A stretch of 39,299 nucleotides of DNA, from contig CALFNN010000057.1 in assembly GCA_937902925.1 (NCBI GenBank), positions 1-39,299 of the forward strand. Reading direction: 5' to 3'. Below are positions 1 to 39,299 of this stretch, one piece after another. This DNA is from an uncultured Opitutaceae bacterium (GTDB lineage Bacteria; Verrucomicrobiota; Verrucomicrobiia; Opitutales; Opitutaceae). A model generated the notes under the pieces. It did no database searches. It saw nothing but the letters and a program-made list of their open reading frames with translations, and was not told where the DNA came from. The translations under genes and the position numbers were made by a program. Within the stretch, counting starts at the first letter, position 1. Each line of letters begins with the position of its first letter.

Positions 1-68
1 GTGGCGCCGGCGGGCGTGCGCCATTCGCCGCCGATGAAATTCGGGCAGGGGGAGAGGGTGGAGGTCAT
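1..68 (-). CDS. aldehyde dehydrogenase family protein, N-terminal fragment (runs off left edge)
   Basis: Reading the minus strand from the ATG at 68-66 gives 22 codons before the window ends. The peptide contains NFIGGEWRTPAGA, the typical opening strand of NAD(P)-dependent aldehyde dehydrogenases (x-N-F-I-G-G-x-W). The catalytic Cys and Glu lie outside the window, so the subfamily cannot be told. It lies downstream of preT and preA on the same strand. A semialdehyde dehydrogenase would fit there, because beta-alanine from uracil is normally transaminated to malonate semialdehyde; this role is an inference from position. A 61-bp gap containing a short intergenic repeat separates it from the preceding gene. 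No Shine-Dalgarno sequence precedes the ATG. The family call rests on one short motif. Confidence 0.6.
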   Translation of the reverse strand, partial: MTSTLSPCPNFIGGEWRTPAGA

Positions 69-83
69 GAGAGGCGGAATTTT

Positions 84-117
84 TTAACCACGGATTAAGC
101 GGATGGGCACGGATGGC
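84..117. repeat. short intergenic repeat of the ACCACGGATT type
   Basis: The stretch reads as tandem near-copies of a 9-10 base word: CGGATTAAG, CGGATGGGCA, CGGATGG, preceded by TTAACCA. Similar words occur, from memory, in many intergenic regions of Verrucomicrobiota. It lies exactly between the aldehyde dehydrogenase start and the stop of the low-GC gene. Only this copy is seen in the window. Confidence 0.5.
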
Positions 118-129
118 GGAGAGATTGAT

Positions 130-768
130 TCACGATTTGCTCGGAGCGCTGCTCGTAGTGCCAAGCCATTGTCTGATTTCTTGGCGCAGTTCGCTTCGCA
201 TAGTTCGATATGCGGCCAGGTGCTTTTCGTAGGTAACTTTGCTCCGCTCAAGGTCGCCAGCAAAATTGGGAGTTTCCAACACTCTCGCGGCAAGAAATGT
301 CGACAAGGTTTGGTGAAGTTCGATTGTATGTTGGTGCCAGCGATCACAAAACGCTTCAGGGAAGTAGATGGCAGCTTCATCCATCATAGTGTGCATTACG
401 TGGAATTTTTCCTGAGTTGCAGAGGAAATCTGCGTCAAGCCGGGTCTCGTGGCTTCTAAGCAAGCCACTAAGACAGCCGTCATAGTATTGTGAAGTTTTC
501 CCAATAGTTCTTCTCGCTTGGAATATACGGCTGAAAACTGAACCTCGCGTTCTAGAGCGGCCGCTTGTAGTTGAGATTTTAGCTTTTCGAGCGTTGCGCC
601 ATTTTCGGCGCTCAATTGCGCTTTGTGAGTTTCGAGTTTCGCGTCATACTCGTGCTGGATTGCGTTCTTAATGCGCTCGGAGATCCAGTTCTTGGCGAGC
701 CATACGACTGCCACACCTGCAATACCGCTAGTAACGATTGCGAGGAAGATGGTTTTGATTGCGTCCAT
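130..768 (-). CDS. membrane-anchored coiled-coil protein of unknown function
   Basis: This 212-residue protein has one N-terminal hydrophobic segment (about residues 5-24, FLAIVTSGIAGVAVVWLA). A charged helix with HEYDAKLETHKAQL follows and continues as a heptad-like coiled coil to about residue 85. The rest looks alpha-helical with no catalytic motif I know. It starts 4 bp after the preA stop, so it could be read from the preA transcript. Its base composition is unlike its neighbours: hand-counted 60-base lines inside it give about 38-52% G+C, against about 73% in a preA line. This points to recent acquisition. Similar single-helix coiled-coil proteins occur, from memory, as orphans in bacterial islands. 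No function can be assigned. Confidence 0.75.
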   Translation of the reverse strand: MDAIKTIFLAIVTSGIAGVAVVWLAKNWISERIKNAIQHEYDAKLETHKAQLSAENGATLEKLKSQLQAAALEREVQFSAVYSKREELLGKLHNTMTAVLVACLEATRPGLTQISSATQEKFHVMHTMMDEAAIYFPEAFCDRWHQHTIELHQTLSTFLAARVLETPNFAGDLERSKVTYEKHLAAYRTMRSELRQEIRQWLGTTSSAPSKS

Positions 769-772
769 CAGT

Positions 773-2089
773 TCACGGATGCGGCGGGATCGGCTTCATT
801 TCGCCCTTCGCAAGTTTTTCCTGATAGTTGCTCCAGCTCATCGGGGACTGGCCGTTCGGAATTTCGGTCATCGTGATGCATTCGTCGACGGGGCACACGA
901 GCGAGCAGAGGTTGCAGCCGACGCAGTCTTCTTCGCGGACCTTCGGCACGGGCTTGTGCGGGACGCGGCCGGGGCCGAGGCCGACGTTGAGTTCATCGGG
1001 TGACTTCAGGTCGATGCACTGGTGCGCGCCGTCCTCGCAGGCGATGTAGCAGAGGTTGCAGCCGATGCATTTGTCGTAGTCGATCCGCGCGACGCGCTGC
1101 CAGTGGAGGTCGAGCGTTTCCCATTTCTGCAATGTCGGCACGGAGCGGCCGATGAGTTCGGTGACGGATTTCATGCCCTTGCTGTCGAGGTAGGCGCTGA
1201 GGCCATCGGCCATGTCCTCCACAATGCGGAAGCCGTAGTGCATGATCGCGGTGCAGACCTGCAGGCTCGTCGAGCCGAGGGCGATGAACTCGGCGGCGTC
1301 GCGCCAGGTGGCGATGCCGCCGATGCCCGAGAGAGGGAGGCCGACCTCGGGGTCGGCGGCGCAGGCCTGGACCATGTTGAGCGCGATGGGCTTCACGGCG
1401 GGGCCGCAGTAGCCGCCGTGGGAGCTGCGGCCGGACACGGTGGGCTCGGGCACGAACGTGTCGAGGTTCACGTTGGTGATCGAGTTGATCGTGTTGATGA
1501 GCGAGATCGCGTTGGCGCCGGCGCGCTTCGCGGCGCGGGCGGCGGCGGTGATGTCGGTGATGTTGGGCGTGAGCTTGACGATCACCGGGATCGTCGCGGC
1601 CTCCATCACCCAGCCGGTGATTTTTTCCGCGACGGCGGGCTGCTGGCCGACGGCGGAGCCCATGCCGCGTTCGCACATGCCGTGCGGACAACCGTAGTTG
1701 AGCTCGATGCCGTCGGCGCCGGCGTCGGCCGAACGTTTGGCGTATTCGTGCCACTGCTCACGGGTGTCGACCATGAGCGATGCGATGACGGCGTGATGCG
1801 GCCAGCGCTTTTTTACCTCGGAGATCTCGCGGAAATTGGTCTCGGGCGAGCGGTCGCTGATGAGCTCGATGTTGTTGAAGCCGATCATGCGCGTCGGGCC
1901 GGAGTTCAGCGCGGAGTAGCGCGAGGCGACGTTGACGATGGGGTCGCCGATGGTCTTCCACACGACGCCGCCCCAGCCGGCCTCGAAGGCGCGATGCGCC
2001 TGGTAGCCGGTGTTGGCAGGCGGGCCGGAGGCGACCCAGAACGGATTGGGAGACTTGATGCCGGCGAGGTTGGTGGAGAGGTCGGCCAT
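773..2089 (-). CDS. preA: NAD-dependent dihydropyrimidine dehydrogenase subunit PreA
   Basis: PreA is the FMN and iron-sulfur subunit of bacterial dihydropyrimidine dehydrogenase, which reduces uracil and thymine with electrons from PreT. The 438-residue product begins ADLSTNLAGIKSPNPFWVASGPP, the class I dihydroorotate dehydrogenase-like TIM barrel start. ELNYGCPHGM (catalytic-loop region) and an FMN phosphate-binding IGGIATWRDAAEFI follow. The C-terminus carries two [4Fe-4S] motifs, CIGCNLCYIAC and CVGCNLCSLVCP, as expected for PreA. Length is normal for the family. It is the third gene of the minus-strand operon, 41 bp after the small beta-propeller gene. The start at 2089 gives the canonical N-terminus and has no Shine-Dalgarno sequence. 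Confidence 0.95.
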   Translation of the reverse strand: MADLSTNLAGIKSPNPFWVASGPPANTGYQAHRAFEAGWGGVVWKTIGDPIVNVASRYSALNSGPTRMIGFNNIELISDRSPETNFREISEVKKRWPHHAVIASLMVDTREQWHEYAKRSADAGADGIELNYGCPHGMCERGMGSAVGQQPAVAEKITGWVMEAATIPVIVKLTPNITDITAAARAAKRAGANAISLINTINSITNVNLDTFVPEPTVSGRSSHGGYCGPAVKPIALNMVQACAADPEVGLPLSGIGGIATWRDAAEFIALGSTSLQVCTAIMHYGFRIVEDMADGLSAYLDSKGMKSVTELIGRSVPTLQKWETLDLHWQRVARIDYDKCIGCNLCYIACEDGAHQCIDLKSPDELNVGLGPGRVPHKPVPKVREEDCVGCNLCSLVCPVDECITMTEIPNGQSPMSWSNYQEKLAKGEMKPIPPHP

Positions 2090-2130
2090 GATGAAAGAGG
2101 TGTGACGGGTGAAATGTGACCTGGGACGAG

Positions 2131-2478
2131 TCAGGCGATCGTCGACGTGTGGGCGGCGGAGGCGGCGGCTTCGTCGTCCTGGGCTTTTTTCGCGACGAGA
2201 GCGGAGGGGTTGGGCGCCGCGCCGGGGAGGGCGATCGTGGCGAGGCCGTAGCCGAAACCCTTGAGGGCGTCGTGCCAGAGCTTCGTGCCGGTTTGCAGGT
2301 CGAGGCAGAACAGCTCGCCCCCCGTGTGGGCGTAGACGCGGTCCTCGTCGGAGATGACGGTGATGAAATCGTGGGAGCTTGATTTCAGTTCGGTGGCCCA
2401 GAGATGGGCGCCGGTGTCACGGCGGAAGGCGAGGACGGCACCTTTGACGCCGACCAGAACAATATTTTCGGGCTCCAT
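2131..2478 (-). CDS. small PQQ-like beta-propeller repeat protein
   Basis: The gene encodes 115 residues starting at the ATG at 2478. Two short repeats, GAVLAFRRDTGAHLWATELK and GELFCLDLQTGTKLWHDAL, match the PQQ-like blade pattern (small residue, hydrophobic strand, D-x-x-T-G-x-x-x-W). That is only about two blades, far below the seven or eight of a closed propeller, so it would have to oligomerise or act as an adaptor. There is no signal peptide, so it is probably cytoplasmic. The tail (AKKAQDDEAAASAAHTSTIA) is low complexity. It sits 20 bp after preT and 41 bp before preA, which implies co-translation with the dehydrogenase. A role in the enzyme complex is a guess. The frame stays open upstream, but that extension is antisense-type sequence inside preT. 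Confidence 0.75.
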   Translation of the reverse strand: MEPENIVLVGVKGAVLAFRRDTGAHLWATELKSSSHDFITVISDEDRVYAHTGGELFCLDLQTGTKLWHDALKGFGYGLATIALPGAAPNPSALVAKKAQDDEAAASAAHTSTIA

Positions 2479-2498
2479 GGTGGACGGGGTCTGAGGGA

Positions 2499-3947
2499 TT
2501 ATTTCTTCAAGGCTTCCTCCAACTCGTGCGCGCGAATGGGCCGGAGGAGACCGGAGCCGGCGGCACCCTGCTTGGCACCGAGGCGGGAGGGCTGGACGGG
2601 CGGGGCGGCGGTTTCCTTCATGAGAAACGCGTGGATGCCGTGCGCGGCTTTCTTGCCCTCGCCGACGGCGTTGACGACCTCGCGGCCGCCGTTGGCGCAG
2701 TCGCCGCCGGTGAAAAGATGCGGGACATTGGTCGCGCCGGTGAGGGGATCGCGCTGGATCGCACCGCGCGCATCGACGGCGAGCGAGGGGAAGAGTTTCT
2801 TGAGGAGATCGACCTGCTTTTCCTGGCCGACGGCCTTGAGCACGAGATCGACGGGTTCGACCCACTCGGTGCCGGGCACGAACTCGACGCGGCCGTTGGC
2901 GTCGACGCGGGTCTGGACGAGCTTGAGGCCGGTGACGTGGCCCTTTGGCCCGACGACCTCGACGGGCGCGGCGTGAAAGAGGAACTCGGCGCCGTCGGTC
3001 TTGGCGAGTTCGTATTCGAACCCGTAGGCGGACATGTCGGCCTCGCTCCGCCGGTAGACGATGAGCGCGGACTCGGCGCCGAGCCGTTTCGACTGCGTGA
3101 CGGCGTCGATGGCGGTGTTGCCGGCGCCGATGATGGCGACGCGGCGGCCGGTGGGAACCTGGTCGAGCGGGTCGGTATGAATCCTGGCGATGTAGTCGAG
3201 GGCGTCGATCACCTCGGGCAGATCCTCGCCGGGGATGCGCAGGCGGGCGGCGGCGCCGAGGCCGACACCGATGAAGATGGCCTCGAACTCCTTTTCGAGC
3301 TGGGCGACGGTCACATCCTTGCCGACGGCGACGCCGCAACGCACCTCGACGCCGAGGGATTTGACGAGCTCGACCTCCGCGAGGCTGACCTCGGGCTTCA
3401 TCTTGTAGTAGGCGATGCCGTAGGTGTTGAGGCCGCCGGGCTGTTTTTGTTTTTCGAAGACAGTCACGCGGTGGCCGAGGCGGGCGAGTTCGGCGGCGCA
3501 GCCGAGGCCGGCGGGACCGGCGCCGATGACGGCGATCTTGCGGCCGGTCTGTTGTGGCGGCGCGGAGAGGACCTTGAGGCCGCGTTCCTCGATGTAGTCG
3601 GTGGCGAAGCGCTGGAGCCGGCCGATCTGGATCGGTTGTTCATCGCGGTCATCGAGCACGCACGCGCCCTCGCAGAGGACGGACGTCGGGCAAACGCGGG
3701 CGCAGGAGGCGCCGAGGATGTTGGCGCTGAGGATGGTCTTCGCGGCGCCCGCGGGATTCCCAAAGGCGATTTTCTTGATGAACGCCGGGATGTCGATGCC
3801 GGTGGGGCACGCCATGATGCACGGCGCGTCGAAGCAGTAGAGGCACCGGCTGGCCTCGACGAACGCCTCCTGGGATCGCAGGGGCGGATGAATCTCGGCC
3901 ATGTTGGCGGCGAGGGCGGCGGCGGGGAGCAACGGTTGAAGCGGCAT
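2499..3947 (-). CDS. preT: NAD-dependent dihydropyrimidine dehydrogenase subunit PreT
   Basis: PreT is the NADH- and FAD-binding subunit that passes electrons to PreA. The 482-residue product has an N-terminal cysteine-rich domain (C35, C38, C43, C47 in RCLYCFDAPCIMACP, then GASCARVCPTSVLCEGAC). An FAD Rossmann motif (IAVIGAGPAGLGCA) and an NAD(P)-binding motif (VAIIGAGNTAIDAV) follow, and near the end LFTGGDCANGG, the GltD-type FAD motif. I chose the ATG at 3947 because it gives the usual short leader before AEIHPP; an ATG at 3902 would remove 15 residues. The open frame further upstream has no homology. It is the first gene of the minus-strand operon, divergent from the hydrolase at 4090. 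Glutamate synthase small subunit is the nearest alternative but lacks a large-subunit partner here. Confidence 0.93.
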   Translation of the reverse strand: MPLQPLLPAAALAANMAEIHPPLRSQEAFVEASRCLYCFDAPCIMACPTGIDIPAFIKKIAFGNPAGAAKTILSANILGASCARVCPTSVLCEGACVLDDRDEQPIQIGRLQRFATDYIEERGLKVLSAPPQQTGRKIAVIGAGPAGLGCAAELARLGHRVTVFEKQKQPGGLNTYGIAYYKMKPEVSLAEVELVKSLGVEVRCGVAVGKDVTVAQLEKEFEAIFIGVGLGAAARLRIPGEDLPEVIDALDYIARIHTDPLDQVPTGRRVAIIGAGNTAIDAVTQSKRLGAESALIVYRRSEADMSAYGFEYELAKTDGAEFLFHAAPVEVVGPKGHVTGLKLVQTRVDANGRVEFVPGTEWVEPVDLVLKAVGQEKQVDLLKKLFPSLAVDARGAIQRDPLTGATNVPHLFTGGDCANGGREVVNAVGEGKKAAHGIHAFLMKETAAPPVQPSRLGAKQGAAGSGLLRPIRAHELEEALKK

Positions 3948-4089
3948 GATGGAGGTGGGCGAAGCACGAGCCGTGCGCGACAGGCGGCCGGGAACGTAGG
4001 TGGGCGCTTGGGATTCTCGCGGGGTTCTGGCGATTGCCTGTTGAATGTGGTCGGGGCTGTCGTAGTTTCCAAGCCACAAACAGCCGACC
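3948..4089. promoter_or_regulatory. divergent promoter region, preT / carbamoylase
   Basis: This 142-bp gap separates the divergent starts of preT and the carbamoyl-amino-acid hydrolase, so it must hold both promoters and probably the control site for the pathway. No convincing -35/-10 pair or operator was recognised. On the preT strand the ATG is preceded by CCACCTCCATC, a pyrimidine-rich block rather than a Shine-Dalgarno sequence. Confidence 0.5.
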
Positions 4090-5340
4090 ATGGCCTTCCT
4101 CGACCCCAAGCGAACCGTTGCCGAACTGAAGGACCTGCGCCGCTTCACGGCCGACGAAAACGGCGCGCAGCGGGTGGCGTTTACGAAGACCTGGGTGGCG
4201 ACGCGGGCCTGGCTGCGGAAGAAACTCGAGGCGCTGCCGGTCGAGGTGCACGTCGACGAGGCAGGCAACCTCTGGGCGACGATGCGCGGCGAATCCGAAC
4301 GCGCGCTGCTCATCGGCGGCCATATGGATTCGGTGCCGAACGGCGGGTGGCTCGACGGCTGCCTGAACGTGATGGCGGGCGTGGAGATTTTGCGGCGGCT
4401 GAACGAACAGTATAAAGGCCGGCCGCCGGTCACGGTGCGCCTGGTCGACTGGGCGGACGAGGAAGGCGCACGTTTCGGCAAGAGCCTCTTCGGTTCGTCG
4501 GCCTGCTCGGGTTCGCTGAACATGGCCGAGGCGCGCGGCCTGAAGGACAAGGACGGCGTCGCGCTGCCGGACGCACTGAAGGCGATCGGCGTTGATTTCG
4601 AGCGAGTGAAGGAGTGCGGCAAGGAGCTGAAAGACGCGGCGGCCTACCTCGAACTGCACATCGAGCAGGGGCCGGTGCTGTTGGACTTGAACCTGCCGCT
4701 TGGCGCGGTGCTCGGGACGTTCGGCGTGGAGCGCCACGCGATCACCTTTCACGGCCAGGCGGCGCACTCGGGCAGCACGCCGATGAACCGGCGCAGGGAT
4801 GCGTTTCTCGCCGCGGCCAAGATGAGCCTGGAGATTTATCGGATTGCCGAGCGCAGCGGCGGGGGCGGGGTTTGCACGATCGGCTCGTGCACGACGAAAC
4901 CGGGGATCGTCACCAGCGTGGTGGAGGATTGCCGGATCACGCTCGACCAGCGGCATCTCGATGCGGCGGCGCTCGCGACGATGTTGCGCGAGGCGAAGGA
5001 GGCGAGCGAGCGATTCGCCAGAGAGGGCAACGTGACCGTGGCGTGGGAGCGGTTGTGGCAGATCGAGCCGCGGCCGTTTCACCCGGAGCTGATCGAGCTG
5101 TGCGCTGCGGCGATCAAGGAGACGTGCGGGGTGTCGCACCGACTGCCGTCGGGGCCGCTGCACGATGCTGCGGAGCCCTGCGGCGCGGGCGTGCCGACGG
5201 TGATGATGTTCGTGCAGAGCCTGCACGGGATCAGCCACAACAAGATCGAGGACACGAAGGAGGAGCACCTCGAGGCGTGCGTCGTGGCGTTCGACCGCCT
5301 GGTGGAAAAAACCTTGCGATGGATTTCGGCGGCCGAGTGA
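4090..5340 (+). CDS. M20-family carbamoyl-amino-acid hydrolase (beta-ureidopropionase / allantoate amidohydrolase type)
   Basis: The 416-residue product is a zinc-dependent amidohydrolase of the hydantoinase/carbamoylase branch of M20. Metal and catalytic residues are visible: GGHMDS (H78, D80), WLDG (D89), ADEEGARFG (E124-E125), ELHIEQGPVL (H190) and a C-terminal HGISHNKIED. The family signature LPSG-x-x-HDA is present as LPSGPLHDA. The usual G after FDG is replaced (DGCLNVMAG), a mild deviation. Beside preT/preA the likely reaction is hydrolysis of N-carbamoyl-beta-alanine or N-carbamoyl-beta-aminoisobutyrate to the beta-amino acid, CO2 and ammonia. Allantoate amidohydrolase is the main alternative by sequence; context favours pyrimidine breakdown. 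Confidence 0.88.
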   Translation: MAFLDPKRTVAELKDLRRFTADENGAQRVAFTKTWVATRAWLRKKLEALPVEVHVDEAGNLWATMRGESERALLIGGHMDSVPNGGWLDGCLNVMAGVEILRRLNEQYKGRPPVTVRLVDWADEEGARFGKSLFGSSACSGSLNMAEARGLKDKDGVALPDALKAIGVDFERVKECGKELKDAAAYLELHIEQGPVLLDLNLPLGAVLGTFGVERHAITFHGQAAHSGSTPMNRRRDAFLAAAKMSLEIYRIAERSGGGGVCTIGSCTTKPGIVTSVVEDCRITLDQRHLDAAALATMLREAKEASERFAREGNVTVAWERLWQIEPRPFHPELIELCAAAIKETCGVSHRLPSGPLHDAAEPCGAGVPTVMMFVQSLHGISHNKIEDTKEEHLEACVVAFDRLVEKTLRWISAAE

Positions 5341-5371
5341 ATCGCCCGTTTACGTCGCCGCATCTGTCGCC

Positions 5372-5680
5372 ATGACCCAGCCCCACCTCGCTCTCGCGCT
5401 GGCCGGCGCGACGCCCAGCCTGCCGCTGCTCGCGGAGGTGCCGGGTCATGTTTTCGACGGTTGGGCGATCGGGGCGGCAATCCTGCTCACGTTGGTCGGT
5501 GTCGCGCTCAACTGGAATCTGCCGCGGCGGCGAATGTCGGTGGAGGAACACGTGAAGGACGGCGACATGACCGAGGAACAAGCCCGCCGGCACCTGCGCT
5601 TTTATGAACGGTTTGCTCCGGTCGTGACGCTGGTTGGAGTGGCGGTCCTGATTTACGTGTTGTTCGACCTGACGCGCTGA
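5372..5680 (+). CDS. small two-helix membrane protein, unknown function
   Basis: This 102-residue protein has two hydrophobic segments, about residues 30-50 (WAIGAAILLTLVGVALNW) and 80-100 (FAPVVTLVGVAVLIYVLF). They are joined by a charged loop (VEEHVKDGDMTEEQARRHLRFYERF). It begins 31 bp after the carbamoylase stop and is likely co-transcribed with it. A hairpin just past its stop probably ends the transcript. I do not recognise a family. The loop pattern (x-M-T-E-E-Q-A-R-R) resembles short helical linkers in other small membrane proteins and gives no function. Confidence 0.7.
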   Translation: MTQPHLALALAGATPSLPLLAEVPGHVFDGWAIGAAILLTLVGVALNWNLPRRRMSVEEHVKDGDMTEEQARRHLRFYERFAPVVTLVGVAVLIYVLFDLTR

Positions 5681-5702
5681 CCTCCGGCGGCGACTCCGGA
5701 GG
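5681..5702. terminator. hairpin between convergent genes
   Basis: The stem CCTCCGG (5681-5687) pairs with CCGGAGG (5696-5702) around an 8-base loop. It starts right after the stop of the small membrane protein and lies 14 bp before the stop of the convergent glycosyltransferase. There is no T-run on either side, so intrinsic termination is uncertain; placement is the main argument. Confidence 0.5.
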
Positions 5703-5716
5703 CGAGCGGCAGGGCG

Positions 5717-6994
5717 TCAACGGAGCTGGCGTTCAAGGGCGTCGCAAGCGGCCGCGACGCCGCGCTCCGCCCGGACACGCATCCCGGCAGCGGTCGCACG
5801 ATGCGAATTGGCGGGATCGCCGAGCAGCGCGGCCAGTGCGCGTGCGGCGCTTTGGGGGGAGTAGCGGGAACGCCGGATCGTGCGTGCGACGCCGAGCCGC
5901 GTGACGCGGGCGGCGTTGTCGAATTGATCGTGGGCGAACGGCATCACCAGTTGTGGCCGGCCCGCCCGCAACGCCTGCGCGCTCGTGCCAATGCCGCCTT
6001 GATGGACGACGGCGACGGCGCGGGGGAAGATGCGGGCGTGCGGCAGGTAGTCGCACGCAAAGACCGAGGACGGCAGATCGGGCGGCGGCGCATTCTTTCC
6101 GATCAGGAGGAGGGCCCGGCGGCCGAGCAGCCGGGCGGCCGCGATCGAATGGGCGTAAAATCCGTCCGCCGCGAAAACCGCGGAGGAGCCGAGCGTGAAG
6201 ACGACCGGCGGCTCGCCGGCGGCGAGAAATTGTTCGACGGCCGGGGGAAGGGCGGGAGCGTGGCCGGTTGCGGAGCCCGGGTCGCCGACGCCTTCCTCGT
6301 AGAACGGGAAACCGCACTGCGTCGTGCTCGCGGGCCAATCCGGTTGCGGGGCCGCCATGACCGGCGAGAACAACGCGAGGTCGAGACGCGGAGAGTATTT
6401 GCCCTCGAACAGCGGGCTGGCGGCCGGGGGCAGCCCGAGTTCGCGGCGCAGGCGCCGAAGCGGGCGCCACCACGAATGCGAAACCAGCTTGGCCAGCGCA
6501 CGCAGCGCACGATTCGCCGGGGGGCCGAGCGACTGGAGCCAATGGATGCCGGGCGGACCGGGCATCAGCGGCGGATCGGTCAGCGAAAACAACGAGATCG
6601 GCGCGAGCGAATAGGAGACCCACGGGATGCGGGTGGTTTCCGCGAGGAGCCGGGCGGCATAAACGAGTTCGCTTACGACGAGCAGGTCGGCGCCGGCGGC
6701 GGCGGAGAGCAGGTCGGCGTGCATATCGTGGACGGCGGGGAAGATGAGGTCGCGGAGCAGGTAGGCGGAGCCGTGGTGACCGTCCATGAGCCGCCGCACC
6801 ATCGCTTCGTCGATGATCAGCATTTCCGGCCGCAATGGATGGAAGTCGAACCCGAGTCCCGTGATTTTCCCGCGGTAGAACTCGGTCGTCACGATTTTCG
6901 CGTCGTGGCCGCGGCGGCGCAGCTCGAACGCGAGCGCGAGCACGGGGTGGACGTCGCCAAGCGAACCGATGGTGGCGAGGACGATGCGGGACAT
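5717..6994 (-). CDS. UGT-like glycosyltransferase (GT1/GT28 fold)
   Basis: The 425-residue product has the GT-B architecture of UDP-glycosyltransferases. It opens with RIVLATIGSLGDVHPVLALA, the typical first Rossmann strand with the G-x-x-x-H-x-x-P acceptor-side motif. The C-terminal half has PVVFTLGSSAV and then VVHQGGIGTSAQALRAGRPQ, with QLVMPFAHDQFDNAARV, matching the nucleotide-sugar binding signature (H-x-G-x-G-T, D-x-x). Such enzymes transfer a sugar to a small lipophilic acceptor such as a sterol, carotenoid or macrolide. The acceptor cannot be told and no partner genes are nearby. The ATG at 6994 was preferred to an upstream one at 7021, because the latter adds nine residues lying in an intergenic repeat. 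Confidence 0.85.
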   Translation of the reverse strand: MSRIVLATIGSLGDVHPVLALAFELRRRGHDAKIVTTEFYRGKITGLGFDFHPLRPEMLIIDEAMVRRLMDGHHGSAYLLRDLIFPAVHDMHADLLSAAAGADLLVVSELVYAARLLAETTRIPWVSYSLAPISLFSLTDPPLMPGPPGIHWLQSLGPPANRALRALAKLVSHSWWRPLRRLRRELGLPPAASPLFEGKYSPRLDLALFSPVMAAPQPDWPASTTQCGFPFYEEGVGDPGSATGHAPALPPAVEQFLAAGEPPVVFTLGSSAVFAADGFYAHSIAAARLLGRRALLLIGKNAPPPDLPSSVFACDYLPHARIFPRAVAVVHQGGIGTSAQALRAGRPQLVMPFAHDQFDNAARVTRLGVARTIRRSRYSPQSAARALAALLGDPANSHRATAAGMRVRAERGVAAACDALERQLR

Positions 6995-7002
6995 GGGAAC
7001 GT

Positions 7003-7044
7003 AAGCTCCAAGCACCAACATCCAAGCACCAGGGAAACTTCAAC
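7003..7044 (+). repeat. intergenic AAGCTCC repeat, copy A
   Basis: This is a 42-bp element starting AAGCTCCAAGCACCAACAT and ending CACCAGGGAAACTTCAAC. A second full copy in the opposite orientation lies at 14148-14189 and a shortened copy at 14073-14100. It sits between the divergent starts of the glycosyltransferase and the chromate transporter homologue, 8 bp upstream of the former's ATG. Confidence 0.75.
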
Positions 7045-7149
7045 CTTCGAAAAGCTAGCGCCGGCGACGAGGAGTGGATTCGAGCCGTGGTTCCCGGCGC
7101 TTCATGGCGTTGGAGCGGTTGAAGCCGGGCGTTCGTCGCGCGCGAGCGC

Positions 7150-8484
7150 TTGAAGGGTGCGCCGCTTCCCGATTGCGTCGCGAGCGTGTCCGCCCATCCG
7201 ACATTTCGCGAAGCGCTGCGGTTCTGGCTGAAGCTCGGATTCATCAGCTTCGGCGGTCCGACCGGCCAGATCGCGATCATGCACACGGAATTGGTCGAGA
7301 GAAAGAAATGGATTGGCGAGCAACGCTTCCTGCATGCGCTCAACTATTGCATGCTGCTGCCGGGGCCGGAGGCGACGCAGCTGGCGACGTATTGCGGCTG
7401 GCTGCTGCACCGGACGTGGGGAGGGATCGTGGCGGGCGTGCTGTTCGTGCTGCCCTCGGCGGTGATTCTTTGGGGGTTGAGTTACGTATACGCGGCCTAC
7501 GGTGCGGTGCCGTGGATCGCGGCGGTTTTTTACGGGCTGAAACCGGCGGTGACGGCGATCGTGGCCGCGGCCGTGATCCGGATCGGACGGCGCGCGCTGA
7601 AGAACGGCGTCATGTGGGGCATCGCGGCGGCGGCATTTGCGGCGATCTTCCGGCTGGGGGCGCCGTTTCCGCTGATCGTTGTGGGCGCGGCTTGCCTCGG
7701 CCTTGTCGGGGGAAGGATTTTCCCGGAGCTGTTTCCCGCCACCGTGGGGCAGGGCGAGGGAGCGAGCGGGACGGTGATCGACGATGCGCATGCCTCGGCG
7801 GCGCACACCCGGCCGTCCTGGGCGCGGGCCGTGCGGGTGGTCGCGGTATGTCTCGCGCTGTGGTGGGCGCCGGTCGTCGCAGCGGGATGGTGGCAGGGAT
7901 GGGATGGGGTGTTTGCACGGGAGGGCGTCTTTTTCTCGAAGGCGGCGATGGTGACCTTCGGCGGCGCCTATGCGGTGCTGCCATATGCCGGCCAGCAGGC
8001 CGTGGAGAATTTCCACTGGCTCGGCGCGCCGCAGATGCTCGACGGGCTCGGCCTCGCGGAGACGACGCCGGGGCCGCTGATCATCGTGGTGCAGTTCGTC
8101 GGGTTTCTCGGCGGCTGGAATCATCCGGGCGCGTTGAGCCCGCTGCTGGCGGCGACGCTCGGCGCGGCCATCACGACGTGGACGACGTTCGTGCCGTGCT
8201 TCCTGTGGATCTTTCTCGGGGCGCCGCACATCGAGCAACTGCGCGGCAACGCGCGGCTTGGCAGCGCCCTCACGGCCGTGACGGCATCGGTCGTTGGAGT
8301 GGTGCTGAACCTCGCGGTCTGGTTCGGGCTGCATGTCTTCGTGCCGAAGCCCGGAGAGACGGACTGGTTCGCGATCGCAGTGTGTGCGACAGCGTTTCTG
8401 GCGATGCAGCGGTGGAAGGTGGGGATCGTTCCCGTCGTGCTGGCGAGTGGGCTGCTGGGCTTGGCGTGGAGTTGGCGGATGTGA
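7150..8484 (+). CDS. chrA: chromate efflux transporter, CHR family
   Basis: The 444-residue product is a long-chain, two-domain CHR superfamily membrane protein, classically a proton-coupled chromate exporter. Two homologous halves are visible. The N-terminal half has FWLKLGFISFGGPTGQIAIM and ALNYCMLLPGPEATQLATY. The C-terminal half has MVTFGGAYAVLPYAGQQAV and LGLAETTPGPLIIVVQFVGF. FGGP and PGP are the family hallmarks. About ten to twelve hydrophobic segments are apparent. The start is uncertain: a TTG at 7150 or a GTG at 7186 (VSAHPTFREAL) both fit, and neither has a good ribosome binding site. There is no chrB-like regulator nearby. The real substrate in this organism may be another oxyanion. 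Confidence 0.88.
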   Translation: MKGAPLPDCVASVSAHPTFREALRFWLKLGFISFGGPTGQIAIMHTELVERKKWIGEQRFLHALNYCMLLPGPEATQLATYCGWLLHRTWGGIVAGVLFVLPSAVILWGLSYVYAAYGAVPWIAAVFYGLKPAVTAIVAAAVIRIGRRALKNGVMWGIAAAAFAAIFRLGAPFPLIVVGAACLGLVGGRIFPELFPATVGQGEGASGTVIDDAHASAAHTRPSWARAVRVVAVCLALWWAPVVAAGWWQGWDGVFAREGVFFSKAAMVTFGGAYAVLPYAGQQAVENFHWLGAPQMLDGLGLAETTPGPLIIVVQFVGFLGGWNHPGALSPLLAATLGAAITTWTTFVPCFLWIFLGAPHIEQLRGNARLGSALTAVTASVVGVVLNLAVWFGLHVFVPKPGETDWFAIAVCATAFLAMQRWKVGIVPVVLASGLLGLAWSWRM

Positions 8485-8597
8485 CGACCGACCCTTGAAA
8501 CGTGACGGGTTCTGAAATCGGGCCTGGCCGAATCGCACGGGGGCCCGGACCGAATTTAGCTCGGCTCCACCCGGGGGAGGCGGCCAGATTCCACGGC

Positions 8598-9356
8598 ATG
8601 ACGACCCCACGAAAAATTGCGATCATCACGGGAGCAGGATCGGGCATCGGGCGCGCCTCGGCGCTGGCGCTGCTCCGCGCCGGATTCGCCGTCGCGCTCG
8701 CCGGACGGCGGCGCGAGGCGTTGGAGGCGGTGGTGGCGGAATCGGGCGCGCCGGCTTCGGAGTGGCTCGTGGTGCCGACCGATGTGACCGATCCGGCGGC
8801 GGTGCGGGCGTTGTTTGCCCGGGTGCGGGAGGTCTTTGGGCGGGTCGACGTATTGTTCAACAACGCCGGCACGAACGCGCCGGGGATTCCCCTCGAGGAA
8901 CTGCCGCTCGAACGCTGGCGGGAGATCGTCGACACGATTCTCACCGGCGCGTTTCTCGGCACGCAGGAGGCGTTTCGCATGATGAAGACCCAGCAGCCGC
9001 GCGGCGGACGGATCATCAACAACGGCTCGATCTCCGCCTACACGCCGCGGCCGAACTCCGCGCCCTACACCGCGGCGAAGCACGCGATCACCGGGCTCAC
9101 GAAATCGACGGCACTCGACGGCCGGGCCTTCGACATCGCCTGCGGGCAGATCGACATCGGCAATGCCGACACCGCGATGGGGGGCCGGATGAAGAAAGGC
9201 GTGCAGCAGGCGAATGGCACGATCGCGCCGGAGGCGACGTTCGACGTGAAACACGTCGCCGACGCCGTGCTCTACATGGCGAGCCTGCCGCTCGACACGA
9301 ACGTCGCCTCGCTCACGGTGATGGCGACGAAGATGCCCTTTGTGGGCAGAGGGTAG
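8598..9356 (+). CDS. SDR family NAD(P)-dependent oxidoreductase
   Basis: The 252-residue product is a classical short-chain dehydrogenase. It has the cofactor motif TGAGSGIG near residue 12, the NNAG structural motif, a catalytic Ser in NGSISAY, and YTAAK (Tyr-x-x-x-Lys). The arginine-rich AGRRREA after the second strand suggests a preference for NADP(H). The ATG at 8598 gives the standard N-terminus; the frame is open 96 bp further upstream without homology. A GGAGG at 8576-8580 lies 17 bases away, too far for a normal site. The substrate is unknown, and the neighbouring glycoside hydrolases hint only weakly at a sugar or polyol. Confidence 0.9.
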
Positions 9357-9393
9357 GGCGCCTCGTGGCGTAAAGCCGCTCTCGTGGTGACTG

Positions 9394-11616
9394 TCAGAGT
9401 TTTCGACTGATTCGCTCGCCGCGGAATTCGATGCGGTGGGCGGATCCACCGGCATTGGCGATCGTCGCGGCGAAAACCCGCGTGCCGCCGGGCCAGCGCT
9501 GCATTCGTTCGTCGGGCTCGATCGTGAGCGAGCGATTCGCGTCGTCCCAGTGGAACCGAATCCACACGGCGCTCGGGTCAGAGCCGTCGCGATAGCCGAG
9601 GCTCCGGCCGTCGTCGTCGTAGAGGGTGAACGTGCCGTCAGCTCCGGGAAACACGCGGAGCATCGTCGGTTCCGCGACCGGTTGCGCGGTATATTGGCGA
9701 ACGGGATCGAGCGGGATGATCGCGCCGGCGCGGGCGAAGAGCGGGAGCGTCGCGAGGTCGACCGGGCGCTCGATCCAGCGGCCGCCGGAAAGTTTTTCAC
9801 CGGTCCACCAATCGTGCCAGACGCCGGCCGGCAAATAGACGCGGCGGGTGGTTGCGGCTTTTTTCAACACGGGTGCGACGAGCAGATCGCGGCCCCAGAG
9901 AAATTCGTCGCCGAGTTTCACGGCTTCGGCGTCATGCGGATAGTGCAGCCAGAGCGCCCGCATCATCGGCAGGCCGTTGTCGCTCGCCTCGCGCGCGACG
10001 GTGTAGTTGTAGGGGAGCAACCGGTAGCGCAGCTCGAGGTATTCGCGGCAGATCGGCTCGATCGCGGCGTTGTGCAGTTCCGAAGGATCGGGCAGCCGGT
10101 TCTCAGGCGACTCGATTGGCCCGTATTCGCCGGTGTTCCAGCCCCAGGGCAGGTGCAGGTTCCATGTCCGGCCATGCGAGCGGAACGACGGACAGAAGGC
10201 TGAGAACTCGAACCAGCGCGCGTAGAGTTCGCCGGTGTATTCCTTGGTCGGAAAAAACCCGCCGGTGTCGGAACCCCAGAACGGCGTCAGGCTCAGGCCG
10301 TGGTTCAGGCCTTCCGCCACCTGGTCGGCGAAGACTTCCCAGGTGCTGTCGGTGTCGCCCGACCAGATCCAGCCGCCGTAGCGCTGCGATCCCGCATAAC
10401 CGGTGCGGTGCAGGCTCCATGGGCGGACATCGGGGCGGTCGTGCAACGGGCCTTCATAGTAGAGCAGGTGCCGTGTGAGCCGCGCTCCGAGCGGCAGGTC
10501 GTCGCCGTCGTCGGGCCACCAGCCGTCCACGCCGAGCGCAAAGGTGTCGTGATGCTTCGCCCAGTAGTTGTGGATGTGTCGCGGCGAATCCGATGGCTCG
10601 TCGATCGAATCGCCGAACAGGTCTTTTGGCGCACCGTTGACGTGGAGGATGACCTTGAAATGCAGGGCGTGCAACGCGGCAATCTGCTCCGCCGGGTGAT
10701 CGAAGACCTTCGGGTTGAAATCGAGCGAGCCGTGGCCGGTGTTCCAACCGCTGGGCGCGTAGCCGGTGCCAAGGTAGATCACGCCATCGCAGGGCAGATT
10801 CTTCTCGCGAAACGTGCGGGCGATCTGCAGCGGCACCGCGGGATCGGTGAGTGTGCGGTGCGACTGGAGGAAGCCGAGCACCCATTTGGGTGGCAGCGCG
10901 GGACGGCCGGTGAGCCGGATGTATTCGCGCAGCGCGTCCACGGGATCGCGCACGTCGATGACGAACAAATCCAGTGCCGCGTTGCCGCCCTCCGATTGAC
11001 GCGGGACGAACTTCGCGGTCGCCTCGCGCAAATCGAATTTACCTTCCGGTTGCGCGGCGAAGAGCGCCCAACCCTCCGTGCCAATGACAAACGGCGACGG
11101 CACGACCGAGCCGCGGCGCGGCGTCTGGCGGTCGCCGCCGTTCGGCGTCATCGCGTAAAGCGCGCCGCGCCGGTCGAATTGCCGGTCGCCCTCCCCGAGG
11201 CCGAGGACGGGCGCCGTGGCGCGAAACGCGACGGCGGCGTCGGGGGAGGCGGCTTCGTCGAACGCGAGTTCCTGCACCAACGTGCCGTCGCTGCGGTGCA
11301 CCGACACGACCAGCGGATGAGCGGCGATTGTCACCCTCATCGGCCCGATGGCGATTTCGCGTGGGGCGTCGAGGTCGCGAGCCCGGAGTTTTTCGGTGGA
11401 AGCAAACGGCACGAGCACGTTGGTCGAGGCGGGTGGGATCGGGTGCCCTTGGGCGTCGAGCGGCGAAAGCTGCACGCGGACGGTCCGGTCACTGACCTCG
11501 CTGAGCACCAGCTCGGCGTCATGTCCGGCGAAGCGGACGGGCGTCGCCACCGCACCGACGCTGGTCAGGAAGAAGCCGAGGGCGATCCGGAGGGTGTGGC
11601 GAGTGACATGTGACAT
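9394..11616 (-). CDS. secreted glycoside hydrolase family 31 (alpha-glucosidase / alpha-xylosidase type)
   Basis: The 740-residue product starts with a signal peptide (HTLRIALGFFLTSVGAVATP) and has the GH31 layout. An N-terminal beta-sandwich contains LGLGEGDRQFDRRG. The catalytic TIM barrel contains LGFLQSHRT, DGVIYLG, the nucleophile region GVDGWWPDDGDD (probable nucleophile D369, fitting W-x-D) and the acid/base region RYGGWIWSGDTDSTW (D421 in WSGD). The C-terminal beta domains contain LPAGVWHDWWTGE and LPLFARAGAIIPL. GH31 enzymes release alpha-linked glucose, xylose or sulfoquinovose. No sulfoquinovosidase-specific signature was recognised. It is divergent from a GH28 gene, which suggests joint use on plant cell-wall material. 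The frame is open well upstream of 11616, but the signal peptide fixes this start. Confidence 0.9.
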   Translation of the reverse strand: MSHVTRHTLRIALGFFLTSVGAVATPVRFAGHDAELVLSEVSDRTVRVQLSPLDAQGHPIPPASTNVLVPFASTEKLRARDLDAPREIAIGPMRVTIAAHPLVVSVHRSDGTLVQELAFDEAASPDAAVAFRATAPVLGLGEGDRQFDRRGALYAMTPNGGDRQTPRRGSVVPSPFVIGTEGWALFAAQPEGKFDLREATAKFVPRQSEGGNAALDLFVIDVRDPVDALREYIRLTGRPALPPKWVLGFLQSHRTLTDPAVPLQIARTFREKNLPCDGVIYLGTGYAPSGWNTGHGSLDFNPKVFDHPAEQIAALHALHFKVILHVNGAPKDLFGDSIDEPSDSPRHIHNYWAKHHDTFALGVDGWWPDDGDDLPLGARLTRHLLYYEGPLHDRPDVRPWSLHRTGYAGSQRYGGWIWSGDTDSTWEVFADQVAEGLNHGLSLTPFWGSDTGGFFPTKEYTGELYARWFEFSAFCPSFRSHGRTWNLHLPWGWNTGEYGPIESPENRLPDPSELHNAAIEPICREYLELRYRLLPYNYTVAREASDNGLPMMRALWLHYPHDAEAVKLGDEFLWGRDLLVAPVLKKAATTRRVYLPAGVWHDWWTGEKLSGGRWIERPVDLATLPLFARAGAIIPLDPVRQYTAQPVAEPTMLRVFPGADGTFTLYDDDGRSLGYRDGSDPSAVWIRFHWDDANRSLTIEPDERMQRWPGGTRVFAATIANAGGSAHRIEFRGERISRKL

Positions 11617-11785
11617 GGGGCGGGTTTCCAAACTGCGAACGGGCTGGGCGGAATTTCGTGCGTGCGTCCGCCTGCAGGGTTCATGGTGTGGCGTTTTTGC
11701 CGGCGACGACAAGCCACGCGTCGCGGGACGGCTGTGCCCGGTAAAGGTTGAAACCCTTCCCCGTGGACGGCATGAGTGCTCGGCA
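11617..11785. promoter_or_regulatory. divergent promoter region, GH31 / GH28
   Basis: This 169-bp gap separates the divergent starts of the two secreted glycoside hydrolases and should hold their promoters and any shared substrate-responsive operator. Both flanking frames stay open through part of it, but the signal peptides place the starts at its edges. I could not identify an operator by eye. Confidence 0.4.
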
Positions 11786-13168
11786 ATGCCCCCAACCAAA
11801 TTGTGCCGCGGCCTCGTCGCGGCAGTCGCCTCCGGAATCCTTTGCATCGTGACCGCCCGAGCCCAGGCGGTGGTCAAATTCCCCGACCGCGTCTTCGACA
11901 TCCGCCAGTTCGGCGCGAAGATGGTCGCGGCGAAATTCCTCTACGACACCGAGCCGATCCAGAAGGCGATCGACGCCTGTGCCGCGGCGGGCGGCGGCAC
12001 GGTCGTCATCCCCAAGGGCAACTGGCTCACCGGTCCGCTCTACCTGCGCAGCAACGTCCGACTGGAACTCCAGCGGGGTGCCGAGCTCGCCGCGACGACC
12101 GAGGAGGCGCTGTTTCTCAAAACCCCGGCGAACGCGGCCTGGGCCGCCAATAATTATGTCGCGACGATCAACATCGCCGACGCGGAAAACGTGGCGGTGG
12201 TCGGCGAGGGGCGGATCGACGGGCAGGGCGCAGTCTGGTGGGAGAAATGGCGCGCCACCACCCGCGCCACCGGCAAGCGGCCGGGCGCCAACCGGCCGCG
12301 GCTCGTCTATATCGCGCGCAGCCACAATGTCCTCTTCCAAGGGGTGAGCTTCTACAATTCCCCGTCCTACCACCTCGTGTTCAAGGATTGCGAGCACGTG
12401 ACGGTCGATCACATCAAGATCACGGCGCTGGCGCACTCGCCCAACACCGACGCCATCGACCCGATCGACACGCGCGACATGGTGATCACGAACAACACGA
12501 TCGATTGCGGCGATGACGTGGTCGCGATCAAGTCCAGTCACGTCGACCCGAAGCATCCGGGCGCGGCGTCGGGCAACATCACGATCGCCAACAACACGGT
12601 GCTCAAGGGCCGCGGGATTTCGATCGGCAGCGAAACCATCGGCGGGGTGAGCCATGTGCTGGTGGAGAACAATACGACCAACGACGCGATGTATGGCATC
12701 CGGATCAAGACGCCGCGCAACCGGGGCGGCGAGGTCACGGACATCGTCTATCGCAATAACCGCATGATCAACGTCGAGACGCCCCTCGTGTTTTCGACCT
12801 ATTACGAAACGATGCCCGTCGACGACGCCGAGGTGCAGCGCCGGCTTGCCGGCGGCGGCTTTGTGTTGAACGACCAGATTTATCCCGACGATCGCGACCC
12901 GGCGCAGCCTTACGTCGAGAACCAGACGCCGGACGTGCACGACGTGACGGTGGACGGTCTCACGGCGACCGGCGCGGACCGCGTGGGGATCATTGTCGGA
13001 CTGCCCGAGCGCCCGATCCGCGGGCTCACGCTCAAGAATGTCTCGATCCAGGCCGCGGAGCCGTTGCGGGTCCGTCACGCCACGGTTTTAACCGAAGGCG
13101 TGAAGCTGCAGGTGACGAAGGGTCCGGCCGCCACGGCGGAGGCGGGGGCGAAAACGACGGGGCTGTGA
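11786..13168 (+). CDS. secreted glycoside hydrolase family 28 (polygalacturonase-like)
   Basis: The 460-residue product has a signal peptide ending near TARAQA (residue 28) and then the pectate-lyase-like first coil VFDIRQFGAK with GGTVVIPKGNWLTGPLYL. GH28 catalytic motifs are in order: NTDAIDP (N220, D222), CGDDVVAIKS (D243, D244), KGRGISIGSE and RIK (306-308). The usual GHG motif reads GRG here (R276), so one of the canonical histidines is replaced. The fold is a right-handed beta helix that hydrolyses galacturonan or rhamnogalacturonan in pectin. The specificity cannot be set. The ATG at 11786 was chosen for the signal peptide; the upstream open frame is antisense-type sequence of the GH31 gene. 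Confidence 0.9.
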   Translation: MPPTKLCRGLVAAVASGILCIVTARAQAVVKFPDRVFDIRQFGAKMVAAKFLYDTEPIQKAIDACAAAGGGTVVIPKGNWLTGPLYLRSNVRLELQRGAELAATTEEALFLKTPANAAWAANNYVATINIADAENVAVVGEGRIDGQGAVWWEKWRATTRATGKRPGANRPRLVYIARSHNVLFQGVSFYNSPSYHLVFKDCEHVTVDHIKITALAHSPNTDAIDPIDTRDMVITNNTIDCGDDVVAIKSSHVDPKHPGAASGNITIANNTVLKGRGISIGSETIGGVSHVLVENNTTNDAMYGIRIKTPRNRGGEVTDIVYRNNRMINVETPLVFSTYYETMPVDDAEVQRRLAGGGFVLNDQIYPDDRDPAQPYVENQTPDVHDVTVDGLTATGADRVGIIVGLPERPIRGLTLKNVSIQAAEPLRVRHATVLTEGVKLQVTKGPAATAEAGAKTTGL

Positions 13169-13247
13169 CGCGCGGCCGGCGACGTGCCGCGCGATGGCAT
13201 GACCGCGGCCGTTGCGACCGACCCTGACGCCACGCCGCGCGGCTCCA

Positions 13248-14054
13248 ATGGCGAAACGGGAGCTGCCGTGGTCAATCGAGCTTGGCGCCAGTAGTCGCTG
13301 TGTCATCGCTAGGGAGGTGGTCGGGCGTTCTCACAGGCATGACAGCTATTGGCCGCCGGGCCTGCATCCGGTGCGCGGGTGGATGAGCGTGCCGCACGTG
13401 CTGGCCGACGCGGATGGAGTCGTGCTGCTCGATACGGGTTTTCCCGGGGACGCGGGGCGAATTCGGCGGACGATCGACCAGATCGGCGCGGGGGCGAAGG
13501 ACGTGCGGGCGATTTTGCTGACGCATGGGCATATCGATCATGCGGGGAATCTGGCGGAGTTGAAGGAGTGGACGGGCGCGCCGGTTTATGCGCATCGCAG
13601 TGAGCAGGCGCATATTGACGGGAAGTTTCCTTATACGGGCGCAGCGCAGGTTTGCGGGATGCTCGAGGCGGTGGGGCGGGCGGTGACGCGATATCGGCCG
13701 GCGAGGATCGACGTGGAGATCGAGGATGGAGACGAACTGCCGTTTTGGGGCGGGCTCAAGGTTGTGCATCTGCCGGGGCACACGCTCGGGCACTGCGGGT
13801 TTTATTCGAAGAGGCACGACCTGCTGTTCAGCGGGGATCTTTGGGTGCGGTTCATGATGCGGACGCAGGCATCGCCGCGGATTTTTTCGGACGCACCGGA
13901 GTTGGTGTGGCCGAGCATGCGGAAGGCCCGGGCGATCGGGGCGCGGTGGATCGTGCCGGGGCACTACGATTTTCCCAACGCGAGTCGCCTCCGCACGCGG
14001 TTTGAACGATTGTGCGAGGAGATCGAAGGACGGAAACGGGTGACGGTGATCTGA
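13248..14054 (+). CDS. MBL-fold metallo-hydrolase
   Basis: The 268-residue product is a metallo-beta-lactamase-fold hydrolase. The metal motif is LTHGHIDHAG (H-x-H-x-D-H), with a third histidine in LPGHTLGHCGF, an aspartate in LFSGDLW, and the terminal histidine in VPGHYDFP. The order and length fit glyoxalase II-like and related enzymes. The exact substrate (thioester, phosphodiester or lactone) cannot be told. The start is ambiguous: ATG 13248 (AKRELPWSIELG) is preferred, and a TTG at 13212 would add 12 residues. It is convergent with the pyruvate:ferredoxin oxidoreductase gene, with an inverted repeat pair between them. Confidence 0.85.
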   Translation: MAKRELPWSIELGASSRCVIAREVVGRSHRHDSYWPPGLHPVRGWMSVPHVLADADGVVLLDTGFPGDAGRIRRTIDQIGAGAKDVRAILLTHGHIDHAGNLAELKEWTGAPVYAHRSEQAHIDGKFPYTGAAQVCGMLEAVGRAVTRYRPARIDVEIEDGDELPFWGGLKVVHLPGHTLGHCGFYSKRHDLLFSGDLWVRFMMRTQASPRIFSDAPELVWPSMRKARAIGARWIVPGHYDFPNASRLRTRFERLCEEIEGRKRVTVI

Positions 14055-14072
14055 CCAGCCGTTAGACGGCGA

Positions 14073-14100
14073 AAGCTCCAAGCTCCAGGGAAGCTTCAAG
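14073..14100 (+). repeat. intergenic AAGCTCC repeat, copy B (short)
   Basis: This shortened copy (28 bp) begins AAGCTCCAAGCTCCAGGGA. It lacks the middle of the 42-bp element found at 7003-7044 and 14148-14189. It lies 19 bp past the stop of the MBL-fold gene. Confidence 0.7.
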
Positions 14101-14171
14101 AATCAGCTCGAAACCAAGGCTGCGAAAGCGAGTTTCCGTTTTGCGGGCTTGGTGTTTCCCTGGAGCTTGGA
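14077..14171. terminator. 15-bp perfect inverted repeat between convergent genes
   Basis: TCCAAGCTCCAGGGA at 14077-14091 is the exact reverse complement of TCCCTGGAGCTTGGA at 14157-14171, separated by 65 bases. It arises from repeat copies B and C facing each other between the stops of the MBL-fold gene and the oxidoreductase gene. It could act as a bidirectional transcript end. The long loop and lack of a T-run leave this open. Confidence 0.45.
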
Positions 14172-14189
14172 TGCTGGCGCTCGGAGCTT
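14148..14189 (-). repeat. intergenic AAGCTCC repeat, copy C
   Basis: On the minus strand this 42-bp element reads AAGCTCCGAGCGCCAGCAT and continues CCAAGCTCCAGGGAAACAC. It matches copy A at 7003-7044 over its whole length with a few substitutions. Its edge overlaps the first two bases of the stop codon (14188-14190) of the oxidoreductase gene, so the repeat abuts coding sequence. Confidence 0.75.
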
Positions 14190-17100
14190 ATTTAACCGCG
14201 GCGAGTTCGGCCGCGAGGATTTCCTTCACGCGGGACTTGGCGTCGGCGAGGGGAAGTTCGCCTTTGTCGAGTTTCGCAAGGAAGGTTTTTTGCGCGGCGT
14301 AGTCCTTGTTCACAATGCCCGCCTTGCTCTGGAGCATCCGCCAGGCTTTGCGGCGCTCGACGGCGAAGAGGACCATCTGGCGCGACACGGCGTAGTAGTT
14401 CGTTTTACCGTGCTCCTCGGCCTTGATGTAGCAGCCGAAGTTTTTCACGAAACTGCGATGCTTCGGGTCGAAGACCCGGCGATGGATGACGTCGTCCTGC
14501 GTGATGAAGTAGAGTTGGTCGTCCATCAGCGTGAGCTTGGCGGCGTCCTCCTCCTTGATCGCCTTCACGTGCTTGCGGAAGCGGGCCTCGGTGATCGCCC
14601 AGTGGCCGACGCCGAAGCTGTATTCCTCGCCGGTGGTCGAATACTTCGTGCGCCACCAGTCGCGATCCACGCTTGGGTTGCCCTTGAGGTCGAAGGCTTC
14701 CTGCGCGGTCTCGCCCTTGCGCGGGTTGAAGACGAACTCCGGCATGCCGCGCGCGTCGCGCACCATCTTCGCCTGGTCGGCGCTCATGTTGTCGGCCACG
14801 CCGTGCTCGGGCTGGCAGGTGGTGTAGGCCTGGAAGAACGCGGTGCCGCGATACTCGAGGCCGTCGAGCATCGCCTTGTAGAGCTTGGCGGCGTTGGCCA
14901 TCGAGACTTGGGCGACGAACGGCGAACCGTGGCCGCTGGTGAACGCCTCGGAGACGTTCTTCTTCTCGATCAGCTTGCCCTGCGACGCGGCGCCGAACTG
15001 GTTCATGTCGTAGCCGCCGAGCATCGTGGAGGAGTCGGAATTCTGGCCGCCGGTGTTGGAGTAGACCTGCGTGTCGAGCATGAGCATCTTCACGTTCGGG
15101 CGGTTTTGAAGAATGACCTTCGAGACGTTCTGGAAGCCGATGTCGCCGAGCGCGCCGTCGCCGCCGATGACCCAGACTTTCGGGAGTTCGCGGATTTCCT
15201 GCTCGGTCATCAGCGCGTCGTCGAGGCGGGTGAGCGTGAAATACTCGGCCTCGCTGGAAACGTTCTCGGCGCGATCGAGCAGCGCGTCGGCCATGCGCTC
15301 GGGCGCGACGGAGCGGCGGGCGTGGTCGACGATGACCGACTCGGCCATCAGCCACGAGATCGTGGCGCCGTCCTGGAAGAGCGAGTTCATCCACGGGTAG
15401 GGATGCGGATTCGACGGCGGCGTGGACCCGTAGACCGTGTTACAACCGGTGCTTGCGCCCATCATCATCACCGACATGCCATTCGCGCGACGGCCGTCGA
15501 TGGCCTGGAGTTCCTTGTGGTTGAACGCGTCCTGCTCAAGCACCGCCGCGAGCCCGCCGAGGAGCTGCGCGTCGGTGATGGCGCCGTGCTTCGCCTCGTA
15601 GTCGGCGATGCGCTTCGCGGTATCCTCGTCGTTCTCGCCGCCGAGGCCGACGACGACATGGGCGAAGGACAACTTGAAGAGCGCGTATTCCTTCTCGTTG
15701 CGGGCCTTGAGGGCGGCGAGTTTCGCGGGGCCCTCGGCCTGGAGGCGCGCAGCCTTGGCGCGGAGCCGGTCGGCCTTCTTGTGGTAGATCGGCCGCATGT
15801 AGGCCTCGGTGACCGAGGCGGCGGAGCGCAGGATGCTCTTCTCGCCGCAGCCGGCGCACGCACCGTCGCCGGAGACGAGCGCCTCGTAGTTGCGGCGCAC
15901 CATGAGGTGATTGCGGAGCGCGGCCTCGCGGGAATTGGCGGCTTCGGCATCGTTGTAGAGGCCGAGGAATTTCTGCGGCGTGTCGGGCAGGAGGCGGGAG
16001 AAGACCTGCGCGGTGGTGAGCTCGGCGTTGAGGTCCTCGGTCTCGCGCGTCATGCGGAGCGCGTCGTGATCGCCGCAGACTTGCACGCATTCGCCGCAGC
16101 CCTTGCAGAGATCGGACACGAAAATCGAGAACAGGCCGCCGCTGCCGGGGGTCTTGGCCTCGAGCGAACGGAAGATGGCGGGGACGTTGCCGTAGGAGAG
16201 CGGGAGCTTGTCGATGATATTGACGAACTCGGCCTTGGCCTTCGCGGAGACGGTGGCGAGCGCCGTGACCTCGTCGCGGACGATGTCCTTGAACGGCACC
16301 TTGGTCTTGGCCTTGACGGACTCGTTCATCTTCGCACGGGCACGAGTCTCGAGGCCGGCAAGTTCGGCGCCGAATTTCTGGCGCTGCTCGCGATCGGTGA
16401 CGTAATTGTTGACGGCGGTCTTCAGCACCGTGGAGACATCCTGCGCGGTGTTCGGCAGGGCGGTGTCGGGGCACGCGGTGATGCACTCCATGCACTGGGT
16501 GCAATTTTCCGCGATGTAGACGGGCGTTTCGCGACGGGCGACGTATTTGGACTGCGTGGCACCGGAGCCGGCGCCCATCACGCCGACGGAGGCGAACGCG
16601 CCCGCAGGCTGGTGGTAGCCGAGGCCGGCGCGGAACTCGGAGTCGAACTTGGAGAGCGTCTGGAACGGCGCGCGCGCGGGTTGCGCGGCGGGCATCGGGA
16701 TGCTGCCGCAACCGGACGAGCCGCAGCCGGCGGTGGGCTCGAAATGGTGTTCGCCAATCGGCGAGAGCAGCGGATTGCGCATCGAGGAGCGGTCGGCGTC
16801 GTCGCTCCGTCCGATCTTGATCTCCGTGACGAGCGAGAAGCCCTGCTGCATGACCTCCATGTTGGACTTCACGACGGCGTCGCCGAAGCGGCCGAATTTT
16901 TTCACATACTGCTTGTGGACGACCTTCTGGAAATTCTCCTCGGTGATCCCGAAGGTTTTCAGAAACGGCGAGACGCGGAAGAAGGCGCCGAGGAAGGAAT
17001 TGCCCTGCATGCGGAGCTGCAGTTCGGTCTGGTTGGTGGCTTTTTTCGCGATGTCGAAGCCCGGGAGGATGTAGATGCGGATGTTGTTTTCCTGGATCCA

Positions 17101-18939
17101 CTGGCGGTATTTCGCGGGGACGCGCTGCCACGCGACTTCCGGCGACTCGCTCGACTCCCAGACGAGGGCGCCGCCCTTCTTGATGCCCTCGAGCGGATTG
17201 GTGTGCGTGAAGGCCTTGGGGTCGCAGCAGAGGACGACATCGACGTGGTTGAGCTCGCAGTTCACCTTGATCTGCGAGGGCGCGACAGTGAGGTAGTAAT
17301 TCGTGGGCGCGCCCTTTTTCTCCGAACCGTATTTCGGGTTCGCCATGACGAACAGCTTGTCCACGAGGAAGCCATCCGCGTCGTAGCTCGGGGTTTGCTC
17401 GGAAATGAACTGGCCGAAGTCGCCGATGATCGAGCCGAGGTTCTTTCCCGTGGTGATCATGCCCCAGCCGCCGATGGAGTGGAAGCGGACGGCGATCGCG
17501 CCCTCGGGGAGGAGCGACGGCGTGTCCTTGCTGATGACGGCGTAGGGATGATCGACGCCGAGGACGAAGAACGTCTCGCCGTCGGCGGCGCTGCGGCCGT
17601 CGGTGCGGCGGCTGGCGCCGGTGGCGAATTCATAGGCGCCGAGCGTGTGCTCGGGGCGGAAGTCGCGGGAGCCGATGCCGTAGGCGCCGCGGAAGAGGCG
17701 GGGCGTCTCGGCGGGCGGGAGCGCGGGGAGGCCGGACGCGGAGCCGAATTTCGCGGCCTCGTTGGCTTTGCCGAGGGCGACGCGGATGTCGCGGGCGAGC
17801 GGGTTGTCGCCGGCGAGGCCCTCGTCGGTGCGCTCGAGAATGATGACGTTCTTCTTGCCGCGCAGCGCTTCGATGACGGCGGCCTCGGGGAACGGGCGGA
17901 TGACGTTGACGTGGATCGAGCCGACCTTCGCGTTGCGCTGCTCGCGGAGATAATCGCACGCGGCCTCGATGTTGTCGGCGGCGCAGCCGAGCGAAACAAA
18001 GACCGTGTCGGCATCCTCGGTCTTGTATTCCTGGATGAGGCCGTAGTGGCGGCCGGTGAGCCGGCCGAACTCGGCCATGGCTTCCTGGATCATGCCGAGG
18101 ATGGGCTCGTTGAAATTATTCCGGCGCGCGACGACGCCGTTCATGTGATGCTCCTGGTTCTGGACGGGCCCGAGGAGGATCGGATTTTTCAAATCCATCA
18201 TCCGCGGCACGCGGCGGCGCTTCGGGCCGAAGAGCTCGCGCTGGGCCGGCGTGGGGCAGTCGATCTGGTCGTCGGGCGCGCCGAGATATTCGCGGAGGAA
18301 CTCGGCCTCGGGCGCGAGATACATGCGCTCCGAGTGAGTCGTGAGCATGCCGTCCTGGATGTTCATGCCGGGATTGAGCGAGAGCTCGTTCACCTTGCGC
18401 ATGATGATGCCCTGGTCGGCGGCCTGCTGGGCATCCTTGGCCATCATCATCGTCCAGCCGGTGTCGAGCGCGCCGTAGAAATCGTCGTGGCCGCAGTGGA
18501 CGTTGAGGGCGTGCTTGGTCAGCGCGCGGGCGCCGACCTGGAGGACCATCGTGGAGAGTTTGCCGGGCGCATGGTAATACTGCTCCATCGCGTAGGCGAT
18601 GCCCTGGCCGGACGTGAAATTGACGGTGCGGCGGCCCTGCACGGCGTAAGCGGTGGCGCCGCCCTGGGCGGCGTGCTCACCCTCGGTCTCGACCGCGACT
18701 TTTTGCGCGCCCCAGACGTTGAGTTCGCCGGAGGCAAAGGACTGCTGATAGATCTCGCCGCCCTCGGTCGAAGGAGTGATCGGGTAGAACACACCGCCCT
18801 CGGTGATGCGCGTCTCGACGTATTGCGTGACGAGATAGTTGCCGTTGCACGTGACGCGATTGCCGGGGTATTTGGGTTTCGCGTGCGCGGCGGACGGTTG
18901 TGACGCAGGTTTCTTTTCGCCGGCGGCGGGAGTGCTCAT
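14188..18939 (-). CDS. nifJ: pyruvate:ferredoxin (flavodoxin) oxidoreductase, extended 1583-residue form
   Basis: This enzyme oxidises pyruvate and CoA to acetyl-CoA and CO2 and reduces ferredoxin. Domains are in the usual order. The pyrimidine-binding domain starts near residue 30 (TEGGVFYPITPSTEGGE). The gamma domain is about 455-710 (FHSIGGWGMITTGKNLG). Two [4Fe-4S] motifs follow (C813, C816, C819, C823; then C945, C948, C951, C955). The TPP domain has C1028, C1031, C1166 and C1375 for the proximal cluster and GGDGALGDIGFQN (1259-1271). At 1583 residues it is about 350-400 longer than common forms. The extra length lies between the two ferredoxin motifs, between C1031 and C1166 (about 135 residues where about 25 is usual) and in a C-terminal tail after about 1440. 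All key cysteines are present, so it should be active. Confidence 0.9.
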   Translation of the reverse strand: MSTPAAGEKKPASQPSAAHAKPKYPGNRVTCNGNYLVTQYVETRITEGGVFYPITPSTEGGEIYQQSFASGELNVWGAQKVAVETEGEHAAQGGATAYAVQGRRTVNFTSGQGIAYAMEQYYHAPGKLSTMVLQVGARALTKHALNVHCGHDDFYGALDTGWTMMMAKDAQQAADQGIIMRKVNELSLNPGMNIQDGMLTTHSERMYLAPEAEFLREYLGAPDDQIDCPTPAQRELFGPKRRRVPRMMDLKNPILLGPVQNQEHHMNGVVARRNNFNEPILGMIQEAMAEFGRLTGRHYGLIQEYKTEDADTVFVSLGCAADNIEAACDYLREQRNAKVGSIHVNVIRPFPEAAVIEALRGKKNVIILERTDEGLAGDNPLARDIRVALGKANEAAKFGSASGLPALPPAETPRLFRGAYGIGSRDFRPEHTLGAYEFATGASRRTDGRSAADGETFFVLGVDHPYAVISKDTPSLLPEGAIAVRFHSIGGWGMITTGKNLGSIIGDFGQFISEQTPSYDADGFLVDKLFVMANPKYGSEKKGAPTNYYLTVAPSQIKVNCELNHVDVVLCCDPKAFTHTNPLEGIKKGGALVWESSESPEVAWQRVPAKYRQWIQENNIRIYILPGFDIAKKATNQTELQLRMQGNSFLGAFFRVSPFLKTFGITEENFQKVVHKQYVKKFGRFGDAVVKSNMEVMQQGFSLVTEIKIGRSDDADRSSMRNPLLSPIGEHHFEPTAGCGSSGCGSIPMPAAQPARAPFQTLSKFDSEFRAGLGYHQPAGAFASVGVMGAGSGATQSKYVARRETPVYIAENCTQCMECITACPDTALPNTAQDVSTVLKTAVNNYVTDREQRQKFGAELAGLETRARAKMNESVKAKTKVPFKDIVRDEVTALATVSAKAKAEFVNIIDKLPLSYGNVPAIFRSLEAKTPGSGGLFSIFVSDLCKGCGECVQVCGDHDALRMTRETEDLNAELTTAQVFSRLLPDTPQKFLGLYNDAEAANSREAALRNHLMVRRNYEALVSGDGACAGCGEKSILRSAASVTEAYMRPIYHKKADRLRAKAARLQAEGPAKLAALKARNEKEYALFKLSFAHVVVGLGGENDEDTAKRIADYEAKHGAITDAQLLGGLAAVLEQDAFNHKELQAIDGRRANGMSVMMMGASTGCNTVYGSTPPSNPHPYPWMNSLFQDGATISWLMAESVIVDHARRSVAPERMADALLDRAENVSSEAEYFTLTRLDDALMTEQEIRELPKVWVIGGDGALGDIGFQNVSKVILQNRPNVKMLMLDTQVYSNTGGQNSDSSTMLGGYDMNQFGAASQGKLIEKKNVSEAFTSGHGSPFVAQVSMANAAKLYKAMLDGLEYRGTAFFQAYTTCQPEHGVADNMSADQAKMVRDARGMPEFVFNPRKGETAQEAFDLKGNPSVDRDWWRTKYSTTGEEYSFGVGHWAITEARFRKHVKAIKEEDAAKLTLMDDQLYFITQDDVIHRRVFDPKHRSFVKNFGCYIKAEEHGKTNYYAVSRQMVLFAVERRKAWRMLQSKAGIVNKDYAAQKTFLAKLDKGELPLADAKSRVKEILAAELAAVK

Positions 18940-19193
18940 AGAGGAATCGGGAATCGGTGAATCCGGGGGAGATTCAAAGTGGGACTAAGGGAACAAAACG
19001 GACGCAACTGATGCCGCTTTCGTGCCGAGTTTCAAAGGAAAAGAGCGTCGTAAACGTGCCGCCGCAAGCGGTGGCGGCGGAATGCGGCCGGTCCGCGGTC
19101 GCGGGTGAAGTCGCAGACGGGCGCGGGCGGGGCCGTGGTGCGGCCGCAACCGCGGTCGAGGCGGGAATCGCGCGGGGTTGCGCGCGCCGCCCC
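18940..19193. other. intergenic: oxidoreductase promoter side and chemoreceptor 3' side
   Basis: This 254-bp gap lies between two minus-strand genes. Its left part should hold the promoter of the oxidoreductase gene, with AT-richer sequence at about 18970-19050. Its right part is GC-rich with several self-complementary stretches. No gene is seen. Confidence 0.4.
19058..19078 (-). terminator. candidate hairpin terminator after chemoreceptor gene
   Basis: GCCGCCGC (19058-19065) pairs with GGTGGCGGC-side bases 19071-19078 to give an 8-bp stem with one G-U pair and a 5-base loop. It lies 116 bp downstream of the chemoreceptor stop on that gene's strand. Only a short T-rich stretch follows, so confidence is low. 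Confidence 0.35.
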
Positions 19194-20870
19194 TCAGCTG
19201 CGGAAGAAGTCGGCCGTCGCGGGAATCCCGGCGCCGCCCCTGGAGGAAGTGGCAAGGGCCGGCGACGGGGCCCCGTTGCCGGCGACCGGATGGGTTCCCT
19301 CCGCGCGCGGCGCGGCGGGACTTTTTTGAGTCGGGACTGGTGTCGCATCGTCGCTTTTCCGGCGGCCACCGGCCTTCGACTCGCCGCGCTGGCCGAGGCT
19401 GTCGAGCTCACGCCGGCCGCCGACGCTGCGGAGCAACCCGCCGACCACCGCGGTGATCTCCCCGGCGTGGGCGTTGAGTTCGCCCGCGGCGGCGGCCGAT
19501 TCCTCGGCGGTCGCGGCGTTCTGCTGGGTGACACGATCCATTTGCGCGACGGCTTCGTTCAACTGTTTCAGCCCCGTGCTTTGCTCCGAGGACGCGGCGG
19601 CGATCTCGGCGACGAGGGTGTCGAGTTGCTGGATCTGGCGCTGGATGGCCTCGAAGTTATTCGCGACCTCCGTGCTGATCTGGACGCCTTGCTGACTCTT
19701 GAGGGTGGAGGCCTCGATCTTGTCGGCGGTGTCGCGGGCGGCCTGCGCCGAGCGCTGGGCGAGGGCGCGGACCTCCTCGGCGACGACGGCGAAGCCCATG
19801 CCGGCCTCGCCCGCCCGGGCGGCTTCGACCGCGGCGTTGAGCGCGAGAATGTTGGTCTGGAACGCGATCTCGTCGATCGTCTTCAAGATCTTGGTGATAT
19901 CCTTGCTGGAGGATTTGATCGCCTCCATCGCGGCTTGCATGGATTGCAGCTGCGCGGCGCCGGTGTCGGCGGTGGTGCGGGTTTGGGCGGAGAGGGTCTT
20001 GGCGTTGCCGGCGGAGGCGGCGTTGCGCTGGGTCATGCTCGAGATTTCCTCGAGGGTGGAGGCGGTTTCCTCGAGCGCAGCGGCCTGGGCGCTGGCGCCG
20101 TCGGCCAGGGCTTGTGCCGAGGTCGTGATCTGGCCGGCGAAGGCGCTGTTCTGCGTGCTCGACTGGATGAGGGTTTCGGCGGCCTGGAAGAGTTGCCGCA
20201 TGACGGACCCGGCGATGAGGATTCCGATGACGGCGGAGATGGCCGCCACCACGAGACCCGAGGCGAGGAGCAGGCGGCTGATTTTTGCCTGTTGATGGGA
20301 GGCGGTGCCGAGGCTGGTCTCGAAGAGAGATATCTGAGTCTCGGCAAACGGCGTGAGCGCGGCCTGCAACCGGTCCGAAGCGGCGTCGAATTCCTCCATG
20401 ATGACGTTGCCGGCGGCCGTGCCGTCCGTGACGAAGGCGGTGGCCATCCGCCCGCCGGTGGCGCAATAGGCGTCCACGGCGGCGTCGATCTGGTCGAGAC
20501 GCGCGAGACCCGCGGCATCGTCGCTCGCGCGGGCCGCAGTGCGAAAACGCGCGACGCCCTGCTGGATGGACTGGCGGTGTTTTTCCGCGTCGGCAAATTT
20601 CTCCGGCATTTCGCCCTGCTTGCGCGTCGCCGAAAGGTCGGTGAAATCATCCTGAATCAGCAGCACCTCATGCTGCAGCGTGCGGGCCAGGTCGGCGAGC
20701 GGCGCGATTTCCGTCGTGGCCTGGCGGATGGATTGCTGCACCGGAAGGTTGCCGATGAACGCGGCCCCCGCGCCGAGCACCATGCCGACCGTGGGAATGC
20801 CCCAGAGGAGCACCAGGCTCTTGCGGAGGGTGAAGATCGTTTTGGTCTTGGGGTTGGCGGCGGATTGCAT
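19194..20870 (-). CDS. methyl-accepting chemotaxis protein
   Basis: The 558-residue product is a transmembrane chemoreceptor. TM1 is about residues 19-40 and TM2 about 199-220, enclosing a roughly 155-residue helical periplasmic sensor (4-helix-bundle type by pattern). The cytoplasmic signalling domain contains the conserved hairpin tip [20 protein letters not shown] (333-352) and [21 protein letters not shown], which bind CheA/CheW. No clear HAMP domain separates TM2 from the signalling helices: only about 15 residues lie before the coiled coil. The C-terminal 75 residues are low complexity and lack an obvious CheR-tethering pentapeptide. The ligand is unknown. It follows the hybrid kinase gene on the same strand after 280 bp. 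No che operon is present here. Confidence 0.92.
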
Positions 20871-21150
20871 GCTTGAAAATGACGAGGGCTGACTTGATGG
20901 AAAAACATGGCGGCGGCGCAGCTGCCCGGACCGGCGGGATGCGCGTCCGTCCTTCAGATCGACGATGACGGCCGGTTCTGAATCCGGGCCTTCCGGCGAA
21001 GGGCGATAAATTAGGGACGGTTATGCCGCCGCAAAATCCGCGTAAACGCCGCCTCCGGGCGGGTGATCGCGGAGCGGCGGCGGAAACGTCGCGGGGTGGA
21101 GCCGAAACGCGATCCGCGAGGCGCACGACCGCGCCGGCGGCGTCCGGTCC
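20871..21150. other. intergenic: chemoreceptor upstream region
   Basis: This 280-bp gap lies between the hybrid kinase stop and the chemoreceptor start, both on the minus strand. It is GC-rich with a small hairpin, CCTTC-CGGC-GAAGG (20989-21002), and an AT-rich patch at about 21006-21016 that could be part of the chemoreceptor promoter. I compared it with the c-di-GMP riboswitch pattern often found before chemoreceptors and saw no match. Confidence 0.4.
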
Positions 21151-24100
21151 TCAGTGCAGGTGCCGCAGGTTCTGGGCGAGCGACTCCGCGAGTTCGCCCC
21201 GCGACACCGGCTTGCGCAGCACCGCGCGGGCAATGCCGCGATCGAGAATCCGCTGTCGCGCCGTCTCGACGTAACCGCTGACGACGATGATGGGGATGTC
21301 GGAGCGGATCTTGACGAGGTGTTCCATCAGCTCCTCGCCGTTCATGCCGGGCATCGCGAGATCGGAGACGACGAGGTCGAAGGCCGAAGGCGCCGCCGTG
21401 AAGCGGGCCAGCGCCTCCTCGGGCCGCGTGCAGCGCGTCGGGATGTAGCCGAGACTTTCGACGAGCTTTTCGAGGACGAAACCGCTGACGGCGTCGTCAT
21501 CGACGACGAGGATGCGTTCGCCCGCGCCACGCGGCACTTCGGGAGGCTTCGCGGGCGGCGGGGTCGGTTCGACCGCGACGGCGGGAAAATACAACTCGAA
21601 CGCCGTGCCGGCGCCGACCGCGCTGCGCACCACGATCGCGCCTTCGTGCGACTGCACGATGCCGTGCACGACGGCCAGGCCGAGGCCGGTGCCCGACCCG
21701 ATGTCCTTGGTGGTGAAGAACGGCTCGAAGATGTGCTCCAGCGTGGTGGCGTCCATGCCGCTGCCGTTGTCCGTGACGGTCAGGCGCACGGTGGGCCCCG
21801 CCTTGAGCTCGGGCTGCTCGGCGACCTGGTCGGCGGTGACGGTCCACGGTTCGAGCGTCACGGCGATGCGGCCGCCGCGCGGGGGCAGGGCGTGCCACGC
21901 GTTGGTGCAGAGGTTCAGGACGACCTGGTGGATCTGGGTGACGTCGGCGCGCGCCGGAGGCGTGTCGGCCTCGATGCGGGCGGCGAGCTCGACGGTGGCG
22001 GGCAGCGTCGAGCGCAGGAGGCGCAGCGCCTCGCCCACCACGACCTGGAGGCGGAGTGGCACGCGGTCGCCCTCGTTCTTGCGGCTGAAGGTGAGAATCT
22101 GGCGCACGAGTTCACGGGCGCGCTGGGACGAGGCGGCGATGCGGTCGAGCCACGCGTGCACCGTGTGGCCCGGCGGCAGCTCGAGGCGGGCGAGGTCGAC
22201 GAACCCGAAGGTGCCGTTGAGAATGTTGTTGAAATCGTGCGCGATGCCGCCGGCGAGGGTGCCGAGCGATTCCATCTTCCGGCTTTGCCGCATCTGCGTC
22301 TCGATGCGTTTCCGTTCCTCCTCGGCGCGTTTGAGATTGGTGACGTCGGTGATGGTGCCGACGTAGCCGGCGAGGGTCTCGTCGGCGTGAAAATGGGCGC
22401 GCGACTGGCCGACGAGCCAGGTCACGGTGCCGTCGGGCCGCACGAAACGAAACTCCGCCGCGGAGGATTCGCCCAGGCGCACGGCTTCGGCCCACGACGC
22501 GGCGACGCGGTCCCGGTCGTCGGGATGCAGCGCAGCCGTCCAGCCCACGCCCATCGCCTCCTCCGCGGTCAGGCCGGCGATCTCGCACCAGCGGCGATTC
22601 ACGAAGGTGCACCGGCCGGCGGGGTCGGAGCTGAAGATGCCGACCGGGGAGACCTCGGCCAGGACGCGGAACCGCTCCTCGCTTTCGCGCAGGGCGGCCT
22701 CGGCCCGGCGGCGTTTGGTGATGTCGCGGAAACTCCAGACACGTCCCGCGGGCCGGTGCACGACAATCTGCGGCCGCGAGTAGCGCTCGACGACGCGGCC
22801 GTCCTTGCAGTGGAGCACGTCGAAAACCTCCTGCTCGGACCGCGCGTAAAGGTCGCGGACGCTGGCAAGAAACTCCTCGGGTGCGACGAGTTGGTCGAGC
22901 ACCGTGCGCAGCAGGCGGGCCTCGTCGGGCGGGCCGGCGGGCTCTTCGCGCAGCCGCCACATCGTGGCGAAGTTGCGGTTGTAGGTTTCGATCCGGCCCT
23001 CGGCGTTGACCACGAGGATGGCATCCGCGGTCGACTCGAGGGTGGCCCGCATCATCGCGAGCGACCGGTCGCGCGCCGCCTCGGACTGCTTGCGCGGGGA
23101 AATATCCTGCAGGGAATTGAGGGTGTAGGGCCGGCCGCCGATGGTCACGAACGTGCCGCTGTGCAGGACGGTGAACGTCTCGCCGTTCTTGCGGCGCATC
23201 TCCGCCTCGAAGCCGGTCACCGCGCCCTCGGCCTGCAGTTTTTCCAAATAGACTTCGCGCCGCGCCGGATCGGCCCACAGGCTCAGCTCGACGGCGGTGC
23301 GGCCGACGACCTCCTCCCGCGCGTAGCCGAAGGTCGCGAGCGCCGCGGCGTTGAGCTCGAGGATGTGTCCGTCGGGCACCGAGAGCAGGCCGATCACGAT
23401 CGGGCTCTTGTCGAAGACGCCGCGAAACCGCTCCTCGCTCTCACGCAACGCCACCGTGCGGGTCTCGGCCTCCCGCACCGCCTCCTGATAGACGCCGGCG
23501 TGGTGGAGCACGAGGGCGGCCATCTGCGCGAGCAGCGTGCCCTCCTGCACGTCGACCGCCGAAAACGGATCGCCCGGTTTTTCGCGCGCCACGCCGAGGA
23601 CGCCGACGCAGTCCGCGCCGCGCACGATCGGAAACACGGCGGTGGCCTGCACGCCGCGCGCCCGGTAGACCTCGCGGCTGTCCGGGTGCTCGGCGTAGCG
23701 CTCGGTGACGACCGGGGCGCGGGTGTCGATCGCGCGCCACGAGAGCGCGGGCTCGTGGCGCCCGACGCGGTCGCCGACGAGATACTCGCGGCCCTTCGAG
23801 AATGCGCGGACGACGAGGTGGTCGCCCTCGAGCAGGGAGATTTCGGCGTGGGGCGAGTTGAGGAGGACGGCGGCGCGCTCGGCCAGCGCCTGGAGGAGAT
23901 CGGCGACGTTGCGCCGGCCGAGCAGCTCGAACGTCGTCTGGTTCAACGCGGCGAGGAACTCCGCCTGGCGCCGGATGGATTCCTCGGCGCGGCGGCGCTC
24001 GGTCACGTCGATGATCGCACCGTCCCAGACCACGCTGAGGTCGGAGAGCGCGCGGGGTTGCGAGCGGAAGCTCACCCAGCGTTCGGCGCCGTCGGCGTGG

Positions 24101-24450
24101 CGGATGCGGACCTCCTGCTGGAAGGGGCTGAGTTCGCGATGCGAGCGGATGCCGGCCTCGGCCATGCCGGGTTCGTCGGCCGGGTGGATCCGCGCGGAAA
24201 GCCAGGTGATATCGATGGGCAACCGGTCGGGGAGTTCGCCGAAGATCCGCTCGAACCCGCGGCCGAGATAGGTGAGCAGCCGCCGGCCGTCGGCGGTGAC
24301 GATGTATTGGTAGAGGGCGCCGGCGGGAAAATTTTCGCTGATCAACTCCAGCTGGCGACCCGGCTCGCGGACAGCCGCCTCGGCTTCGCTCGCCCGGCCG
24401 GCGGGGTGGGGCGATGAAGGTTCATCTTTGCGTGGTTCGGGCAGACTCAT
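21151..24450 (-). CDS. hybrid sensor histidine kinase with four PAS domains, one GAF domain and a receiver
   Basis: The 1099-residue soluble kinase has no membrane segment. Domain order is PAS (about 38-155), GAF (178-318), PAS (338-455), PAS (465-580), PAS (590-708), HisKA (725-795), HATPase_c (840-955) and receiver (978-1095). The phosphorylated histidine is H738 in GGIAHDFNN. The ATP site has N850 (LCTNA), DNGSGM (894-899) and GTGLGLAVV (920-928). The receiver has acidic DDD (984-986), phospho-acceptor D1030 (VVSDLAMPGMNG) and K1080. The HDFNN form and C-terminal receiver resemble orphan hybrid kinases that feed a phosphorelay. The stimulus is probably cytoplasmic (redox, oxygen or a small ligand), but no haem or flavin signature was recognised. 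No partner regulator is nearby. Confidence 0.93.
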   Translation of the reverse strand: MSLPEPRKDEPSSPHPAGRASEAEAAVREPGRQLELISENFPAGALYQYIVTADGRRLLTYLGRGFERIFGELPDRLPIDITWLSARIHPADEPGMAEAGIRSHRELSPFQQEVRIRHADGAERWVSFRSQPRALSDLSVVWDGAIIDVTERRRAEESIRRQAEFLAALNQTTFELLGRRNVADLLQALAERAAVLLNSPHAEISLLEGDHLVVRAFSKGREYLVGDRVGRHEPALSWRAIDTRAPVVTERYAEHPDSREVYRARGVQATAVFPIVRGADCVGVLGVAREKPGDPFSAVDVQEGTLLAQMAALVLHHAGVYQEAVREAETRTVALRESEERFRGVFDKSPIVIGLLSVPDGHILELNAAALATFGYAREEVVGRTAVELSLWADPARREVYLEKLQAEGAVTGFEAEMRRKNGETFTVLHSGTFVTIGGRPYTLNSLQDISPRKQSEAARDRSLAMMRATLESTADAILVVNAEGRIETYNRNFATMWRLREEPAGPPDEARLLRTVLDQLVAPEEFLASVRDLYARSEQEVFDVLHCKDGRVVERYSRPQIVVHRPAGRVWSFRDITKRRRAEAALRESEERFRVLAEVSPVGIFSSDPAGRCTFVNRRWCEIAGLTAEEAMGVGWTAALHPDDRDRVAASWAEAVRLGESSAAEFRFVRPDGTVTWLVGQSRAHFHADETLAGYVGTITDVTNLKRAEEERKRIETQMRQSRKMESLGTLAGGIAHDFNNILNGTFGFVDLARLELPPGHTVHAWLDRIAASSQRARELVRQILTFSRKNEGDRVPLRLQVVVGEALRLLRSTLPATVELAARIEADTPPARADVTQIHQVVLNLCTNAWHALPPRGGRIAVTLEPWTVTADQVAEQPELKAGPTVRLTVTDNGSGMDATTLEHIFEPFFTTKDIGSGTGLGLAVVHGIVQSHEGAIVVRSAVGAGTAFELYFPAVAVEPTPPPAKPPEVPRGAGERILVVDDDAVSGFVLEKLVESLGYIPTRCTRPEEALARFTAAPSAFDLVVSDLAMPGMNGEELMEHLVKIRSDIPIIVVSGYVETARQRILDRGIARAVLRKPVSRGELAESLAQNLRHLH

Positions 24451-24764
24451 GCTACATGATGCCGGCGGTTGTGGTGACGAGGGCTGGAGCCTCGTCGACG
24501 ACGATGTTCATGATTGCACCGCGAAAGCTACGGTGCGGTGCGAGAGTGGGAAGTCTGAATGTCGGCGGTTGTTGCGGAGACCAAGTGGGTTTCTACGTGG
24601 GGGAAAGGCCCCGGGTGCGACGACGCGATTTTGCAGTAGTGTTTTGCGCGGAAGGCCCGGCGAAGGGCGCGTCAGCAGGAAGGGGGCCGCGGAAAACGCC
24701 GGCCCTCCGGCGTGAGCGGACGCGCGAGGGCGCCCGCTCATCGCGATCGGTGATCGGGGTGCAA
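24451..24764. other. intergenic region rich in hairpins
   Basis: This 314-bp stretch has no convincing gene. It holds the promoter side of the hybrid kinase at its left end and the 3' side of the S46 peptidase at its right end. Three inverted repeats are visible: GACGAGG/CCTCGTC (24476-24496), GCACCG/CGGTGC (24516-24536) and ACGCCGG/CCGGCGT (24696-24713). The last forms a probable terminator. The first resembles words I recall as common in intergenic regions of related genomes. Confidence 0.5.
24692..24713 (-). terminator. intrinsic terminator after S46 peptidase gene
   Basis: On the minus strand the sequence reads ACGCCGG-AGGG-CCGGCGT followed directly by TTTCC, so the stem is 7 bp with a 4-base loop and ends in a short T-run (four T counting the last stem base). 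It lies about 52 bp beyond the peptidase stop, a normal terminator position. Confidence 0.65.
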
Positions 24765-26846
24765 TCAGCGCTTGCCGGTCACGAGTTCGCCGGCGAGCGC
24801 CGGCACGTCGTAAACCTTGCGCAGCGCCTCGATGATGCCGCCGCTGTGCACGCTGACGGCGCGGGCCTGGCGGTCATCGTAGCCGAACTCGCCCGAGAGC
24901 GACTGGATGTCGCCGTCGAAGATGATGCCGACGAATTCGCCGGCGGCGTTGACCACCGGGCTGCCGGAGTTGCCGCCGATGATGTCGTCGGTGCTCACGA
25001 AGTTGAACGGCGTCGAGAGATCGAGGGCGGACTTCTTCGCGATCCAGCGCGGGGGCAGGTCGAAGGGCTCCTTGTTGTGGTGCTCGGCGCTGCGTTCGTA
25101 GAGGCCGGCGATCGTCGTGAGCGCGGGGACCTGCCGGCCGTTCTCCTCGTAACCCTTCACCTGGCCGTAACTGAGGCGCAGCGTGAACGTCGCATCGGGA
25201 TAGACGCTCGTGCCGAAGATCGCGAAACGCGCCTTGCCGATCACGGCTTGCGCCTGCTGCTTGATCTCGTTTTGCGTTTCGACGATCTTGCGGAGCGCGC
25301 GGGCCTCGGGATCGATGAGCCGCTCGACTTCGATCAACGGGTCGTGGGCCGCGGCGACCGCGGCGGCGCCGCCGTCGTAGAGCTGGTGCCGGAACGCCAC
25401 GTCGCGGACGTGCGTGCCGTTGATCAACTCGGCGGCGCGCTCGCGCGGCGATTTGCCGGCGAGGATTTTCTGGACGAGCGGATCGTGGTAGCCGAGCTGC
25501 TCGACCAGGAACGTCAGCGAGTCGCCGAGGGTCACGATTTCGTAATCGGGATAAATCGGCTTGTCGGAGAACAGTTCCTGCTCGAAGGACGGGCGGCGGG
25601 CGTCGGAATATTCCTTGAGCCGCTCGCCGTTGGGCTTCGGGCGCTCGTCGCCGGCGCGCAGCAGTTCGCGTGCGATGGTGGCCGCCGCGGAATCGAAGCC
25701 GGCGCCGTTCTCGAGGAAGCGGGCGCGTTGCGCGATGCCGGCGACGGTGAGCTGGGCGTTGGCGATGCGGTCGTAGGCGGCGAGCGCGTCCTTGCCCTCG
25801 GGTCGGTCGGCGAGCTGGCGCTTGAACGCAGTCTCGGCGTCGAGTTTCGCGCCCAGGAACACCGGATCCTGCAGTGCGGCGAGCTCGCCGTCGTAGACCT
25901 TGCGGGAATTCTGGTAGCCGAAGAGGTCGTCCTTCGCGCGCCGCGCGTTCTCCTCGCTGCGGGCGCTCCACGCGATGAGCAGCACCTCGCGTCGCTTGAG
26001 CAACTGCTGGATGTAGGGGATCTGGTTGTCGCGGAGGTATTCGAGTTCCGGCGCCGTCAACTGCCGGCTCGTGCGGCCGGGATGCCCGGAGACGAAGACG
26101 AGGTCGCCGTCGCGCGCGCCGGCGGCCGACCATTTCAGGAAGCTGTCGGGCTTCACCGGCCGGCCGTTTTCGTAGACGCGAAACAGGCAGATATCGAGGT
26201 CGTAGCGGGGATACTCGAAGTTGTCGGGGTCGCCGCCGTAAAACGCCGCCTGCTGCTCGGGCGCGAACACGAGGCGGATGTCGGTGTAACGCTTGTAACG
26301 GTAGAGGTGGTAGGCGCCGCCTTGGTAGAGCGTGACGACGTCGCTGCGCAGCCCGGTTTTATCGAGCGATTCCTTCTCGATCTCGGCGGTGATCTTGCGG
26401 CGGGCGAGCATCGCATCGTTGTCGGAGGTGCCGGGGAGGACGGCGGCGTTGACGCGCGCGGTCACGTCCTCGATCGACTGGAGGACGTTGAGCTCGAGAT
26501 CGACGCATTTGATCTCGTCGGCGGACGTCTGCGCGTAGAAGCCATCGACGACGTAGTTCCTGGCGGGCGTGCTGAACTTTTGGAGCGCGTCGAGGCCGAC
26601 GTGGTGGTTGGTGATGACGAGGCCGTCGGCGGAGACGAAGGAGCCGGACCCGCCGCTGTTGAAGCGGACGGACGCCTTCATGAGGTGTTCGAGCCACGCG
26701 TCGGTGACATCGAAATTATATTTGGCCTTGAGCTGGGCGCGGGGCGGATTGGAGAAGAGCCACATGCCTTCGTCGGCGCGCGCGTGGCCCGGGAGCAGCG
26801 CGGCGCACGTGGCGAGCGCGACTCCGAGGGTGGGAACGAGTTTCAT
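24765..26846 (-). CDS. S46 family dipeptidyl-peptidase (DPP7-like)
   Basis: The 693-residue exported serine peptidase has a signal peptide (to about residue 24, HARA) followed by DEGMW, the usual mature start. The chymotrypsin-like core has VITNHHVG (histidine, residues 81-82), the DPDNFEYPRYDLD region with the catalytic aspartate, and IGGNSGSPVVN (Ser at about 627). Eighteen residues after that serine comes the specificity position, which is Gly in GIIFDGD. In characterised S46 enzymes Gly goes with hydrophobic P1 preference (DPP7) and Arg with acidic P1 (DPP11). It would release dipeptides from peptide N-termini in the periplasm for growth on protein. It lies 61 bp after the flavoprotein gene on the same strand. 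Confidence 0.93.
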   Translation of the reverse strand: MKLVPTLGVALATCAALLPGHARADEGMWLFSNPPRAQLKAKYNFDVTDAWLEHLMKASVRFNSGGSGSFVSADGLVITNHHVGLDALQKFSTPARNYVVDGFYAQTSADEIKCVDLELNVLQSIEDVTARVNAAVLPGTSDNDAMLARRKITAEIEKESLDKTGLRSDVVTLYQGGAYHLYRYKRYTDIRLVFAPEQQAAFYGGDPDNFEYPRYDLDICLFRVYENGRPVKPDSFLKWSAAGARDGDLVFVSGHPGRTSRQLTAPELEYLRDNQIPYIQQLLKRREVLLIAWSARSEENARRAKDDLFGYQNSRKVYDGELAALQDPVFLGAKLDAETAFKRQLADRPEGKDALAAYDRIANAQLTVAGIAQRARFLENGAGFDSAAATIARELLRAGDERPKPNGERLKEYSDARRPSFEQELFSDKPIYPDYEIVTLGDSLTFLVEQLGYHDPLVQKILAGKSPRERAAELINGTHVRDVAFRHQLYDGGAAAVAAAHDPLIEVERLIDPEARALRKIVETQNEIKQQAQAVIGKARFAIFGTSVYPDATFTLRLSYGQVKGYEENGRQVPALTTIAGLYERSAEHHNKEPFDLPPRWIAKKSALDLSTPFNFVSTDDIIGGNSGSPVVNAAGEFVGIIFDGDIQSLSGEFGYDDRQARAVSVHSGGIIEALRKVYDVPALAGELVTGKR

Positions 26847-26907
26847 AGAAGGTCAGGAGTGGCAAAACCGCCGGGCAAACTCCAGCCGGAATCCGCACCG
26901 CGCGCCC

Positions 26908-27888
26908 TCAGCCGCGCCAGCCCTGCAGGACGCGGATGTAGCCGGCGCGCTCGTGCGCGGCGGGATCGGGACAGTGGCGCAGGTCCATCACGCCGCGGCA
27001 TTCGTCGAACGACGCGTAGTAGTGCGTCTCCATCCATTCCGTGACGCCCTGCAGCAATGCGGCGACAAACTCCGGGCCGTTCTTCAGCAGCGCCGAGACG
27101 ACCTGGACGCCGTGGGCGCCGGCGAGGATCGCCTTCACGACATCGTGCGCCCGATGCACGCCGCCGCTGCAGCCGAGCGAGCCGCGGATTTGCGGGGAGA
27201 GAATGGCGAGCCAGCGCAGGCGCAACAACAGCTCGGATGGTTCCGACAGTGCGATCTGCGGCTGGACCTCAAGGTTCTCGACATCAAAGTCGGGTTGGCA
27301 AAAACGATTGAAGAGCACGAGGCCGGCGGCGCCCGAAAGCTCGGCGGCCGTGGCCAGTTGCGCGAGCGAGGTGTGGAAGGGAGACAGTTTCAGCGCGACG
27401 GGGATCTTCACGGTCGCGGTCACGGCGCGCAGGATTTTCAGAATCTCGATCTCGATCTGGTCGCTGGAGAGCGAGACGTCCGTGACCACTTGATAGGGGT
27501 TGAGCTCGATCGCGTCGGCGCCGGCTTCCTCGATCCGGCGCGCGCAGTTGGCCCAGGGGCCGAGGTGGCGGCCGTTGAGCGAGGCGATGACGGGAATCTG
27601 GAGCGCTTTCTTGAGGCGCGTGACGTGCCGGAGATAGGGGCCGGGTGCGAGTTGGTAATCCTCGAGCGCGGGAAATTCCGGGAGCGGGGCGGTGGTGGTG
27701 CCCGTCGTGACCGACGCGAGCTGGAGCACGGGTTGGATCTGCTCGGCGAAGAGCGAACGCATGACGATCGCGCCGGCGCCGGCCGCCTCGAGCGCGCGGC
27801 AGGTGCTGACTTTGTCGGCCAACGGCGAAGCGCCCACAACCAGCGGATTGCGGAGCGTCAGGCCGAGGTAGCTGACATGAAGATTCAT
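26908..27888 (-). CDS. dihydroorotate dehydrogenase-like flavoprotein
   Basis: The 326-residue product opens with HVSYLGLTLRNPLVVGASPLAD, the TIM-barrel start of the dihydroorotate dehydrogenase family, and has AGADAIELNPYQV, IPVALKLSPF and CSGGVHRAHDVVKAILAGAHGVQVV (FMN phosphate site). The usual catalytic Cys/Ser loop is not obvious. This subgroup is normally annotated 'dihydroorotate dehydrogenase-like' and is not the pyrimidine-biosynthetic pyrD. From memory, relatives often lie beside pyruvate:ferredoxin oxidoreductase genes; here that gene is about 8 kb away on the same strand. The true substrate is unknown. It is followed after 61 bp by the S46 peptidase, probably by chance. Confidence 0.85.
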   Translation of the reverse strand: MNLHVSYLGLTLRNPLVVGASPLADKVSTCRALEAAGAGAIVMRSLFAEQIQPVLQLASVTTGTTTAPLPEFPALEDYQLAPGPYLRHVTRLKKALQIPVIASLNGRHLGPWANCARRIEEAGADAIELNPYQVVTDVSLSSDQIEIEILKILRAVTATVKIPVALKLSPFHTSLAQLATAAELSGAAGLVLFNRFCQPDFDVENLEVQPQIALSEPSELLLRLRWLAILSPQIRGSLGCSGGVHRAHDVVKAILAGAHGVQVVSALLKNGPEFVAALLQGVTEWMETHYYASFDECRGVMDLRHCPDPAAHERAGYIRVLQGWRG

Positions 27889-28161
27889 CCCGGGGGTGGG
27901 GGCGTGCGGGCATAGTGCGGCGGAAGACGCCGCGCCGCCACGCGTCCATTGGCGAGGTGCGCGCAGATGTTGTCCGCGGGCGGGCGGTGCGGGCTGGTTA
28001 TCTCTGCCCTTTCCATCCTGGTGTCACGTCGCGAGGTCCTGCACTTTGCGAATCATGGAGCCGGGGAGGCAAGTCCGCGTGAATCGACGCAGTTTACGAT
28101 GTCCTCGACCTGCAACTCAGGGCCGCCTTTTACGATGCGAATCGGACGCGCGCATCGCTTG
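27889..28161. other. intergenic region before flavoprotein gene
   Basis: This 273-bp gap separates the PIN-domain gene from the dihydroorotate dehydrogenase-like gene, both on the minus strand. Two overlapping plus-strand open frames cross it and run into the PIN gene, but they show no family features and I do not treat them as genes. The right half is AT-richer than the surroundings, consistent with the edge of an acquired segment. Confidence 0.4.
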
Positions 28162-28569
28162 TTATCGAAGGAGGGCCTTGAAACCCATCTGCTCGAAATG
28201 ATGATCGTGCGTGAGCGCTTCGTCGATCTGGCGCTCGCGCATTACTTTGAGCGAATGGCAATCGACGGCGCTCCACTCCTTGTCGGCGTGCTGACGATAT
28301 AGGGCGGTTGTCGCCTCCAAGTCATTGCGCAGCGCCGGCACGACCTCGACATTCGGGCTGTTGCGAATCGAATCGCAGGTGCGGGCGGCGGTAAGCCGCA
28401 CCGCCGCGCCCTTGTCGGCGAAATAGTTCAGCACCTCCAACAAGACCCAATCAGTGGTGACGAGTCGCAATCCAACCTGTGCGGTCGCCGCTCTGGCTCG
28501 GTCGCGAAGATCGTCTCTGGGATTGATCAGCGCGATCCAGTAGTTCGCATCGGCAAACACCGTCTTCAT
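28162..28569 (-). CDS. PIN-domain ribonuclease, VapC-like toxin
   Basis: The 135-residue product has the PIN fold acidic set: D7 in FADANYWIAL, E45 in LLEVLNYF, D103 in SAVDCHSL and D122 in LTHDHHF. PIN-domain toxins cleave RNA (tRNA, rRNA or mRNA) using Mg2+ held by these residues. Its ATG overlaps the TGA of the upstream 315-residue gene (ATGA at 28566-28569), so the two are translationally coupled, as is normal for antitoxin-toxin pairs. It is the last gene of the minus-strand module starting with the helicase-nuclease. The RNA target is unknown. Confidence 0.88.
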   Translation of the reverse strand: MKTVFADANYWIALINPRDDLRDRARAATAQVGLRLVTTDWVLLEVLNYFADKGAAVRLTAARTCDSIRNSPNVEVVPALRNDLEATTALYRQHADKEWSAVDCHSLKVMRERQIDEALTHDHHFEQMGFKALLR

Positions 28570-29513
28570 TCTTCCGCGACCTTCGGATGGCCGTATAGGT
28601 AGTGGTCGAGATTGCGCGCGCCGTCAGTCGGAACCTTGGCCCACGCTGCCGCCGGCACGTCACGGCTGATCTCCTCAACAATCTCCCAAATGGGTTTCGC
28701 GGTCGGGTCGAACACGGGTTCGCCGCGGGCGACGATTTCGACCTGCGCGCCGGGTTTGATCCGGCGGAGCGAGCCATCGGCGTCGAATTGCCCGGTGCCA
28801 CGCACGCGGAGTTGCAGCGTGCGGTGCTCGTGGAGTGCCTGTGTGACGCGGGCTTCGTGTTCCGGCGAAAAGACGCCCTCGGTCTTGCCGCCGCGTTCGA
28901 GCGAAAGCGTGAATTCGCCGCCACCCGCCGGCCGCAGGCTGGCGGCACGCACCTCGCCGGTCACGTCAACCGCGTCCTCATAGCCATCGCGCACCCGGGC
29001 GAGCAGCACGTCGCGGGTGCGTGGCGTGTAATCAACCGCGCTGCTGCGTCCTGCGCCACGGGACTCCACGCTTTCATCGGAGCGCAGCGTCCGGCCAAAG
29101 TCCTCGAACAGCACCAGGACACTTCGGGGAAAACGTTCTGGGAGCGGCGCGTCGGTGGGGGAGTTTCCGGCCTCGATGCAGTCGTCGATCAAGCCGACGG
29201 CGGCGGCAACGTCGTCCTCGGCGTCGAGACCGAGTTCATCCGCTTCGAACACGGGGTAGGAGCGTTCGATCGGCACGCAGGCGGAGCCTTTCCCCACCTC
29301 GCGAAAGAACAACTGGATGCCATCCTCGAAATACTTCGGCAGACGCTCGCGCTGCGGGTGACGGGCGCGCCAGAGCGCTTTGGCCGTTTCGACGAGCAGC
29401 TTTTTGTAGGCGAGCAGCTCGGGCAGGGTATCGATTTCCAGAAACCCGGCGGCAGCTTCAAATCGCCCGCCGTGGAAACGGAGCGTCGTGAGCGGTTTGA
29501 CAGGCGTGTTCAT
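28566..29513 (-). CDS. large antitoxin-like protein coupled to PIN toxin
   Basis: The 315-residue product is of uncharacterised type. The N-terminal third (TLRFHGGRFEAAAGFLEIDT; then LAYKKLLVETAKALWR and LPKYFEDGIQLFFREV) looks like a folded domain I associate from memory with PIN-neighbour proteins. The middle contains GEVRAASLRPAGGGEFTLSL. The C-terminus (about 250-310) has RIKPGAQVEIVARGEP, IWEIVEEISRDVP, W291, VPTDGARN and DHYLYG. That last tail is like the end of small VapB/DUF104-type antitoxins of about 70 residues. At 315 residues it is several times the usual antitoxin size, so it may have a second role. It follows the helicase-nuclease after 75 bp and overlaps the PIN gene by four bases. 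Confidence 0.75.
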   Translation of the reverse strand: MNTPVKPLTTLRFHGGRFEAAAGFLEIDTLPELLAYKKLLVETAKALWRARHPQRERLPKYFEDGIQLFFREVGKGSACVPIERSYPVFEADELGLDAEDDVAAAVGLIDDCIEAGNSPTDAPLPERFPRSVLVLFEDFGRTLRSDESVESRGAGRSSAVDYTPRTRDVLLARVRDGYEDAVDVTGEVRAASLRPAGGGEFTLSLERGGKTEGVFSPEHEARVTQALHEHRTLQLRVRGTGQFDADGSLRRIKPGAQVEIVARGEPVFDPTAKPIWEIVEEISRDVPAAAWAKVPTDGARNLDHYLYGHPKVAEE

Positions 29514-29588
29514 GGCGCGGCAGGGATGCGGACAGCGATAACAGGCTACCTTCCGATGCCGAGTGCAAATTCGGCGGTTCCGCGCTGT

Positions 29589-32500
29589 TCACGTGGGCGG
29601 CTGGAGGAAATCGCGGTAGGTGGTGAAGCCTTGGTCGCGGTAGACGATTTCGGGGCTGGAGGGAATGTCGGGCGGACGATTGCCGGGGGAACGGCTCCAG
29701 ACGTTCCAATCTTCGCCGGTGCGGAGGCCGAGGGTGCGAGCGAAGGCGCGGGCTTCGACGAAGGGGCGGAAGATTTTGCGGAAGGGCGCGACGTTGCCGG
29801 TGCCGAGCCAGTCGCCCCAGCCTTGCCAGTGGTCGCGATAGGCGTTGCGCGGCGTGCGGGGAATGTCGGCGGGGAGAGGTGGTTTCTCGGGGCGCTTGCC
29901 TTCGATGTAGGCCTGCCAGCCGGTGGAGCTTTCCAGTTGGAGCGCGTTGGCAAAGGCGCGGGCGGAGTCGAAATCGCGGAAACGGCTCGGGCGCGGTTTG
30001 CGCGGAGCGCGCGGCTTCGCAGGCGTAGTGGGGTCGGATTTTTCGCGCACCGGCTTTTCGGTGCCGAGCCAGTCGCGCCAGCCGGCCCAGCCGCGGTTGG
30101 CGTAGGCATACCACGGAGAGGCGGGAATGTTCTCGGGCTTCGGCGGAAGGTCAGCCGGTTTATCTTTGCAGTATCGCTTCCACTGGCGCTGTCCGGTGAA
30201 TTTTAGGGAGTGGGCGAAAGCGCGGGCTTGGTCGAAGGGCAGCCAATCTGCGCCGAGAAAGTCTTCCCAGCTAGTCCAACCTTTTCCCTTGTAGCTCCGG
30301 TCTGGGTGACTCGGGACATCCACGCGCATTTGTCCAAGTTCAGGCATGAGTCCGTAGCGGAATTTTTGCTGCCACTGCTCCGACGACCGAACGCCGAGAG
30401 TCCTGGCCCACGCGCGAGCTTCCTCGAATGGCACCAGCTTGTAGCGGTGAAATCCTTTGGTTCTGCGGACGGCTTTCTTGCCGGTGCCAAAAAATTCGCC
30501 CCAATCAACCCACCCACGCTTCCGATAAACGCTGTTAACCGCTTTTGGGATGTCCTTAGGCCACTGATTGGTTCGGGACAGCTCGTCGTGTGTCTCCCGC
30601 CATCTGAGCTGCGATTTGATCCGAAGTTTTTCGGCCCAAGCCTGAGCTTCCGTGTAGCTCGCATATGCCAACTTCGCCACGCTCTCCCAACACTTCACTT
30701 CGATCTGCTTCGCGAAGTCCGCGGCGTTCACCCCGAGCGGAGCGATGACGTTGGCGAAGTCGAAATCGACCAAACTGCCGACTTCTGGCGTGCGGCCTTC
30801 GGCGGTGGCGCGGAACCATTCGATGATGCGTTCGTCGTGCGCGGCCAGCGCGCGCAGGACGAAGAGCACAAATTTGAAGGCGCTCGTCGCCGTGACTTCG
30901 TCGAGCGTCGCGCCGTCGGGGACGACAAGCGGGAGCAGGATGTAGCCGCGCGTTTTTCTCGGCGCGAGGCGGAGGGCGCGTCCTGCCGCTTGCACGATCT
31001 CGATGGTGCTGCCTTTCGGGTCGGCGAAGAAGACGCAGTCGATGTCCGGGACGTCGACGCCTTCGGTCAAGCAGCGGGCGTTGGTGATGAGGGAGGGCGT
31101 GTTGGCGAGGAAGGCTTTGATTTCGCGCTGGCGGGCGGCGCTGCCGAGTTTCCCGGAAACGTGGTGGGCGGGGATGGGCGGCTCGACGGTGAGGTGCGCG
31201 TTGAGACGGTTGCAGAGGGTTTGGAAATCGCGCGCGCGGGCGATGCTGCTGTGAAAGGAGACGGTGTGGCGCACGCCGTGGGCGGCGGTGGCGCGTCGCA
31301 ACGCAATGAGGCTGGCGAGGGCGAGCGCGGTGATTTCGTCGGGGCCGTCGTGGCCGAGGTCGAGCCAGCGGTTGGCGGCGACGAGCGCGGCGACGTCGGA
31401 CTGGCGCACGCCGATGGTGAGGATGCGGTAGTCGCAGAGGATGGCGGGCTCGGCGGCGATGGCGGCTTTGAAGGTGAGGAGCGAAAACGTTTCCCCGTAG
31501 AGCGCGGGGTCGTCCATCGACACGATGTCGTCGGAGGTGCCGGCGAAACGACGCTCGGTGGCCGTCATGAAGAGACGGCGCGGGAGCGGAAGGTGGGCGT
31601 CGTCGAGGAGGTGGGCGAAGACGCCAGCGGCCTTGCCGGTGGTTTTGTGGGCTTCGTCGAGGACGGCGAAATCGAAGCCGTAGCCGGCGGTGCGCGCGGC
31701 GGCGGCGAGGACGGGCGAACTTTGGTAGGTGGTGAGAACGACTTGGAGGCCGGGTGTGGCGCTCAGCATCTTGAGGTGCGCGGCGAGGGCGGCGGGCGCG
31801 GTGTCGCAGGGTATACCGAGTTCGTGGACGTGAGCTACGGTCTCAGCGGTGTCAGTGCGCGTGACCTCGGCGTCGCTGCACACGCAAAGCCAGTCGACGC
31901 GGCGGGCGTCGGCGAGGGCTTCGCGCATCCACGTCTCGAGGGTCTGGCGGACGAGGGCGAGGCTGGGGACGGCGATGAGGACGCGGCGGGCGCCGAGCTT
32001 TTGCGCGATCCAGTAGGCGGTGAGACTTTTGCCCGAGCCGCACGGGCTGATGAGTTTGCCGCGCGATTCGTTCTTGTCGCGGTAGTGGGTGAGTGCCTCT
32101 CCGATCGCCTTCAGTTGGTGCGCTTGGGGTGTGCGTGGAAGAGGAGGTGCAGGTGGTGTGGAGGCGGCGAGAGAGGCGCGGAGGGAGGCGAAGAAATCGG
32201 GGCCGAGTTCGCTCCAAGTTTCGGCGGTGAGGTCGCCGAGTTTCGGGAGGTCTTCAAGGATGCCGGGGATGCGCGCGGTCGTCGTGCAGACGAGGGCGAA
32301 GCTGATTTCGCGGCAGACGGTGAACGCGAGCGAGGTGAATGTGGAGAGCTCACGATGGGTAAGCGTCGCGTCAGCGTCGGAGCGATATTTCGCCTGAATC
32401 GCCCAGAATTCGCCGGTGTGAGTGCGGGCGAGGAGGTCGATGCCTTCGTCGCGCGGCGGGAAATTCAGGTGGGCGCGGAGGCCGGCGGGGACTTCGTGGT

Positions 32501-32666
32501 GGAACCAGACGTCGGCGAGTTTCGTGCGGTATTTCGGGTCGACGCGAAGGAAGTGGCGGACGATGTGTTCGAATGCGGTGCCACGTCCGAGGTCGCTGAG
32601 CGTGGCAGCGTGTGCGGTGAAGTCGTCCCAAGATTCGATTCCGGGGAAGAGGGTGGACGGTTCCAT
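29589..32666 (-). CDS. Mrr-like nuclease / DEAH helicase fusion with five C-terminal W-rich repeats
   Basis: The 1025-residue protein has three parts. Residues 25-130 look like an Mrr-type restriction endonuclease fold: F32-E33 in TAFEHIVRHFL, D73 and D77 in RDEGIDLL, and Q91-A-K93 in FWAIQAKY (the QxK variant of PD-(D/E)xK). Residues 180-640 are an SF2 helicase: PCGSGKS (208-214), DEAH (337-340), TAT (368-370) and QAAGRALR (559-566). Residues 667-1021 hold five repeats of about 60 residues. Each has the form F-x-x-A-R-A-[WF]-A ... W ... [IV]-P-x-x-P-x-x-x-Y-x-x-x-G-W-x-x-W-x-D-[WF]-L-G. They start near 671, 747, 811, 899 and 969. They recall the short repeat seen in some phage-type integrases, and sit where related helicases carry HA repeats. 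A DNA-binding role is inferred. Likely a defence or DNA-processing enzyme. Confidence 0.85.
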   Translation of the reverse strand: MEPSTLFPGIESWDDFTAHAATLSDLGRGTAFEHIVRHFLRVDPKYRTKLADVWFHHEVPAGLRAHLNFPPRDEGIDLLARTHTGEFWAIQAKYRSDADATLTHRELSTFTSLAFTVCREISFALVCTTTARIPGILEDLPKLGDLTAETWSELGPDFFASLRASLAASTPPAPPLPRTPQAHQLKAIGEALTHYRDKNESRGKLISPCGSGKSLTAYWIAQKLGARRVLIAVPSLALVRQTLETWMREALADARRVDWLCVCSDAEVTRTDTAETVAHVHELGIPCDTAPAALAAHLKMLSATPGLQVVLTTYQSSPVLAAAARTAGYGFDFAVLDEAHKTTGKAAGVFAHLLDDAHLPLPRRLFMTATERRFAGTSDDIVSMDDPALYGETFSLLTFKAAIAAEPAILCDYRILTIGVRQSDVAALVAANRWLDLGHDGPDEITALALASLIALRRATAAHGVRHTVSFHSSIARARDFQTLCNRLNAHLTVEPPIPAHHVSGKLGSAARQREIKAFLANTPSLITNARCLTEGVDVPDIDCVFFADPKGSTIEIVQAAGRALRLAPRKTRGYILLPLVVPDGATLDEVTATSAFKFVLFVLRALAAHDERIIEWFRATAEGRTPEVGSLVDFDFANVIAPLGVNAADFAKQIEVKCWESVAKLAYASYTEAQAWAEKLRIKSQLRWRETHDELSRTNQWPKDIPKAVNSVYRKRGWVDWGEFFGTGKKAVRRTKGFHRYKLVPFEEARAWARTLGVRSSEQWQQKFRYGLMPELGQMRVDVPSHPDRSYKGKGWTSWEDFLGADWLPFDQARAFAHSLKFTGQRQWKRYCKDKPADLPPKPENIPASPWYAYANRGWAGWRDWLGTEKPVREKSDPTTPAKPRAPRKPRPSRFRDFDSARAFANALQLESSTGWQAYIEGKRPEKPPLPADIPRTPRNAYRDHWQGWGDWLGTGNVAPFRKIFRPFVEARAFARTLGLRTGEDWNVWSRSPGNRPPDIPSSPEIVYRDQGFTTYRDFLQPPT

Positions 32667-32709
32667 CGCAGCGGCGAACTCTTGGCCGCGAGGAGGTGTG
32701 CCGCAAGCT

Positions 32710-33948
32710 TCAGGCGCCCCGGAAAAACTTCAGCGTGCGCTGGAGGGAGGAAACGAGGACGTCGATCTCTTCGGGCGTGTTGTAGATGTAGAAACTCGCG
32801 CGCGTCGTGCCGGTCAGGCCGAGCTTGCGCATGAGCGGCTGGTTGCAGTGGTGGCCGCCGCGGAGCGCGATGCCATCCTCGTCGGCGAATGTCACGACGT
32901 CGTGCGCGTGCACGTCGGCGAAGGCGAAGCTCACGACGCCGCTGCGCGGCGCGCCGGGGCGCGGGCCGAGGAGGCGGATGCCGGGAAGCGTCGCGAGTTT
33001 TTCGCAGGCGAGCCCGCCGAGCTCGGCGTCGTGCTGTGCGATCGCGTCGCGACCGACGCCGTCGAGGTAATCGCACGCGACGCCGAGCGCGACGGCGTCG
33101 CCGAAGTTGGGCGTGCCGGCCTCGAAGCGCTCGGGGCTCGGCTTCCAGCGGCTCTCGAAAAACTCGACGTTGGAAATCATGCCGCCGCCGCCCTGATAAG
33201 GCGGCATTGCGTCGAGCAGCGCGCGGCGGCCGTAGAGCGCGCCGATGCCGGTGACGCCGGCCATCTTGTGGCCGGAGAAGGCGTAGAAATCGCAACCGAC
33301 CGCGCGCACGTCGACCGGCAGGTGGCCGATGGACTGCGCGCCGTCGATCACGGTGACGATGCCGCGGGCGCGGGCCTTTGCGCAGAGGTCGGCGACGGGA
33401 TTGATCGTGCCGGTGGTGTTCGAGACGTGGGTGAACGCGAAGACCTTCACCTCGGGCGTGAGAAGCGCGTCGAGTTGCGCGAGGTCGAGCCCGCCCTCGA
33501 CATCGGCGCCGAGGACGGGAAGGTAGCGAAGTTTTGCGCCGGTGCGCGCGGCGACGAGTTGCCACGGCACGAGGTTGGAGTGGTGCTCCATCTCGGTGAG
33601 CAGGATGACGTCGCCGGGCTTGAGGTTGGCGGCGCCCCAGCTCGCGGCGACGAGGTTGATCGATTCGGTGGTGCCGCGGGTGAAGACGATCTCGGCGGGA
33701 TCGGCGGCGTTGACGAATTTCGCGACCCGGCTGCGCGCGCCCTCGTAGGCGTCGGTCGCGCGCATCGAGAGTGCGTGGAGGCCGCGGTGGACGTTGCTGT
33801 TGTCGCGTTCGTAGAAACGCGAGAGCGCGTCGATCACGACCTGCGGCTTTTGCGCGGTGGCGGCGTTGTCGAGATAAACGAGCGGCTTGCCGTGCACCTG
33901 CTGGTGCAGCGTGGGGAAGTCGGAGCGGAGGTCGCGGCCGTTGAACAT
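32710..33948 (-). CDS. sufS: cysteine desulfurase SufS
   Basis: The 412-residue product is a type II PLP-dependent cysteine desulfurase that takes sulfur from cysteine for Fe-S cluster assembly. It begins FPTLHQQVHGKPLVYLDNAAT. H123 (EHHSN), D202 (IDGAQS), the PLP lysine K228 (SGHKMAGVTGIG) and the active-site C368 (LRGGHHCNQPLM) are all present. The short loop around the cysteine fits SufS that needs an activator, here probably SufU encoded nearby. The ATG at 33948 gives the usual N-terminus; 33990 or 34026 would add residues without homology. It is divergent from the sulfatase maturase gene and lies 43 bp upstream of the helicase-nuclease gene. Confidence 0.95.
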   Translation of the reverse strand: MFNGRDLRSDFPTLHQQVHGKPLVYLDNAATAQKPQVVIDALSRFYERDNSNVHRGLHALSMRATDAYEGARSRVAKFVNAADPAEIVFTRGTTESINLVAASWGAANLKPGDVILLTEMEHHSNLVPWQLVAARTGAKLRYLPVLGADVEGGLDLAQLDALLTPEVKVFAFTHVSNTTGTINPVADLCAKARARGIVTVIDGAQSIGHLPVDVRAVGCDFYAFSGHKMAGVTGIGALYGRRALLDAMPPYQGGGGMISNVEFFESRWKPSPERFEAGTPNFGDAVALGVACDYLDGVGRDAIAQHDAELGGLACEKLATLPGIRLLGPRPGAPRSGVVSFAFADVHAHDVVTFADEDGIALRGGHHCNQPLMRKLGLTGTTRASFYIYNTPEEIDVLVSSLQRTLKFFRGA

Positions 33949-34085
33949 GGAAGTGAAGAGCGAACGCCAGGGAGGCAGGGCTGTCACCATCGGAGTTTGC
34001 CCCGGCTTGGCAAACGGCGCGCCCATTTTGCCAGTTGACGCGCAGCGGGCGCGCTCCCGGGGCGATACGCTGGACCGTCGCCGCG

Positions 34086-35354
34086 ATGCACGCTCCCGAA
34101 ACGATTCTCCTGCCGCCGACGCCGTGGTCGCGTGGATTCCACGTAACGGCGAAACCGTTCGGCGCGCGGTGCAACCTCGATTGTTCCTATTGCTTCTACC
34201 GGGAAAAGGCCTCGTCGCTTTATCCGCAGACAGCGGTGCCCCGGATGAGCGATGCCACGCTGGAGGCGTTTATCCGGGACTATCTGGCATCGCAGCCGGG
34301 CGGGACGGTGGTGTTTGCGTGGCAGGGCGGCGAACCGACGCTGATGGGGATCGAGTTTTTCCGCCGGGCCGTGCGGCTGCAGCAAACCTACGCGGCGGGC
34401 CGGCGCGTGACGAACACGCTGCAGACCAACGGCACGCTGCTCGACGACGCGTGGGGCCGGTTTTTAGCGGAAAACAAATTCCTGGTCGGCCTCAGCCTGG
34501 ACGGGCCCCGCGAGCTGCACGACAGCTACCGCGTCGACCGGGGCGGCCATCCGTCGTGGCACAACGTGATGCACGGGCTCGGCGTGTTGAAACGGCATCG
34601 CGTGGATTTCAACACGCTGACGGTGGTGCACCGGCGCAACGTCCGCCACGCGCGCCGGGTCTACGAATTCCTGCGGACTGCGGGGTCGGACTACATGCAA
34701 TTCATCCCGCTGGTCGAGCGCCGGGCCGGGCCGGCGGAAGCGGCCCACGGGTTGGCACACGGGGCGCCGCGGGACGGGCGCGACGGACTGGTGCCGCGGG
34801 TGCTGGCCGCCGTCGAGGTGGCGCCCGAGTGTGCCGAGCCGCGGGACGTGGGAGTGTTTCTCTCGACGATCTTCGACCATTGGGTGCGGCGCGATGTCGG
34901 GCGGGTGTTCGTGCAGAATTTCGACGCCGCGCTGAGCGCGTGGCTGGGGCTGGAGGCGCCGGTGTGCGTGTTCCAGGAACGGTGCGGGGCGGCGCTCGCG
35001 CTCGAGCACAATGGCGACGTCTACGCGTGCGATCATTATGTCTACCCCGGGCACCGGCTCGGTAATTTGCACGCGACGCCGCTGGCCGATCTCGGTCACG
35101 GCGTGCCGGCGAGGTCGTTTGGCGACGCGAAGGCGGACCTGCCGGGTGTGTGCCGCGAGTGCCCGGCGCGGTTTGCGTGCAACGGCGACTGCCCGAAGCA
35201 CCGCTTCATCGCGGCGGGCGAGGACGAGCCGGGCGTGAGTTACCTGTGCCCGGGTTACCGGGAGTTTTTCAAACACATCGCCCCGACGATGGAGCGGATG
35301 GCGGCACTGCTCCGCGCGGGCCGGCCGGCAGCGGACATCATGCGCGGCAATTGA
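34086..35354 (+). CDS. anaerobic sulfatase-maturating enzyme (radical SAM, SPASM)
   Basis: The 422-residue product is a radical SAM enzyme with C29, C33 and C36 in RCNLDCSYCFY. FAWQGGEPTLMG (GGEP motif), NTLQTNGTLL and LVGLSLDGP follow, and a cysteine-rich SPASM domain (CVFQERCGAALALEHNGDVYACDH ending with CRECPARFACNGDCPKHRF and CPGYREFF in pieces). Anaerobic sulfatase maturases convert an active-site Cys or Ser of type I sulfatases to formylglycine. They are abundant in polysaccharide-degrading Verrucomicrobiota and Planctomycetes. No sulfatase gene is in the window, so the target is elsewhere. The ATG at 34086 fits the family N-terminus. It lies between sufS and sufU on the opposite strand. 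Confidence 0.9.
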   Translation: MHAPETILLPPTPWSRGFHVTAKPFGARCNLDCSYCFYREKASSLYPQTAVPRMSDATLEAFIRDYLASQPGGTVVFAWQGGEPTLMGIEFFRRAVRLQQTYAAGRRVTNTLQTNGTLLDDAWGRFLAENKFLVGLSLDGPRELHDSYRVDRGGHPSWHNVMHGLGVLKRHRVDFNTLTVVHRRNVRHARRVYEFLRTAGSDYMQFIPLVERRAGPAEAAHGLAHGAPRDGRDGLVPRVLAAVEVAPECAEPRDVGVFLSTIFDHWVRRDVGRVFVQNFDAALSAWLGLEAPVCVFQERCGAALALEHNGDVYACDHYVYPGHRLGNLHATPLADLGHGVPARSFGDAKADLPGVCRECPARFACNGDCPKHRFIAAGEDEPGVSYLCPGYREFFKHIAPTMERMAALLRAGRPAADIMRGN

Positions 35355-35379
35355 GGCCGTGAGAGAGGGGCGACGAAAA

Positions 35380-35450
35380 ATCGTTCTCGTTCTCTTTCTC
35401 GTAGTCGTTCTCCCGGATTTCCGGAGAACGAGACGGATTGCGAGAACGAT
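35380..35450. terminator. nested inverted repeat, likely bidirectional terminator
   Basis: The outer arms ATCGTTCTCG (35380-35389) and CGAGAACGAT (35441-35450) are perfect complements. Inside, GTTCTC-C-CGG (35407-35416) pairs with CCG-GAGAAC (35421-35429) around ATTT. On the minus strand the outer stem is followed by TTTTTCG, a good T-run for ending the sufU transcript read from the other direction. It lies between the convergent stops of the sulfatase maturase (35354) and sufU (35454). The word GAGAACGA recurs several times within it. Confidence 0.65.
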
Positions 35451-35453
35451 TGC

Positions 35454-35909
35454 CTAGTCCGTGTGGCTCTCGGTCGTGGTCGGCGTCGGCTCGCCCTTGA
35501 GGGCCTCGAGCGCGGCGTGCCAGCCGAGTGTCGCGCACTTGATCCGCGCGGGAAACGCGTGGACGCCCGCGAACGCGGCGAGATCGCTGATTTCCTCGGG
35601 CTCCTTGCCGGTCGTGACGATTTCGTGGAAATTCTTGTAGAGCGCCGCGGCCTCCGCAGCACTCTTGCCCTTGAGCTGCGTGGTCATGAGCGACGCGCTG
35701 GCCTGCGAGATGGCGCAGCCGGAGCCGTCGAACGAGATCTCCGCGATCCGGTCGCCGTCGAGGCGGAGATAGACGCTGCATTGGTCGCCGCAGGTCGGGT
35801 TGTCGCCGTGGGCGACGCGGTTGGCCGTTGGCAGCTTGCCGCGGTTCCGCGGGCGGCGGTTGTGGTCGAGGATGACCTGCTGGTAAAGATCGGTGAGTTC
35901 GGCGGACAT
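35454..35909 (-). CDS. sufU: SufU-type Fe-S assembly sulfurtransferase
   Basis: The 151-residue product belongs to the IscU/SufU family. It begins LTDLYQQVILDHNRRPRNRG, the SufU opening. The zinc/active residues are C40 and D42 (NPTCGD), C65 (DGSGCAISQAS) and C125 (RIKCATLGW). The insertion between the second and third cysteines and the GCAISQAS form fit SufU rather than IscU. SufU accepts persulfide from SufS, whose gene lies about 1.5 kb away. The open frame upstream of 35909 belongs to other-frame sequence of queD; the ATG at 35909 gives the standard start. It follows queD by 65 bp on the same strand. Confidence 0.92.
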   Translation of the reverse strand: MSAELTDLYQQVILDHNRRPRNRGKLPTANRVAHGDNPTCGDQCSVYLRLDGDRIAEISFDGSGCAISQASASLMTTQLKGKSAAEAAALYKNFHEIVTTGKEPEEISDLAAFAGVHAFPARIKCATLGWHAALEALKGEPTPTTTESHTD

Positions 35910-35974
35910 GGCGGGCGGCGCGAACTGTGGCAAAAATGCGGCGAAGCGCAAAGCCGCGATTTCGATTTTCCGGC

Positions 35975-36424
35975 CTACTCCCAGTATTCCGCCCAGCTCG
36001 TCCCGGTTTCGGTCACGCGCACGCGCTCGAGGCGGACATGACTGGCGATGGGGTGGGCGGGGTCGGCCGACTGACTGGCGAGCTTGTCGCCGATCAGCCG
36101 GAAAATCTCGCGCGCGAGGATCTCGCTCGTCGGGTCGACGCCGGGAAACGCGAGCACGCGTTCGCCGTAGGCGGCGCGCATTTCCGCGAAGCGGGGGTCG
36201 GAGGTGTTCAGTGCGAAGGCGTGGTCGAGGCGTTGCACGGCCTCGGTCGCGACGGCGGAGAGCGCCTTGAAATCGCAAACCATGTCGCGGGCATCGAGCG
36301 TGTGGCTGACGACGACGATCTCGATCGTGCGGCTGTGGCCGTGCGGGAAACGGCAGGCGCCCGGATGCTTGGTGAGCAGGTGGCCGCTCTCGACGGTGAA
36401 GCTCTTGGCGATGCGAAACGGCAT
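35975..36424 (-). CDS. queD: 6-carboxytetrahydropterin synthase QueD
   Basis: The 149-residue product belongs to the PTPS/QueD family, which converts dihydroneopterin triphosphate to 6-carboxytetrahydropterin in queuosine (7-deazaguanine) synthesis. The zinc ligands are H15 (ESGH), H28 and H30 (PHGH), and the catalytic Cys is C24 (CRFPHGH). The second catalytic region is visible as RLDHAFALN, and RVTETGTSWAEYWE is the conserved glutamate-containing end. The frame stays open for 267 bp upstream of the ATG at 36424, but that extension (arginine- and proline-rich) lacks homology and is probably non-coding. No queC, queE or queF lies in the window. It precedes sufU. Confidence 0.9.
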   Translation of the reverse strand: MPFRIAKSFTVESGHLLTKHPGACRFPHGHSRTIEIVVVSHTLDARDMVCDFKALSAVATEAVQRLDHAFALNTSDPRFAEMRAAYGERVLAFPGVDPTSEILAREIFRLIGDKLASQSADPAHPIASHVRLERVRVTETGTSWAEYWE

Positions 36425-36814
36425 GAAAATGCGTCGACCGCAACCATGGCAGTTTCCGGTGCGGTCCGCTGGGCGGCGGTTGACGAATACTGCGCGGATA
36501 TTGCCGGGCGCGGCGCGTTCCCGTGGGGCAGCGACCAGCGCGCACTGCTCGATCGGGCGGGCCGAGTTGATCGCGGCGATCCACCACGGGCCGCCGCGGG
36601 CAGCCGCCGTGCGCTCGCGGGTCCTCGGCGTTTGGGAGCGGACCCATGCGGCGGGCGAGAGTTTTGGGGCGTGATGGCCAGTATCGGTCATTGTGGTCAG
36701 GATTTTCAGGGTCGAACGCGAGTGCCCGAAGTATTTGTAATATATTATGACATAATAGAGTATGAAGAATCCGGAGCGGTCTATTTTCTGTGCAACGCCC
36801 GCTAAAAGATCAAC

Positions 36815-36830
36815 CTGACAAAAATGTCAG
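36815..36830. promoter_or_regulatory. perfect 16-bp palindrome, candidate operator
   Basis: CTGACA and TGTCAG flank AAAA, giving exact two-fold symmetry of the kind bound by a dimeric regulator. It lies 156 bp upstream of the autotransporter ATG in an AT-rich leader. It could instead form a weak RNA hairpin. The regulator is unknown. Confidence 0.4.
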
Positions 36831-36878
36831 ATTGGAACGCCAGGCTCGACACTTTCTGTGCCGATGTTAGGGTTTACT

Positions 36879-36914
36879 CCTCACGTCTCGTCCACGTGAG
36901 GCTCCTCAATTTTT
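36879..36914 (+). promoter_or_regulatory. two mutually exclusive hairpins with a T-run (attenuator-like)
   Basis: CCTCACGT (36879-36886) pairs with ACGTGAGG (36894-36901) around 7 bases. The 3' arm overlaps a second palindrome, TGAGG-CT-CCTCA (36897-36908), which is followed at once by ATTTTT. Only one can form at a time, and the second looks like a small intrinsic terminator. It lies about 70-105 bp before the autotransporter start. Confidence 0.35.
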
Positions 36915-36985
36915 CGGTTCCCGTTTGGCGGGGCCGACCGTGGTGCCCGGCCGCAATTCGGCCGCCGTGTCGCGGCGATACAATC

Positions 36986-39299
36986 ATGGTTCCCAGCACT
37001 CCAGTTTCGCTTCCGTCGATCCGGACGATCCGGCGCGGGGCGGCTGCGTGCATTTTGTGCGGCCTTCAAATGGCCGTCGTGGTTGGGGTGATCCTGTTGC
37101 CGGTTTCCCGGGTCTTGGGCGCGGCGAACGACAACTGGACGAGCACCTCATCGAGCGCGTGGGGCACGGCGGGAAACTGGAGTGTCGGCGTGCCCACGCT
37201 GACCTCGCCGCTGGTCTTCAACAACACGACCGGCCTCCAGCATTCCATCACCCTGAGCGCCGCCTCGAGTGCCAACACCATCACGTTCAGCAATGCGGGC
37301 GACACGAACCCCTACACGTTCGACGCGCCGGGCAGCACGAATGTCCTGACGATCAACGGCAACATCACCAACAGCGAGGCTGCCACCCAGACCTTCAACA
37401 ACATCCTGACGCTCGGCAACAGCCGCAGCATCGTCGCGACGTCGGGCGGCTTCAATCTCGCCGGCATCAATCTCTCCGGCAACGCGACCGTGCACACGCT
37501 GACCCTCGCCGGCGCCAGCGACATCACGATTTCCGGCACGATCGCGAACGGCGGCACCGCGGCCTCCGGCAACCTCACGAACAACAACACCGGCAACGTC
37601 ACGATCTCGGGCAACAACACCTACTCGGGCACGACGATCCTGAATTCCGGCACGACGATCGCCGGCGACGACCACGCGTTCGGCACCGGCACCCTCGATC
37701 TCAGCGGCGGCACGCTTGCGGCCAGCGGCCCGCGCACGATCGGGAACACGCTCACGATAAGCGGCAGTTCCACGATCGGCGGCAGCCAGGATCTCACGTT
37801 GACGAACACGCTCACGCCGGGCGCCAACGTCACGCTCACGGTCTCCAATACCGCCAGCACGACGCTGGGGGGCATCGACCTGGCCGCGACGGCCAACCAC
37901 ACCGTCACCTTTGCCGGCGCCGGCGATTTCACGATCGCCGGCGTGATCAGCAACAGCGGCGCCACGGGCAACATCACGAACAACAGCACCGGCAACGTCA
38001 CGTTCTCGGGCAACAACACCTATTCGGGCACGACGATCCTGAATTCCGGCACATCGATCGCCGGCAGCGACAACGCGTTCGGGTCCGGCACGGTGGACCT
38101 CAGCGGCGGCGCGCTCGCCGCGGCCGGCACGCGTTCGCTGGCGAATGCCTTCACGTTCAGCGCCAATTCCAGCATCACCGGCAGCCAGAATATCACGCTG
38201 GCCGGCACCCTCACGCTGAGCGGCAACCGCCTGCTCACGGTCAATAATTCCGGCAGCACGACGCTCACGGACGTCAGCCTGTCGAGCAGCACGACGGCGC
38301 GAACGCTCACGATCGACGGCGGCAGCGACGTCTCCATCACGGGCATCGTTTCGAACGGCGGCGCCACGACCGGCAGTGTCACGTATAACGGCACCGGCAC
38401 CCTGACGCTTTCGGGCGCCAACACCTACGCGGGAAAAACGACGATCAGCAATGGCGCGATCAGCGCGAGTTCGCTGAACAGCGTCACGGGAGGCGCGGCC
38501 AGCAGCAGTCTCGGCGCGCCGACCACGGCGGCCAACGGCACCATCGCCCTCGGGGGAACGACCAACACGGGAACCCTCATTTACACCGGGGCGGGCGAGA
38601 CCACCGACCGGGTGTTCAATCTCGCTGGCACCACCGGCGGCGGCACCATCGACGCCCGGGGCAGCGGCGCGCTCGTTGTCACCAGCAACCTGACCGCGGC
38701 AACGGGAGGCGCGAAGACGCTGACCCTGACCGGCACCAGCGCCGCCGGCGTGATCAATACGATCTCCGGTGTGATCCCGAACAACAGCGGCACGAACAAG
38801 ACCTCCCTCGTCAAGGATGGCACGAACACCTGGGCGTTGACCGGCACCAGCAGCTACACCGGCACGACGACCGTCCAGGGCGGCATTCTCTCGATCTCCA
38901 CGATCGCCAACGGCGGTTCCAACAGCTCGATCGGCGCGGCCAACAATGGCGCGGGCGACCTCGTGCTCGATGGCGGCACGCTCGAATACACGGGCGCCAC
39001 CGCCGCGAGCAACCGGCTGTTCACGCTCGGGGCTGGCGGCGGCACGATCAAGTCGTCGGCGACTTCGTCCGGCACGCTGACGCTGAACAACACCGGCAAC
39101 GTTGCCTTCAGCGGCGGCGCCGGTTCACGCACCCTGACGTTGACCGGCGACAGCAACGGCGCGCTGGCCGCCGCCGTTGGCGACAATACCGGCGCCACCT
39201 CGCTGACGAAGAGCGGCAACGGCACCTGGACACTCTCCGGGAATAGCACCTACAGTGGGAATACGACGGTGAGCGCGGGGGTGCTGAACGCGCAGAGCA
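36986..39299 (+). CDS. autotransporter-associated beta-strand repeat protein, N-terminal part (runs off right edge)
   Basis: The ATG at 36986 opens a frame with no stop for 771 codons to the window end. A long signal sequence (about residues 17-46, ACILCGLQMAVVVGVILLPVS, then VLGA) precedes ANDNWTSTSSSAWGTAGNWS. The rest is Gly/Thr/Ser/Asn-rich passenger with repeated NTGNVTISGNNTYSGTTIL, GTLTLSGANTYAGKTTIS and NGTWTLSGNSTYSGNTTVS units, the hallmark of the PATR (passenger-associated transport repeat) family. These build a surface beta-helix. A 399-bp block is duplicated inside it. The C-terminus (beta-barrel or a sorting signal such as PEP-CTERM) is outside the window. Function is probably surface adhesion or substrate contact; not testable here. 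Confidence 0.9.
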   Translation, partial: MVPSTPVSLPSIRTIRRGAAACILCGLQMAVVVGVILLPVSRVLGAANDNWTSTSSSAWGTAGNWSVGVPTLTSPLVFNNTTGLQHSITLSAASSANTITFSNAGDTNPYTFDAPGSTNVLTINGNITNSEAATQTFNNILTLGNSRSIVATSGGFNLAGINLSGNATVHTLTLAGASDITISGTIANGGTAASGNLTNNNTGNVTISGNNTYSGTTILNSGTTIAGDDHAFGTGTLDLSGGTLAASGPRTIGNTLTISGSSTIGGSQDLTLTNTLTPGANVTLTVSNTASTTLGGIDLAATANHTVTFAGAGDFTIAGVISNSGATGNITNNSTGNVTFSGNNTYSGTTILNSGTSIAGSDNAFGSGTVDLSGGALAAAGTRSLANAFTFSANSSITGSQNITLAGTLTLSGNRLLTVNNSGSTTLTDVSLSSSTTARTLTIDGGSDVSITGIVSNGGATTGSVTYNGTGTLTLSGANTYAGKTTISNGAISASSLNSVTGGAASSSLGAPTTAANGTIALGGTTNTGTLIYTGAGETTDRVFNLAGTTGGGTIDARGSGALVVTSNLTAATGGAKTLTLTGTSAAGVINTISGVIPNNSGTNKTSLVKDGTNTWALTGTSSYTGTTTVQGGILSISTIANGGSNSSIGAANNGAGDLVLDGGTLEYTGATAASNRLFTLGAGGGTIKSSATSSGTLTLNNTGNVAFSGGAGSRTLTLTGDSNGALAAAVGDNTGATSLTKSGNGTWTLSGNSTYSGNTTVSAGVLNAQS
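37577..38100 (+). repeat. 133-codon internal duplication in the repeat protein
   Basis: The sequence from 37577 (ACGAACAACAACACCGGC) recurs from 37976 (ACGAACAACAGCACCGGC) with a period of 399 bp, exactly 133 codons. More than 100 bases after each start are nearly identical, including CCTGAATTCCGGCAC. The near-identity at DNA level suggests a recent tandem duplication or gene conversion; downstream units match only in protein pattern. Confidence 0.75.

What the first reader, a model, noticed from the sequence alone, without database searches (positions are those of the whole stretch)
29589..32666. Nuclease-helicase fusion ending in five W-rich repeats
Seen: an Mrr-like QxK nuclease core, a complete set of SF2 helicase motifs, and five C-terminal units with F-x-x-ARA-[WF]-A, W, [IV]-P-x-x-P, Y, GW-x-x-W and [WF]-L-G at fixed places (starting near residues 671, 747, 811, 899, 969). 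Known: bacterial restriction-type helicases often end in tandem HA domains. Inference: here a different repeat, like the one I recall from some phage-type integrases, replaces HA as the DNA-reading part. Repeat number and sequence could set target choice, which would make this an undescribed modular anti-foreign-DNA enzyme.
Basis: partly seen in the sequence, partly recalled or inferred. Interest (0 to 1): 0.8.

Follow-up and report, generated by a model that had tools for sequence, protein, structure and literature searches.

The report
Restriction motor with swappable reader repeats
A bacterial protein joins a DNA-cutting domain and a DNA-walking motor, both like those of a known restriction enzyme, to a tail of repeats; in several close relatives the motor stays nearly the same while the repeats are exchanged wholesale, as if bacteria were changing what the enzyme recognises.

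Summary
In detail: a 1025-aa minus-strand gene encodes an Mrr nuclease, an SF2 motor and five real C-terminal repeats. The nuclease-motor 'chassis' is that of Type ISP enzymes (LlaBIII: Z 31, 604 residues). Their methyltransferase and recognition domain are missing; INT_rpt (PF14882) repeats, also found in the integrase GmtZ, stand in their place. Repeat number is 4-12 in 19 fused proteins (this one included), which form one supported clade with labels from six phyla.

Six close pairs (chassis 89-93% identical; not all independent) have arrays without corresponding repeats, and DNA identity falls at the chassis/array junction. One pair (96%) differs only in repeats 3-4; one (94% over 411 residues) has another repeat class; one (97%) kept its repeats. 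In 13 of 19 fused genes array codons are GC-poorer than the chassis (4 of 18 Type ISP rows differ).

Most likely an ATP-driven restriction-type nuclease whose array is an exchangeable target reader. DNA binding, any code and defence are untested; neighbouring genes give little support. Chassis and repeat are known; I found no description of the combination or its exchange in the papers searched.

The parts
29589..32666 (-). whole gene, 1025 aa: Mrr nuclease - SF2 motor - five INT_rpt-type repeats
32142..32666 (-). Mrr-family nuclease module, residues 1-175 (Mrr_cat_2 at 42-134; D77, Q91-x-K93 invariant)
31557..32129 (-). SF2 motor, first RecA lobe (ResIII, residues 180-370; Walker A, DEAH, TAT)
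30966..31205 (-). SF2 motor, second RecA lobe (Helicase_C, residues 488-567)
30672..32666 (-). chassis, residues 1-665, conserved in the clade and superposed on LlaBIII
30483..30656 (-). repeat unit 1 (671-728); GC3 0.60 against 0.86 in the helicase part
30246..30428 (-). repeat unit 2 (747-807); GC3 0.62
30063..30236 (-). repeat unit 3 (811-868); GC3 0.76
29799..29972 (-). repeat unit 4 (899-956); GC3 0.83; holds the weak Pfam INT_rpt match (934-955)
29598..29762 (-). repeat unit 5 (969-1023); GC3 0.80

Best explanation
The protein is an ATP-driven, restriction-type DNA nuclease built on the Type ISP nuclease-motor chassis, in which the methyltransferase-TRD is replaced by a tandem array of INT_rpt repeats that acts as an exchangeable target reader. 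Proposed working order: the basic helical array docks on a DNA feature; the SF2 motor then remodels the complex and translocates along double-stranded DNA; the Mrr domain cuts, probably on collision or stalling as in LlaGI/LlaBIII. Because no methyltransferase is present in the chain, the host would be spared because the target is absent, masked or differently modified in its own genome. Selection on target choice would then drive array turnover by recombination, mostly at the chassis/array junction. Shown here: the chassis homology, conserved active-site residues, array identity, variable repeat number, and array and even repeat-class exchange. Inferred: DNA binding by the array, translocation, cutting, defence, and the means of self-protection.
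For: Chassis: phmmer to LlaBIII E 8.6e-48 over residues 14-614; model against 4xqk_A Z 31.0, rmsd 2.9, 604 aligned residues. Active-site residues invariant in 18 fused relatives. Array type: Pfam INT_rpt over its cut-off in a fused clade member, L148 (53.0 bits), and my repeat profile, built from these arrays, finds the same eight units in a GmtZ integrase (E 6.2e-51; Pfam 174.5 bits). INT_rpt also stands on a second kind of SF2 helicase. Arrays are basic, pI 9.1-10.3 in 18 of 18. Exchange: of nine close pairs compared (chassis identity 89% or more), six have no corresponding repeats (L092/L148, L033/L148, L025/L030, L161/L164, L163/L164, L161/L163), one differs in repeats 3-4 of 7 (L033/L092), one has another repeat class (L034/L147), one kept the three repeats that can be compared (L165/L166). 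Synonymous divergence L033/L092: chassis 0.183, repeats 1-2 0.108, 5-7 0.088, swapped 3-4 0.632. Fourfold-site GC of the array is lower than the chassis at p<1e-3 in 13 of 19 fused genes, mean absolute difference 0.27, against 4 of 18 rows and 0.06 for Type ISP; neighbouring ORFs are nearer the chassis value in 11 of the 12 of those 13 loci with neighbours to measure. In Type ISP pairs the held part of the C-terminus tracks the chassis.
Against: No binding, cutting or phage data exist. At the most variable repeat columns omega is about 1 or below (0.27-1.0 across bins), not above 1, so relaxed constraint is not excluded; the orthologue test rests on 3 nonsynonymous and 1 synonymous changes and is inconclusive. 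Neighbours are mostly ordinary genes; among 137 ORFs each of the 25 PADLOC families shown was matched by one ORF only. 6 of 19 fused genes, this one among them (p=0.002), do not pass p<1e-3 for the composition difference, and AT-rich viral copies show none. Sequences are largely from metagenome bins, so chimeric assembly is possible for single cases; the pairs form two trios and are not all independent. No Mrr-less control of array exchange was made. Without a methyltransferase self-protection is unexplained.
Confidence: 0.6

Rival explanations
1. The array is a sequence-independent nucleic-acid grip (processivity or substrate tether). It turns over because almost any array of enough repeats works, and recombines because it is repetitive.
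For: Omega about 1 at the variable columns fits loose constraint; repeat number is free to vary 4-12; arrays are basic.
Against: A general grip would not need whole-array replacement with a near-constant chassis, nor replacement by an unrelated repeat class; conserved columns are under strong constraint (omega 0.11-0.16). Repeats 3-4 of L092 are no more like other repeats of L033 than background, so it is import rather than shuffling of its own units.
Confidence: 0.2
2. The array recognises a modification or structure of DNA (Type IV-like restriction), or a foreign protein, rather than a base sequence.
For: No methyltransferase in the chain; SauUSI, an ATP-dependent restriction enzyme, is among the structural matches (E 3.1e-12; Z 16.8).
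Against: INT_rpt in site-specific integrases favours DNA sites; conserved aromatic residues lie in invariant, not variable, positions, which does not suggest a changing base-flipping pocket (inference).
Confidence: 0.13
3. A DNA-repair or recombination helicase-nuclease (RadD-like) with no role against foreign DNA.
For: RadD structures among the matches; it lies 44 bp behind a cysteine desulfurase gene and its relatives sit mostly among ordinary genes.
Against: Rare and scattered: repeats found in 9 of 387, 3 of 398 and 1 of 194 genomes sampled in three phyla, centre genomes included; the two relatives nearest in the tree and the broken copy in G053 lie in other gene neighbourhoods; the closest structural match by far is a restriction enzyme.
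Confidence: 0.07

Closest known systems
Type ISP restriction-modification enzymes (LlaGI, LlaBIII)
   Same: Mrr nuclease plus SF2 motor in one chain; structural superposition of residues 10-672 on LlaBIII at Z 31.0
   Different: No ISP coupler, N6-methyltransferase or Type_ISP_C hit (present in the family homologue L022); a repeat array instead; separate clade in the chassis tree
Mrr-helicase proteins ending in HA domains (PF03457), e.g. L021, L135, L156, L157
   Same: Similar chassis followed by 5-10 tandem repeats at the same place
   Different: HA and INT_rpt profiles do not match (hhalign probability 7%); distant in the tree, with long branches
INT_rpt (PF14882) proteins, notably the gamma-mobile-trio integrase GmtZ
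   Same: Same repeat: Pfam and my profile agree on eight units in L140
   Different: GmtZ carries Integrase_2 (PF13009), not a nuclease-helicase
N-terminal INT_rpt array - SF2 helicase - Methyltransf_8 proteins (Pseudanabaena, Trichocoleus, Anaerolineaceae bin, viral contig L056)
   Same: INT_rpt array on an SF2 helicase
   Different: Array at the other end, a different helicase not matched by the chassis, methyltransferase fold at the C-terminus, no Mrr hit

Membership tests
Type ISP restriction-modification enzyme | N-terminal Mrr-family nuclease | tested here: met
   Mrr_cat_2 54.6 bits, cut-off 22; D77, Q91, K93 invariant
Type ISP restriction-modification enzyme | SF2 helicase-like translocase | tested here: met
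   ResIII and Helicase_C over cut-off; Z 31.0 to LlaBIII
Type ISP restriction-modification enzyme | coupler, N6-methyltransferase and target recognition domain | tested here: not met
   None of PF22240, PF02384, PF18135 in Pfam at E up to 1, all three found in L022
Type ISP restriction-modification enzyme | cutting after translocation between head-to-head sites | not testable with these tools
   described for LlaGI/LlaBIII in PMC4666363 (passages)
INT_rpt repeat family PF14882 | score over Pfam's cut-off of 26.5 bits in this protein | tested here: not met
   15.4 bits; 17.0 for the C-terminus alone. Of the fused relatives scanned, L148 53.0 bits over cut-off; L025 and L026 not listed
INT_rpt repeat family PF14882 | homology of the units to INT_rpt units by profile | tested here: met
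   profile built from these arrays finds eight units in GmtZ at E 6.2e-51, as many as Pfam's stretches
HA-domain helicases (PF03457) | HA domains | tested here: not met
   no HA hit in the protein (local HA profile); profile comparison 7%
phage-type or GmtZ integrase | integrase catalytic domain | tested here: not met
   no integrase domain hit
Type IV (modification-dependent) restriction enzyme | cuts modified DNA only | not testable with these tools
   no experiment; absence of a methyltransferase in the chain is compatible only
known anti-phage defence system (PADLOC) | match to a defence model over its length | tested here: inconclusive
   REase_MTase_IIG model positions 14-643 of 1646 only

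The most novel reading that the evidence does not exclude
A modular, naturally re-targeted restriction nuclease: each INT_rpt unit contributes part of the DNA recognition through a few variable positions (columns 16, 17, 20 on one helix and 40, 42, 43 in the NP-xx-Y turn), so that number and order of units set the target, and bacteria change target by importing whole arrays, single blocks of repeats, or another repeat class onto a fixed nuclease-motor chassis. It would be to Type ISP enzymes what TAL effectors are to fixed-specificity DNA binders.
Probability: 0.3. Interest if true: 0.93.

Novelty: new variant of a known kind. Interest (0 to 1): 0.77.

Why it matters
Restriction enzymes change target by swapping a folded recognition domain; a repeat array that can grow, shrink and be replaced on a constant motor would be a different way to re-aim, with obvious interest for how bacteria keep pace with mobile DNA and as a possible source of modular DNA binders. 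Close natural pairs with the same chassis and different arrays (for example L092/L148) make the question directly testable: does changing only the array change the DNA that is attacked? If the array proves non-specific, the finding is still an unusual case of cartridge exchange, including replacement of one repeat class by another.

Tried and rejected
Phosphorothioation link (weak TIGR04095 hits; DndA/SspA hits of the neighbour): rejected, because the hits to the protein are to the helicase core far under the cut-off (43.7 of 600 bits) and the neighbour is a generic Aminotran_5 cysteine desulfurase.

Conserved position behind the cysteine desulfurase gene: my notebook (entry 1) called the broken G053 copy 'same-locus'; one search shows no match of that gene in L017, so this was wrong and is withdrawn.

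Hypermutation of arrays as the cause of flat codon composition: rejected for L033/L092, where unswapped repeats have lower synonymous divergence than the chassis.

Positive selection at variable columns: tested with columns chosen in one architecture and measured in the other; omega about 1 in the closest pairs and lower in others, so not shown.

HA and INT_rpt as one family: not supported by profile comparison. Known fold for the repeat: no PDB match (Foldseek best E 3.9; none of 64 chains at Z 2 or more); in BFVD one hit under 0.001 and a Bodo saltans virus helicase at 0.0031; this does not show a new fold. Solved relatives by sequence: best E 0.072, taken as chance.

Conserved partner gene: none evident in the capped lists for 137 neighbouring ORFs (first 25 of 46 and 97 families shown). 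The ORFs were picked by length and include false ones.

Extra repeats outside the main ORF (silent cassettes): seen in 4 of 29 loci scanned, within 1.8 kb downstream; too few to argue a cassette store.
Full report
WHAT IS THERE. Window 29589-32666, minus strand, codes for 1025 aa. Pfam finds Mrr_cat_2, ResIII and Helicase_C over their cut-offs. Five C-terminal units align as F-x-x-A-R-a-[FW]-a ... W ... [IV]-P-x-x-P ... Y ... [GH]-[WF]-x-x-[WY]-x-[DE]-[FW]-[LF]; each is found by a profile of the other four at 44.9-63.5 bits, best of 200 shuffles per unit 11.2 bits. The own genome holds only this one locus with the repeat.

THE CHASSIS. By sequence the first 614 residues match LlaBIII at E 8.6e-48 and the motor matches LlaGI. 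An AlphaFold2 model (18-row alignment, mean pLDDT 80.1) has LlaBIII as best PDB match (Foldseek E 1.5e-33; VIA Z 31.0, 604 residues, rmsd 2.9, next different family at Z 18.5). PADLOC matches residues 20-614 to positions 14-643 of its 1646-position Type IIG model. Type ISP enzymes are described as nuclease, SF2 ATPase, coupler, methyltransferase and recognition domain in one chain, translocating from a site and cutting on collision (PMC4666363, passages; PMC4872093, abstract and outline). The homologue L022 in the same bacterial family has all these domains; the window protein has none beyond the motor.

THE REPEAT. Pfam INT_rpt scores 15.4 bits here, under its 26.5 cut-off, and is absent from the own genome at E 0.001. 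The link rests on relatives: INT_rpt is over cut-off in the fused relative L148 (53.0), in L032 (39.9), L056 (34.0), the standalone L019 (28.0) and two ORFs of L057 (29.3, 33.2); L018, L025 and L026 were scanned and not listed. A Pseudomonas plasmid GmtZ integrase (L140; names from the record and NCBIfam) has eight INT_rpt stretches at 174.5 bits, and my profile built from these arrays finds eight units there at E 6.2e-51. A two-unit model is confident (pLDDT 90.5): short helices only. It has no PDB match. Arrays have pI 9.1-10.3 in 18 of 18.

THE FAMILY. One scan of genome contigs gave 32 loci: 19 encode at least part of the chassis in frame with the repeats, 4 the other helicase architecture, and 9 a repeat protein or repeat-only frame, some at contig ends. 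With loci from whole-genome searches, 19 distinct near-complete fused proteins were collected, this one included, with 4, 5, 6, 7, 8, 9 or 12 repeats. A viral-contig scan with the full alignment gave 23 loci, 7 of them with INT_rpt arrays; two of these are identical and two run off the contig. Sampling is sparse: repeats in 9 of 387 genomes of the own phylum, 3 of 398 and 1 of 194 in two other phyla, where the centre genome is one of the hits. In the chassis tree (40 rows) the 19 INT_rpt proteins plus L147 form one clade, support 99/99, with labels from Verrucomicrobiota, Planctomycetota, Bacteroidota, Pseudomonadota, Acidobacteriota and Myxococcota; Type ISP proteins form another with one unclassified row. 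Two HA rows have long branches and their place is unsure. Other chassis relatives carry HA arrays: 5 in L021, 8 in L135, 9, 5 and 10 in L156, L157 and L158, 5 in L139, 5 in viral L167.

CARTRIDGE EXCHANGE. Nine pairs with chassis identity of 89% or more were compared. (1) L033/L092, 95.8%: repeats 1, 2, 5, 6, 7 are 92-98% identical, repeats 3 and 4 only 66-68%, as unrelated repeats are; the DNA falls from 83-98% to 48-76% over nt 2461-2820 and returns to 88-100%. (2, 3) L092/L148 and L033/L148, 92.3% and 91.7%, genomes of L092 and L148 in one genus (g97): 7 against 9 repeats, no correspondence; DNA at 93-98% just before nt 2038, then 46-68% (L092/L148). (4) L025/L030, 92.2%: no correspondence, fall beginning near nt 2041. 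(5) L034/L147, 93.7% over 411 residues, same family of genomes: from the junction on, L147 has seven 74-aa repeats of another kind, with no Pfam or NCBIfam match to them. (6-8) L161/L164, L163/L164, L161/L163, 93%, 93%, 89%: arrays 38-41% identical, best repeat match 0.52; L164 is cut by its contig end. (9) L165/L166, 97%: the three repeats of the truncated L166 correspond at 0.85-0.96. The trios make the pairs partly dependent; I count at least five separate exchanges (inference). Control: in 21 Type ISP pairs (chassis 70-100%) the held coupler-methyltransferase part is 75-96% identical; their recognition domains were not held, so this controls the junction, not TRD turnover.

COMPOSITION. 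At fourfold sites, 13 of 19 fused genes have an array poorer in G+C than the chassis at p<1e-3 (for example L033 0.88 against 0.30); mean absolute difference 0.27, against 0.06 in 18 Type ISP rows, some of them repeat entries of one gene, of which 4 pass. L147 shows it too (0.93 against 0.56). Neighbouring ORFs are nearer the chassis value in 11 of 12 of these loci; L042 is the exception and L033 has no neighbour of useful length. Fused genes of AT-rich genomes and the viral copies do not show it. The window gene is weak overall (0.88 against 0.78, p=0.002), but its units 1-2 have GC3 0.60-0.62 against 0.86 in the helicase, and no shuffle of 5000 gave a 120-codon stretch as poor. The simplest reading is import of arrays from other genomes. 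In L033/L092 unswapped repeats are younger than the chassis by synonymous divergence (0.088-0.108 against 0.183).

VARIABLE POSITIONS. Over 249 units, columns 16, 17, 20, 40, 42 and 43 are among the ten most variable within arrays in both architectures; the two profiles correlate at Spearman 0.87. Conserved are A4, W19, P34, P38, P41, Y45, G49, W50, W56, L57 and G58. Omega at the variable columns is 0.27-1.0 by bin and 0.11-0.16 elsewhere: compatible with diversification or with looseness. Orthologous repeats keep them (57 of 60 residues in six pairs) where repeats within one array matched for the rest of the unit do not (203 of 430), but the orthologues are younger and the counts small.

CONTEXT. 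In the window the gene lies 44 bp behind a SufS-like Aminotran_5 gene (32710-34026) and 75 bp before a gene matching PADLOC's candidate PDC-M32A (28566-29513, E 2.1e-42), all on one strand. L016, L017 and L050 do not share these neighbours. Around 19 loci, 137 length-picked ORFs gave PADLOC hits mainly for one CBASS-like cyclase with 4TM effector, an AbiEii and single candidates, and Pfam families mainly of metabolism plus two phage integrases; only the top 25 families of each were shown. Context neither proves nor excludes defence.

VERDICT. Works like: a Type ISP-style restriction motor whose recognition part is a repeat array. Is it a Type ISP enzyme: no, defining domains are absent. In print: I found no description of the combination in searches (listings; one passage of PMC8078820 naming PF14882 as a repeat family of unsolved structure). 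Most of the subscription literature is not held, so this is a limited statement.

Noticed in passing
L032 5380-9543, L040 1148-5311, L046 2008-6867, L048 5968-9690, L056 5980-10209: A second architecture: 6-12 N-terminal INT_rpt units, another SF2 helicase and a C-terminal Methyltransf_8 domain (Pfam in L032 and L056; the others align to L032 throughout). Found in cyanobacteria, a Chloroflexi bin and a 378-kb viral contig.
   Followed up: partly
L147 7888-10671: Seven 74-aa repeats (W-A-D-A-H ... G-x-W-P ... S-S-L-A-x-L-L-A-E-x-R) without a Pfam or NCBIfam match, on a chassis 94% identical to that of an INT_rpt protein; the chassis is split over two frames here.
   Followed up: partly
L018 8897-9772; L019 8828-9826: Standalone proteins made of four INT_rpt-type repeats in relatives of the window's genome.
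   Followed up: no
L017 7987-9859: A relative of the window gene broken by an internal deletion of about 1.2 kb, leaving two overlapping frames (413 and 239 aa).
   Followed up: partly
L025 669-4862: The array of this fused protein runs straight into a DUF4238 domain (129 bits), perhaps a recombination joint.
   Followed up: no
L057 3431-8782: Four successive overlapping ORFs on a viral contig all carry INT_rpt units; the first also has SF2 helicase domains and a weak HA match.
   Followed up: no
window 28566-29513 and 28162-28569: Downstream pair on the same strand, overlapping by 4 bp: a PDC-M32A match and a 135-aa protein that looks PIN-like by eye (no tool hit was sought in Pfam; none in PADLOC).
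   Followed up: partly
L016 1163-1324, L026 4017-4196, L029 6200-6289, L030 6889-7071: Single or partial repeat units outside the main frame, downstream of the fused gene.
   Followed up: partly
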